From the NCBI GenBank assembly GCA_027487675.1, contig JAIYDD010000190.1, positions 42,457 through 106,456 of the forward strand: a stretch of DNA of 64,000 bases. The letters are read 5' to 3'. The number at the start of each line of letters is the position of its first letter. Position 1 is the first letter of the stretch. This document shows positions 1-64,000 of the stretch, piece by piece. The notes beneath the pieces were generated by a model, which saw only the letters and a program-made list of their open reading frames with translations, was not told the origin of the DNA and searched no databases. Source of the DNA: Acetobacteraceae bacterium. Lineage in GTDB: Bacteria; Pseudomonadota; Alphaproteobacteria; Acetobacterales; Acetobacteraceae. Made by a program: the position numbers and the translations under genes.

Positions 1-287
1 GACACGCGCAGCCAGTTGTGGGTGCCGGAGGTGGGGAACAGCGAATTCGCCTCCCCGATCGTGTCCAGGTATTCGCAGATCACCGGGCTGTCGAAGACCG
101 GCGTGCCGTCATCGGTGACCAGGCAGGGGATCTTGCTGAGCGGGTTGGTGGCCAGCAGGTCCTCGGGCGAGACGTGCGGGTTGGTCGCGACCAGTTCGAT
201 CCGGTCCTCGATCCCCCGCGCGATGGCGCAGGCCATCACCTTGCGGACATAGGGGCTGGCGGGGGAGTGGTGCAGCTTCATCGGCAT
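1..287 (-). CDS. glutathione S-transferase, N-terminal part (truncated by window edge)
   Basis: Reverse-strand translation MPMKLHHSPASPYVRKVMACAIARGIEDRIELV...NPLSKIPCLVTDDGTPVFDSPVICEYLD matches the GST N-terminal thioredoxin-like fold. Confidence 0.85.
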   Translation of the reverse strand, partial: MPMKLHHSPASPYVRKVMACAIARGIEDRIELVATNPHVSPEDLLATNPLSKIPCLVTDDGTPVFDSPVICEYLDTIGEANSLFPTSGTHNWLRV

Positions 288-446
288 GGTCCCAGGGGCG
301 CCCGGTTGGCTCGGGGCGCGCGGGCGGGGCCGGGCGGCCCGCCTGCGCGCCGGGCGGTCAGCCCGGGGGCCGGGCCGGGCCCGCGTGGCGCGGAGAGGCT
401 TCGCGGCGGCGCATCGGCGCTCCGCCCGCCGTCGCGGCCGGGGCGC

Positions 447-1196
447 TCACCGGAAATGGTTCTTCGCCTCGCGCCGCGCCCGGAATTCCTCCAGGTCGCG
501 GGCGCGCAGGAAGGGGTTGGCGGCCATCTCCTGCGCCAGCGTGGTCGGCACGGTCGGGCGGCCCGCGGCGCGCAGCGCGCCGGCGGCTTCCGCCTCGGCC
601 CGCAGCGCCTTGTTCTCGGGGTCGATCGAGAGAGCGAAGCGGGCGTTCGATTCGGTGTATTCATGGCCGCAGCACAGCCGCGTGTTGGGCGGCAGCCGGG
701 CGATCCGCCTGAGGGAGGCATAGAGTTGCTCCGTTCCCCCATCCTCGAGCGGCCGCCCGCAGCCCAGCGCGAAGACGATGTCGCCGCACAGCAGGATGTG
801 GTCGGGCGCGAAGTGGAAGGCGATGTGGCCGCTGGTGTGGCCGGGCAGGTGCAGCACCCCGGCCCGCGCCGCGCCGAAGGCCACGCTGTCGCCCTCCGCC
901 ACCGACTGGTCCAGCTTCGGCAGGCGGTGCGCGTCCATCGCCGCGCCGACCACGCGCGCCGCGGGGAAGCGCGCCTTCAGCTCCGCCACGCCCGCGACGT
1001 GGTCGCCGTGATGGTGCGTCAGCAGGATCAGGTCGAGCCGCCCGCCGGCTTCCTCCACCGCCGCGATGGCGGGCGCGGCCTCGCCGGGGTCGCAGACGGC
1101 GACCGCGCCGGTCGGGCCGTCCTTCAGCAGCCAGAGGTAGTTGTCCGACAGGCAGGGCACCGCCTCCACACGCACCGACATCGCGGCCTCCCTCAT
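447..1196 (-). CDS. gloB: hydroxyacylglutathione hydrolase (glyoxalase II)
   Basis: Metallo-beta-lactamase motif THHHGDHVAG, PCLSDNYLWLL start, CGHEYTESNARFA. Confidence 0.93.
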   Translation of the reverse strand: MREAAMSVRVEAVPCLSDNYLWLLKDGPTGAVAVCDPGEAAPAIAAVEEAGGRLDLILLTHHHGDHVAGVAELKARFPAARVVGAAMDAHRLPKLDQSVAEGDSVAFGAARAGVLHLPGHTSGHIAFHFAPDHILLCGDIVFALGCGRPLEDGGTEQLYASLRRIARLPPNTRLCCGHEYTESNARFALSIDPENKALRAEAEAAGALRAAGRPTVPTTLAQEMAANPFLRARDLEEFRARREAKNHFR

Positions 1197-1243
1197 CGCC
1201 CGGGCCGTCCAAAGCGCGGCCCGTCGGGACTATATCACCCGGC

Positions 1244-1966
1244 ATGACGACCGAGGTCCACGGGCTCAGCGCCTTCTATGGCACCGCCGGCGGGCAGGTC
1301 GCTGCGCGGCTGGTCGCGGCGCGGCTGGCGGCGCTGTGGCCGCGCCTGCCCGGGCAATCGGTGCTCGGCGTCGGGCATGCCGCGCCCTTTCTCGGCCTGT
1401 GGCGGGCGGAGGCGCGGCGCTGCATCGCGCTGGCCTCCGCGCAGCTGCACGAGATGCCGGCCGCCTGGCCCGACGCGCCCGCCCCCTGCGCGACGCTGCT
1501 GGCCGAGGACGCCCACCTGCCCTTCCCCGACCGCAGCTTCGACCGGGTGCTGCTGGTGCACGGGCTGGAAGCGGCGGAGAACGCGCGGCGCCTGCTGCGC
1601 GAGGTCTGGCGCGTGCTGGCCGATGACGGAAGGGTGATCCTGGTGGTGCCCAACCGGGTGGGGATGTGGGCGCATCTGGACCGCACGCCCTTCGGCCATG
1701 GCCAGCCCTATTCGCGCGGCCAGCTGGAGAGGCTGCTGGCGCGGCACCTGTTCCGCGCCGAGCGGCGGGAAGCGGCGCTGTTCGTGCCGCCCTACGGGCT
1801 CGGCCGGCTGGGGCGCTCGGCGGCGGGGTTCGAGAAGGCGGGCCGCCTGGTCTGCCCGCGGCTGGCCGGGGTGATCATCCTGGAGGCGGCGAAGGACCTG
1901 TTCGCCGCGGTGCCGACCGGGACGGTGCGGGTCGCGCGGCGGGCGCTGGCGGGGCAGGCGGCCTGA
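1244..1966 (+). CDS. class I SAM-dependent methyltransferase
   Basis: 240 aa ORF with methyltransferase-like architecture (LGVGHAAPFL..., DRVLLVHGLEAAENARRLLREVWRVLADDGRVILVVPNR). Confidence 0.8.
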   Translation: MTTEVHGLSAFYGTAGGQVAARLVAARLAALWPRLPGQSVLGVGHAAPFLGLWRAEARRCIALASAQLHEMPAAWPDAPAPCATLLAEDAHLPFPDRSFDRVLLVHGLEAAENARRLLREVWRVLADDGRVILVVPNRVGMWAHLDRTPFGHGQPYSRGQLERLLARHLFRAERREAALFVPPYGLGRLGRSAAGFEKAGRLVCPRLAGVIILEAAKDLFAAVPTGTVRVARRALAGQAA

Positions 1967-2117
1967 GGCGGGGCGGCGTAAGTCGTGACTTGCAGCCGCC
2001 GCCGGCGGCTGAGGCGCCGAATGGCGCCCGCCGCGAGTGCGGCGAGCCAAGCGCAGCGCCGGCGCCTGAGGGGAAATGCGTCAGCATTTCCGCCGGTCGG
2101 TATGAGGCGGGGCGGCG
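1964..2117. repeat. tandem hairpin array flanked by 15-bp direct repeats
   Basis: TGAGGCGGGGCGGCG at 1964-1978 and 2103-2117. Between them lie consecutive hairpins at 1980-1991, 1993-2011, 2013-2028, 2029-2044 and 2072-2091 (e.g. GGAAATGC-GTCA-GCATTTCC). Confidence 0.75.
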
Positions 2118-2195
2118 GCGCGTCGCCGGCGCGCGGCACGGCCGGCCGCGCCGCGCTCAACCGCCGCTTCACCGATTCCGTGGCAGGTCTCGGGC

Positions 2196-2816
2196 ATGGA
2201 CGCCCTGCCCCAGACCGCCGCCCTGCACCCGCCCGGCCTGCCGGAGGCGCTGTCCGCCGCGCTCGACCCGCGCTTCGCCGAGCTGCGCGCCTTCCTCGAC
2301 CGCCGCATCGCCGAGCTGAGCGCCGAGGTGCATGCCAGCGCGGAGCTGGCCGACATGGGCGAGGAGCGGATCAGCGGCGAGATCGCCCGCATCCACGACC
2401 AGATCGGCCAGCTGGTCGCGCTGCCCGCCGCCGCCACGCGCAACAGCGGCCTGGAGCTGGAGGCGGTGGTGCGGGTGACCGAGGCCGCGGCGAACACCAT
2501 CCTGGAAGCCGCCGAGGCGATCCAGGAGTGGATCGAGGGCGGGCGGGACCCGGCGACCGCCGGCGCGATCGTCGATCGGGTGAACGCGATCTTCGAGGCC
2601 TGTTCCTTCCAGGACCTGACCGGCCAGCGCATCCGCCGCGCCATCCAGCACCTGCAGCAGGTCGAGACCATGCTGGAAGGGCTGATGCCCGCCGGCGCCG
2701 CCGCCGCCCCCGCCAAGCCGCGCGTGGAGGTGAAGACAGCGCTGCGCACCGTGGAGGCGCCGGCCGCCTCGGCCGACATGGCGCAGGCCGAGATCGACGC
2801 GCTGCTGAACGGGTAG
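2196..2816 (+). CDS. protein phosphatase CheZ-like protein
   Basis: Helical protein with the CheZ signature region IFEACSFQDLTGQRIRRAIQHLQQVE. Confidence 0.75.
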   Translation: MDALPQTAALHPPGLPEALSAALDPRFAELRAFLDRRIAELSAEVHASAELADMGEERISGEIARIHDQIGQLVALPAAATRNSGLELEAVVRVTEAAANTILEAAEAIQEWIEGGRDPATAGAIVDRVNAIFEACSFQDLTGQRIRRAIQHLQQVETMLEGLMPAGAAAAPAKPRVEVKTALRTVEAPAASADMAQAEIDALLNG

Positions 2817-2934
2817 CCGCCGCCCTCGCCCGGGGCGGCCCCCGGAGGCATGAGGTGCGGAAGGCCGCCGCCAGCCTGGCGGGGCCGCCCGAAGGCGAAG
2901 CTCCCCTTCGGCCGCTTCCCGGTTCCGGCACCCG

Positions 2935-4011
2935 TCAGCAGAAATGCGCGCCGCGCGTCTCCACCGGCACGGCGTAGAGCGACTGGCTGGCGGTCATGAA
3001 CAGGATGTTCCGCCGCGTGCCGCCGAAGCAGACATTGGAGCAGATCTCCGGCAGGCGGATCAGCCCGATGCGTTCGCCGTTCGGCGCGAAGACATGCACG
3101 CCGTCATACCCCTCCCCCACCCAGCCGGCGGAGGACCAGAGGTTGCCGGCCTCGTCGGTGCGGATGCCGTCGGCCATGCCGGCGCGGCCTTCCAGCGTCA
3201 TGTCGGCGAAGACGCGCGGGTTGCGCAGGCGGGGGCCGTCGACGTCGAAGGCCCAGATGACGCGCCGCGCCTCCGGGTAGTGGCTGGCGCCGGTGTCCGC
3301 GACGTAGCAGGTGCGGTAGTCGGGGGAGAAGCACAGGCCGTTGGGCTTGAAGGGCTCGTCGGCGACCTTGGTGACCTGGCCCGACTGCGCGTCGATTCGC
3401 CAGATCGCCTCCTTGATGAAGGGGCGGGGGGAATTGGCGGATTCCGCCACGCGCTCGCCTTCGTAGTTCATCAGCGCGCCGTAGCCGGGATCGGTGAACC
3501 ACAGGCTGCCATCGTCGGGGCGCACCACGCCGTCATTCGGCGCATTGAACGGCCCGTCCGGCCCGCGTGCCGCGAGCACCGTGACGCGGCCGCCCGGTTC
3601 GTAGCGCACCACGTCGCGATGCAGGTGGCGGAAGGCGATGTGGCGACCTTCCCGGTCGAAGGTGTTGCCGTTGGAGAAGCCGGAGGGGCTGCGGAAGCGG
3701 CGGCTGACCTTCATGTCCTCTTCCGTCAGGCGCAGCGCCTCGTCGGCCGGGATGTCGGACCAGATCAGGAAGCGCCCCGTCGCGTGCCAGGCCGGGCCCT
3801 CGGCCCATTGCATCCCGGTGTGCAGGCGGCGGATCGCGCTGTTGCCGAGCACGGCGCGGAAGCGGCGCGGGTCGAGGGTGACGATGTCCGGGTCCGGGTA
3901 GCGCTGCGGCGGCGCGTCATCCCCGAAGCGGCGCTGCGCGAGGGCGGGCATGGCGGCCAGCGCCGCGGCGCCGGCGAGCAGGCCGCGGCGGGCCAGGTGT
4001 GGATGGGTCAT
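2935..4011 (-). CDS. SMP-30/gluconolactonase family protein with Tat-like signal
   Basis: N-terminus MTHPHLARRGLLAGAAALAAMPALA; beta-propeller motifs GPAWHATGRFLIWSDIP, DGSLWFTDPGYG, PNGLCFSPDYRTCYVADT. Confidence 0.85.
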   Translation of the reverse strand: MTHPHLARRGLLAGAAALAAMPALAQRRFGDDAPPQRYPDPDIVTLDPRRFRAVLGNSAIRRLHTGMQWAEGPAWHATGRFLIWSDIPADEALRLTEEDMKVSRRFRSPSGFSNGNTFDREGRHIAFRHLHRDVVRYEPGGRVTVLAARGPDGPFNAPNDGVVRPDDGSLWFTDPGYGALMNYEGERVAESANSPRPFIKEAIWRIDAQSGQVTKVADEPFKPNGLCFSPDYRTCYVADTGASHYPEARRVIWAFDVDGPRLRNPRVFADMTLEGRAGMADGIRTDEAGNLWSSAGWVGEGYDGVHVFAPNGERIGLIRLPEICSNVCFGGTRRNILFMTASQSLYAVPVETRGAHFC

Positions 4012-4207
4012 TCTGCCGGTCCTCCCTCGGCCCGCGTTGGGACCGAGGGGAAAGGCTGCCACACGCGATGGTTGTGGTGGCTACACGGGGGCGTGAAGGG
4101 TGGCGTCGCGATGATGTGCCGGCGCGTCGCCCGCCTGGCCACGCCGCGGCCTCGTCATGCTATGTGGCAGACGCGTGCCACACCGGCCGGGCTCGGGACG
4201 ACGGGTG

Positions 4208-4651
4208 ATGAGGATCAAACGTCGCGCGGCTGTCACGGGCCTCCTGGGGGCGGGCTTGGCCGGCATCCCGCCGGGGCGGGCCGCCTGGTCCCTGAGTCTG
4301 ATCCCGCCGCGTCTGATCCGATTCCACGCGGGCAGCGCGGAACTGGACGTGGACGCGCAACGGGCACTTCAAGGCATGGCAGCCACTGCGCACAGCCTGC
4401 CTGAACTGTCGCTCCGCGCGACCGGCTATGCCGATGCGGAAGAGTTGGGCCGGCACCGACTTTCGCTGGCCCGCGCCACGGCCTGCGCTGTCTTCCTGCA
4501 ACTGAACGGCGTGGACGAAGGCCGCGTCGTCGCGCGCGCCGGAGATCTGCAGACGCTGCTCTCGATCACGCGGATCGGCGGCTTCGCGGAGCAGAACCAG
4601 ATCGCGCTGGTCGACTGGATCGAGCCGCGCTTGCCCGCGAGGCCGGGGTGA
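4208..4651 (+). CDS. OmpA-like domain protein (putative)
   Basis: IRFHAGSAELDVDAQRALQGMA...RATGYADAEELGRHRLSLARATACAVFL resembles the OmpA peptidoglycan-binding fold; signal-like N-terminus. Confidence 0.6.
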   Translation: MRIKRRAAVTGLLGAGLAGIPPGRAAWSLSLIPPRLIRFHAGSAELDVDAQRALQGMAATAHSLPELSLRATGYADAEELGRHRLSLARATACAVFLQLNGVDEGRVVARAGDLQTLLSITRIGGFAEQNQIALVDWIEPRLPARPG

Positions 4652-4715
4652 CGGAAGGCGGGAGATCTTCCGAAGCGCCCGCGCGCCACATCCGATGCGC
4701 AGTCCAAGGAAAGTG

Positions 4716-4773
4716 GAAGGTCCAGGAAACTCAGTTTCCTGGCGGGTGGGTCCGGGAGGGCAGAGCCCTCCCG
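4716..4773. repeat. dispersed palindromic repeat, family B copy 1
   Basis: GAAGGTCCAGGAAACTCAGTTTCCTGGCGGGTGGGT (4716-4751) is identical over 36 nt to 8609-8644, and is followed by hairpin GGGAGGGC-AGA-GCCCTCCC. Confidence 0.85.
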
Positions 4774-4791
4774 GTAACCCCCTTCACCGCG

Positions 4792-5967
4792 TCAGGCGCG
4801 CTCCACGCACAGCGCAACGCCCATCCCCCCGCCGATGCACAGCGTCGCCAGCCCGCGCTTCGCCCCGCGCCGCTGCATCTCGAACAGCAGCGTCGTCAGC
4901 ACCCGCGCGCCCGAGGCCCCGATCGGGTGCCCCAGCGCGATCGCGCCGCCGTTGACGTTCACCTTGGCCGGGTCCCAGCCGAGGTCCTTGTTCACGGCAA
5001 AGGCCTGTGCGGCGAAGGCTTCGTTCGCCTCGATCAGGTCCAGGCTGTCGATCGACCAGCCCGCCTTGGCCAGCGCCTTGCGGCTGGCCGGGATCGGCCC
5101 CGTCCCCATGATGGAGGGATCGACCCCCGCCGTCGCCCAGGACACGATCTTCGCCATCGGCGCGATGCCGCGCTTCGCCGCTTCGGCCGCGCTCATCACC
5201 ACGATCGCCGCGGCGCCATCATTGATGCCGGACGCGTTGCCGGCGGTGACCGTGCCCTCCTTCGAGAAGGCGGGCCGCAGCTTCTGCAGCACCTCGAAGG
5301 TGGTCTCGGGCTTCGGGTATTCGTCGTCGGAGACGATCACGTCGCCCTTGCGGCCCTTCACGGTGACCGGCGCGATCTCGTCCTTGAAGCGGCCGGCCTT
5401 CATGGCTTCCCCGGCCTTGCGCTGGCTCTCGGCGGCGAAGCGGTCCTGTTCCTCGCGCGTGATCTGGTACTTGGTCGCGACATTCTCGGCGGTGGTGCCC
5501 ATGTGGTAGCCGTGGAAGGCGTCCCACAGCCCGTCCCTCAGCATGGTGTCCACCAGTTCCAGCCCGCCCATCTTCTGGCCGGCGCGCAAATTCGCGCAGT
5601 GGGGCGCCTGGGTCATGCTCTCCTGCCCGCCGGCCACCACGATCGCGGCATCGCCGGTGGCGATCTGCTGGGCGGCGAGTGCCACCGCGCGCAGGCCCGA
5701 GCCGCAGAGTTGGTTGATGCCGAAGGCGGTGCGTTCCACCGGGATGCCGGCGTTCACCGAGGCCTGGCGGGCCGGGTTCTGGCCGGCGCCGGCGCCCAGG
5801 ATCTGGCCGAGGATCACCTCGTCCACTTCCTCGCCCTTCACATTGGCGCGGGCGAGCGCGGCCTGGATCGCCACCTGGCCCAGCGCATGGGCGGGCAGGG
5901 TGGCGAAGGCGCCGTTGAACGACCCGACGGGCGTGCGCGCGGCGGAAGCGATGACGATGTCTGCCAT
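4792..5967 (-). CDS. phaA: acetyl-CoA C-acetyltransferase (beta-ketothiolase)
   Basis: Thiolase motifs [31 protein letters not shown]-terminal [13 protein letters not shown]. Confidence 0.93.
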
Positions 5968-6030
5968 GGTGTTAAGGCCTTCCTCAGGGCTGGCTGTCGT
6001 TGGGGTGAGTGTGAAGCGGCCGGCCGGCCG

Positions 6031-7266
6031 CTACAAGCGGCGCAGCCATTGCAGCAGGGGCGACCACAGCGCGGCCTCGGCGCCCGATCCCGCCGCCATG
6101 CCGATATGCCCCGCCTCCGCCCGGTGCAGCACCGCGCCATCCGGCAGTCGCGCCGCCAGCGCCAGCGCCGAGCCGGGCGGCACGATCCGGTCCCGGTGCG
6201 GGATGGCGACGAAGGCGGGCATGCGCAGCGCGGCCGGGTCCACCGCGGCGCCGGCGATCCGCCAGGCCAGTCGCGCCGGCGTGTTGGCGCCGTACCAGCC
6301 GGCCAGCGCCTCCCGCGCCACGGGGGCGGACAGCGGCACGCCGTCGTTCAGCCAATCCTCCAGCGCCACGAACATCGCGGCGCGGGCGGAGGCATGGTCA
6401 AGCCGGGCGAAGGCGCGGAACTTCTGGGCGATCGACCAGGGGTCGATGCCGGCGAACAGCGCCTGGATCGCGTCCACCGGCAGGGTGCCGGTGGCGGCCA
6501 TGGCGGGCTCCAGCCCCGGCAGCAGCCCGGCGGCGGCGCGGCCGCGGGCGGCGTCCTCCGCCGTGGCGTGGAAATCCCACGGCGTCGCCAGCAGGCCGAG
6601 GGCGCGCACCCGGTCCGGCCGGCGCAGCGCCGCCGCCAGCGCCAGCATCCCCCCCATGCAGTAGCCGACCAGCACCACCGGCCCCGGCAGCGCCATCAGC
6701 GCGCGTTCCAGCCTGCCGGCGACGTAGTCGGTCAGGGTGAAGGACCGCTCCGCCTCGCCGGGCCAGCCCCAGTCGAGCAGCAGGGGCCGCACCCCCTGCC
6801 CGGCCAGGTGGCGCAGCATGGACCGGCCCTCCATCAGGTCCAGCACCTGCGCGCGGTTGACCAGGGAGGGCACGAAGACCGCCGCCGGGCCGGCGCCGCC
6901 ATGGTCGAGCAGCCGCGACCCGCCCTCGGCCCAGACCGCGACCGGGTCGGGCAGGTCGCGCTGGTAGGGGTGGCGGCGATAGGCGGCGATACCGGCCAGC
7001 AGCGCGCGGTCGGCGCGCAGCAGGCGGCGCATCACGGCGGCGCGGAAGGCCTCAGGCGGGTGGCGTCCGGCGGCGAGGGCGGCGGCGATCCGCGCTGCCT
7101 CCCCCTGCCCCGCCTTCGAGATCGGCCAGCCGCCGTTCCAGCTCGGCGAGGCGCCGGCGGACGGCGTCGGCATCGGCGCCGCCATCGCCGCCATCGCCCG
7201 GCTGGCCAGCATCGCCAGGTGCATCGGCAGCGGTCGCGGGCCGCGGCGGCGCAGCGCGGCTGTCAT
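6031..7266 (-). CDS. PHA synthase-like alpha/beta hydrolase
   Basis: VFVPSLVNRAQVLDLMEGRSMLRHLA, LLDWGWPG, lipase-like box GYCMGGMLAL, C-terminal histidine context EAGHIG. Start uncertain; starting at 7266 gives a long overlap with the next ORF. Confidence 0.75.
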   Translation of the reverse strand: MTAALRRRGPRPLPMHLAMLASRAMAAMAAPMPTPSAGASPSWNGGWPISKAGQGEAARIAAALAAGRHPPEAFRAAVMRRLLRADRALLAGIAAYRRHPYQRDLPDPVAVWAEGGSRLLDHGGAGPAAVFVPSLVNRAQVLDLMEGRSMLRHLAGQGVRPLLLDWGWPGEAERSFTLTDYVAGRLERALMALPGPVVLVGYCMGGMLALAAALRRPDRVRALGLLATPWDFHATAEDAARGRAAAGLLPGLEPAMAATGTLPVDAIQALFAGIDPWSIAQKFRAFARLDHASARAAMFVALEDWLNDGVPLSAPVAREALAGWYGANTPARLAWRIAGAAVDPAALRMPAFVAIPHRDRIVPPGSALALAARLPDGAVLHRAEAGHIGMAAGSGAEAALWSPLLQWLRRL

Positions 7267-7720
7267 GCGCCGCCCCCACGGGCGGGGACGGCGCGGCGCC
7301 GGCGGGGCCGCCCGGCGCGACTCCGGGCGCACCGCCCGGGTCGAGGCCCGGCGGGACCCCCTGGCCGAAGCCGGCCGGAAAGCCCGCGCCGAAGCCCGGC
7401 GGGAAGCCCGCGCCGAAGCCCGGTGGGAACCCTGCGCCGAAGCCCGGTGGGAACCCCGCGCCGAAGCCCGGCGGCACGCCGTGCGGAAAACCCTGCGCAG
7501 GGCCCGGCGGCGCGCCCGGCGGCATCCGGCCGAAGGGCGGCGCGGCGGCCGCGCGCGCCCAGGCGGCCAGCAGGTTGGTCCAGGCGCCGATGGCCGCCGC
7601 CCAGGCCTCCGTCGCCTCCCGGTCGGTGGCCAGCGCCGCGACCTCGCTCTGCCACAGCGTGATCCAGTCCTCCGCCAGGCGCTCGAGATCGTCCGGCCCC
7701 GGCGGGGCATCCCCGGTCAT
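7052..7720 (-). CDS. repeat-rich PHA-associated protein (PhaE-like/phasin-like, putative)
   Basis: MTGDAPPGPDDLERLAEDWITLWQSEVAALATDREATEAWAAAIGAWTNLLAAWARAA, then four PPGFGAGF repeats, then RRRLAELERRLADLEGG coiled coil. Lies immediately upstream of the PHA-synthase-like ORF. Confidence 0.6.
   Translation of the reverse strand: MTGDAPPGPDDLERLAEDWITLWQSEVAALATDREATEAWAAAIGAWTNLLAAWARAAAAPPFGRMPPGAPPGPAQGFPHGVPPGFGAGFPPGFGAGFPPGFGAGFPPGFGAGFPAGFGQGVPPGLDPGGAPGVAPGGPAGAAPSPPVGAAHDSRAAPPRPATAADAPGDAGQPGDGGDGGADADAVRRRLAELERRLADLEGGAGGGSADRRRPRRRTPPA
7380..7475. repeat. 24-bp coding tandem repeat, four units (PPGFGAGF)
   Basis: aagcccgcgccgaagcccggcggg-type unit repeated at 7380, 7404, 7428 and 7452 with few substitutions. 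Confidence 0.85.
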
Positions 7721-7868
7721 CGCCGCTGTCCCTCTCCGCCATCGCGACGCGCCTGGCCGGCCGGGGGGGCCGGCCGGACCGCATCGCCGCATCGGAGGTT
7801 TCGCACCGCATCAATGACCATGTTAGCATCGCCGGAAGGCATTGAAGCCGTCGTGGGAAGGCACAGGC

Positions 7869-8480
7869 ATGTCAGAGGATACCACTCACCCGCCGGACGT
7901 GGCGGAGACCCCGGGCGCGCCGCCCGTGGTGGTGAAGAAATACGCGAACCGGCGGCTCTACAACACCGAGTCATCGTCCTACGTCACGCTCGAGGACCTG
8001 GCGCAGATGGTGCGCCAGGGCCGGCACTTCGTGGTCTACGACGCGAAGTCGGCCGAGGACATCACCCGCGGCGTGCTGACCCAGATCATCGTCGAGGAGG
8101 AATCGAAGGGTCGGCACCTGCTGCCCACCTCCTTCCTGCGGCAGATCATCGGCTTCTACGGCGACAGCATGGGCTCGCTGGTGCCGCGCTACCTGGAGAA
8201 CATGATGGGCGCCTTCGCCCGCCAGCAGGACCAGGTGCGCCGCGCGATGGAGCAGACGATGGGCGGCTTCATGCCCTTCGGCAACCTGGAGGAAATGAGC
8301 AAGCAGAACCTGGCGATGATGGAACGCGCCATGACGCTGTTCTCTCCCTTCCGGGCGAATGCCGAAGGCGGGGAGCCGGCCGGCGAGGGCGCCCGGCTGG
8401 CGGCGCTGCAGGCCGAGAACGACCGGCTGCGGCGCGAGGTGGAGACCCTGCGCGCCGCCACCCGGCGCGGCGAGGCCTAA
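7869..8480 (+). CDS. phaR: polyhydroxyalkanoate synthesis repressor PhaR
   Basis: VVKKYANRRLYNTESSSYVTLEDLAQMVRQGRHFVVYDAKSAEDITRGVLTQIIVEEE is the PhaR DNA-binding/PHB accumulation signature. Confidence 0.95.
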   Translation: MSEDTTHPPDVAETPGAPPVVVKKYANRRLYNTESSSYVTLEDLAQMVRQGRHFVVYDAKSAEDITRGVLTQIIVEEESKGRHLLPTSFLRQIIGFYGDSMGSLVPRYLENMMGAFARQQDQVRRAMEQTMGGFMPFGNLEEMSKQNLAMMERAMTLFSPFRANAEGGEPAGEGARLAALQAENDRLRREVETLRAATRRGEA

Positions 8481-8707
8481 CAGGCTGCGGAAATTCGCCT
8501 CGGGAAGCAAAGGGAAAGGTCGAGGGGCTCCGCCCCTCGAGCACCCCGGCAGGAACCTGATGTTCCTGCACCTCCCCTTCATTATTGATATATCTTGTTA
8601 AATTTCGGGAAGGTCCAGGAAACTCAGTTTCCTGGCGGGTGGGTGCGGGACGGCAGCGCCCTCCCGCTGCATTCGGCCGCCGCCGAATTTCCGCAGCCTG
8701 CTAGGCC
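8474..8707. repeat. inverted-repeat-bounded palindromic (MITE-like) element
   Basis: GGCCTAACAGGCTGCGGAAATTCG (8474-8497) pairs with CGAATTTCCGCAGCCTGCTAGGCC (8684-8707), 23/24 complementary. The interior has two family-B-like palindromes in opposite orientation. Confidence 0.8.
8609..8671. repeat. dispersed palindromic repeat, family B copy 2
   Basis: 36 nt identical to 4716-4751, then GCGGGACGGCAGCGCCCTCCCGC hairpin. Confidence 0.85.
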
Positions 8708-8844
8708 GGAACGGCGCCGGGCCGGCTCGCCGGGGGCGGGCAGGATGCGGGGCGTGGATCGCCGGGCCGGATGAGGCCGGGCGGCCCTCGGGGCGGGCGC
8801 CGCCCCAGGCCCCGTCCGCGCGTCCGGCAACCGCCCGGGCGCGC

Positions 8845-9258
8845 TCAGCCCGGGGTCCAGGCGATGCCGGCGGCGCGCAGCGTCGTCTCCAGCAGGGCGC
8901 GGTCCATCCGGGCGTGGCGCTCCAGCAGGCCGAGATAGGCCGCCACGAAGGCCGGGCCATGGCCGGCGTTGCGGCCCTCCACGTCGCTGGTCATGGCGTG
9001 CGCCACCTCGTGCAGCAGCACCCAGCTGGGCAGTTCGGGCGGCGCCTCGATGGCGGTGCGGGTGGCGCGCGCCACCGTGCGCCGCGCCTGGCGCGGCAGC
9101 GGCCGCACGCGCGGCGGCCAGCGCAGCCCCTCGGCCGCCCAGACATGATCCACCAGCGCCTGCAGCCGCGCGAACGGCACCAGGCCCAGGTCGCGCGGCG
9201 CGACCACCGCATCTTCCCACGCATAGAGCCGGCGGGCCGCCGGGTCGGCGCGGCTCAT
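8845..9258 (-). CDS. putative zinc metallopeptidase (SprT-like/HExxH)
   Basis: LPSWVLLHEVAHAMTSDVEGRNAGHGPAFVAAYLGLLER: HEVAH metal-binding motif with a downstream histidine. Confidence 0.65.
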   Translation of the reverse strand: MSRADPAARRLYAWEDAVVAPRDLGLVPFARLQALVDHVWAAEGLRWPPRVRPLPRQARRTVARATRTAIEAPPELPSWVLLHEVAHAMTSDVEGRNAGHGPAFVAAYLGLLERHARMDRALLETTLRAAGIAWTPG

Positions 9259-9355
9259 CCCCGGCCGGGCGCGCCGCGGCGACCTGCGCGGCCCGCGCGC
9301 GGCAGGGCACCGGGCCGGCGCGGCGCGGCGCCGGGCGGCCGAGGCAGGGCGCCCC

Positions 9356-10096
9356 TCATCGCTTCGGCAGGCGCGGCGCACCGGGCCCGGCGCCCACCGG
9401 CCGGTCCAGGCCGACGCGGCCGCCGGCCTCCCGCCCCCGCCCATAGGCGCCGCGGTCGCGGACCACGGTGCTGCGCGTCACCGTGCGCAGCCGCACGCCG
9501 AGGCCTTCGAACGCCGCCTCGATCTTGCGCTCCTTCAGCAGCACCAGCGCGGTGCCGGTGGCGGGCGCGGCGGCGCGGGCGGCCGCCTCCGTCGCGCGGC
9601 GATGCGTGCCCAGCTCCTCCAGCCGGGCGGCGACGCGGTCGGCGAAGCCGACGCGGAAGCTGCGCAGCACCGCCTGGGGGGCGGCGCGGGCACGGATGTA
9701 GTCGGCCGAGAGGCGGAACCGCGCCTCCTCATAGGCCAGGGCGCCGGCCACCACCTGCATCAGGTACTCGGCCATCTGCACGTCCGGCTCCAGGCCGAAG
9801 ATCACGTAGTCGGCGCGGCCGACCGTCCAGCCGCGGCATTCGGTGAAGCGCAGCAGGGCGGGGAACAGCCAGGACATGGCGACGCGGCGCGGGTCGTCGA
9901 AGGTGAGGATGCGCTGCACGCAGCTTTCCTCGCGCAGCTCCACCTCGCTCATCGTCAGGCCATAGACCTCCAGCAGCTCGCCGACCTTGGCGGCGGCGGC
10001 CATGGCCTCGGCCTCGGAGCAGCCGCGCTCCACGGTGCGGGTGGCCAGCGCGCGGATGCGCGCCTTGACCTTGGCGAGTTCGCTGTCCGGATCCAT
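9356..10096 (-). CDS. DUF2786 domain-containing protein
   Basis: N-terminal KVKARIRALATRTVERGCSEAEAMAAAAKVGELLEVYGLTMSEVEL is DUF2786-like. Confidence 0.75.
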   Translation of the reverse strand: MDPDSELAKVKARIRALATRTVERGCSEAEAMAAAAKVGELLEVYGLTMSEVELREESCVQRILTFDDPRRVAMSWLFPALLRFTECRGWTVGRADYVIFGLEPDVQMAEYLMQVVAGALAYEEARFRLSADYIRARAAPQAVLRSFRVGFADRVAARLEELGTHRRATEAAARAAAPATGTALVLLKERKIEAAFEGLGVRLRTVTRSTVVRDRGAYGRGREAGGRVGLDRPVGAGPGAPRLPKR

Positions 10097-10710
10097 GCGC
10101 GCGGCATAGCACGGCGGCGCGGCAGGGTTGAGGAGGGGGCGGCGGGCCCGGCCGCCGAAGCCTGGAGCCTGGGCAGGGCCATCGCCCATGCGGCGCGCGG
10201 GGCGAGGCAGGGCGGTGCCGTTGCGCTTCCCCCTTCCGGCGCCCGCGGCGCCGGGCCCCGCGCGCCGGGACGCCGCATGGCAGCGTCCGCGGATGCGCGA
10301 TGGCCCGACGCGCCTCTCTGTGGCGGGCGGCGGCAGTTCCCAGCGCCCGCGCATGCGCGATTGCCCTGGATTTTTGGACGATACTGGAACATGATGGGAA
10401 CACGCCGCCCCCCCCGGTCGGCGCCGCTCCTTGGAACCGTCCATCCGCATGTTTGGGGTCCGCCGGCTTCGAGGCGTGGAAGGCGCTGATTCCGGGTAAA
10501 TTGATAAATCCCCAAAGTGGCATCGGACTTTGCTCTCATGTTTCGTTGTTCTACAATGACTTGTCTCGGCATCAGCGCTTCGGACCAGCGCCATCACCCG
10601 CGGAATCGTGATTCCAAAGTGTCACAACGCCAAATCGCCAAAGTTGCCTTTGCGGCCGCCGCCGCCCCGCCCCCGTTGCCCTCTCCTCCCCCCGCGGCGA
10701 TGCTGCCCCC

Positions 10711-11886
10711 ATGCCCGCCGCACCACCCCTGCCCGTCCTGGTCGCCGGCGGCGGCATCGGCGGGCTCGCCGCGGCGCTGGCGCTGGCCCGCGCCGGCATC
10801 GCCGTGCAGGTCCTGGAACGCGCCCGCGAATTCGGTGAGATCGGCGCCGGCATCCAGCTCGGCCCCAACGCCTTCCGCGCCTTCGACGCGCTCGGCATCG
10901 GCGACACCGCCCGCGCCATGGCGATCCACATTGACAGCCTGCGGCTGATGGACGCGCTCTCGGCCGAGGAGATCTGCCGCATCGAGCTCGGCGCCGGGTT
11001 CCAGGCGCGCTTCGGCAACCCCTATGCCGTGATCCATCGCGGCGAGCTGCATGGCGTGCTGCTGCGCGCCTGCCGCGCCGAGCCCCGCATCGCGCTGCGC
11101 CCCGGCGCCGAGGTCACGGGCTATGCGCAGGACGCCGCGACCGTCACCGCGCTGCTGGCCGATGGCACGCGGGCGCAGGGTGCCGCGCTGATCGGCGCCG
11201 ACGGCCTCTGGTCCCGCATCCGCCGCCAGCTGGTGGGCGATGGCGCGCCGCGCGTCTCGGGCCACACCACCTATCGCAGCGTCATCCCGGTGGAGCGCAT
11301 GCCCGAGGCGCTGCGCTGGAACGCCGCCACGCTCTGGGCCGGGCCGAAATGCCACATCGTCCACTACCCGCTCTCCGGCTGGGCGCTGTTCAACCTGGTC
11401 GTCACCTTCCACGACGACGCGCCGGAACCGGTGGCCGGCCGCCCCGCGACGCGGGACCAGGTGCTGGCCGGCTTCACCCACATCCACCCCGTCGCGCGCG
11501 GCATCGTCGAGCAGGGCGCCGAGTGGAAGCTCTGGGTGCTCTGCGACCGCGACCCGGTGGAGCGCTGGGTCGAGGGCCGGGTCGCGCTGCTCGGCGACGC
11601 CGCGCACCCGATGCTGCAATACCTGGCGCAGGGCGCCTGCATGGCGCTGGAGGACGCCGTGGCGCTTGGCGAGGCCGCGGCCGCGTCCGGCGGCGTGACG
11701 GAGGCGGCGCTGGAGGAATACCGCGCGCGCCGCGTGCTGCGCACGGCGCGCGTGCAGCTGCACGCGCGGGCGGTGGGCGACCACGTCTACCACCCGGCCG
11801 GCGCGCATGCCGCGCTGCGCAACGCGCTGATGGGGGCGAAGAGCCAGGCGGAATGGCGGGACACGCTGGCCTGGCTCTACGGGTAG
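10711..11886 (+). CDS. FAD-dependent monooxygenase (salicylate/3-hydroxybenzoate hydroxylase-like)
   Basis: VLVAGGGIGGLAAALALARAGIAVQVLERA, LIGADGLWSRIRRQL, VALLGDAAHPMLQYLAQGACMALEDAVAL. Confidence 0.88.
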   Translation: MPAAPPLPVLVAGGGIGGLAAALALARAGIAVQVLERAREFGEIGAGIQLGPNAFRAFDALGIGDTARAMAIHIDSLRLMDALSAEEICRIELGAGFQARFGNPYAVIHRGELHGVLLRACRAEPRIALRPGAEVTGYAQDAATVTALLADGTRAQGAALIGADGLWSRIRRQLVGDGAPRVSGHTTYRSVIPVERMPEALRWNAATLWAGPKCHIVHYPLSGWALFNLVVTFHDDAPEPVAGRPATRDQVLAGFTHIHPVARGIVEQGAEWKLWVLCDRDPVERWVEGRVALLGDAAHPMLQYLAQGACMALEDAVALGEAAAASGGVTEAALEEYRARRVLRTARVQLHARAVGDHVYHPAGAHAALRNALMGAKSQAEWRDTLAWLYG

Positions 11887-11942
11887 CGGCGGCCAGCGCC
11901 TCGCGGCCCGGGGGAGGCTCCTTCCGGGCCTGGTCTCGCGCG

Positions 11943-12106
11943 GTGCGAGGCTCCGCCTCGCGCTCCGCCAGGGGCGCTGCCCCTGGACCCCGGTCAGGGG
12001 CAGCGGCCCCTGACAACCCATTTCGTTTTTCACGGACGCTGGTCCTGGGCGGCAGCCCTGGTGGTGGGGGGTTACGGGGGCGAGGCGAAGCCTCCCCCCG
12101 GGCCAC
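11943..12106. repeat. dispersed intergenic repeat, family A copy 1
   Basis: GTGCGAGGCTCCGCCTCGCGCTCCGCCAGGGG...TTTCGTTTTTC...GGGCGGCAGCCCTGGTGGTGGGGGG(T)TACGGGGG...GGCGAAGCCTCCCCCCGGG, near-identical blocks at 19005-19184. Confidence 0.85.
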
Positions 12107-12740
12107 CCGCACCGCCCTCGCTCGCCGACCAACCCGCCGCCCCGAACCACGCCTCGAAGGCCCCGAAAACCTCGACGGCCGCCGCGACCATCGCCGCCCG
12201 GCGCGCCGGGTCTTCCCCGCAGCGCTCGATCGCCGCGCAGCAGGCCCGCCACATCGCGCCGTTCGATGCGCCATGGCCGAGCAGGAAGCGCCGCCCCTCG
12301 CCCCCCGGCGGCAGCAGCCCGTCCAGCGCGCGCGCCAGCACCTGGCCGCCGAGCGTCGCCCCCTCCGCCACATAGAGCGCCCCCAGCGCCCGCGGCGTGG
12401 TGCCGAGCGGCGGCAGCGGGGCACGCGGCCCATCGGCGGCGGCGCCCAGCGCGGCGAGGTCCGCGCGCAGCAGCGGCGCGCGGCGGCGGGCGGCGAGGTC
12501 CACGCCCCATGCGCCGAGGCCCGGCCCCGCGGCCAGCGCCTCCTCCAGCGCCGCGTGGAAGCCGAGCTTGCGGCGCAGCAGCGCGGCATAGGCGTCCCGC
12601 CCGATCCGCCCCTCGGCCAGCGCGGCGAAGGCGGGCAGGTGGTGCAGCCGCTCATGCGCCGCCGCGGTCGCCGCCCGCAGCGCGTCGCGCGCCGGGGTGC
12701 GGCTGGCGCGGGCAGGGGCGGCGAGCAGCGCGTCGCTCAT
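12072..12740 (-). CDS. bphO: heme oxygenase (biliverdin-producing)
   Basis: LRAATAAAHERLHHLPAFAAL (proximal His region), LGALYVAEGATLGGQVLARAL; adjacent to a bacteriophytochrome gene. Confidence 0.85.
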   Translation of the reverse strand: MSDALLAAPARASRTPARDALRAATAAAHERLHHLPAFAALAEGRIGRDAYAALLRRKLGFHAALEEALAAGPGLGAWGVDLAARRRAPLLRADLAALGAAADGPRAPLPPLGTTPRALGALYVAEGATLGGQVLARALDGLLPPGGEGRRFLLGHGASNGAMWRACCAAIERCGEDPARRAAMVAAAVEVFGAFEAWFGAAGWSASEGGAGGPGGGFASPP

Positions 12741-12804
12741 CGCGGCGCCCCCGGGCGACGCCCCCGGCAGGCGGGCCTCGCCCGGCGCCGGCGCCGGCAT
12801 GCGC

Positions 12805-14982
12805 TCAGCCCTCCGGATCCGGTCCGCCGGGCTGGCGGGCCAGGCTGTCCAGCAGCTCCGTCATCCGCCCGACCGAGGCGCGGACGCTCTCCAGCATCTC
12901 CGGCATCCGCCCGACCTCGACGCCCTCCGCGATCTCCAGCGCGGCGAGCTGCGCATTCTCCAGCACCGATCCCAGGATGCCGCGCCAGGCCGGGTCCGCA
13001 GCACCCGGGGATGGCGCGCGCATCCGGTGGCTGTCCGCGATGCCGGCCTGGAAGCGCCGGCGCGCGGCCTCGGCCGCCTTGCGCTCGGTCAGGTCGTCGA
13101 ACAGGAAGACGAAGCCCACCGCGCGGTCGGGCGCGGTCAGCACCGGGTCGGCGCGCATCAGCAGGGCGCGGCCGATCCCGGTATCGGCCAGCCGCACCTC
13201 CCCGCTCCAGGACCGGCGCTGGGCCAGCAGCTCGGTCAGCCGCCGGCGCAGCCCGCCGGGGTCGTCGAAGAAGGGCAGCAGCTGCTCGATCCGCTGCGGC
13301 CGCGCGCCGCGCAGCGCCGGGATCAGCCGGTCGAAGGCCTCGTTGGCCATGCGGATGCTGCCCTGCGCGTCGCAGATCACCACCGGCTGGGCCGAGAGGC
13401 CCACCTGCCGGCGGATCTGCGCCAGCTGGTCCTCGGCCAGCAGCATGCGCACGGCCCGCACCTGCACCGCGACGTCGGAGACGTTGGACCCGATCATCCG
13501 CGCCGCGGCCAGGTCGGCGGCGCTCCAGGGTTCCGACGTGCCCTCCACCACCTGCTGCCAGCGCGCGAAGGACCGGCGCGGCGCGATGTTGGCGAGGCCA
13601 GGATCCCATTCGGCGGGCTTGGTCGGATCGCCGCCCCAGGTGACGACGCGGCGCTGCTCCGGCCGGAACCAGACCAGGTATTCGCCCGGCATGGCCGAGA
13701 TCGGCGCGGCGAGCAGCCCGGCGGCCACCGGCAGCAGCCCCTCCACCTCCGGCGCCGCGGCGGCCAGCGCATGGGTGGCGTGCACCGCCTCCCGCGGCTG
13801 GCGGTCGAGCCAGGCGCCGAGCGCGCGCAGCGCCGCCGTGCCCGGCACCTCGCCCGCGGTCTGCACCGCGCCTTCGAACAGCAGCGCCGCGCCGGTGGCG
13901 CCGAGCGGCTGCAGCAGCGTCGCCGGGTTGTCGAACAGCGCGGCGCGCCAGTCGCCATGGCGCGTGATGGCCTCCACGATCCGCTGTTCCAGCCGGCGGA
14001 CGGAGAGTTCGGCCTGGGCGCGGACGAAGGATTCCAGCGCGGCGATGCGCGTCCCCAGCGCCTCGGCCAGCAGGTCGCCGGCGGCGCGCACGGCATGCGG
14101 CACCCGGTGCGGCGTGGCGTGGTGGCAGGCCACCAGCCCCCAGAGCCGCCCGCCCACCAGGACCGAGAAGACCAGCGTCGCCGCGACGCCCATGTTGCGG
14201 AGATAGACGCGATGCACCGGCGAGACGCTACGCAGCGCCGCGAAGGACAGGTCTGTCTCGGTGCCCGTCAGCGGGTTGACGCGCGGCTCGATCGGCACGG
14301 GCGCGTAGCCGGCATCCGCGATCAGCCGCACCCGGTTGCGCTCGTAGAGCCGCCTGGCGACCTGCGGGATGTCGGAGGCCGGGTAGTGGTTGCCGAGGTA
14401 GCTCTCCGCCTGGTCGCGCGCGGATTCCGCCAGCACCTCGCCATGCCCTTCCGCGTCGAAGCGGTAGATCATGGCGCGGTCGTAGCCGGTGACCTCGGCG
14501 AAGACCCGCGCCGCGGCGTCGCAGAGCGGCGGCAGCGCGTAGGAGGAGAGGAAGGCCTGCAGCCCGCGCTCGATCGCGCGGGCGATGTCAGGCGCCGGCA
14601 GCGCGGGTTCCAGCTCCACCACCAGCCCGGCGCCGCCATTCGCCGCGGCCGGGCGGTGCAGCAGCGCGTCGAAGGGCTCGGCGCGGGTGCCGGCGCGCAC
14701 GGCGACGGCCACCGGCATGCCGTCCAGCGGCGCCAGCAGGTGCGGCAGGATCGCGGTGGCGAGGTCGCCGCCGAGATCCCTGAGGCGCAGCCCCGCCACG
14801 CCCGCCGGCAGGCCGAGCAGCGCCGCGGCATTGGCGCTGGCCTGCACCACGACGTGGTCGGGCTCGCGCACCAGCAGCAGCGCGCCATGCGGCTGGATGG
14901 CGCCGGACAGGTGGATCTGTTCGCGCTCGCAGCTGGCGAGGTCGGGCGGCAGCGATCCTGGCAGCGGCCGCCCTTCCGTCAT
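12805..14982 (-). CDS. bphP: bacteriophytochrome photoreceptor without recognizable histidine kinase output
   Basis: N-terminal Cys in DLASCEREQIHLSGAIQPHGALLLV; GAF motifs YPASDIPQVARRLYERNRVRLIADAGY and LRSVSPVHRVYLRNMGV; PHY motif PRRSFARWQQVVEGTSEPW; C-terminal PAS (VVICDAQGSIRMANEAFDRLIP) followed by a short helical tail. Confidence 0.93.
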   Translation of the reverse strand: MTEGRPLPGSLPPDLASCEREQIHLSGAIQPHGALLLVREPDHVVVQASANAAALLGLPAGVAGLRLRDLGGDLATAILPHLLAPLDGMPVAVAVRAGTRAEPFDALLHRPAAANGGAGLVVELEPALPAPDIARAIERGLQAFLSSYALPPLCDAAARVFAEVTGYDRAMIYRFDAEGHGEVLAESARDQAESYLGNHYPASDIPQVARRLYERNRVRLIADAGYAPVPIEPRVNPLTGTETDLSFAALRSVSPVHRVYLRNMGVAATLVFSVLVGGRLWGLVACHHATPHRVPHAVRAAGDLLAEALGTRIAALESFVRAQAELSVRRLEQRIVEAITRHGDWRAALFDNPATLLQPLGATGAALLFEGAVQTAGEVPGTAALRALGAWLDRQPREAVHATHALAAAAPEVEGLLPVAAGLLAAPISAMPGEYLVWFRPEQRRVVTWGGDPTKPAEWDPGLANIAPRRSFARWQQVVEGTSEPWSAADLAAARMIGSNVSDVAVQVRAVRMLLAEDQLAQIRRQVGLSAQPVVICDAQGSIRMANEAFDRLIPALRGARPQRIEQLLPFFDDPGGLRRRLTELLAQRRSWSGEVRLADTGIGRALLMRADPVLTAPDRAVGFVFLFDDLTERKAAEAARRRFQAGIADSHRMRAPSPGAADPAWRGILGSVLENAQLAALEIAEGVEVGRMPEMLESVRASVGRMTELLDSLARQPGGPDPEG

Positions 14983-16337
14983 TCCGCGGCGTCCGCCTCG
15001 ACGCTGTCGCGCGATTCGTGCAGCCCGTAGCGTTCGAGCTTGGCGTAGAGGCTCTGCCGCGACAGCCCCAGCGCATCGGCGGCCGCGGTGCGGTTGCCGC
15101 CGGCGCTGCGCAGCGCCTGCTCGATCGCCAGCCGCTCCACGACCGCGGAGGTGTTGCGCACCAGCACCGGCAGCGGCACGCGCCCCATCTCGCGCATCGC
15201 CGCGGCCAGCGCGGCGCGCAGCGTGCCGCCGTCATCCTCCGGCGCCATGCGGCGGCCGACGTCGCGCAGCAGCAGCCCGACAGAGGGCGGGCCGCCGGCC
15301 GAGCTGCTGGTGCCGGAGATCTCGACCTCCACCTCGATGCCCAGGCTGCCGATCAGCGTGGTGGCGAACAGCCGCACCTCGCCATGGTCGCGCAGCGTGC
15401 GCAGCAGGATCGCGGCATCCATCCCCGGCTGCGCCAGCCAGCGGCCGAGCGGCTCGCCGACCACCGAGGCCTCGGTCCCCGCCTGCGCCAGGTCCAGGAA
15501 GGCGCGGTTGGCGCGGCGGATGCGGCCATCGGGGTCGGCGACCACGAAGGCGTCCGGCATCGCTTCCAGCAATTCGTCGGTGCGGGGCGGGCGGGCGCGC
15601 GGCAGGGCGCGGCCGGGCTCGGGCGAGGCGGGGGCGAGCTGCAGCAGCAGCGCCGGCTCCGGCTCCCGCGCCATCAGGGAGGCGCGCAGCAGCCAGGGCT
15701 GGGCGGCGGCGCCGAGATGCACCAGCACGCCCGGGCTGCGGCCCTGTTCGCGGGTGCGCGCCACCAGCTCGCGGAAGGCCGGGCGGTCGCGGGGGGCCAC
15801 TTCCTGCACCACGTCCCAGCCGGGGGCCACGCCGAGTTCCCGGATCGCGGCGGGGTTCGCCTCCACGATGCGCAGGCTGCCGGCGCCGACCACCAGCACG
15901 GCTTCCGAGGACGCGTCGAACAGCAGGCGGGAGCGCATCTCGATCTCGCGCATCTTCCAGTAGTCCTGCTCGCGCGCCTGCTGCGCGGCCACCAGGCGGG
16001 ACTGGAGTTCAGCCACGCCCTGCAGGCTTTTCCCCACCGCCATCAGCCCGGCCTGCGCGCCGAGCCGGATCGCGGTGTATTCCACCGGCATCTCGAGCCC
16101 CGAGGGGAAGCGCTGCGTGACCTGCAGGAAGGCGGAGACGCCGCGGTCGCGCGCATCCTCCACCATCCGCCGCACCTGGTCCTCGGCGGCCTGGCCCACC
16201 GTCTCGGTCCAGCGGCGGCCGACCCAGTCCTGCACGCCTTCCCCGGGGAAGGCGGCGGAGAGCGAGGCGTCGCGGATCACCCCGTCCCAGTCCAGGGTCA
16301 GTGTCACGTCCGGCTGGGTCTGCGTGATCCGGGTCAT
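14979..16337 (-). CDS. ppsR: PpsR/CrtJ transcriptional regulator (copy 1, bphP-linked, cysteine-free)
   Basis: Tandem PAS domains and C-terminal Fis-type HTH ERLAIEQALRSAGGNRTAAADALGLSRQSLYAKLERYGL. Confidence 0.93.
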   Translation of the reverse strand: MTRITQTQPDVTLTLDWDGVIRDASLSAAFPGEGVQDWVGRRWTETVGQAAEDQVRRMVEDARDRGVSAFLQVTQRFPSGLEMPVEYTAIRLGAQAGLMAVGKSLQGVAELQSRLVAAQQAREQDYWKMREIEMRSRLLFDASSEAVLVVGAGSLRIVEANPAAIRELGVAPGWDVVQEVAPRDRPAFRELVARTREQGRSPGVLVHLGAAAQPWLLRASLMAREPEPALLLQLAPASPEPGRALPRARPPRTDELLEAMPDAFVVADPDGRIRRANRAFLDLAQAGTEASVVGEPLGRWLAQPGMDAAILLRTLRDHGEVRLFATTLIGSLGIEVEVEISGTSSSAGGPPSVGLLLRDVGRRMAPEDDGGTLRAALAAAMREMGRVPLPVLVRNTSAVVERLAIEQALRSAGGNRTAAADALGLSRQSLYAKLERYGLHESRDSVEADAAE

Positions 16338-16488
16338 GCGTTTCGTCCGGGCGCCCCGAGCGGTTGACGGCCCCGAAGATGTGCGTCCGCTGACAGGCCG
16401 CGTCAATTCGGCGCGACACGGTTGCGACGGCACGCCGCAGCAAGAAAGCATCCTTGTGGGCGCCGCGCCGGATGTCAACCTTCCGCGG

Positions 16489-16506
16489 CGTCAGCTTCGC
16501 TTGACA
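16489..16506. promoter_or_regulatory. candidate PpsR box (one mismatch) upstream of crtD
   Basis: CGT-N12-ACA (CGTCAGCTTCGCTTGACA) against consensus TGT-N12-ACA. Confidence 0.4.
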
Positions 16507-16537
16507 CCCCTGGCCCGCCGGCCCTTCCCTGCCCGCG

Positions 16538-18022
16538 ATGGCATCGGGCAGCGGCCGCATCGTGATCATCGGCGCCGGGATGGGCGGGCTGGTTGCCGCC
16601 GCCCTGCTGGCCGCGCGCGGGCGCGAGGTGCTGGTGCTGGACCGCGCGCCCGTGGCCGGCGGCAAGGTCCGCCAGGTGACGGTGGGCGGCGCGGCGGTGG
16701 AGGCCGGGCCCGCCCTGCTGACCCTGCCCGAGGTGTTCCGTGCCGTCTTCGACGCCGCCGGCGGCTCGCTGGACGCCGAGGTCGCGCTGCATCCGCAGCC
16801 GCTGCTGGCGCGGCATCTCTGGACGGATGGCGCGCGGCTCGACCTGTTCGCGGACGCCGCGCGCTCGGCCGACAGCGTGGGCGCCTTCGCGGGCGCCGCC
16901 GCTTCGCGCGGCTATGCCGCCTTCCGGGAAAGGGCGCGGCGCATCTACCAGGCGCTGGAAGGCCCCTACCTGCACGCCCAGCGCCCGGGCGCGATCGAGC
17001 TGGCGGCGAAGGCGGGGCTGCGCGGGCTGCTCGGCGCCTCTCCCTTCTCGACGCTGTGGGACGCGCTCGGCGAGCATTTCGCCGATCCCCGGCTGCGCCA
17101 GGCCTTCGCGCGGGTCGCGACCTATGTGGGGTCCTCGCCGATGCAGGCGCCGGCCACCCTGATGCTGATCGCGCATGTCGAGCATCTCGGCGTCTTCGCG
17201 GTGGAGGGCGGCATGGCGCGGCTGGTCGCGGCGCTGGAAGGGCTGGCGCGGCGGCACGGCGCGGCCTTCCGGCTCGGCACCCCCGCCGCGGAGATCCTGG
17301 CCGCGGGCGGGCGGGCCAGCGGCGTGCGGCTGGCCGATGGCGAGGTGCTGCCGGCCGCCACGGTGGTCGCGGCCTGCGACGCGGCGGCGCTCGGCGCGGG
17401 CCGGCTGGGCGCGGCCGCGGCGCGGGCGGTGGACGCGCTGCCGGCGGCCCGGCGGTCCTTCTCCGCCGTCACCTGGGCGATGCGGGCGAAGGTCTCGGGC
17501 GTGCAGCCGGCGTTGCAGACCGTCTGCCACCCGGCCGACGCGGCGGCGGAATACGCCGATCTCGGCTACCGCGCGCGGCTGCCGGCGGCGCCGACGGTGA
17601 CGCTCTGGGCGCAGGACCGCGCGGCCGGCGCGGCGACGCCGGAGGGGGCGGAGCGGCTGCTGGCGATGGTCAGCGCCCCCGCCCGCGCCGACACCCGGCC
17701 GCCGGCGGCCGAGGCCATCGCGGCCTGCGGGGAGACCGCCTTCGCGCAGCTGGCGCAGGCCGGGCTCGCGGTCGGGCGCGACGCGGCGGCCGAGATCGTC
17801 ATCGGGCCGGCGGAGTTCGAGCGGCTCCATCCCGGCAGCGGCGGCGCGCTCTACGGCGCGGCGGTGCACGGGCTGCAGGCGGCCTTCAGCCGGCCGGGCG
17901 CGGCGACGCGCCTGCCCGGCCTCTACCTTGCGGGCGGCAGCGCGCATCCCGGGGCGGGCGTGGCGATGGCCGCGCTGTCCGGGCGGCTGGCCGCGGCGCG
18001 GATCCTGGGAGAGCGTGGATGA
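16538..18022 (+). CDS. crtD: carotenoid 3,4-desaturase (methoxyneurosporene dehydrogenase family), copy 1
   Basis: IVIIGAGMGGLVAAALLAARGREVLVLDRAPVAGGKVRQ and C-terminal TRLPGLYLAGGSAHPGAGVAMAALSGRLAA; adjacent to crtC. Confidence 0.9.
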   Translation: MASGSGRIVIIGAGMGGLVAAALLAARGREVLVLDRAPVAGGKVRQVTVGGAAVEAGPALLTLPEVFRAVFDAAGGSLDAEVALHPQPLLARHLWTDGARLDLFADAARSADSVGAFAGAAASRGYAAFRERARRIYQALEGPYLHAQRPGAIELAAKAGLRGLLGASPFSTLWDALGEHFADPRLRQAFARVATYVGSSPMQAPATLMLIAHVEHLGVFAVEGGMARLVAALEGLARRHGAAFRLGTPAAEILAAGGRASGVRLADGEVLPAATVVAACDAAALGAGRLGAAAARAVDALPAARRSFSAVTWAMRAKVSGVQPALQTVCHPADAAAEYADLGYRARLPAAPTVTLWAQDRAAGAATPEGAERLLAMVSAPARADTRPPAAEAIAACGETAFAQLAQAGLAVGRDAAAEIVIGPAEFERLHPGSGGALYGAAVHGLQAAFSRPGAATRLPGLYLAGGSAHPGAGVAMAALSGRLAAARILGERG

Positions 18023-18996
18023 GCCTGGCCGACCTCGAAGCGGCGCCGCCGCGCCTGGCGCGGGGCTGGGAATTCGACCAGCCGGTGGGCAAGCGCGGCT
18101 ATGTCTGGTGGTACCTCGACGCGCTGTCGGATGATGGCCGGCACGGCATCACCATCATCGCCTTCATCGGCACGGTGTTCTCCCCCTGGTATGCGCTGGC
18201 CCGCATGGCCGAGGGCGGCACCGGCGGCGACCCGCACGAGCATTGCTGCCTGAACGTCGCGCTGTACGGCTCGCCCCGACGCTGGGCGATGACGGACCGG
18301 CGCAGCAGCGCGCTGCGGCGGGGGCCGGACTCCCTGACCATCGGGCGGAGCGGGCTGGAATGGGACGGCACGACGCTGACCGTGCGGATCGAGGAGGTGA
18401 CGGCGCCCATCCCCTCGCGCCTGCGCGGCGTGGTGCGCCTGACGCCGCGCGCGCTGTCGACGCGCAGCTTCGTCCTGGACAGCCACGGGCGCCACCGCTG
18501 GCACCCGATCGCGGCACGATCCCGCGTGGAGGTGGCGCTGGAACGGCCGTCCCTGCGCTGGTCGGGCAACGCCTATTTCGACACCAACGCGGGCTCCGCG
18601 CCGCTGGAACAGGATTTTGCCAGCTGGGACTGGTGCCGGGCGCCGATGCGGGACGAGACGGCTATTCTGTACAACACGCGGCGACGCGACGGCACGCAGC
18701 AATCGCTGGCGCTGCGCGTCGCCGATGATGGCAGCGTGACGGATTTCGACCCGCCGCAGCCCGTCGAACTGCCGAAGACGCTGTGGCGCATCGCACGGCC
18801 CACGCGCGCGGAAGGCGGACAGGCGCGCGTGGTGCGGACGCTGGAGGACACGCCTTTCTATTCGCGCTCCGAACTGCGCACGCGGCTGCTGGGGCAGGAA
18901 GCAACGGCGGTGCACGAGAGCCTGTCGCTCGACCGGTTCAAGTCGCCGGCGATGTTCCTGATGCTGCCGTTCAAGGTGCCGCGGACGCTGGGGTGA
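18019..18996 (+). CDS. crtC: hydroxyneurosporene synthase / carotenoid 1,2-hydratase
   Basis: GWEFDQPVGKRGYVWWYLDALSDDGRHGITIIAFIGTVFSPWY, HCCLNVALYG; ATGA overlap with crtD stop. Confidence 0.93.
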   Translation: MSLADLEAAPPRLARGWEFDQPVGKRGYVWWYLDALSDDGRHGITIIAFIGTVFSPWYALARMAEGGTGGDPHEHCCLNVALYGSPRRWAMTDRRSSALRRGPDSLTIGRSGLEWDGTTLTVRIEEVTAPIPSRLRGVVRLTPRALSTRSFVLDSHGRHRWHPIAARSRVEVALERPSLRWSGNAYFDTNAGSAPLEQDFASWDWCRAPMRDETAILYNTRRRDGTQQSLALRVADDGSVTDFDPPQPVELPKTLWRIARPTRAEGGQARVVRTLEDTPFYSRSELRTRLLGQEATAVHESLSLDRFKSPAMFLMLPFKVPRTLG

Positions 18997-19004
18997 GGTG
19001 GTGC

Positions 19005-19184
19005 GTGCGAGGCTCCGCCTCGCGCTCCGCCAGGGGCCCTGCCCCGTCGGACGCAGTGCGTCCGACCCCGGCAAGGGGCAGGGCCTCTTGCAGCCCCTTT
19101 CGTTTTTCGCTGGCGCCGGTCCAGGGCGGCAGCCCTGGTGGTGGGGGGCTACGGGGGGCAGGCGAAGCCTCCCCCCGGGGCCAC
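19005..19184. repeat. dispersed intergenic repeat, family A copy 2
   Basis: Shares long blocks with 11943-12106; lies between convergent crtC and the ATP-grasp gene. Confidence 0.85.
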
Positions 19185-19266
19185 AAGGCGCTGTCTCAAC
19201 CGAAGCTTCGCACGTAGGAGGCAACGCCTTCCCCCTGGGCCACGCGACGCCGCCGCCCTGCAGGCG

Positions 19267-20397
19267 TCAGTCGTACCAGCCCACATCCAGCGTCGCGACC
19301 TCGCCGAAGGGCACGCGTTTCCGCGCGGCCTCGCGCATGATGGGCCAGGCGGTCCAGGGCATGGTCAGCAGCGGCGCGGGGTCGGACCAACGCCAGCAGA
19401 CATCGGGCGTGGTGACCAGGTTCCGCAGGTTGCGGGCGAAGCCGCCGCCGCGCCGGAACAGGCTGAGCTGCGTCTCGGTCAGGCAGGACCAGAATTGCTG
19501 CAGGCGGCGCGCGGCGCGGAAGCGGATCGGCGGGGCGCCATCGGGGTCCAGGATGGCGCGGGCGACGTCGGCGGGTTCCAGGAAGTGCAGGCCGCTGGTG
19601 GTGCGCGGGTTGCATTCGATGCCGAAGGGGCGGCCGGTGTCGTCCTCGCGCAGGTCGAAGGACAGGAAGCCGGACCAGCGTGTGGCGGCGGCGAAGCGCG
19701 CGGCCCAGGCTTCGATGGCGGGGTGGTCCACGCGTTCGAAGGCCACCGCGACGGTGCCGCCGAACTGCACGCCGCGATAGATCGCGGTGGCGAGCACGCG
19801 GCCTTCGTGGACCAGGGAGCAGGTGCTGAATTCCTCGCCCGCGACGAAGCGCTGGACCACATGCGGCACGGCGGGATCGGGCGGCGGCAAGGGCGCGCCG
19901 GCGTCCAGCACGCGCACGCCGCGGCCGGAGCAGGAATGCACGGGCTTGACCACGACGCGCGCGGTGCGGGCGAGCGCCTCGGCCTGCGGCGTGCCGAGGG
20001 CGTGGGTTTCGGGCACGTCGAGGCCGAAGCGGGTGGCGGCCTCGGCGAAGCCGCCCTTGTGGTGCAGCGGCAGCAGGGTGTCGGGCGGCATGGTCAGCAC
20101 GCGCACGCCGTGCGGCAGCAGGGGGGGCAGGTGGGCGACGTGCATCGTCTCCTCGGAGACGGGCAGGACGAGGGTCGCGCCGGTGTCGCGCACGGCCTGG
20201 GCGAGCGCTTCGAGGTAGGCCTGCTTGCCCTCGGCCGGCGCGGGGGTGCGGATGCTCTGCGCCACGCTGCGCGAGGCGCCCGCCAGGTGCCGCGCATGCG
20301 GCTCCGCGATGATCACCTTGTGCCCCAGTTCGTGAAACCCCCTGGCCAGATCAAGAGACTTCGGCAGCCGCCCCAGCGTGATGAGGACGGTCGCCAA
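19267..20397 (-). CDS. ATP-grasp domain protein
   Basis: ATVLITLGRLPKSLDLARGFHELGHKVIIAEPH, VVVKPVHSCSGRGVRV, FGIECNPRTTSGLHFL. TTG start at 20397 preferred over ATG at 20484 because the extra N-terminus spans a GC hairpin. Confidence 0.75.
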   Translation of the reverse strand: MATVLITLGRLPKSLDLARGFHELGHKVIIAEPHARHLAGASRSVAQSIRTPAPAEGKQAYLEALAQAVRDTGATLVLPVSEETMHVAHLPPLLPHGVRVLTMPPDTLLPLHHKGGFAEAATRFGLDVPETHALGTPQAEALARTARVVVKPVHSCSGRGVRVLDAGAPLPPPDPAVPHVVQRFVAGEEFSTCSLVHEGRVLATAIYRGVQFGGTVAVAFERVDHPAIEAWAARFAAATRWSGFLSFDLREDDTGRPFGIECNPRTTSGLHFLEPADVARAILDPDGAPPIRFRAARRLQQFWSCLTETQLSLFRRGGGFARNLRNLVTTPDVCWRWSDPAPLLTMPWTAWPIMREAARKRVPFGEVATLDVGWYD

Positions 20398-20462
20398 CTG
20401 ATGCCGGGGTCCGGGGGGCGGCGCGCCCCCCGGCCGGGGTGCGGGGCGGAGCCCCGCGTCCT

Positions 20463-21854
20463 TTATGCCTTGGTCACCCGACACATCACCTGCTCCGCCG
20501 GACGTGTCGTGAGTCGCGCCGCCGGCCTGATGCGGTGTGGCGCCTCGACCTGCCAGTCGAAGTGCCGGAACAGTCGCGCGATGAGCAGTGTCGCTTCCAC
20601 GGTCGCGAAGGCCGCGCCCGCGCAGATGCGCGGCCCGATGCCGAAGGGGATGTAGGCGCCGGGCGTCATCTCCTTCTCCCGTTCCGGCAGGAAGCGGTCG
20701 GGGTCGAACAGGTTCGGGTCCTTCCAGTAGCCGCGGTGCCGGTGCAGCACCCAGGGTGCGACCATGACCAGCGCGCCGCGCTTGACCTTGTAGGTGCCGA
20801 GCGTCGTCGCCGCGTTGGCGATGCGCGGCAGGAAGGTGATGGGCGGATACAGGCGCAGCGTCTCGCGGAACACGTTGCGCACCAGGGTCAGGCGCTTGGT
20901 GTGCTCGAAGGTGATAACGCCGCCTTGCGTGACCTCCTCGATCTCCGCGCGGAGGCGCGCGACCAGGCCGGGCTGCATGGCCAGGATCGCGAAGGCCCAG
21001 GTGAGCGCGCTGGCGCTGGTCTCGTGGCCGGCGAGGAACATCACGCCGAGTTGGTCGATCAGCTCTTCCCGCGTGAAGCCCGGGCCGCCGTCCAGGCCGC
21101 GCGCGGCGATGATGGCGGCGGCGATGTCGTCGAAGCGCGCGCCGGCGGCGAGGTGCCGGTCCAGCAATTCGCCGAGGTGGCCGCGGATCAGCCGGCAGGC
21201 CTCCAGCACATGGGCGCGCTGCGGCACCTTCGTCCAGGCGCGGTCCATGATGAGGCGGCGAAACTCCACCTGCGCGACGCTGCGTTCGAAGATGGTGAAG
21301 GCGTCGAAAACGTCATGCGCGGTGCGGGTCTCGAGCGTGGTGGAGAAGACAGTGCGGCAGATGATGTCGGCCGTCAGGTGGCTCATCATCAGGTCGAGCG
21401 AGAAGGTTTTGCCGGCCTCCGCGTGCTGCGCCAGCGTCTCTTCCGCCAGGTCGCAGCCCGCCTGCATGTCAGGGAAGGCGCGGTTGACGCGCATGTGCGA
21501 CAGCGCCGGGTCGATCATCCGGCGCTGGCGCTGCCAGGTGGCGCCGGAGGAGACGAAGATGCTGTCGCCGATCAGCGGGTCCAGCGCCTCCACCATCAGG
21601 TCGGATTTCGGGAAGATGCCCTCGGGGTCGGACAGCACGTGGCGGACCAGCGCGGGCTCGTTCACCACGATGATGGACCGCCGCGAATAGCCGAGCGGGC
21701 CGATCGGCGCGTGATAGGCCTCGGCCGGCAGCAGGCCGAGCAGATTGCCCTCGCCTTCCAGCAGCTGGCGGATCAGCGCGACGACGGGCGAGCGCGGGAC
21801 CGGATAGGGCGGCGTGAAGGGGGCCCAGGCAGAGGCTGCGGGCGCGTCGAGCAT
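20463..21854 (-). CDS. cytochrome P450
   Basis: I-helix FLAGHETSASALTWAF, ExxR FRETLRLYPP, heme-binding PFGIGPRICAGAAFATVE. MLDAPAAS start chosen; the ORF extends to 21932. Confidence 0.95.
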   Translation of the reverse strand: MLDAPAASAWAPFTPPYPVPRSPVVALIRQLLEGEGNLLGLLPAEAYHAPIGPLGYSRRSIIVVNEPALVRHVLSDPEGIFPKSDLMVEALDPLIGDSIFVSSGATWQRQRRMIDPALSHMRVNRAFPDMQAGCDLAEETLAQHAEAGKTFSLDLMMSHLTADIICRTVFSTTLETRTAHDVFDAFTIFERSVAQVEFRRLIMDRAWTKVPQRAHVLEACRLIRGHLGELLDRHLAAGARFDDIAAAIIAARGLDGGPGFTREELIDQLGVMFLAGHETSASALTWAFAILAMQPGLVARLRAEIEEVTQGGVITFEHTKRLTLVRNVFRETLRLYPPITFLPRIANAATTLGTYKVKRGALVMVAPWVLHRHRGYWKDPNLFDPDRFLPEREKEMTPGAYIPFGIGPRICAGAAFATVEATLLIARLFRHFDWQVEAPHRIRPAARLTTRPAEQVMCRVTKA

Positions 21855-21900
21855 GGGCGCGTGCGGTCCGATGGTCCCGTGTGTCAGGACGACGTGTCGC

Positions 21901-21944
21901 TGATTCCGCGGCTTTACACCCAGAAGTGTCAAGTGGCATTGTCA
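21901..21944. promoter_or_regulatory. candidate dual PpsR boxes with 8-bp spacing between P450 and DUF2306-like gene
   Basis: TGA-N12-ACA (21901-21918), 8 bp, TGT-N12-TCA (21927-21944). Each box has one mismatch to TGT-N12-ACA; spacing is the same as at bchC. Confidence 0.5.
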
Positions 21945-21967
21945 TTGCCAGGACGAAGGAGCCGCGG

Positions 21968-22711
21968 ATGGAGCTTCTGCTCTTCCACACGCTGGTCGCC
22001 GCGCACATCGCCACGGGTGCGACGGGCGCGATCGCCTTCTGGGTGCCGGTGGTCGGGAAGAAGGGCGGCGAGCAGCACCGGAAATGGGGCCGGGTGTTCA
22101 CCTGGGCGCTGCTGGCGACGGGCGGATTCGCCACGGCGATGAGCCTGCTGTCCATCCTCGATCCCATCGGCACGCATCCGCACCTGGAAGGCCGGTTCGA
22201 GGAAGCCTGGATCCGCGGGATGTTCGGCTGGATGATGCTGCACACGGCCATCCTGACGATCAACCTGACCTGGTATGGCTGGCTCTGCGTGAAGAACCGC
22301 AACAACCACGCGCTGAACCGCACGCGGCTGAACATCTGGCTGCAATGGCTGGTGATCGCGGCGGCGATCAACTGTGCGCTCCAGGGCTGGCTGATCGGCG
22401 AAAAGCTGATGATGCTGATCGCCATCGTCGGCGTGGCGACCGGCTGGACCAATTTGCACTTCCTGAACAAGCCGGCGATCCGGCGCGAGGACTGGCTGAA
22501 GGAGCATGTGAAGGCGCTCGTCGGCTCCGGCATCAGCGTCTACACCGCCTTCATGGCCTTCGGATCGGTGCGGATCCTGCCCGAGCTCGCGCTGCACCCG
22601 GTGCTGTGGGGCATCCCGCTTTCCGTCGGGCTGGCGATCATCATCTGGCACCGCTTCGCCATCGACCGCGCCGCCCGGCAGCGCCGCGCGCGGGTGGAGG
22701 CGGCGGCCTGA
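21968..22711 (+). CDS. multi-pass membrane protein (DUF2306-like)
   Basis: MELLLFHTLVAAHIATGATGAIAFWVPVVGKKGGEQHRKWGRVFTWALLATGGFATAMSLLSI; several hydrophobic helices and a DUF2306-type N-terminal pattern. Confidence 0.7.
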   Translation: MELLLFHTLVAAHIATGATGAIAFWVPVVGKKGGEQHRKWGRVFTWALLATGGFATAMSLLSILDPIGTHPHLEGRFEEAWIRGMFGWMMLHTAILTINLTWYGWLCVKNRNNHALNRTRLNIWLQWLVIAAAINCALQGWLIGEKLMMLIAIVGVATGWTNLHFLNKPAIRREDWLKEHVKALVGSGISVYTAFMAFGSVRILPELALHPVLWGIPLSVGLAIIIWHRFAIDRAARQRRARVEAAA

Positions 22712-24237
22712 GCACTCTCCGCGCCCTTCCGGGCGACAGGGTCATCGTCATCGGCGCCGGCATCGGCGGGCTCGCCGCGGCCGCCGACCTGGCGCGGCGC
22801 GGCGCGCGGGTCACGGTGCTGGAACGCGCCGCGGCGCCGGGCGGCAAGATGCGCCAGCTGCTCGGCGTGGATGCGGGCCCGACCGTCTTCACCATGCGCT
22901 GGATCTTCGAGGGCCTGTTCGCCGATGCCGGGCGGCGGCTGGAGGATGCGCTGGACCTCGTCCCGGCGGATGTGCTGGCGCGGCACGCCTGGCGGGCGGG
23001 CGGGCGGCTCGACCTGTTCGCCGATGTCGCGCGGTCGGCGGCGGCGATCGGCGACTTCGCCGGCGCGGAGGACGCGCGCGGCTATGTGGCGTTCTGCGAA
23101 AGGTCGCGCGACATCTTCTCGACGCTGGCCGGGCCCTTCATCGCGTCCGAACGGCCCTCGCCCTTCGGGCTGATGCGGCGGGTGGGCCTGACCAGGCTGG
23201 ATGCGCTGCTGCGCACGGTGCCGTGGCAGACGCTGTGGGGCGCGCTCGGGACGCATTTCCGGGATGCGCGGCTGCGCCAGCTCTTCGGGCGCTACGCCAC
23301 CTATTGCGGCTGCTCGCCGATGCTGGCGCCGGCGACGCTGATGCTGGTGGCGCATGTCGAGCAGGACGGCGTGTGGCTGGTGCGCGGCGGCATGGTGCGC
23401 GTGGCGCAGGCCATCCAGGCGCTGGCCGAGGCGCAGGGCGCGCGCTTCCGCTTCGGCGCCCATGTCGCGGAGATCCTGGTCGAGGGCGGCCGCGCGAGCG
23501 GCGTCCGCCTGGCGGATGGCGAATGCATCGCCGCCGATGCCGTGGTGTTCAACGGCGACGTCGCGGCGCTGGCGCGCGGGATGCTCGGCGATGGCGCGCG
23601 CGGCGCGGCGGCGGACACGCCGGATGCGGCGCGTTCGCTGTCCGCCGTCACCTGGTGCCTCCGTGCGCCGACCGCGGGCTTCCCGCTGGTGCACCACAAC
23701 GTCTTCTTCGCGGAGGACTACGCCGAGGAGTTCGACGCGATCTTCCGCCGCCGCGACATCTGCGCCGCCCCCACCGTCTACATCTGCGCGCAGGACCGCG
23801 GCGTGGGCGAGGTGGCGCCGGGCGCGGCGGAGCGGCTGCTGGTGCTGGTCAACGCGCCGCCGGATGGCGACCGCGTGGATTTCGTGCCGCGTCTGCCCGA
23901 GCTGGCGGACCGCACGGCCTCGCTGCTGCGCAGCTGCGGGCTGGAGCTGTCGCTGGCGGGCGAGGCCTGCGTGCCGACCACGCCGACAGGGTTCGACGGG
24001 CTGTTCCCGGCCTCGGGCGGCGCGCTGTATGGCCGGGCGAGCCATGGCGCGACGGGCACCTTCGGGCGCGCCGGCGGGGTGACGCGGCTGCCGGGGTTGT
24101 ACTGCGCTGGCGGCTCCGTCCATCCAGGCCCGGGCATCCCGATGGCCGCCATGTCCGGCCGGCTTGCCGCCGCGCGCGTGCTGGAGGACCGCGCCGGCCG
24201 TGGCGCGAGTGTCGTGGCCTTGCCCGCCCCTGCCTGA
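22708..24237 (+). CDS. crtD: CrtD-like carotenoid desaturase, copy 2
   Basis: VIVIGAGIGGLAAAADLARRGARVTVLERAAAPGGKMRQ...ALYGRASHGATGTFGRAGGVTRLPGLYCAGGSVHPGPGIPMAAMSGRLAA. No ATG precedes the FAD motif in frame; candidate starts are a CTG overlapping the upstream TGA (22708) or GTG at 22606. Confidence 0.85.
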   Translation: MSTLRALPGDRVIVIGAGIGGLAAAADLARRGARVTVLERAAAPGGKMRQLLGVDAGPTVFTMRWIFEGLFADAGRRLEDALDLVPADVLARHAWRAGGRLDLFADVARSAAAIGDFAGAEDARGYVAFCERSRDIFSTLAGPFIASERPSPFGLMRRVGLTRLDALLRTVPWQTLWGALGTHFRDARLRQLFGRYATYCGCSPMLAPATLMLVAHVEQDGVWLVRGGMVRVAQAIQALAEAQGARFRFGAHVAEILVEGGRASGVRLADGECIAADAVVFNGDVAALARGMLGDGARGAAADTPDAARSLSAVTWCLRAPTAGFPLVHHNVFFAEDYAEEFDAIFRRRDICAAPTVYICAQDRGVGEVAPGAAERLLVLVNAPPDGDRVDFVPRLPELADRTASLLRSCGLELSLAGEACVPTTPTGFDGLFPASGGALYGRASHGATGTFGRAGGVTRLPGLYCAGGSVHPGPGIPMAAMSGRLAAARVLEDRAGRGASVVALPAPA

Positions 24238-24240
24238 TGC

Positions 24241-24257
24241 CGGGGGCCGAGCCCCCG
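24241..24257. terminator. hairpin between convergent crtD2 and crtI
   Basis: CGGGGGC-CGA-GCCCCCG perfect stem between two converging stop codons. Confidence 0.45.
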
Positions 24258-24260
24258 TTC

Positions 24261-25775
24261 TCACACCTTGGCTTTGAACGCCGCCCCTTCCGGCACGAGC
24301 TGGTCCAGCACCTTTGCCGACGAGATCACCCCCGGCACCCCCGCCCCCGGATGGGTGCCCGCGCCCACGAGGAACAGGTTCTCCACTTCCTCGCTGCGGT
24401 TGTGCGGCCGGAACCAGGCAGACTGGAACAGCTGCGGCTCCAGCGAGAACCCCGCGCCGTTCACCGACAGCAGCCGGTCCCGGAAATCGAGCGGCGTCAT
24501 GATGCGGGAAGTGACGACATGCCGCCCGAGGCCGGGCAGCACCGTCTCCTCCAGCCGCGCCAGGATCTTCGCACGATAGGGCTCGGCCAGTTGCGTCCAG
24601 TCCTGCCCGCCGCCCAGATGCGGCACCGGCGAGAGCACGTAGAAGGCATCGCCGCCGGGCGGCGCCAGCGAGGGATCGGTCGCGGTCGGCCGGTGCAGGT
24701 AGAGCGAGAAATCGTCCGCCAGGTGCTTGCGGCGGAAGATGTCGTGCAGCAGGCCTTCGTAGCGGGGCCCGAGCAGGATGGTGTGGTGGCCCACCTCCTC
24801 GAACCGGCGATCGGTGCCGAAGTACCAGACGAAGAGGCCCATGCTGAACCGCGCACGGGCGAGCTTGCCGTCCGTCCAGCGCTTGCGCGGCTGCGCGCCG
24901 AGCAGCTTCGAATAGGTCCAGGCGACATCGGCGTTGGAGACGACGACATCCGCGTCGATGCGCTCGCCGGAAGCGAGCCTGACGCCGGTGGCGCGGCCGT
25001 CGCGGGTGGTGATCTCCGTCACCTCCGCGTTGCAGCGGACCACGCCGTGCTGGCCCTCGATCAGCCCGACCAGGCCCTGCACCAGCGCGCCCATGCCGCC
25101 CATCGCGTAGTGCACGCCGTGCAGGCGCTCCAGATGCGCGATCAGGCAGTAATAGGCGGTGGTGGTCATCGGGTTCCCGCCGATCAGCAGCGGGTGGAAG
25201 CTGAAGGCGATGCGCAGGCGCTTGTCCTTGAAGTAGTCGCCGACCTTGCCGAAGACCGTGCGGTAGCCCTGCAGGCGGATCAGGTCGGGTGCGGCGCGCA
25301 GCAGCGCGCCGATGCTGTGGAAAGGCTGGTCGGCCAGGTCGCCGAAGGCGACGTCGTAGATCCGCTCGCTGTCGCGGATGAAGCGGTCGAAGCCGTCTAG
25401 ATCGCCGGGCGCAAGCCGCGCCACCTCGGCCCGCGTCGCGGCGAGGTCAGCGGTGCAGGCCATCTCCGACCCGTCGGGGAAGCGGATGCTGTAGAAGGGA
25501 TCCATCGGGCGCAGCGCGACGTCGTCGGACAGGCGCCTGCCGCAGAGCCGCCACAGCTCCTCGAGCAGGTAGGGCGCGGTGATGATGGTGGGCCCCGCGT
25601 CGAAGACGAAGCCGTCCTGGCGGAACACATAGGCGCGCCCGCCCGGCGCATCGAGCTTCTCGAGCACGGTGACGCGCCAGCCCCGCGCGCCGAGGCGCAC
25701 GGCGGCGGCCAGCCCGCCGAAGCCGGAGCCGATGACGACGGCGTGCGGGCGGGGGTCCTCGGTGGTGTCGAACAT
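24261..25775 (-). CDS. crtI: phytoene desaturase
   Basis: VIGSGFGGLAAAVRLGARGWRVTVLEKLDAPGGRAYVFRQDGFVFDAGPTIIT and C-terminal NLFLVGAGTHPGAGVPGVISSAKVLDQL. Confidence 0.95.
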   Translation of the reverse strand: MFDTTEDPRPHAVVIGSGFGGLAAAVRLGARGWRVTVLEKLDAPGGRAYVFRQDGFVFDAGPTIITAPYLLEELWRLCGRRLSDDVALRPMDPFYSIRFPDGSEMACTADLAATRAEVARLAPGDLDGFDRFIRDSERIYDVAFGDLADQPFHSIGALLRAAPDLIRLQGYRTVFGKVGDYFKDKRLRIAFSFHPLLIGGNPMTTTAYYCLIAHLERLHGVHYAMGGMGALVQGLVGLIEGQHGVVRCNAEVTEITTRDGRATGVRLASGERIDADVVVSNADVAWTYSKLLGAQPRKRWTDGKLARARFSMGLFVWYFGTDRRFEEVGHHTILLGPRYEGLLHDIFRRKHLADDFSLYLHRPTATDPSLAPPGGDAFYVLSPVPHLGGGQDWTQLAEPYRAKILARLEETVLPGLGRHVVTSRIMTPLDFRDRLLSVNGAGFSLEPQLFQSAWFRPHNRSEEVENLFLVGAGTHPGAGVPGVISSAKVLDQLVPEGAAFKAKV

Positions 25776-25801
25776 GGTGGGTCAGCCCTCCCGGGCGGGA
25801 T

Positions 25802-26242
25802 TCAGCCGGCGATGCCGAAGGTCGCGAGCGCGAGCACAAGGTAGCGGCCGGTCTTGGCGATGGCGACGAGCAGAAGGAAGGTCCAGAAGGGCTCCCGCAG
25901 CACGCCGGCGACGACAGTGAGCGGATCGCCCATGATGGGCGCCCAGCTCAGCAGCAGCGACCAGCGGCCCCAGCGACGATACCAGCCTTCCGCGCGCGCC
26001 AGCGCATGCGGCTTCACCGGGAACCAGCGCCGGTCGCGGTAGCGTTCGACGGCGCGCCCGATCGCCCAGTTGAGGCAGGAGCCAAGCGTGTTGCCCACGC
26101 TGGCCACGAGCACCAGCAGCCAGGCGGGCTGGTCCGCCAGCAGCAGCAGCGCGACCAGCAGCGGTTCCGACTGCATCGGTAGCAGGGAAGCGGCGCCGAA
26201 GGCCGCGGCGAAGAGACCGGCGAGGGTGGCGATGTCCTGCAT
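25802..26242 (-). CDS. small membrane protein, YqaA/DedA-like
   Basis: LFAAAFGAASLLPMQSEPLLVALLL, SVGNTLGSCLNWAIGRAVERY, SWAPIMGDPLTVVAGVLR. Confidence 0.75.
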   Translation of the reverse strand: MQDIATLAGLFAAAFGAASLLPMQSEPLLVALLLLADQPAWLLVLVASVGNTLGSCLNWAIGRAVERYRDRRWFPVKPHALARAEGWYRRWGRWSLLLSWAPIMGDPLTVVAGVLREPFWTFLLLVAIAKTGRYLVLALATFGIAG

Positions 26243-26328
26243 GGCCAGGCGCCGGATGTGCAGCGGCCGGACGCCCCTCAGAAGGGTCGTCCGGCCGGGC
26301 CTGCGTCATCGTGCGTGCCGTGCGGCGC

Positions 26329-27456
26329 CTAGCGAGGCGCCGCCTCCGAGGTGCGCAGCGGGCCGCGCGAGGCCTGGTTCAGCTCCGGGTAGTCGCGGAG
26401 CATCGGGGCACCGAGCAGCGGGCGGTTCACGCCCTGGTGGCAGGTGGTGCAGTTCACCTTCAGCGCATCGCCCTGCGGGCCGAGCCGGGCGCCGTGCTGG
26501 AAGTCCGCGGGGCCGCGCGGGTTGCGGACCCAGAGCGGCGTCAGCGGCTCGATGTACTCGTTGTTCACGGCGCGCGCCATGCGGATGCCGTACCAGGAGG
26601 TGAGCCGCTGCGGCGGGCTCTGCTCCCAGGAGGCGAAGGCACGGCTGTTGTGGCAGAAGGTGCAGTTCACGCCGAGGCCCTGCGACATGTGGATCATCAG
26701 CGAGTAGGTCCATTCGCTGATGCGTACGTCATCCGGGTTGCCGCCCGGGTGCCAGCCGGTGCTGATGTTGCGGATGTCCTGGTCGCGCAGCAGGAAGGGC
26801 GAGAAGGGGTCGAAGGGCAGCGAGGAATAGTTGATCGCCGCCGTCGCGCGGTTCTGCCCTGTCGGGCCGGCGATGCTGGCACGGTTGTCCATGCCCTCGA
26901 GCCGCCCCCAGACATAGGCGGGCACCGCCTGGCCGCGGTGGCAGGTGTAGCACGTCACGCCGGTCTGGCCGACATGGGTGTTCCAGTCCTGGTTGATCGT
27001 GCGCGTCATCTGGAACATCCGCCGCGTCACGACCTTCGTGTAGACCTCGTCGGACGCCATGTTCTGCACGTTGTGGCAGTAGGCGCAGCCGCCGGCACTG
27101 TCGGGGTTGTCGCGGATGGCCTGCGGGACGACCCATTCGGTGATCGCCAGCATGATGCGGTTGAACTGCGCGGCGCTGAGGTCGCCCAGCACCTGCACGT
27201 TCTCGTAGACGGCCGAGGCCTTGTCGGCATCGTCCACCGGCGGGTCGGCGGCCGGCTGCGCTTCCGGCACCTGGTTCGCGGCCACGAGGCGCGCGGCGGT
27301 GCGCGGGTTCTGCAGCTGCTCCATCGCCACGCCGCGGAAGCCGATCTGGGCGGTGCGGATGGGCGGCCTCTCGAAGGTGAAGAGCACCACGGCCGCCACG
27401 GCGGCGCAGGCCGTCGCGATCAGGGCGATGCTGAGGCCGCTCAGGTTCTTGATCAT
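26329..27456 (-). CDS. pufC: photosynthetic reaction center tetraheme cytochrome c subunit
   Basis: Four CxxCH motifs (CAYCH, CYTCH, CTFCH, CTTCH); downstream of pufM with ATGA overlap. Confidence 0.96.
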
Positions 27457-28445
27457 CGGGGCGCTCCTTGCACGACGGCGGCAGGATCCGCGATCGGGGC
27501 CCAGAGGGTCGGGTAGGACGGCGCGAAGTGCCGCTCGACCGCCCAGAGGTACCAGTTGTCCACGACGGTGCCGGTCAGCAGGATTCCGATGCCGCCGGTG
27601 ATCGGGCAGAGCACGGCGAACCACCAGGCCCAGCGATGGATGCTCTCGAAGCTGGCGTTGAAGCCCATGCACCAGCGCCAGAAGAGGGCGCCGCGCTCGG
27701 CCGCCGTGCCGCGGTCCACCACCAGCTCGATCTCACGCTCGCCGCCGTAGCGGCCAAGTGCGAGGATCGTCGCGCCGTGCATCGCGAAGAGCAGCACGGA
27801 GCCGTAGAGGAAGACGATCGAGAGCGCGTGGAACGGGTTGTAGAAGAGGTTCCCGTAGCGGATCGAGAAGGCGGCGGTCCAGTCGAGGTGCGGGAAGATG
27901 CCGAAGGGCACCGCCTCGGACCAGGAACCCATGGCGAGCGGGCGGATGAAGCCCAGCACCAGGTAGAGCCAGATCGCCGCGGCGAAGGCCCAGGCGACAT
28001 GCGTGCCGAGCCCGAGCTGGATGGCGCGACGGTAGGTGCGCGCCCACCACAGCAGGACCGACACCGTCAGGAAGAAGCCGGCGACCAGCCACCAGCCGCC
28101 GTCGCGCAGCGGCGGGATGCGCAGGCCGTAATGCGCCGGCGGCGGTTCGAGCGCGAGCCAGAAGAGCTGGCGGACGAACTCCACGATGTTCCAGTTCACC
28201 GAAGCCCACATGTTGAGCCCGATGATGACGAAGGCGAGTGCGCCGAAGGCGATCGAGGTCAGCCCAAGCAGGCCGAGATAGATCGGCCCGACCTGCGCGT
28301 CGCCCAGGATGCCGAACAGGTTCACGAAGCCCGGCTTGCCTTCCCGCGCGGCATCGCCGGCGGGCAGCTTGCAGCCCGGATAGGCTTCCGGCGGGCGGAC
28401 CTGGATGCGGGTGAAGATGTTCTGATAGGTGACGAAGGCGGCCAT
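27453..28445 (-). CDS. pufM: photosynthetic reaction center M subunit
   Basis: [63 protein letters not shown]. Confidence 0.98.
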
Positions 28446-28458
28446 GTTCCGTCCCTCC

Positions 28459-29286
28459 TCAATTCGGCCAGATCGGCAGGTTGAGCCACCAGCCCCACCA
28501 TTCGGGCCAGCCGCGGGTCCAGAAGGGGCCGCTGATCACGATGCAGATCGCGCTCCAGAGCCCCGCATTGAGCGCGAGGAACAGGCCGAGCCGGTGGATG
28601 CCCAGCGTGCCGATGGAGTATCCGATCAGGTCGCGGAAATAGGCGTTCTCGTGCTCGGCGGTCTTCACTTCCTGACCACGGCCAGGGTTCAAGGCCGACA
28701 GCACCAGGCCGCCATGCATCGACAGCGCGAGGACCGTGGTGAAGAAGAAGGTCACCGCGATCATGTGCGCGGGATTGTAGTGGAAGTGCAGGTGCTGGTA
28801 GCCGACGTTCGACACCCAGTCGAGGTGGCTCCAGATGCCGTAGGGAAAGCCGTGGCCCCAGGCGCCCATTAGCACCGGGCGGATCACCACCAGAGTGATG
28901 TAGGCGATCACGGCGGTGAAGTAGGCGACCGGGATGTGGTAGCTCATCCCGAGTTTTCGCGAGATCTCGACCTGGCGCAGCGTCCACGAGACGAAGGCGC
29001 CGATGGCGCAGACCGTGATCCATTGCCACAGCCCGCCTTCGCGCATCGGCGCGAGGCGCAGGCCATAGGCCAGGTCGGGCGGCGCGATGTTGATCAGCCA
29101 GATGTTCCAGGTGCCGCCCAGCGCCGCGCCGTAGAGGATGAGGGCGGTGCCCAGGAAGCTGAAGAAAGCGGTGGTGACCCCGAAGAACCCCACCCAGAAC
29201 GGCCCGATCCAGAAGTCGAACAGGTCGCCGCCCACCAGCGTTCCGCCGCGGACCCTGTACTTGTGCTCAAACGTCAGCATCGCCAT
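28459..29286 (-). CDS. pufL: photosynthetic reaction center L subunit
   Basis: [72 protein letters not shown]. Confidence 0.98.
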
Positions 29287-29341
29287 GGACTGCTGCTCCT
29301 ATCCTGGCCAGGCAGAGAGCGGCCACGCCTGCCATCGTCGC

Positions 29342-29384
29342 CGGCAGCGGGTGAGGGCCGCGAAGGGCACCTCTCCCGCTGCCG
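29342..29384 (-). other. pufA-pufL intercistronic hairpin (mRNA processing/stability candidate)
   Basis: CGGCAGCGGG (29342-29351) pairs perfectly with CCCGCTGCCG (29375-29384), with a further AGG/CCT pairing inside. Confidence 0.6.
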
Positions 29385-29408
29385 CGCAGCGAAGCAGGCG
29401 CGAGACGC

Positions 29409-29588
29409 CTACCTGACGACCGGCTGCCCCGGGACGAAGGTCGGCGAGGTCGCGCAGAAGCCGAGATGGTCGCAGTAACGCGGCGAGCTCAGCACCACGA
29501 AGTGGATGAGCGCCGCGACGGCGACCACGCCGACCATCGCGAGGAACAGCGAACGGCGGGGATCAACCACCATCCAGATCTTGTGCAC
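29409..29588 (-). CDS. pufA: light-harvesting 1 alpha subunit (GTG start)
   Basis: Read from sequence (absent from ORF track): (M)HKIWMVVDPRRSLFLAMVGVVAVAALIHFVVLSSPRYCDHLGFCATSPTFVPGQPVVR*, with upstream AAAAAGGAGA ribosome-binding site. Confidence 0.93.
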   Translation of the reverse strand: MHKIWMVVDPRRSLFLAMVGVVAVAALIHFVVLSSPRYCDHLGFCATSPTFVPGQPVVR

Positions 29589-29618
29589 GGGTTGTGTCTC
29601 CTTTTTCCGCTGTGTCGC

Positions 29619-29798
29619 TCAGAAGAAGCGCCAATCCGGCGGGACGATCTGGTTGCCGTAGACGAGCGGCCGCCAGAGCCACACCAGGATATGCGCGCCC
29701 ATCGAGGCGAACACCGAGAACGCCCACCCCTGGATCAGCAGGCGGTGGATCTCCCGGGCCTCGCCCTCGGTCAGGCCGGTACGCGTACCTTCGGCCAT
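29619..29798 (-). CDS. pufB: light-harvesting 1 beta subunit
   Basis: MAEGTRTGLTEGEAREIHRLLIQGWAFSVFASMGAHILVWLWRPLVYGN with the conserved His in the transmembrane helix. Confidence 0.96.
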   Translation of the reverse strand: MAEGTRTGLTEGEAREIHRLLIQGWAFSVFASMGAHILVWLWRPLVYGNQIVPPDWRFF

Positions 29799-29964
29799 GC
29801 TTCGGACCTCCAACTGGCCTTTCGGCCGTTACCGCGCATTTCCCGCGCGGCAGGGATCGCCAGGGCGAACAGCCGCCATGGCCGACCCGTCCCCCGTCCC
29901 GCCGCGGCATCGGATGCCGGGGCGGGTCGAAGGCCGGGATCGTTCGGAGCTTCGGGGCGCGCGG

Positions 29965-31401
29965 TCACGCGACGCCCTCCAGGATGGTGTGGGCGACGCG
30001 CTCGGCGCTGACGCGCGCTTCGCCGGCTTCGCGCGCCTCGCGCTCCGCGCGTTCGCGCAGGCGCTTGGCGGCCGAGATGCGGACCAGGAAGGGCTCGCGC
30101 TCGAGATGCGCGTCGAGCATCTCGACCGCCGCCTCGTCCCAGGGCTGCGGGGCGCGCGCCGGCGTCGGGTCCACCCGGTCCAGATCCGTCCCCAGCGGCA
30201 GGATGTGGAAGAGCGCGTCGAACAGCGCGTTGCAGTATTCCTGGATGACGTAGGTGGCGCCCGCATAGCCCATGAAGGGCGTGCCGGTGGCGCGGCGGAT
30301 GATGGCGCCGGGGAAGCTCGCCGGGATGTACATCGCGCGGCTCTTCAGCTCGGCGGCATACATGCGCTCGTTGTAGCTGCCGAAGAGGACCAGCGGCGGC
30401 GTCGCCTTCATCGCCGCGCGCACCGCGACGTTGTCGGGCTTCTCGCCGGGCCGCCTGGCGAAGGCGAAGGCGCAGGGCACGCCCATCTCCTCGCCGAGGA
30501 AGCGCTGCAGGCCCTTCGCGTAGGTCTCCTGCGCCACGACGGCGAAGGAGGCGCTGGCGAAGAAGTCCTGCGTGACCGACCGCCAGAGATCCCAGAGCGG
30601 CTTGATCGTCGTGTGCTTCTCGCGCTCGATGAAGGGCTCGGGGTCGAGGCCGGTCAGCTCTCCCAGCTTGCGCAGGAAGTTGGTGGTCGCGAACAGGCCG
30701 ATCGGCGCGCGCAGCCAGGGGCGTTCCAGCACCTCGCACAGCTTCTGGCCGAATTCGCGATACATCAGGATGTTGACGTCGGCGTCCGGCAGCCTGGCGA
30801 TGTCCTCGACATGGCTGCCGAGCGGGAAGACCAGGTTCACCTCGCAGCCGATGCCTTCGACCAGGCGGCGGATCTCGGCGAGGTCCGAGGGCATGTTGAA
30901 GGTGCCGTAGATCGGACCCACGATGTTGACGCGCGGCTTCTCGCCGAGCTTCGGGTTGCGCGCGCGCACCTTCCGCCCGCGGGCGCCGAATTCGTTCCAC
31001 AGCCACATGATGGCGCGGTCGGCGGCCTGCCACTGGTCCTCGTCGATGGTGCGGCAGATGAAGCGCTGCAGGTTGGTGCCCTGCGGCGTCACGCCGCCGC
31101 CGATCATCTCGGCGATGCTGCCGGTGACGACCACCGCCGGCAGGTCGGGGTCCTGCGTGCCGGCGGCGCGCTTCAGCGCGCCCTCGGTGCCGTTCTGGGA
31201 AAGGCTGTCCTCGTCGAGGCCCGTCACCACCACCGGCAGCTCGTGCGGCGGCAGCGCATCGGTGTAGTGCAGCACGGCGGTGACGGGCAGGTTCTCGCAG
31301 CCCACCGGGCCGTCGATCACCACGCGCAGCCCGCGCACCGCGGAGAAGGCGTAGATCGCACCCCAGTAGCCACCCGCGCGGTCATGGTCGAGGACGAGCA
31401 T
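29965..31401 (-). CDS. bchZ: chlorophyllide a reductase subunit Z
   Basis: [62 protein letters not shown]. Confidence 0.97.
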
Positions 31402-31403
31402 GC

Positions 31404-32918
31404 TCAGTTCCCCACCGCTTCTTCGGCCTTGGCCTTCGCGGCGCGCAGCTTGCGCTGGCGGTCGCGGAAGCCGGCCGGTTCCTCGGGCTTGCCCGCGAAG
31501 CCGTAGCCCGCGCGGTCGGGCGTGCCGACGCCTTCGAAGAAGGAGACCATGCGGGCGAAGCGCTCGCGGCCCTTGGTCTGGGCGGCGACGATGCCGGCCA
31601 TGGAGCCCGCGCCCATCGGCCCGAACAGCGGCCGGGCGCTCACCATGTTGGTGAAGTAGAGCGCAGGGATGCCGAGCTCCTTCGCCTTCTGCACCAGCGG
31701 GGTGGTGCCGAGCGCCAGGTCCGGCTTCGCGTCCAGCATGGCGTGGACGTCCTGCTCCAGGCTCGCGCGGTACTGCACATGCGTGCCGCGCGCTTCCAGC
31801 CATTCGCGGTCGGCGTCCGACCATTCGGTGCGCGGGCAGGCGGTGCCGACATAGGGCACCTCGGCGCCGGCTTCCGAGAGCAGGCGTGCCACCAGCAGCT
31901 CCGAACCTTCGTAGCCGGAGACGGTGATGCGCGCCTTGATCGGCGCGGCCGCCATCGCGGCCTTGATGGCGGGCAGCAGGCGGGCCTTGGCGGCATCCAG
32001 CGCCGCGGCAGGCACCTCGGCGGCCTTGGCGATCGCGTCCATCCAGGCGGCGGTGCCTTCCACGCCGACCGGGCCGGAGCCGACGATGGGACGGCCGGCT
32101 GCGCGGAATTCGCGGATGCTCGCGGTGTAGAAGGGATGCACGGCGGCCACCGCGACGCTGCCCAGCGCGCCGTAGAGGTCGCGCCATTCGCGCGCCGGCG
32201 TCGCGGGCGCCAGCTTCAGGCCCATCGGGCCCAGCAGCGCGCCGATGCCCATCGGGTCCGCCGGGAACAGCTCGCCCACCAGGGCGATGGTGCGGTCGCC
32301 ATCGACCATGTCGCGCGGGCGGGCAACGGGGCCCATCTCGGCTTCCGTGCGGGCGTAGCGCAGCATGGCGCCGGCCAGCACGTCCTTCGCTTCCGCATGC
32401 GTCGGCACGCCGAAGCCGGGGACATCGATGCCGATGACGCGGACGCCGTCGATCTGCTTCGGCAGCAGTTCGAGCGGCACGCCGGAGGCGGTGGGCACGC
32501 AGAGGTTGATCACGACGATGGCGTCGCATTCCTCCGGCTTGGCGGAGGCATGCACTGCGTCGCGGATGTCCTCGAACAGCTTGCCGGTGACCAGCGTCTC
32601 GGAGTTGAAGGGCACGTAGCCCACGCTGCGCCGCGCGCCGTAGAAATGGCTGGTGAAGGTCAGGCCGTACACGCAGCAGGCGCTTCCCGAGAGGATGGTC
32701 TGCACGCGCCGCATGCGCAGGCCGACGCGCAAGGACCCGAAGGCCGGGCACATGGATTGCGGCTGGTCGTGCGGGCCGCGCGGATAGTCGGCGGCCAGCT
32801 TGTCCATGACCTCCGACTTGCCGGCGGCCTTGGCGGCGGCGAGCATCGTCTCGCGCCCGCCATGGCAGCCGGAGCCGGCGGGCTCCTGCGGCACGGTGGT
32901 GGGGGGGAGCGTGTCCAT
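31404..32918 (-). CDS. bchY: chlorophyllide a reductase subunit Y
   Basis: [53 protein letters not shown]. Confidence 0.97.
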
Positions 32919-32923
32919 GGTGG

Positions 32924-33943
32924 TCAGGCGCCCTCGTAGACCACTTCGAGGGAGGGCTTGGTCAGCGTCTCGGCGGCGCACATGTCTTCCATGCTCGCCG
33001 GCTGCAGCACCACGTTGCGGCCGACCGCCTCGCCCTTGAACAGGCCGAGCAGCGCATCCTGGGTCAGCGGCTTCGGGCGCATCGGGGGCGCTTCGGCCAC
33101 CTGCACGCCGAGCGCCGCGAACAGCGCGCCCCATTCGCTCTCGGGCCGGCCGATGATCTCGTAGTTCGCCGACTTGCGGCGGATGTCCTCGTGCGCCGGG
33201 ATCGAGGCCAGCACGGGGATGCCGGCGGCCTCCGCGAACGCTGCCGCTTCGCCGGTGCCGTCATCCTTGTTGATCACCAGGCCGGCGACGCCGACATTGC
33301 CGCCGAGCTTGCGGAAATACTCCACCGCCGAGCAGACATTGTTGGCGACGTAGAGGCTCTGCAGGTCGTTCGATCCGACGACGATCACCTTCTGGCACAT
33401 GTCGCGGGCGATCGGCAGGCCGAAGCCGCCGCAGACCACGTCGCCCAGGAAGTCGAGCAGCACGAAGTCGAAATCCCAGCTGTGGAAGCCGAGCTTCTCC
33501 ATCAGCTCGAAGCCGTGGATGATGCCGCGCCCGCCGCAGCCGCGGCCGACCTCGGGCCCGCCAAGCTCCATCGCGAAGACGCCGTCGCGCTTGAAGCAGA
33601 CATCGCCGATCTGCACCGCCTCGCCGGCGGCCTTCTTGCGGCTGCTGGTCTCGATGATGGTGGGGCAGGCCTTGCCGCCGAACAGCAGGCTGGTCGTGTC
33701 GCTTTTCGGGTCGCAGCCGATGAGCAGCACGCGCTTGCCCTGCTGCGCCATCATGTAGCTGAGGTTCGCCAGCGTGAAGGACTTGCCGATGCCGCCCTTG
33801 CCGTAGATCGCGATGATCTGCGTCTGCTTCTTCGCGGGCGTGGTGGCCACGGGGTCAGGTTCCTGCGCCGCTTCCTGGCGCAAGCGGTCGGCCTGGCTGG
33901 CCAGCGGCGTCTTGTTCGGCGGGAACCCGGCAGGTGCGTTCAT
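32924..33943 (-). CDS. bchX: chlorophyllide a reductase iron protein subunit X
   Basis: [48 protein letters not shown] (NifH-like P-loop). Confidence 0.97.
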
Positions 33944-34896
33944 TGCTGTCTCCTCCAGTCGAGGACCATTTTCAGGCAACCCGGATCGTTGAAGGCCGTC
34001 CGGTAGGCGTCAGGCGCGGCGGTCGCGTCCTGGCGATGGGTGATCAGGCCGTCGAGCGCGAGGGCGCCGCCCTCGATCAAGGCGCGCACGGCGTGCAGGT
34101 CGGGCTCGCGCCATTCGGCGGCGATCCGGATCCGCGCTTCGCGCATGAAGGCGGGCGGGAAGGCGAAGGAGAGCGGCGCGCTGTAGAAGCCGGCCAGCAC
34201 CACCTCGCCGCCCGGCGCGAGCCGCGCGATCAGCGCATCCAGCAGCGTCGGGTCGCCGCTGACGTCGCAGATGCAGCGGTAGTCGCGCCGCGCATCGGCA
34301 TCGGGGTCGAGCACCGGATAGCCCTGCGCGCCGCCGGCGCGGTCGGGGTTGCGTTCCCACACCGTGGGCGGCGCTCCGCCGGCGGCCAGCACCAGGCGGG
34401 CGATCAGCCGGCCCAGCACGCCATGGCCGACGATCAGGTCGGGCAGCACCGAATGGGGGGCGGCGATGGCGTGCCGCGCGGTGGCGGCGAGCGCCAGCAG
34501 CACGCCGTCGGCGCCGAGATCCTCGGCGATCGGGAAGGCCTTCGCGCCGGGCACCACCAGCCGCCGCGCGGCGCCGCCGAACAGGCCGTGCACCTTCACG
34601 CCATCGCGGTCGCCGAAGCAGCGGGCACCGGGGACGAAGACGAATTCGCCCTCCCGCCGGCCGCTCTCCGTGCCGGCCCGCGTCACGCGGCCGACCGATT
34701 CGTAGCCGGGCACCAGCGGGTAGCCCATGCCCGGGAAGGGCGGCATGCGGCCGGTGAACAGCAGGCGTTCCGTGCCGGTGCTGATGCCGCTCCAGGCGAT
34801 GTCCACGACGACGTCCTGCTCGCCGGGGGGCGAGAGCTCGAGCCGGCTGAGCGCAAGGCGCTCCGGCGCTTCCAGGACGACAGCAACGGTGTCCAC
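33940..34896 (-). CDS. bchC: bacteriochlorophyllide a dehydrogenase
   Basis: [37 protein letters not shown]; upstream of bchXYZ. Confidence 0.95.
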
Positions 34897-34921
34897 TTGG
34901 ACTTCCCTGTTAACCCAATAT

Positions 34922-34965
34922 CGTCAGGGTAGCCTGACACAGATAAGTGTCAAGCAAAACTGACA
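34922..34965. promoter_or_regulatory. dual PpsR boxes with 8-bp spacing, bchC promoter
   Basis: CGT-N12-ACA (34922-34939), 8 bp, TGT-N12-ACA (34948-34965, TGTCAAGCAAAACTGACA). Confidence 0.75.
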
Positions 34966-34973
34966 GCTTTTCG

Positions 34974-36131
34974 TCAAGCGGCGGCGACATCGGCCACCAT
35001 CACCCGCACCAGCAGCGGCGTGCGCGTCGGCAGCAGGCGCGGCCGGGCGAAGCCGGCGGCCTGCAGCATCGCGGCGTATTCCTCCGGCCGGCGCGGCCGG
35101 CCGCGGCCCATGGCCAGCAGGTAGAAGCCGAAATAGGCCTCCCCGACTGGCTCGGCGCCGGGCGTGCCGGCCATGGGCTCGGCGACCAGCAGGCGGGCGC
35201 CGGCGGGCATGGCAGCGCTCAGGCGGGCGAGCAGGGCGCGCACAACCTCGTCGTCATGGTCGTGCAGCACGCGCACCAGGCTCACCAGGTCGGCGCCCGG
35301 CGGGAACGGGTCTTGGGTGAAATCGCCGCCATGGGCGGTGGCGCGGGCCGCGAGCCCGGCGGCCGCGAATCGGGCACGCCCCTGCTCGGCGACCGCGGGC
35401 AGGTCGAACAGCATCAGGCGAAGCTGCGGCGCGGCGCGCGCGACGGCGGCCAGGAACGCCCCGCTGCCGCCGCCGACATCGAGCAGGCAGCGATGCGCGG
35501 CGAAGCCGTAGGCGGCGATGACTTCCTCGGCCACCATGGGCTGGGAGGCGGCCATCAGCGCCGTGTAGTCGGCCGTACGCGCGGGATCGAGCGCCCCTGG
35601 CCGGTCGGCGCCGGCATAGGCCCAGTAGCCGGAGAGCGCGTTGCCGCCCCTCTCCCGCCGCAGCATCGCGACCGGATCGGCCAGGTCGGCGTAGAGCAGC
35701 GCGTGGTGCTCCACCATCGCGCCGATGCCCGGGTTGCCGATCATCGCGGCCCCGAGCTTGCCGAGCGCCCAGCGCCCGTCGTCGCGCAGCAGCAGCAGGT
35801 CGAGCGAGGCGGCGGCGGACAGCAGCCGCAGCGCGCCTTCCTCCGGCATATCAAGGCGCCTTGCCAGCGCCGTGGTGTCCTGCGGGCCGGATTCGTGCAG
35901 CAGGTCGAACAGCCTGAGCCGCACGCAGGCCAGCAGCACCTGCGAATAGACGAAGCCCGCGCAGAGGTCGAAGAGCTGCCGCGCCCGCTTCCGCGCGAAG
36001 GGCCGCGTCAGCGGGAAGCGCGTGGCCTGGCGGCGGAATTCCGGGGAGGCGGTCAGCCGGTCCCGCCAGGCGCGGAAGCGGTCGCGCCAGCTTTCGGGCA
36101 CGGGACCGGATGCGGGCAGCGAGGCGCTCAT
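34974..36131 (-). CDS. crtF: hydroxyneurosporene methyltransferase
   Basis: O-methyltransferase with HRCLLDVGGGSGAFLAAVARAAPQLRLMLFDLPAV; between crtE and bchC. Confidence 0.93.
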   Translation of the reverse strand: MSASLPASGPVPESWRDRFRAWRDRLTASPEFRRQATRFPLTRPFARKRARQLFDLCAGFVYSQVLLACVRLRLFDLLHESGPQDTTALARRLDMPEEGALRLLSAAASLDLLLLRDDGRWALGKLGAAMIGNPGIGAMVEHHALLYADLADPVAMLRRERGGNALSGYWAYAGADRPGALDPARTADYTALMAASQPMVAEEVIAAYGFAAHRCLLDVGGGSGAFLAAVARAAPQLRLMLFDLPAVAEQGRARFAAAGLAARATAHGGDFTQDPFPPGADLVSLVRVLHDHDDEVVRALLARLSAAMPAGARLLVAEPMAGTPGAEPVGEAYFGFYLLAMGRGRPRRPEEYAAMLQAAGFARPRLLPTRTPLLVRVMVADVAAA

Positions 36132-36997
36132 GCGGCGGTGGCGAGCTTCCGCGGCACCAGGCGCTGCGCCTCGGCCAGCATGACGGCGCGCAGCACGCCC
36201 TGGCCTGGGCAGTCGGGGATGGCGGCGACCGCGGCCTCGCTCAGCGTGCGCAGCCGCGCCACCGCGCCCTGCAGGCCGAGCTCGATCACCGCGCTCGGCC
36301 GGCCGAGCGCCTTGTCGCGGCCGACCGGCTTGCCGATGGTCGCCTCGTCCTCCACCGCGTCGCGGAGGTCGTCGGCCACCTGGTAGGCCTCGCCCAGCCG
36401 GTCGCCGAGCAGGCGCCAGGCCTCGGGCTCCGGGTGCCCCGACGCGGCGGCGCCGGCGACGCAGGCGGCGGCGAACAGCGCGCCGGTCTTCTGGCGGTGG
36501 TAGTCGGACATGTCGGCGCGGGGCTCGCATTCCCAGGCCTGCCCAGCGACGATGCCGAAGGGCACGCCGACGCCGTCGCCCACCGCGATCAGCACCGCCG
36601 GCACGCGGTCCGGCGCGCAGGGCGCGGCGCGCGCCACGGTCTGGAAGGCCAGCACGATCAGCGCATCGCCGGCCAGCACCGCCAGCGGCACGCCGAAGGC
36701 GCGGTGCACGCTGGGCTTGCCGCGCCGCGTCTCGGCATCGTCGAAGCAGGGCATGTCGTCATGCACCAGGCTCGCGCAGTGCAGCAGCTCGATCGAGGCG
36801 GCGGCGGCCGAGGCCAGGGCCGGCTTGTCGTCCCCGCAGGCCATGGCGACGGCCAGCGTCAGCCGCGGGCGGATGCGCGCGCCCTTGGGGAAGACGGCGT
36901 GGCGCAGCGCGGCGGAAAGGCGGGGCGGCGCGCCCGCGGCTTCCGCCGTCAGCACCGCATCGGCCAGCGTCGTCTCGATGCGCGTCGCGGTGTCCAT
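36128..36997 (-). CDS. crtE: geranylgeranyl diphosphate synthase
   Basis: IELLHCASLVHDDMPCFDDAETRRGKPSVHRAFG (first Asp-rich motif), YQVADDLRDAVED. Confidence 0.95.
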   Translation of the reverse strand: MDTATRIETTLADAVLTAEAAGAPPRLSAALRHAVFPKGARIRPRLTLAVAMACGDDKPALASAAAASIELLHCASLVHDDMPCFDDAETRRGKPSVHRAFGVPLAVLAGDALIVLAFQTVARAAPCAPDRVPAVLIAVGDGVGVPFGIVAGQAWECEPRADMSDYHRQKTGALFAAACVAGAAASGHPEPEAWRLLGDRLGEAYQVADDLRDAVEDEATIGKPVGRDKALGRPSAVIELGLQGAVARLRTLSEAAVAAIPDCPGQGVLRAVMLAEAQRLVPRKLATAA

Positions 36998-37033
36998 GCG
37001 TGTCCTCGCCGGAAGTGCTGGCGGGACGGCGAG

Positions 37034-37120
37034 TGTCGTCCTGCCTTGTCACTTCGGACTGTCAATCTTTCCTGACAGCCAAGTCAACCGCTTTTCGCAG
37101 CCTGTCAGGCAGGACTCACA
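37034..37120. promoter_or_regulatory. three candidate PpsR boxes upstream of crtE
   Basis: TGT-N12-TCA (37034-37051), 8 bp, TGT-N12-ACA (37060-37077), then TGT-N12-ACA (37103-37120). Confidence 0.7.
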
Positions 37121-37217
37121 ATCCCGGCATCGCGCAACGCCGCCCTGCCCCGGCGCACCACATCCGTATGACGGGCGCCGCCCTCGGGGCCCGCACCAGG
37201 CGGAAGCGGAGGAAGCG

Positions 37218-38000
37218 ATGGCGGAGACCATGATCCATGCCGGCGCGGAAGCCGGCACGGAGGCCCAGGTGCGCAGGATCGGGCTCGGCGACCTGGGCGT
37301 GGCGCTGCGGCGCGGGTGGGAGGATTTCCTGGCGGCGCCGACGCAGCTTGCCTTCCTCGGCATCCTCTACCCGGTGGTCGGGCTGCTGGCGGCGACGCTG
37401 TCCTCGGGCGGGGAGGTTATCCACCTGCTCTACCCGATGGCGGCGGGCTTCGCGCTGGTCGGCCCCATCGCCGCGCTCGGGCTCTACGAGATCAGCCGGC
37501 GGCGCGAGCGCGGCGAACCGGCGCGCTGGAAGGATGCCTTCCGCGTGTTCGGCTCGCCGGCGATCGGGCCGATCCTGTTGCTCGGCCTGGGGCTGCTGGC
37601 GGTGTTCGTGGCCTGGCTGTGGGCGGCGCATGCCATCTTCGCCGGCACCATCGGACGGCTGCCGTCCGGCATCCCGCTGGGCGAGGCGCTGTTCGGCACG
37701 GCGGAAGGCTGGCGGCTGGTCTGGCTGGGCAATCTGGTGGGCTTCGCCTTCGCGGCCTTCGTGCTGGTGACCACGGCGATCTCCTTCCCGATGCTTCTGG
37801 ACCGGGATGGCGGGGTGGGCCCGGCGGTGGCGACCTCCGTGCGGGCCTTCGTGCGGAACCCGGTGCCGATGGCGGCCTGGGGGCTGGTGGTCGCGGCGCT
37901 CGTGGTGCTGGGCTCGATCCCGCTGCTCATCGGGCTGGCCGTGGTGGTGCCGGTGCTGGGGCATGCGACCTGGCATCTGTATCGGCTGGTGGTGTCGTAG
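37218..38000 (+). CDS. DUF2189 family membrane protein
   Basis: RRIGLGDLGVALRRGWEDFLAAPTQLAFLGILYPVVGLL and multiple hydrophobic helices. Confidence 0.85.
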   Translation: MAETMIHAGAEAGTEAQVRRIGLGDLGVALRRGWEDFLAAPTQLAFLGILYPVVGLLAATLSSGGEVIHLLYPMAAGFALVGPIAALGLYEISRRRERGEPARWKDAFRVFGSPAIGPILLLGLGLLAVFVAWLWAAHAIFAGTIGRLPSGIPLGEALFGTAEGWRLVWLGNLVGFAFAAFVLVTTAISFPMLLDRDGGVGPAVATSVRAFVRNPVPMAAWGLVVAALVVLGSIPLLIGLAVVVPVLGHATWHLYRLVVS

Positions 38001-38065
38001 GGGGCTGAGGCAGAGCCCCCACCCGGCCACGCTCCGCAACAGCGGGGGAGGGGAAGGAACGGGGG

Positions 38066-38668
38066 CTACCAGCGGATCTCGAAGACGCAGGCGGGATCGC
38101 CACGGGCTTCGCAGGCGGCTTCCGTCACCGCGGCACGGCGGCTGACCAGGGCGCGGAACAGGGTCTCGAATGTGGCGGCGTAGTAGCCGCAGACCGGCGT
38201 GGCGGATTGGCCCGCCCGCGCGATCGGGCCGCCCGCGATCTCGAGCCGCAGCGGGCGGCCCGGCAGCACGCGGAAGCGGCCGCTGCCGGCGAAGGTCCAG
38301 GCATGCGCGCCGATCGCCCGCAGCAGCAGCCGCGCCGCCGGCCAGGGCGGCAGCAGGCGCAGCAGCCACTGCACGGGGCGGGGGATGCGGTGCGCCAGCA
38401 GATACAGCGCGGTCAGCCGCCCCGCCTCGCGCGAGGCGGCATCGGCTTCGGCCTCGCCGAGGCTGGCGCGGGTCGCGCGGTGCAGCGCCGTCACCTCCGC
38501 TTCCGGCACCATCCGGCCGGGCGCGGCGAGCAGATGCGCGGCGAGCCCCGCTTCCGCGAAGATCCGCGCGGTCCGGTCGGTGCCGAACCGCGCTTCCAGC
38601 GCTTCCGCCATCCGGGTGATGGCGTTCGGGCCGATGCGGCCGCAGGATTCGGCGATGCCGACATCCAT
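38066..38668 (-). CDS. bchJ: bacteriochlorophyll 4-vinyl reductase-type protein
   Basis: V4R-like C-terminus CGYYAATFETLFRALVSRRAAVTEAACEARGDPACVFEIRW; adjacent to bchE. Confidence 0.9.
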   Translation of the reverse strand: MDVGIAESCGRIGPNAITRMAEALEARFGTDRTARIFAEAGLAAHLLAAPGRMVPEAEVTALHRATRASLGEAEADAASREAGRLTALYLLAHRIPRPVQWLLRLLPPWPAARLLLRAIGAHAWTFAGSGRFRVLPGRPLRLEIAGGPIARAGQSATPVCGYYAATFETLFRALVSRRAAVTEAACEARGDPACVFEIRW

Positions 38669-38674
38669 CGGCGG

Positions 38675-40411
38675 TCAGTCCCGCGGCGGCGCCTGCACGC
38701 CTTCCGGCAGCTGCTGCGTGCCGCCGCCGGAGAGCTTGGCGGCGACCGCGGCAGGCGGGGCGGCGCGGTCCATCTGCTCCTCGGTCAGCTGCTCGGTACC
38801 GCCGCCGCAGGCCTTGGCGGCGAGGGCCGATTGCGACGCCGCATCGGCATTCGCCTTGTCGAGCTTCGCCTTCGGCCGGTGCATGGTCTTCCACATCGCG
38901 TTGTGCGGCACGGCAGCGGCCTTGCGCTGGTCGAAGGTACGGGCCTCGTCGAAGTGGAAATCGACGTTCTTCTTGGTCTGCGGGCCCCAGTAGCCGACCT
39001 TGCCCAGATCGTAGAAGGTGCGCTGCACGCCCGACTTCAGGAAGGCCTTGAGGCAACCCAGCAGGTAGCTGCGCCGCCGCCTGTCGCGGGTCCACGGATA
39101 TTCGAGGAAGGCCTTGCGCATGTAGAAGCGGCGGTAGTTGGCCATGGTGCGATCCAGCAGGGTCGCGCGGTCCATCGCCTCCGGCTTCATGATCGGCGTG
39201 ACGAAGTTGTACTTGGAGAAATCGAAGACCTCGACCTTGTCGCCCAGCTCCTTGAACAGGTCGCTGAACGGCCAGGGCGTGTACATCGCCCAGTTCGCCA
39301 TGTCCGGGTTCCAGTCCCGGGCCATGTTGTAGGTCTCCTCCAGCGTCTCCACCGTCTCGTTCTCCAGGCCGACGATGAACTGCGCCTCGGAGACGATGCC
39401 GGCGGCCTTCAGCAGCTGGATGGCCTTCTTGTTCTGCGCGACGGTGGTTTCCTTGTTGAAGCGGTCGAGCTTCAGCTGCGCGGCGGCCTCGGTGCCGAGC
39501 GAGATGTGGACCAGCCCCGCCTTTCGGTAGAAGGGCAGCAGCGCCTCATCCCGCAAAATGTCGGTGACGCGGGTGTTTATGCCCCATTGCACCTTGTCGG
39601 GCAGGCCGCGGTCAATCAGCTCCTGGCAGAACTCGACGAACTTCTTCTTGTGTATCGTCGGTTCCTCGTCGGCCAGGATGAAGAAGCCGACATCGTGCTT
39701 CTCGACCAGCTCCTGGATCTCGTCCACCACCTTCTTGGGGTCGCGCACGCGGTAGTCGCGCCAGAACATCCACTGGCTGCAGAAGCTGCAGGTGAAGGGG
39801 CAGCCGCGCGCCATGTTGGGGATGGCCACGCGCCGGCCGGTCGGGATGTAGAGGTAGTTCTTCCAGTCCAGGATGCCCCAGTCGGGCTTGATCTTCTCCA
39901 GGTCCTTGATGGGGGGCGCGGCCGGCGTCGCCACCACCTGCTCGCCATCCAGGAAGGCGATGCCCTTCACCGTGCCGCGTTCCTGCTGCCAGCGCCCGTC
40001 ATCGACGCAGCGCACCAGGTCGAGGAAGACCTGCTCCCCCTCCCCGCGCACCACGGCGTCGATCCAGGGGGCTTCCGTCAGCACCTGCTGGTACATGAAG
40101 GTGCCATGGATGCCGCCCAGCACCGTCACCGCCTCGGGGCAGGTGGCCTTGGCCAGCTTCAGCAGCGCCTCCGCCTCGTAGATCGCGGGCGTGATGGCGG
40201 TGGCGCCGATCACGTCGGGCTTCAGCGCGCGCAGGGCGTCGGCCACCTGGTCATGCGTCAGGCGGTTGGTCATGGCGTCGATGAAGGTGATGTCGGCGTA
40301 GCCGTCGTTCTTCAGGTAGCCGGCGAGGTAGGCCACCCAGGCCGGCGGCCAGTTGCCCGCGATCTCGGCGCCGCCGGAATGGTAGTTCGGGTGGATCAAA
40401 ACGATGCGCAT
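38675..40411 (-). CDS. bchE: anaerobic Mg-protoporphyrin IX monomethyl ester oxidative cyclase (radical SAM)
   Basis: [34 protein letters not shown]; radical SAM motif [11 protein letters not shown]. Confidence 0.96.
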
Positions 40412-40476
40412 CGGACGCTCCCGCCGGCACGCGCCGGAACGGAGGTCAGCTTCGCGCCGATCGGCGCCGCGCTGCC

Positions 40477-40502
40477 TTGATGTGTGGCAACCCGTCCTGA
40501 CA
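40477..40502. promoter_or_regulatory. degenerate FNR-like and PpsR-like motifs upstream of bchE
   Basis: TTGAT-GTGT-GGCAA (40477-40490; right half degenerate) overlapping TGG-N12-ACA (40485-40502). Confidence 0.3.
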
Positions 40503-40504
40503 GT

Positions 40505-41536
40505 TCAGACGGGCAAACCGCGCTCCGACCGGTCCAGGCGGTCGAACAGCTCCACCGCCCAGACGATGCGGGTGCGGAAGCCGGACAGCGCCGCGGCGAC
40601 GCCGCCCGGCTCGGCCGCGATGGCCTCGACCAGGAAGCGGGTGGCGGCCAGCGGCGGGTCGGCGGCGTGGCGCGGGCCGGCGGCCAGCGCGGGGACGGCG
40701 CGGGCCAGCAGGCGGGCCTTGCGCCAGGCGGGCACCACGGCGCGGCGGCTGACCGAATCATGGCCGTGCCGCTCCACCTCACGCCCGATCTCGGCATAGA
40801 CCAGGCGGGCGGCGGCGATGCCGGCGCGGCAGTCGCGCGGCAGCATGCCGATGCCGGCTTCGGATCGCTGGTAGAGCTGGTCGGCGCGCGCCAGCAGCCT
40901 TGCCACGACGCGCGCCAGGGCGGGCGTGAAGGCGGGCGCGGCGAGGAAGCGCGCGGGGTCGATCCCGGCTTCCGCCAGCCACTCGAGCGGCAGGTAGAGC
41001 CTTCCGTTGCGCGCATCCTCGCCCACGTCGCGGGCGATGTTGGTCATCTGCATGGCGACGCCGAGGTCGCAGGCGCGGGCGATCGCCTCCGGCGCGCGGG
41101 TGCCCATGAGGATCGCCATCATGGCGCCGACGGCGGCCGCCACGCGGGCGGAATAGGCTTCCAGCTCGTGCAGCGTGGCGCAGCGACGGCCCTCGACATC
41201 CCATTCCAGGCCCTCGATCAGCGCCTCGGGCAGGGTACGCGGGATGGCGTGGCGGGCGATGACGCGGGCGAAGGCGCGGTCCGCCGGGTGCGCGAAGGGT
41301 CGGCCGGCGCAGAGCGCGGCGAGCCTCTCCCGCAGCATGGCCACGGCCGGGGCGCCGCCGCCCTCGTCCACCGCATCGTCGGCGACGCGGCAGAAGGCGT
41401 AGAGCGCCGTCGCATCATCCGCGATGCGCCGCGGCAGCAGCAGGGAGGCCGCGCGGAAGGTCTTCGACCCGCCCGCCAGCATCACCCGGCAGGCGGCAAG
41501 GTCGGCCTGCACCGTCTCGGGCGTGGTGATCGCCAT
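40505..41536 (-). CDS. crtB: phytoene synthase
   Basis: SKTFRAASLLLPRRIADDATALYAFCRVADDAVDEGG and MQMTNIARDVGEDARNGRLYLPLEWL. Confidence 0.96.
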   Translation of the reverse strand: MAITTPETVQADLAACRVMLAGGSKTFRAASLLLPRRIADDATALYAFCRVADDAVDEGGGAPAVAMLRERLAALCAGRPFAHPADRAFARVIARHAIPRTLPEALIEGLEWDVEGRRCATLHELEAYSARVAAAVGAMMAILMGTRAPEAIARACDLGVAMQMTNIARDVGEDARNGRLYLPLEWLAEAGIDPARFLAAPAFTPALARVVARLLARADQLYQRSEAGIGMLPRDCRAGIAAARLVYAEIGREVERHGHDSVSRRAVVPAWRKARLLARAVPALAAGPRHAADPPLAATRFLVEAIAAEPGGVAAALSGFRTRIVWAVELFDRLDRSERGLPV

Positions 41537-41565
41537 GCGCCTGGATCCCGCAACGACAAGGGGAC

Positions 41566-41583
41566 TGTAAGTCAGAATTGACA
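41566..41583. promoter_or_regulatory. PpsR box upstream of crtB
   Basis: TGTAAGTCAGAATTGACA, exact TGT-N12-ACA, 30 bp upstream of crtB ATG and overlapping the bchO stop region. Confidence 0.65.
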
Positions 41584-42462
41584 CACCGCGCGAGCCCCTT
41601 CCGCACGCGCCAGCAACAAAGCCGCCGCTTCCGCCGGATTTTCCTCATGCGCCAGGTGGCCGAGGCCGGGCAGCGTGACGATGCGCGCCGAGGGCAGGCG
41701 GGCGCGGATGCGCTCGGCCTGGGCGGGCGGCACGGCGCGGTCCTTCGCACCCACCACCAGGGTGAGCGCGGGCTTCAGGCGCGGCAGGTCGCGCAGCAGC
41801 GGCACCAGGTCCCAGTTCGCCATCATGCCGAGCGCCGCCGCGACATGGCCGGAATGGCGGAACAGGCGCGCATAGAGGTCGACGCCGCGCTGCTCGATCC
41901 GGCTGCCGGTATCCTGCAGCAGCCGTTCGGCCACCGCGCGGTCCGAGGCGCGCCAGGCGAAGAGACTCGGCACGAAGGGCAGGCCGACCAGCATGCGCGC
42001 GGCCTTGGTGAAGAAGGCGGCGTTGCGCTCGCCGAGCGGAAGCAGCGCGCCGTTGAAGGACACTACTTCGCGCGGGGCGATGCGGCCGTCGAGGGCCATG
42101 CGCAGCAGGATCGCCGCCCCCGCGGAATGCCCGGCGACGAGGTCCGGCTTCTCCCCCAGCACGTCCAGCAGCGACGCCACCGCGCCCGCCATGCCGGGCA
42201 GCGACAGGCGCGCCGGCGGCAGGCCGGCGGTGAAGCCATGGCCGGGCAGGTCCGGGGCGATGACGCGGAAGCGCGGCGCCAGCAGCGGCAGCAGGTCGCG
42301 CCAGGAATGGGTGGAGGCGGCGGTGCCGTGCAGCAGCAGCAGCACGGGCCCCTGCCCCGCCACCTGGATGTGCCAGCGCAGGCCGCCGGCCTCCACGAAG
42401 CGGCTGGCGTCCCGATTCGGCCAGTCGCGGCCTTCGCGGTCCCAGAGCGGGCGTTCGGGCAT
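41572..42462 (-). CDS. bchO: Mg chelatase accessory alpha/beta hydrolase
   Basis: VLLLLHGTAASTHSWRDLLPLLAPRFRVIAPDLPGHGFT, VAGHSAGAAILLRMAL; next to bchD. Confidence 0.94.
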   Translation of the reverse strand: MPERPLWDREGRDWPNRDASRFVEAGGLRWHIQVAGQGPVLLLLHGTAASTHSWRDLLPLLAPRFRVIAPDLPGHGFTAGLPPARLSLPGMAGAVASLLDVLGEKPDLVAGHSAGAAILLRMALDGRIAPREVVSFNGALLPLGERNAAFFTKAARMLVGLPFVPSLFAWRASDRAVAERLLQDTGSRIEQRGVDLYARLFRHSGHVAAALGMMANWDLVPLLRDLPRLKPALTLVVGAKDRAVPPAQAERIRARLPSARIVTLPGLGHLAHEENPAEAAALLLARAEGARAVCQF

Positions 42463-42472
42463 GGCGTGCCCC

Positions 42473-44239
42473 TCAGGCGGCGTCGCGCACCCCGGCGACG
42501 GCGGCGGAAAGCCGGGCGGCGTCGGTGGCGGGCAGCGGCAGGTAGCGGCCGGCCATCGCCTCGGCCAGCTTGCGGGCATAGGGCTGCGGGCGCGGCGCGG
42601 TGTCCACCACCAAAGCGGGGATGCCGAGCATCCGCAGCGCGGCGGCGGCGTCGAGCCCATCCGCTTCCGCCTTCGGGCGGCCGGGGGTGCCATCGCGGGC
42701 GATGTTGGCGCGGCCATCGGTCAGCAGCACCAGCAGCGGGGTGCGGCCGCGGCGGCTGGCTTCCCTGGCCAGTGCTGCGGCGGCGTCGAGGCCGGCGGCC
42801 AGCGGCGTGGCGCCGCCGCCCGGCAGGCCGGCCAGGCTGCGCTTGGCGCGCACCAGCGAGGAGGTGGGTGGCAGCAGCACCTCCGCCCCGCGGTTGCGGA
42901 AGGCGACGACGGCCACCTGGTCGCGGCGGATGTAGCATTCGGCCAGCAGCATCTCGACAGCGCCCTTCGCTTCCGCCAGGCGGTTCAGGGCGGAGGAGCC
43001 GGAGGCATCCACCACGAAGACGGCGGTGGTGCCGATCCGTTCCTTGAAGCGGCGGATGCGGATGTCCTCGCGCAGCACGCGCAGGCGCGGCCCGATCGGG
43101 CGTTCGCGCCTTCGGATCGCCTGCCAGGGCGCGGCGGCGCGCAGCGTCTCGACGAGGGCGATCTTCTGCCCCGATCGCGGCAGGGCGGCGCGGGTGCCGA
43201 TGGGGCGGCCGTGCCGCGCGGCCTGGCGGCGGGCGCCGGCCTTGCCGGAGGCCCCGGCGGCGCGGCGCGCCTGTTCGCGCAGGTCGAGCGTGGCGAGCAG
43301 GCCGCTGGGCAGCGCGGCGCGGGCGGCGGCGAGCAGCATCTCCTGCATCTGCTGCTGGTCCGGGCCGGGGTCCGGGGGCGTCTGGTCCTGGGCCTGGTTC
43401 TGGTCGGGCTCCGGCGGCGGGGGCTCGGGCGGCGGCGGGTCCTCGGTGGGCGCTTCGGCGGGCAGCTGCGTGGCGCGCGGGGCGAGCACCAGGCGGACGG
43501 CGAGCGCGGCATCCGCCTCCTCCATCCGGTCGCGGCCGGCGAGCGCGGCGGCGGCGCGGGCGGCGCGGAGCGCCAGCAGCGGCGCGCGGATGCCGGCGAT
43601 GCCGAGCATGGCGGCGGATTTCACCAGCGCCTCCAGGATGCGGTCATCGGGGGGGATGCGCGGCAGGCGGGCGCGGGCGGCGTCCACCCGGGCGGGCGGC
43701 GCCCACGCGGCCAGGTCGGCCGGCGGCAGATCGTCCAGACGCAGCGCGAAGGCCAGGCGGTCGGCCAGCGGGGCGGGCGGCGCTTCCTCCGCCGCGATGC
43801 CCTCGTCCAGCGCCACCACGGCGATGCGCGCGGGCAGGGTTAGGGCAACGCCCTCGCGCTGGACCGAGACCTCGCCGTCATCCAGCGCCGCGGCCAGCCG
43901 CGCGGCGGTGCCGGGTTCCAGCCGTTCCGCCATGGCGGCGAGGAGGATGCCGCCATCGGCCTCCGCCAGCAGCCCGCGTTCCACCACGCGCCGTCCGGCC
44001 GCCAGCGTCGCCGCCACGTCCAGCCCGCCGAGCAGCCGGCTGTCCGGCACCCCGGCCGGCAGGCGGCGCATGGGCGTGCCGGCGGGCAAGGCGGCGGCGA
44101 GCAGCGCCAGCCAGCGGTCGCGCGCCGGGCCGGGGCCGGCGCGCAGCACGGCGCCGCCGAGACCCGCTGGGTCCACCGCCAGCAGCCGCGCCGCCGCCGC
44201 CGCATCCGCCGCGGGCGAAGGGCCCGCGTCCGGCGTCAC
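42473..44239 (-). CDS. bchD: Mg chelatase subunit D
   Basis: Acidic/Pro linker PPPPEPPPPEPDQNQAQDQ and vWA domain VFVVDASGSSALNRLAEAKGAVEMLLAECYIRRDQVAVVAF. Confidence 0.96.
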   Translation of the reverse strand: MTPDAGPSPAADAAAAARLLAVDPAGLGGAVLRAGPGPARDRWLALLAAALPAGTPMRRLPAGVPDSRLLGGLDVAATLAAGRRVVERGLLAEADGGILLAAMAERLEPGTAARLAAALDDGEVSVQREGVALTLPARIAVVALDEGIAAEEAPPAPLADRLAFALRLDDLPPADLAAWAPPARVDAARARLPRIPPDDRILEALVKSAAMLGIAGIRAPLLALRAARAAAALAGRDRMEEADAALAVRLVLAPRATQLPAEAPTEDPPPPEPPPPEPDQNQAQDQTPPDPGPDQQQMQEMLLAAARAALPSGLLATLDLREQARRAAGASGKAGARRQAARHGRPIGTRAALPRSGQKIALVETLRAAAPWQAIRRRERPIGPRLRVLREDIRIRRFKERIGTTAVFVVDASGSSALNRLAEAKGAVEMLLAECYIRRDQVAVVAFRNRGAEVLLPPTSSLVRAKRSLAGLPGGGATPLAAGLDAAAALAREASRRGRTPLLVLLTDGRANIARDGTPGRPKAEADGLDAAAALRMLGIPALVVDTAPRPQPYARKLAEAMAGRYLPLPATDAARLSAAVAGVRDAA

Positions 44240-45330
44240 GGGCCGAACACCTCGGCGACCGCGCGCTCGACGCGGGTGGTGGAGACCGCCTCGTCCAGCG
44301 GGTCGCGGCGCAGCCGGTGGCGCAGCGCGGGGGGCGCGACGCGCTTCAGGTGGGCGACCGTGACCTGCGCATCGCCGTCGAGCGCGGCCAGCGCGCGCGC
44401 GGCGCGAACCAGCGTCAGCTCGCCGCGCAGCCCGTCCGTGCGCAGCGCGATGCAGAGCTTCGCCGCGGCTTCCAGCGTGGCGTCCGGCACCACCGTCTTC
44501 GGCAGGCGCTTGCGCGCGGCCAGGATCCGGGTGCGGAGATCGCGGTTCGCGGCTTCCCAGGCGCGGGCGAAGCGCGCCGGATTGCGTTCATAGGCGTCGC
44601 GGCGCTTCACCACCTCGATCCGCGTCGGCAGGTCGGTGGGCGTGCGGACCTCGACGCTGAGGCCGAAGCGGTCGAGCAGCTGCGGGCGCAGCTCCCCCTC
44701 CTCCGGGTTGCCGGAGCCGATGAGGACGAAGCGCGCGGGGTGGCGGATGGAGATGCCTTCGCGTTCCACCACGTTCTCGCCGGAGGCGGCGACATCCAGC
44801 AGCAGGTCCACCAGGTGGTCCTCCAGCAGGTTCGCCTCGTCGATGTAGAGGAAGCCGCGATGCGCGCGGGCGAGCAGCCCGGGCTCGAAGGCCTTCACGC
44901 CCTCGGCCAGCGCGCGCTCGATGTCGAGCGCGCCGGCGACGCGGTCCTCGGTGGCGCCCAGCGGCAGATCGACCACGGGCACGGGCACGGTCTGCACCAC
45001 GCGGCGCGGATCGGCGCGGCAGGCATCACAGAGCTGCGCGGCCTGGGCGGGGTCGCAGTTGAAGCGGCAGCCGGCGACGGCCTTCATCGTCGGCAGCATC
45101 GCCGCCAGCGCGCGCACGGTGGTGGACTTGCCGGTGCCGCGGTCGCCGAAGACCAGCACGCCGCCGACCGAGGGATCGACGGCCGCGATCAGCAGGGCGA
45201 GCTTCATCTCGTCCTGCCCGACGATCGCCGCGAAGGGGAAGGGCGGGCGGCCACCCGCCCGCGCGGCGCGGCGCGGAGGCGTCGCGCCGGTCAGCGCCGC
45301 GGCCGCCCTGTCATCGAGGGCGATGTCCAT
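44236..45330 (-). CDS. bchI: Mg chelatase ATPase subunit I
   Basis: FPFAAIVGQDEMKLALLIAAVDPSVGGVLVFGDRGTGKSTTVRALA. Confidence 0.97.
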   Translation of the reverse strand: MDIALDDRAAAALTGATPPRRAARAGGRPPFPFAAIVGQDEMKLALLIAAVDPSVGGVLVFGDRGTGKSTTVRALAAMLPTMKAVAGCRFNCDPAQAAQLCDACRADPRRVVQTVPVPVVDLPLGATEDRVAGALDIERALAEGVKAFEPGLLARAHRGFLYIDEANLLEDHLVDLLLDVAASGENVVEREGISIRHPARFVLIGSGNPEEGELRPQLLDRFGLSVEVRTPTDLPTRIEVVKRRDAYERNPARFARAWEAANRDLRTRILAARKRLPKTVVPDATLEAAAKLCIALRTDGLRGELTLVRAARALAALDGDAQVTVAHLKRVAPPALRHRLRRDPLDEAVSTTRVERAVAEVFGP

Positions 45331-46541
45331 CACGCCGCGCGCCGCAGGCGGAACTCCGACCAGATGGCGGCCAGGCTGTCGACCAGGTGCTCGATATCCG
45401 CGTCGCTGTGCGCGGGAGAGGGCGTGAAGCGCAGGCGTTCGGTGCCGCGCGGCACGGTCGGGAAATTGATCGGCTGCACGTAGATCCCGTAGATGTCGAG
45501 CAGGATGTCGCTGATCCGCTTGCACACCACCGGGTCGCCGACCATCACGGGCACGATATGGCTGGGATTCGCGAGGTGCGGCATGCCCGCTTCTTCCAGC
45601 TTCCGGCGCAGGGTCGCGACGCGTTCGTGCAGCCGCTCGCGCTCCGCCTGGCTGTCCTTCAGGTGGACGATGGAGGCGCGCGCGCCGGCCGCGATCGCCG
45701 GCGGCAGGGCGGTGGAGAAGATGAAGCCGGAGGCGAAGCTGCGCACGAAGTCGCACATCGCTGCGGTGCCCGCGATGTAGCCGCCGATGCAGCCGAAGGC
45801 CTTGGCCAGCGTCGCCTCGATCACCGTGATGCGGTGCGCCACGCCTTCGCGTTCCGTGATGCCGCCGCCGCGGGGGCCGTAGAGGCCGACGGCATGCACC
45901 TCGTCGCAATAGGTCATGGCGCCGAATTCGTCGGCCAGGTCGCAGATCTGCGCGATGGGGGCGATGGTGCCGTCCATCGAATAGACGCTCTCGAAGGCGA
46001 TCAGCTTCGGCGCGTCGGCGGGGATGTCGGCCAGCACGCGGCGCAGATCGGCCATGTCGTTGTGGCGGAACATGCGGCGCTCGGCGCGGCTGTGGCGCAT
46101 GCCCTCGATCATCGAGGCATGGTTCTTCTCGTCCGAGACGATGACGCAGCCGGGCATGCGGCCGGCCAGGGTGGACAGCGTCGCCCAATTCGACATGTAG
46201 CCGGAATTGAACAGCAGCGCCGATTCGGTGCTGTGCAGGTCGGCCAATTCACGTTCCAGCAGCACATGCTCGTGGTTGGTGCCGGAGATGTTGCGCGTGC
46301 CACCGGCGCCGGCGCCGCAGCGGTCCAGCGCCTCATGCATCGCGGAGAGCACCTTCGGGTGCTGGCCCATGTTGAGGTAGTCGTTGCTGCACCAGACCGT
46401 CACCTCGGTGCGCTTGCCGTCCACATGGCGCGTGGCGCGCGGGAAGGCGCCGGCGTGACGCTCCAGGTCGGCGAAGACGCGGTAGCGCCCCTCGCGCCGG
46501 AGACCGTCGAGCTGCGCGCGGAAAAAGCTCTCGTAGTTCAT
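45330..46541 (-). CDS. hemA: 5-aminolevulinate synthase
   Basis: [45 protein letters not shown]-lysine region [15 protein letters not shown]. Confidence 0.97.
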
Positions 46542-46637
46542 CTCGGACCCCCATGCCGGACCATCGGCGGCCGGAATGCCGCGCCGCTGGCGGCGGTCTT
46601 GCTGCGTGAATCGTCGCACCGGGCGGTAAGGGCGCCC

Positions 46638-46651
46638 TTGATCGGGATCAA
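46638..46651. promoter_or_regulatory. FNR/FixK-type box upstream of hemA
   Basis: TTGAT-CGGG-ATCAA, perfect dyad, 97 bp upstream of hemA ATG. Confidence 0.75.
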
Positions 46652-46662
46652 GCCGGCGCGCC

Positions 46663-47469
46663 TCACGACAGGTGCGTCGGCGAAGGCCGTTCCGGCACCG
46701 CCGCCGGGCGGGAGGCGAGCCCCCAGCGCCACAGCAGGTCGGCCGGGATCGGCAGGACCATGAAGGCGTGCTCCAGCAGGCCGAGCGCGACCAGCGTGGC
46801 GAGCAGCGTGAAGCCGATCGCCTGATGCGCGCTCGCCCCCGGATCCAGCGCGGCCGCCATCAGCAGCGCGAAGGCGGCGCCACCGGCGAGCACGGAGAGG
46901 GGGAACAGCCTGTTCATCGGACGGCGCGCGAAGAAGCTTTCCAGATAGCGGAGGTGATCGGGCAGGAAGCTTTCGGACAGGTTCCGCACACCGAGGTAAA
47001 GGTTCAGTTTCGCGCTCAGTCGCATCAGCCAGAAGGCCAGGAAGGTCCATGTGCCGATCTGGTTCGGCGCCCCCCATGTGATCGCGAGGATCACGCCCGC
47101 AAGGACCAGGATGGCGATCTCGTGCCACAGGATGGCGCCGACCGCCGCCTTCAGCCGCGGCCAGCCGCGCAGGCCGGCCGGGATGGCGGAGCGCACGGGC
47201 CCGGTGATGACGCCGGTCAGGAAGGCGATCTCGATCCAGGCCCAGCACAGCAGCCCGCAGAGGAAGCCGAGCCAGGCGCCCCCCGCGCTGGCGTTCCAGG
47301 CGAGCGCATGCAGGCCGAACAGGGCGGCGAGAAGCAATGTCGTGGCGCCCAGCATCGTCCAGCGGAACGTCTCGCGACGCAGCCCATCCAGATAGATGAT
47401 GAGCCCCGTGCTGAACCACCACAGGAAGAGTGTGGCCAGCGCGGGCAGCCCGTGTTCGGCCATCGTCAT
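46663..47469 (-). CDS. puhE: putative photosynthetic complex assembly protein PuhE
   Basis: Multi-pass membrane protein [67 protein letters not shown]. Confidence 0.92.
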
Positions 47470-47475
47470 CCGCCC

Positions 47476-48552
47476 CTACCAGGCCGGCGAAAGACGGGCG
47501 TCGTCCGGCAGGACGTTGCGCCGCGGCCGCAGCAGGTAGAGCCGCGCGAAGGCCGCCGCCGCCGCCGCCGTCAGCGCCGCGCGCTTGACGCCGCCGACGA
47601 CGCCGCCCTGCACCTTGGCGGCGTGGATGCCTTCCCCGATCCGGCGCAGGCGGTCCATGCCGCGCATGAAGGCGGGGTTGTCCACGTCGAGCGTCGCGGG
47701 GAAGACCTGGCGGCAGATCTGCTCAGTGATGGCGAAGACGCGGCGGTCATACTCCGTCGCATCCATGCCGAGCGCCTTGTGGAAGGCCGGCCGCGCATGG
47801 TCACGCACATACATCGTCGCGAAGACCGCGAGCTGGAAGAAGCGTGCCCAGTGGACGTTGACGCCCTTGAGCAGGTGCGGGTTCGCGCGCATCAGCAGCG
47901 CGAAGGCCTCACCATGACGGAACTCGTCGTTGCACCACTTCTCGAACCACTTGAAGATCGGGTGGATGCGCAGTTCCGGGTGCTTCTCGAACTGCCGGAA
48001 AATGGTGATGTAGCGGGCGTAGCCGATCTTCTCGGACAGGTAGGTGGCGTAGAAGATGAACTTCGGCTGGAAGTAGTGGTACTTCTTCGCCCGCGTCAGG
48101 AAGCCGAGGTCCACCCCGACGCCCATGTCCTTCAGCACGTCGTTGATGAAGCCCGCATGCCGGCTCTCATCGCGCGCCATCACGGCGAAGAGGTCCTTCA
48201 TGTCCGGGTTGGTCACGCGCTTCTTGATCTCGGCGTAGAGCACGCAGCCGGAGAATTCGGCGGTGACGGAGCTGACCAGGAATTCCAGGAATTCCTTCTG
48301 CAGCTCCTCCGGCAGCGACTTGATGTCGAAGGCGTCGAACTCGTCGGTGCGAACGAAATGGCCCTTGTTCGGGTCGGCGTGGAATTCCGCCATCAGCCGG
48401 TCCCACTCGGCGCGCACCGGCTCGACGTCGATCGCGTCCATCGCGGCGAAGTCGGTGGTGTAGAAGCGGGGGCTGAGGACGGTCTCGGTCAGCGCCTGGC
48501 GCGTGGTCTCGTTGGTCGGGTCCTTGCGCGGGGCGGGGGAGATCGCGTTCAT
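47476..48552 (-). CDS. acsF: aerobic Mg-protoporphyrin IX monomethyl ester cyclase
   Basis: [47 protein letters not shown]; diiron motifs [12 protein letters not shown] and [11 protein letters not shown]. Confidence 0.97.
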
Positions 48553-48869
48553 GCGGCCTCCTTCGGCTCGAAGCCGCAGTGATACAGTTCCGTCAGCTCG
48601 AAGATCGCCGACCATTGCGTCCAAAGCCGCTCGATCGGGTTGGCGCGGATCACGGTGGCCCGCGTCTCGAACACGCGCTTCTCGCCAAATTCCACGTGGT
48701 CGGGCGTATTGTGCACGATTACCCGGTCGCCCGGGCGCAGCTGCACGCCCTCGGGCACGGCATAGGCGTGGAAGTATTCCGCCGTGCGCTCGATCTCCAC
48801 TGTGCAGGGTACTTCCTCGGTGCGGTTGCGGCCGAAGATGACCCGGCCCACTCCCCAGTGGCCGTCCAT
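48549..48869 (-). CDS. small conserved photosynthesis-cluster protein between acsF and puhC
   Basis: 107 aa ([53 protein letters not shown]...) with ATGA overlap into acsF. Confidence 0.8.
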
Positions 48870-48872
48870 CGT

Positions 48873-49322
48873 CTACTCCTCCTTTGATGCGAGCAGGCCC
48901 CGGAAGGTCTGCTGGTTGGTCTGGCCGAAGGCCGTCATCTCCACGATGCGGCCCGTCGCCGTGTCCTCGAGCGTCAGGCGCCCGTCGGCCCACGCCGTGA
49001 GCCGGAACGGCCGCTCCGGCCCGAGATCCTCGCGCTTCCTCTCGCGCGACAGCCCGCGCAGCGTGCCACGGACGAAGCCCGAGGTGCCAGGATCAAACAC
49101 CGCGACGCCGCGTCCATCGCGGGCATCGGTGGCGACCACCGCGCCGTCGGCGCGGTCGGCGAAGCGCAGTTCCCGCACCTGCAGGGCGGGCACGCCGGCC
49201 CGGGCCGGGTCGAGCGGGATGTCGCGGCGCATGGTGACCAGCACCATGGTCGCGGCGATGATGATGCCGACGCCCAGCGCCAGGGCTTTCGGCATCGCGG
49301 TCTGCGGGACGGCCTGGCTCAT
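48873..49322 (-). CDS. puhC: photosynthetic complex assembly protein PuhC
   Basis: Single N-terminal [50 protein letters not shown]; position between puhB and acsF. Confidence 0.9.
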
Positions 49323-49345
49323 GGCGTTCTCCCCTCCGCCACGGG

Positions 49346-50017
49346 TCAGGCCATCGCTTCCGCCGGGCCCTTGCCCTGCGCCGCGGGGGCGGGGGCCAGG
49401 GGCGCGCGCGGTGCGGGCATGGCGGCCGAGGCGGCGAGCGCCCGGCCGAGGATCTGCGCCGCGGCGGCCGCGTCCGGCATGGCGCGCAGCATGGGCTGCG
49501 GCTTCAGCACGCGGAAGGACCGCGTGTAGGGCCACAGCACCATCCACGAGACGCGCTGGCCCGGCAGCAGCGTGAGCACGATGTCGCCGGTGCCGTCGCG
49601 GCGCATCGCCAGGCCCGCGCTCTCGATCACCGTGAAGGGGATGTTCACCGTCATCGGCAGGGCGACGCCGGTGCGCACCACCAGGCGGCGGTTGGTGACG
49701 GTGAAGATCGTCATCCGCGCCGAGGCCCAGGCGTAGCCACCCAGCAGCGCCAAAGGCAGGACCCCCAGCACCAGCAGCAGGGTGGCCCCCGAGATCGCCT
49801 GCTCGGTCGTCGCGCCGTCATGCGACAGCGCGAGATAGCGCCAGATGGCGAGCAGCGCGAAGTAGACGCCGATCGCGCGCAGGTGCATCGCCCGCAGCGC
49901 CACCCCGGTCCAGCGGGGCCGGCCCTGCCAGAGGATGTTCTCGCCGGGCGGAAGCTGGGCCGGAAGGCCGGGGACCGGCTCCAGGTCGTGCTCGGTGAAG
50001 GCGTTGCGGCTTGCCAT
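49346..50017 (-). CDS. puhB: photosynthetic complex assembly protein PuhB
   Basis: HDLEPVPGLPAQLPPGENILWQGRPRWTGVALRAMHLRAIGVYFA and PH-like domain; next to puhA. Confidence 0.93.
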   Translation of the reverse strand: MASRNAFTEHDLEPVPGLPAQLPPGENILWQGRPRWTGVALRAMHLRAIGVYFALLAIWRYLALSHDGATTEQAISGATLLLVLGVLPLALLGGYAWASARMTIFTVTNRRLVVRTGVALPMTVNIPFTVIESAGLAMRRDGTGDIVLTLLPGQRVSWMVLWPYTRSFRVLKPQPMLRAMPDAAAAAQILGRALAASAAMPAPRAPLAPAPAAQGKGPAEAMA

Positions 50018-50019
50018 GG

Positions 50020-50805
50020 TCAGACCAGCGGCTCGATCGCGTTCGGAGTGGAGTACAGCTCGGCGCCGCCGAAATAGGCGCTGACCTTGTCCTCCTCGAG
50101 CAGGGTGATCTGGTCGGGATGCTTCAGCGTCGGCGCGGCGAGGATCTGCGCCTCGTTCGCCACGTCGCAGCGCACCGGGCCCGCGCCGCTCCAGGCGACG
50201 ACGCCAAGCGGCATGACGACGCGCTTGTAGCCCGCGTTCATCTCCACCTCGACGTAGCGCAGCAGCACGTCGGACTTGTCGACCCAAAGGTCGACCACCA
50301 CGCCCACCACCTTGCGGTTCATGTCGAGCAAGGCGCGGCCGCGGATGTCGGTCTCGGGCGTCGAGACCTCCCAGCCGGGGGCGGCGCGCAGCGGGACGAT
50401 CTTGGGCACCGCGTCGTCCCAGGTGAGGTCCGGCGTGTCCGCGCGGTCGGCCCAGGCGGCCATGCCCACGCCGTCCTGCATGGGATCGCCCTTCGGGACG
50501 AAGGAGGAGCCAGGATAGGCGTCATAGGGCTCCAGCACGCCGCGCACGTCGCGCTCGGCCTTCTTCGCGTCCGGTGCGACGACCGTGCCGTGGCCGTGCG
50601 GCAGCTTGAAGAGCTTGGGCTCGGGCGTCGCCGGGAAGCCCTCGATCGGGTAGCGCAGCGGCCGGTCTGGGCGGTCGGAGACCAGCGGATAGCCCTCGCG
50701 CTTGCCTTCCCGGTGCAGCCACAGCACCAGGACGAAGAAGAAGACGAAGAAGGCGTAGAGCGACAGGGCGGCGATGTCCTGGAATGCACTCGTTGGCGCC
50801 TGCAT
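50020..50805 (-). CDS. puhA: photosynthetic reaction center H subunit
   Basis: LREGKREGYPL-type region HREGKREGYPLVSDRPDRPLRYPIEGFPATPEPKLFKLPHGHGTV. Confidence 0.97.
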   Translation of the reverse strand: MQAPTSAFQDIAALSLYAFFVFFFVLVLWLHREGKREGYPLVSDRPDRPLRYPIEGFPATPEPKLFKLPHGHGTVVAPDAKKAERDVRGVLEPYDAYPGSSFVPKGDPMQDGVGMAAWADRADTPDLTWDDAVPKIVPLRAAPGWEVSTPETDIRGRALLDMNRKVVGVVVDLWVDKSDVLLRYVEVEMNAGYKRVVMPLGVVAWSGAGPVRCDVANEAQILAAPTLKHPDQITLLEEDKVSAYFGGAELYSTPNAIEPLV

Positions 50806-50824
50806 GGCGAACCTCCGCGACGCG

Positions 50825-52264
50825 TCAGACGTGGGCGGACCCGGCGAAGCCGGACCCGTGGGATGGCCGTTCCGCGGCGCGTCCCCTCGCCTGGACGAGG
50901 GGGCCGAAGACGGCCAGGGTGGTGAAGAGCAGCGCGATCTCGATCGTGTAGACCGCGACGTAGCCGGAGGCGGGGCCGGCGAAGGCATCGCCGAGCAGCG
51001 CCTGGATGCCGGGCAGCGCGAGCCCGTCGCGCACCAGGCCGCCGAAGGCGATGGCGAGCCCGGCCGCGGTGGCCTGCACCGCGCCCCAGGTGCCGAGCGC
51101 GAGCCCGACCTGGTCGGCCGGCGCGTGGCGCATGCAGGCGGTCAGCGTCGCATGGGTGAACAGCCCGCCGCCGAGCCCGATCATCGCCGCGCCCGCCGCG
51201 AAGAACAGCACCGATTGCAACGGGCCTGCGAAGATCACGAAGACGAAGGCGAAGATGCCGAGCAGGCCGCCATAGGCCGCGAGCCGGTGCGGATCGACGC
51301 CGCGGGAGAGCCACAGGGCGCCGCCCAGGAAGCCGATCGCCTGGCCGCCCGCGAGCAGCGCCGACAGCGCCGTTGTCGCGCCGACGCCGAGCCCGAGCAC
51401 CTCTCCGCCATAGGGTTCCAGCAGCACGTCCTGCATCGCGAAACCCGCGGTGCCGAGGCCGGCCGCGAGCAGCCGGCGCGCCCAGGGCCCCTGCGCCGCC
51501 AGCATGCGCAGCGAGGCCACGAAACCCGGATCGCCGTCCTCACGCCCCTTGGTGCGGCCGGGATCACGCGCTTCCTGCTTCCAGACCGCGACCAGGTTCA
51601 GCACCAGCGTCGCCGCGGCGCAGCCCTGGATCACCTGGATCAGCTTGAGCTGGGAGAAATCCGCCAGCAGCAGGCCGAACACCACCGCCGTCACGACCAT
51701 CCCCGCCAGCAGCATCAGCGAGAGCAGCGCCACCACGTTGGGCTGCGCGCGCCGCGGCGCGAGGTCCGTGGCCAGCGCGAGACCCACCGTCTGCACGGTG
51801 TGCATCCCGGCGCCCACCATCAGGAAGGCGATGGCGGCGGAAAGCTGGGCGACCCAGGGCGGCGCCCAGGTGTCGCCCGACAGCACGATCAGCGCGAAGG
51901 GCATCATCGCCAGCCCGCCGAACTGGATGATCGTGCCGAGCCAGAGATAGGGCACCCGCCGCCAGCCGAGCAAGGAGCGGTAGTGGTCCGACTTGAAGCC
52001 GATGAGCGCGCGCACGGGGGCGAAGACCAGCGGCAGCGCCAGCATGGCCGCAACCAGGCCGGCGGAGACGCCGAGCTCCACGATCATCACCCGGTTCAGC
52101 GTGCCGATCAGCAGCACCGCCGACATGCCGACCGATATCTGGAACAGCGAGAGCCGCAGCAGCCGCGACATCGGCAGCTCGGCCGAGGCGGCTTCCGCGA
52201 AGGGCAGGAAGCTCGACCCGGCCGACTGCCACAGGCGGATGATGCGGCGCTCGAGCCCGGTCAT
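50825..52264 (-). CDS. lhaA: LH1 assembly / PucC-family MFS protein
   Basis: LFQISVGMSAVLLIGTLNRVMIVELGVSAGLVAAMLALPLVFAPVRALIGFKSDHYRSLLGWRRVPYLW. Confidence 0.93.
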   Translation of the reverse strand: MTGLERRIIRLWQSAGSSFLPFAEAASAELPMSRLLRLSLFQISVGMSAVLLIGTLNRVMIVELGVSAGLVAAMLALPLVFAPVRALIGFKSDHYRSLLGWRRVPYLWLGTIIQFGGLAMMPFALIVLSGDTWAPPWVAQLSAAIAFLMVGAGMHTVQTVGLALATDLAPRRAQPNVVALLSLMLLAGMVVTAVVFGLLLADFSQLKLIQVIQGCAAATLVLNLVAVWKQEARDPGRTKGREDGDPGFVASLRMLAAQGPWARRLLAAGLGTAGFAMQDVLLEPYGGEVLGLGVGATTALSALLAGGQAIGFLGGALWLSRGVDPHRLAAYGGLLGIFAFVFVIFAGPLQSVLFFAAGAAMIGLGGGLFTHATLTACMRHAPADQVGLALGTWGAVQATAAGLAIAFGGLVRDGLALPGIQALLGDAFAGPASGYVAVYTIEIALLFTTLAVFGPLVQARGRAAERPSHGSGFAGSAHV

Positions 52265-52961
52265 GGCCGGCGGAGCTCCAGCGCGTGCGAGGTGTAGAAG
52301 CCGCGGGAGACTCGGCGGTCATGGCCAGGGCGCCAATCCCTGAGGCCGGGCTCGGCGGCCAGCAGGCGACGCAGCTTGCCCTCCCCCACCGGGACGATCG
52401 CAGGCGCGCGGTCGCCGCGCGGGAAGAAGCGGCCGACGCCATGCATGGCGGCCAGCAGCGGCGTCCGCGGCGGAAAGGTGAAGGCGATGGAGCGCAGCGT
52501 GCGCGCGGCCAGCCCCGCCAACGCGCCGGCCACGTCCTCCGGCTGGTAGTGGATCAGGCTGTCCATCGCGACCACGTGGTCAAAGCCGCCGAAGCCATGG
52601 TCGAGCATGTCGCCCACCTGGAAGTCGACGCGGCCGCGCAGCTCGAGCCCCGCCGCGCGGTCATGCGCCAGGCCGATCAGGGTGGGGGAGATGTCCACCG
52701 CCAGCACATCGGCGCCGCGCCGCGCCGCCTCGATCGCCAGCGCTCCTGTGCCGCAGCCGGCATCGAGCAGGCGAAGGCCGGTCATGTCGGCGGGCAGCCA
52801 GGACAGCAGCGTGCCGCGCATCGCGTCCCGCCCCGCGCGTACCGTGGCGCGGATGCCGCTGACCGGCGCGTCGGAGGTGAGCCGTTCCCAGGCGCGCGCC
52901 GCGGTGCGGTCGAAATAGGCCAGCAGCTCGCCGCGGCGCGTCTCGTAGGTCAGGGTGGGCA

Positions 52962-52962
<1 letters not shown>
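52261..52962 (-). CDS. bchM: Mg-protoporphyrin IX methyltransferase
   Basis: YFDRTAARAWERLTSDAPVSGIRATVRAGRDAMR, RLLDAGCGTGALAIEAARRGADVLAVDIS. Confidence 0.96.
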
Positions 52963-57482
<4,520 letters not shown>

Positions 57483-57511
<29 letters not shown>

Positions 57512-59081
57512 ACAGGGTCTCGACCGTGATGGTTGCGATGCCGCGGTCCTGGGCGAACCGCTCGGTGTTGCGGCGAGCCTTGCCGCGCACGAAGAAGGGG
57601 ATCTTGCGAAGCTCCTCCTCCGCATCCTTGCCCCAGGCCACAGGGCCGCCCGCGACGGCGTGGGGAGTCACCGTCGCGGGCGCGGGCACAGGCTGTGCCA
57701 GAGGCACGACCTCACTGCCCAGCTCGAGAGGCACGCGCGCACCGGCACCGAGGTGCGAGGCGCGGGCCTCGTCATGGAATTCGAAATCCTCGCGGAACAT
57801 GGAGAGCAGGTGCTCCTCCAGCCCCATCACCAGCGGGTGGACCCAGCTGTCGAAGATCACGTTGGCGCCTTCCACCCCCATCTGCGGGGAGTGGCGGGCG
57901 GGGAAGTCCTGCACATGCACGGGCGCCGAGATCACCGCGCAGGCGATGCCGAGGCGCTTGGCGATGTGGCGCTCCATCTGCGTGCCGAGCACGAGTTCCG
58001 GCTGCACGGCCTGGATGGCGCGTTCGACCTCGAGGTAGTCCTCAGTGATCAGCGGCTCGACGCCGTGGCGCTTCGCCGCCTCCCGCACCTCGCGGGCGAA
58101 TTCGCGGGAATAGGTGCCGAGGCCGACGACCTCGAAACCGAGCTCGGCGGCAGCGACTCGGGCGGCGGCCACCGCATGCGTCGCGTCGCCGAAGATGAAG
58201 ACGCGCTTGCCGGTGAGATAGGTGCTGTCCACGGAGCGCGAGTACCAGGGCAGGCGGAGCCGATCGTCCTCGGCAGGCAGCGCGACGCCGGCGAGCTGGG
58301 CGACCTCGGCGCAGAAATCGCGCGTGGCGCCGACGCCGATCGGCGTGACCGTCGTGTGCGGCTGGCCGAAGCTGCGCTTCAGCCAGGACGCGGCCTGGCC
58401 GGCGATCTCGGGGTAGAGCACCACGTTGAACTCGGCCTCGCCGAGTCGCGCGATGTCGGCGGGCGTGGCGCCGAGAGGCGCGACCACGTTCACCTCGATG
58501 CCCATCGCTTCGACGAGGCGGCGCACCTCCGCGACGTCGTCGCGATGGCGGAAGCCGAGTGCTGCGGGGCCGAGGACGTTGCAGCGCGGCTTCGCACCCT
58601 CCGCGCGCGGCGCGCGGCGCGTGCCGGGGGCCGGGAGGTGCGGCGTGCAGCAGGCGCGGACGATCTGGTAGAAGGTCTCCGACGCGCCCCAGTTCTCCTT
58701 GCGCTGGTAGGACGGCAGTTCCAGCGGCACGACGGGGATGGACAGGCCGAGCGTCTTGGCAAGGCCGCCCGGATCGTCCTGGATCAGCTCCGCCGTGCAG
58801 GAGGCGCCGACCAGCAGAAGCTGCGGCTGGAAGCGCGCGCAGGCGTCGCGGGCGGCTTCCTTGAACAGCTCCGCCGTGTCGCCGCCCAGGTCGCGTGCCT
58901 GGAAGGTGGTGTAGGTGACGGGCGGGCGCTTGGCGCGCCGCTCGATCATGGTGAACAGGAGGTCCGCATAGGTGTCGCCCTGCGGCGCGTGCAGCACGTA
59001 ATGCACGCCCTCCATCGCGGTGGCGATGCGCATGGCGCCCACATGGGGCGGGCCTTCATAGGTCCAGACGGCGAGCTGCAT
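57483..59081 (-). CDS. bchB: dark-operative protochlorophyllide reductase subunit B
   Basis: [49 protein letters not shown]. Confidence 0.97.
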
Positions 59082-59087
59082 GGCCGG

Positions 59088-61115
<2,028 letters not shown>

Positions 61116-61136
61116 CTATCGGTCGCCCGCCACGAG

Positions 61137-61170
61137 TGTCAAGCGCGATTGACGTAAATCGGGATTGACA
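61137..61170. promoter_or_regulatory. overlapping PpsR-like boxes upstream of aerR/ppaA
   Basis: TGT-N12-ACG (61137-61154) and CGT-N12-ACA (61153-61170), each one mismatch from consensus. Confidence 0.4.
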
Positions 61171-61208
61171 GCTGGCGGGATGGGGAATGATGGTTGGGGC
61201 GGGAGCGG

Positions 61209-62168
61209 ATGATGACCTCGAAACACATGTCGGCTGAACCGCAGGCAGGCGATTACGGACAGGCCCCCCAGGGCCAGGCCGGCGCTTTCGCCAGCGGCTT
61301 CGCCTTCGATGGCGGCCTGGGGATTGGGCTCGCGAGCGATGCGGCCATCGCCGCCTATCCGCCGCGCGGCGGATCGGCGCGTGAGGTTGAGCGGCGGCGG
61401 CTGGCGCTGCTGGCGCGCACCCTGGAATCGGAGGTGATCCCGCGCCTGCTGCTGTCACGCCGCGATGACGGCCTGGCGATGGACCCGATGGACGCCGCCG
61501 CGCCGGCGCCGGAGGACATAGAGGCCATGGTCTGCCTGGTCATGGCCGGCGACCTGGAAGCCGCATCGGCCAGCATCGGCGCCTTGCAGGGCCGCGGCAT
61601 CCCGATCGAGCGCATCTACCTGGATGTCCTGGCCCCAGTTGCGCGGCGGCTGGGCGAGATGTGGGAAGCGGACCGCTGCGACTTCACCACCGTCACCGTC
61701 GGCCTCTGCTGCCTGCAGCAGGTGGTGCTGGCCAACAGCCATGCCTTCCGCCCGCGCCCTGGCCGCCCGGGCGATGGACGGCGCGTGTTGCTCTGCCCGG
61801 TGCCCGGCGAACAGCACAGCTTCGGCCTGCTGATGGTGGGCGAGTTCTTCCGCCGCCAGGGCTGGGAGGTGGCGAGCGGCACCGGAGCCTCGGCGCGGGA
61901 AGTGGTGGCGCTGGTGCGCAAGCAATGGTTCGCCACCATCGGCTTCTCGATGGCCTGCGAGGAAAAGCTGGATGCGCTGGCCTGCCTCATCCGCGACGTG
62001 CGCCGCACCTCACGCAACCCGCGGATCGGCGTGCTGGTCGGCGGCAAGGCCTTCAGCGACCGGCCGGAACTCGTGGCACTGGTCGGGGCCGATGCGACGG
62101 CCATGGATGGTCAGCAGGCGACCTTGAAGGCGGAAACGCTTCTCGCGCTTCTTTCGCGGGACGAATGA
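61209..62168 (+). CDS. aerR: PpaA/AerR-type B12-binding-domain antirepressor
   Basis: B12-binding fold LCPVPGEQHSFGLLMVGEFFRRQGWEVASGTGASAREVVALVRKQWFATIGFSMAC; directly upstream of ppsR. Confidence 0.9.
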   Translation: MMTSKHMSAEPQAGDYGQAPQGQAGAFASGFAFDGGLGIGLASDAAIAAYPPRGGSAREVERRRLALLARTLESEVIPRLLLSRRDDGLAMDPMDAAAPAPEDIEAMVCLVMAGDLEAASASIGALQGRGIPIERIYLDVLAPVARRLGEMWEADRCDFTTVTVGLCCLQQVVLANSHAFRPRPGRPGDGRRVLLCPVPGEQHSFGLLMVGEFFRRQGWEVASGTGASAREVVALVRKQWFATIGFSMACEEKLDALACLIRDVRRTSRNPRIGVLVGGKAFSDRPELVALVGADATAMDGQQATLKAETLLALLSRDE

Positions 62169-62277
62169 GGCGGCCGCCGTCATGGCGGGGCGCCGGGCTG
62201 CGATGACCTGGAATGTGCTGGTGGCCAGGAGGGTGGTCTTGGGAAGGGGTCCCTTGGGATGAAGGACGGGATGCCTC

Positions 62278-63696
62278 GTGAAAGCGTTCAAAGCGCCCAG
62301 GACGTCGGTGGGACAGCTGGATGCGGATGCGGCGGCCACGCTGCTCACCGCCGCGGCGGACCTGGCGCTCGTGCTTGACGAAGGCGGCTCGATCCGGGAC
62401 GTCGCCTTCGGCAGCGACGAGCTTGCCCGCGACCTCGGCGGCGCCGAGGGCTGGGTCGGCCGCCCCTGGATCGAGACCGTCGCCAAGGACAGCCGCCTCA
62501 AGGTCGAGGCGCTGCTGGGCACCCGTGCCCAGCAGGATGCGCCGCGCTGGCGGCACGTGAACCACCTGTCGGGCGAAGGCGCGGCCCTGCCGATCCTGTG
62601 CGCCGTCGCGCAGGTGGGCGATGCCGGGCGCCGCGTGGTGTTCGGCCGCGATCTCCGCCCCATCTCGCAGTTGCAGCAGCGCCTGGTCGAGGTGCAGCAA
62701 TCGATGGAGCGCGACTATTCGCGCCTGCGCCAGGCCGAGACGCGCTATCGCCTGCTGTTCCAGCTGGCCGCCGACCCCGTGCTGATCGTCGATGGCGAGT
62801 CGCTGCGGGTGCTGGAAGCCAACCCGGCCGCGCAATCGCTGCTCGGCCGCACCGCACGGCGGCTGCCGGGCCGCGCCGTGCAGGACATCTTCGCCGCCGA
62901 GGACCGCCAGGCGCTGCAGGCCTTGCTTGCCACGCTGCGCAGCGCCGGCCGCGCGGAGGACCTGCAGGCGCGGATCGAAGGCGGCACCAGCGTCACCGCC
63001 TCGGCCCTCACCTTCCGCCAGGAAGGCGGCGTGCTGTTCCTGATCCGCCTGCGCGTCGCCGACGGCGCGCAGGGCGCCCTGCCCGACGCGCGCCAGCGCC
63101 TTCTGAAGGTCGTGGACGGCGTGCCCGACGCCTTCGTCGTGACCGATGCCGAGGCGCGGATCATCACCGCCAACGCCGCCTTCCTCGACATGGTGCAGCT
63201 GACCAGCGAGGAGCAGGCGCGCGGCGAGCCGCTGGAGCGCTGGCTCGGCCGGCAGGGCGTGGAGCTCGAGGTGCTTTTGGCGACGCTGCGCAACCGCGGC
63301 TCCGTCCGGCTCTACGCCAGCACGCTGCGCGGCGACCTCGGCGGGGTCACGGATGTCGAGATCTCCGCCGTTGCGGTGCTGCACGGGGAGCAGCAGAGCT
63401 TCGGCTTCTCGATGCGCGACATCGGCCCGCGCGCCCGTCCGCCGCGCCACAACGAAGGCACGACGCGTTCCGTCGAGCAGCTGACCGAGCTGATCGGCCG
63501 CGTGCCGTTGAAGGACCTGGTCCGGGAAGCGACCGATGCGATCGAGCGGCTCTGCATCGAGGCGGCGCTCGAACTCACCGGCGACAACCGCGCCTCGGCG
63601 GCCGAGATGCTCGGCCTGTCGCGGCAGAGCCTCTACGTGAAGCTGCGCCGCTACGGCCTGGGCGACCTGGCCGGCGAGGACAATGCGGAAGGCTGA
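62278..63696 (+). CDS. ppsR: PpsR/CrtJ transcriptional regulator (copy 2, aerR-linked, HTH cysteine present; GTG start)
   Basis: PAS domains plus HTH IERLCIEAALELTGDNRASAAEMLGLSRQSLYVKLRRYGL. Confidence 0.95.
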   Translation: MKAFKAPRTSVGQLDADAAATLLTAAADLALVLDEGGSIRDVAFGSDELARDLGGAEGWVGRPWIETVAKDSRLKVEALLGTRAQQDAPRWRHVNHLSGEGAALPILCAVAQVGDAGRRVVFGRDLRPISQLQQRLVEVQQSMERDYSRLRQAETRYRLLFQLAADPVLIVDGESLRVLEANPAAQSLLGRTARRLPGRAVQDIFAAEDRQALQALLATLRSAGRAEDLQARIEGGTSVTASALTFRQEGGVLFLIRLRVADGAQGALPDARQRLLKVVDGVPDAFVVTDAEARIITANAAFLDMVQLTSEEQARGEPLERWLGRQGVELEVLLATLRNRGSVRLYASTLRGDLGGVTDVEISAVAVLHGEQQSFGFSMRDIGPRARPPRHNEGTTRSVEQLTELIGRVPLKDLVREATDAIERLCIEAALELTGDNRASAAEMLGLSRQSLYVKLRRYGLGDLAGEDNAEG

Positions 63697-63703
63697 CCCG
63701 GGC

Positions 63704-64000
63704 ATGTCCGCGCATCTCCCCTCCCCCACGCTGCCCGCCGTGCCGCGCCCCGCGGTGGTGCTGGAGCTGCTGAAGCCGATCACCTGGTTTCCGCCGATGT
63801 GGGCCTTCGGCTGCGGCGTCGTCGCCTCCGGCGCCTTCTGGCAGAACTGGCACCTGGCGCTGATCGGCATCGTGCTGGCGGGGCCGCTGGTCTGCGGGAT
63901 GAGCCAGGCGGTGAACGACTGGTTCGACCGCCATGTGGACGCGATCAACGAGCCGAACCGGCCGATTCCCTCGGGGCGGATGCCGGGGCGGTGGGGGCTC
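63704..64000 (+). CDS. bchG: bacteriochlorophyll synthase, N-terminal part (truncated by window edge)
   Basis: VVLELLKPITWFPPMWAFGCGVVASG...CGMSQAVNDWFDRHVDAINEPNRPIPSGRMPGRWGL. Confidence 0.96.
   Translation, partial: MSAHLPSPTLPAVPRPAVVLELLKPITWFPPMWAFGCGVVASGAFWQNWHLALIGIVLAGPLVCGMSQAVNDWFDRHVDAINEPNRPIPSGRMPGRWGL

Follow-up and report, generated by a model that had tools for sequence, protein, structure and literature searches.

The 64,000-nucleotide stretch of Acetobacteraceae DNA analysed here (the window) carries, between the carotenoid genes crtC and crtI, a four-gene block that is almost certainly a genuine and conserved module, and one that very probably acts on carotenoids. Linkage, phylogeny, motifs and a comparison with Gemmatimonas suggest a reading, to which we assign a probability of roughly 55%, in which a cytochrome P450 and a seven-helix membrane protein oxidise a carotenoid methyl group toward an acid, and an ATP-grasp enzyme, where present, conjugates that acid. 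The order put forward in an earlier note on this DNA, with P450 oxidation followed by ATP-grasp ligation, is partly supported by the sequence analysis and stays the best reading.

The block is flanked by crtC (carotenoid 1,2-hydratase; 18019..18996, plus strand) and crtI (phytoene desaturase; 24261..25775, minus strand). The minus strand encodes the P450 (20463..21932; 489 aa from TTG, with a later internal start likely) and then, overlapping it, the ATP-grasp protein (19267..20484; 405 aa from GTG, the true start being probably slightly downstream), a predicted carboxylate-amine ligase resembling PRK06849/NF005315. On the plus strand, the gene of the membrane protein (21968..22711; 247 aa), a remote DUF2306 relative, is followed without a gap by that of a CrtD of the 1-hydroxycarotenoid 3,4-desaturase family (about 22708..24237). 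Open reading frame positions and Pfam and NCBIfam matches bear out the placement of these four genes in the earlier note. The crtI product scores 623 bits against TIGR02734 (cut-off 238), and its gene adjoins the module in most relatives; crtC, which is syntenic in relatives, scores 292 bits against NF045922, below the cut-off of 400. Profile searches with Pfam and NCBIfam also recovered the puf, bch, PpsR, phytochrome and heme oxygenase genes of the cluster, as well as the Pfam hits that CrtB, CrtE and CrtF should give, and PADLOC revealed no link of the block to defence.

The canonical carotenoid set without crtA had been claimed for this cluster, and crtI, crtC, two crtD genes, crtB and crtE-like and crtF-like genes are indeed found; the CrtA profile NF045923 has no match in the genome, as it has none in the control genomes. 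This result bears on the possibility that the P450 is an O2-dependent 2-hydroxylase or 2-ketolase of spirilloxanthin-type carotenoids, standing in for the missing CrtA. The carriers of the module are mostly aerobic phototrophs, the reviewed purple-bacterial carotenoid pathway names P450 only in contrast to CrtA, and CrtA is itself no P450, which makes such a replacement possible (PMC10604819). Gemmatoxanthin, however, has no 2-keto group even though its producers possess the P450 (PMC8342508), and the ATP-grasp protein would be left unexplained, making this replacement very unlikely in our judgement.

Among 250 Acetobacteraceae genomes, the ATP-grasp gene was found in 22, the window's own included, with the other 21 copies at 54–68% identity, and the P450 (69–76% identity) and the membrane protein (57–74%) lie beside it in all 22. 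The ATP-grasp protein, the P450 and the membrane protein are the core of the module in this family. Reaction-centre genes occur in 21 of the 22 carriers, as against 61 of the 228 other Acetobacteraceae (Fisher p 1.6e-10, with genomes treated as independent despite their kinship), and the one carrier without a reaction centre is a genome 80% complete. A search of 80 genomes for the membrane protein detected it in 25, almost all with reaction centres, these being the 22 carriers and three divergent cases. Conservation in the photosynthesis gene clusters of relatives, which the earlier note had named as a test of its proposal, is thus clearly evident in the 22 Acetobacteraceae carriers and in several classes beyond.

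With the P450 alignment as query against 85,462 species genomes, relatives at 52–77% identity were recovered in the Sphingomonadales, Hyphomicrobiales/Beijerinckiaceae, Hyphomonadaceae, Betaproteobacteria, Halieaceae (Luminiphilus, HTCC2080) and Gemmatimonadota, giving this P450 clade a range that spans the Alpha-, Beta- and Gammaproteobacteria and the Gemmatimonadota; a second, more distant set of P450s (35–43% identity) comes without the membrane protein. In the P450 tree, the P450s linked to the membrane protein all group in a single clade (85/85 rows, support 99), with zero exceptions, and the same tree indicates that some of the carrier names listed, such as Acidobacteria, probably reflect mis-binned contigs. 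The membrane protein is present, mostly divergent from the P450, at all 88 P450-clade loci uncut by a contig end (four further loci were cut and stand outside this count), whereas the ATP-grasp gene is adjacent, in either orientation, at 70 loci, lies farther off at one more and is missing genome-wide from several P450 carriers. The P450 hence has its obligate partner in the membrane protein and not in the ATP-grasp protein, which is a frequent yet dispensable companion of the clade. Reaction-centre genes were found in 28 of the 31 named or tested carrier genomes, the remaining three being MAGs of 2.0–2.4 Mb, and type-2 reaction centres are present in nearly all carrier genomes tested. The original description of a carotenoid-tailoring module inside the photosynthesis gene cluster therefore stands as regards conservation and carotenoid linkage, but the module is not confined to the Acetobacteraceae, and recurs in several classes of aerobic anoxygenic phototrophs as well as in the Gemmatimonadota.

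Putative control sites of the photosynthesis type are enriched at the promoter shared by the P450 and the membrane protein. Of the 76 such regions scanned, 18 contain an exact PpsR/CrtJ palindrome (TGT-N12-ACA), where shuffles would predict 1.8; the sequences are related and not independent. The divergent region of the window itself (21933..21967) yielded no exact TGT-N12-ACA site; an imperfect PpsR/CrtJ-like candidate, TGT-N12-TCA, lies at about 21927–21944, one mismatch away from the exact form.

The CrtD of the block is full-length and is identified as CrtD by the NF045637 equivalog, with 655 bits for a cut-off of 580, whereas the crtC-linked CrtD (16538..18022, plus strand) reaches 553 bits and misses that cut-off. 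In the CrtD tree, the sequences encoded next to the membrane protein fall into a single clade (51 rows, support 90/95) apart from the crtC-linked CrtDs, a faster-evolving type, and the window has one of each. The CrtD of the block hence belongs to the module, and its interpretation as a redundant second copy is ruled out by the same tree. The supposed second crtD paralog beside the membrane-protein gene does encode a full and tightly coupled CrtD, but one of a module-specific type rather than an extra copy, and it outscores the supposed first one. Its gene overlaps the membrane-protein stop, with a possible CTG start at 22708 overlapping the TGA; no ATG, GTG or TTG start is found near the junction, which leaves the start of this CrtD uncertain. 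In most of the 22 Acetobacteraceae genomes the membrane-protein gene is followed by that of a CrtD; in the five where it is not, the sole CrtD found adjoins crtC. The co-occurrence of P450, ATP-grasp and second crtD that had been proposed as a check therefore holds in all 22 for the P450, the ATP-grasp protein and the membrane protein, but not in those five for the adjoining CrtD.

The Gemmatimonadota connect the P450 and its membrane partner with a characterised pigment. Gemmatoxanthin, a C40 carotenoid of Gemmatimonas phototrophica, bears an aldehyde at C19' and a carboxyl at C16; its authors stated that no enzyme was known for the oxidation of carotenoid C-19/C-20 methyl groups, and Nupur et al. 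suggested CruH-like proteins as the source of the acid (PMC8342508). The pigment has also been found in G. groenlandica, along with some spirilloxanthin (PMC12817894). In the presumed genomes of Gemmatimonas phototrophica AP64 and G. groenlandica TET16, the gene order is crtB-cruF-sm-crtI-tig-clpP-(P450, membrane protein)-clpX-lon, whereas the presumed genome of G. aurantiaca T-27 reads crtB-cruF-crtI-tig-clpP-clpX-lon, with neither the P450 nor the membrane protein between clpP and clpX. In this comparison of two producers with one non-producer, the pair is thus linked to crt genes in both presumed producers and absent at the locus in the presumed non-producer; the loci with and without the pair differ further in the small gene sm between cruF and crtI. 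The presumed genome of Pseudogemmatithrix spongiicola has a reaction centre and no such pair. Among 118 Gemmatimonadaceae genomes, the P450 occurs in 11, a reaction centre in 21 and both in 8 (Fisher p 3.3e-5); three genomes carry the P450 and the membrane protein with no reaction centre detected, and 13 have a reaction centre and lack the pair. The ATP-grasp protein of this family is absent genome-wide from both gemmatoxanthin producers, consistent with a free acid accumulating there. Identity between the Gemmatimonas and window P450s is just 52–58%, and the product in the organism of the window may therefore differ.

The location of the Gemmatimonadota pair also bears on whether the module might act on something other than a carotenoid, such as a bacteriochlorophyll tail, a quinone, a hopanoid or a fatty acid, and merely ride in the photosynthesis gene cluster. 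Proteobacterial modules usually sit inside that cluster, and linkage alone cannot tell one pigment from another in such a setting. In two complete Gemmatimonadota genomes, however, over 1.3 Mb separates the pair from the reaction-centre genes, and the pair is sited with crtB-cruF-crtI, outside the cluster, which links it to carotenoids rather than to the photosystem; G. groenlandica has two P450s in total, and that of the module is the one by the crt genes. The module-adjoining CrtDs, moreover, constitute a clade of their own, and a non-carotenoid target is accordingly regarded as highly improbable.

The window P450 belongs to PF00067 (239.8 bits, cut-off 22.8), and its motifs (I-helix A301GHET305, E357xxR360 and heme C437) are intact and conserved across 85 relatives. 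CYP97A3 is the nearest solved structure to both the protein and its profile (215 bits by profile, with the next protein at 173), and the lower-scoring CYP97C1 is also among the nearest; alignment to CYP97A3 reveals distant similarity only, placing the window P450 outside the CYP97 subfamily at a threshold of more than about 40% identity. Carotenoid P450s are known in bacteria (CYP175A1 and CYP287A1), and reactions such as methyl oxidation are typical of P450s. Linkage and CYP97 kinship hence mark the window P450 as a candidate carotenoid oxidase. Literature searches for a P450 in gene clusters of Acetobacteraceae or aerobic phototrophs returned no paper assigning one; a P450 near the Citromicrobium cluster is mentioned in a figure legend only.

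The same CYP97 relatives are hydroxylases, and this lends some weight to a scheme in which the P450 yields only a hydroxyl or an in-chain aldehyde (C19/C20, rhodopinal-like), the acid stems from another enzyme and the ATP-grasp protein acts elsewhere in the pathway. The C19' aldehyde of gemmatoxanthin, which likewise has no assigned enzyme (PMC8342508), could be accommodated in this manner, but the frequent ATP-grasp partner would be left without a carboxylate made by the module, and we consider the scheme unlikely.

The ATP-grasp protein itself matches PF02655 (28.7 bits, above the cut-off of 23.2) and scores 241 bits against NF005315, below the cut-off of 406. A PDB search with the single sequence gave nothing useful and one with its profile gave weak matches only, calling for a fold search. 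The AlphaFold model (pLDDT 91.8) has as its nearest folds the L-amino acid ligase BL00235 (3vot, E 3.9e-16) and PylC, and at least 97% of 70 relatives retain K180, D277 and E290xN292PR. The PF02655 match, the fold, the metal-binding E-x-N and the ATP-binding lysine are together those of a carboxylate-amine ligase. Literature searches on ATP-grasp enzymes and carotenoids yielded no paper with such an enzyme acting on a carotenoid.

The membrane protein matches no Pfam or NCBIfam family above cut-off. Its earlier designation as DUF2306-like is fair as a statement of remote kinship, given weak, sub-threshold matches in 18 of 22 relatives (best 6.5e-5), but does not extend to family membership, the window protein scoring 10.3 bits against PF10067 for a gathering cut-off of 31.6. 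Its AlphaFold model consists of seven long helices (pLDDT 88) and found no match in a PDB fold search at E ≤ 0.001, so that no function can be derived from structure. Of 89 relatives, at least 97% share four histidines (H13, H37, H70 and H180) as well as lysines 32 and 182, and the membrane protein might present the substrate, pass electrons or itself be the oxidase.

In the favoured reading, where we infer the substrate, the oxidised positions, the ligation step and what the membrane protein does, the P450 would operate with the seven-helix protein at the membrane to oxidise a methyl on an acyclic C40 carotenoid, whose 3,4-desaturated backbone would be supplied by the module's own CrtD. The most likely target would be a terminal allylic methyl, which three successive oxidations would bring to the level of a carboxylic acid (like that at C16 of gemmatoxanthin), and an in-chain methyl, converted to an aldehyde (C19'), may be an additional one. 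Where present, as in the window, the ATP-grasp enzyme would activate the new carboxylate with ATP and couple it to an amine, generating a polar conjugated carotenoid; in carriers that lack it, the gemmatoxanthin producers among them, the acid would build up unconjugated. Gemmatoxanthin bears two different oxidations, and a single P450 may not perform both. To our knowledge, no C40 acid features among the carotenoids described from such carriers as Luminiphilus and Roseococcus. The C30 carotenedioate of Roseococcus thiosulfatophilus was considered as a product and set aside, the neighbours of the P450 being C40 genes.

It is a more tentative and somewhat doubtful proposition that a pathway of P450, membrane protein and ATP-grasp enzyme turns acyclic carotenoids into acids and then into amine conjugates across the aerobic anoxygenic phototrophs. 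If true, these phototrophs would make conjugated photosynthetic carotenoids of a class not yet described, their ATP-grasp ligase would be the first found to act on a carotenoid, and a DUF2306-like protein would gain an enzymatic role. The analysis also offers candidate genes for the oxidation steps of gemmatoxanthin, and suggests that an uncatalogued step of carotenoid modification is widespread among aerobic phototrophs, being carried by many of them across two or more phyla, in which case their pigment lists may be incomplete.

Several known systems provide a frame for the module. With the canonical spirilloxanthin/spheroidene set, crtEBICDF(A), the window shares crtI, crtC, two crtD genes, crtB and crtE-like and crtF-like genes, and its P450, membrane protein and ATP-grasp protein are additions to the purple-bacterial pathway as reviewed (PMC10604819). 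The plant carotenoid ring hydroxylases CYP97A3 and CYP97C1 are likewise P450s acting on carotenoids, the former being the top-scoring structure for the window P450, but they hydroxylate cyclic end groups, whereas the P450 clade of the window sits in acyclic (crtC/crtD) pathways, is paired obligately with the seven-helix protein and is accompanied, in most cases, by an ATP-grasp protein. L-amino acid ligases and PylC, both ATP-grasp carboxylate-amine ligases, share with the window protein the closest folds and the ExNPR metal-binding motif, at an identity of just 14–20% or so. Lastly, the gemmatoxanthin producers G. phototrophica and G. groenlandica carry the orthologous P450 and membrane protein by crtB-cruF-crtI and, unlike the window, have neither the ATP-grasp protein nor a CrtD adjoining the membrane protein.

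Three contigs labelled as Acidobacteria (L081, L082 and L124) cluster with a Hyphomonadaceae contig in both the P450 tree and the CrtD tree, and, judging from these sequence placements, their label is probably the result of mis-binning. In the betaproteobacterial phototrophs L110 and L114 (Hydrogenophaga and another MAG), P450s with approximately 43% identity to the window P450 occur without the membrane protein.

In three Gemmatimonadaceae genomes (L151, L153 and L156), the P450 and the membrane protein lie close to carotenoid genes, and a search of these genomes for reaction-centre genes returned none, pointing either to incomplete genomes or to a non-photosynthetic use of carotenoids.

In the window, an FAD monooxygenase gene (PF01494; 10711-11886, + strand), which adjoins the heme oxygenase/phytochrome/PpsR group, keeps its synteny in close relatives, and several relatives retain the gene that separates crtI from pufC (25802-26242, - strand), whose product is a DedA-like membrane protein with a VTT domain (PF09335).

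At the Gemmatimonas crt locus, the 106-aa gene sm (L149:5373-5693) matches no Pfam family. Among the loci compared, it is missing from those ascribed to G. aurantiaca and P. spongiicola, and it occupies the position between cruF and crtI in P450-carrying Gemmatimonas.
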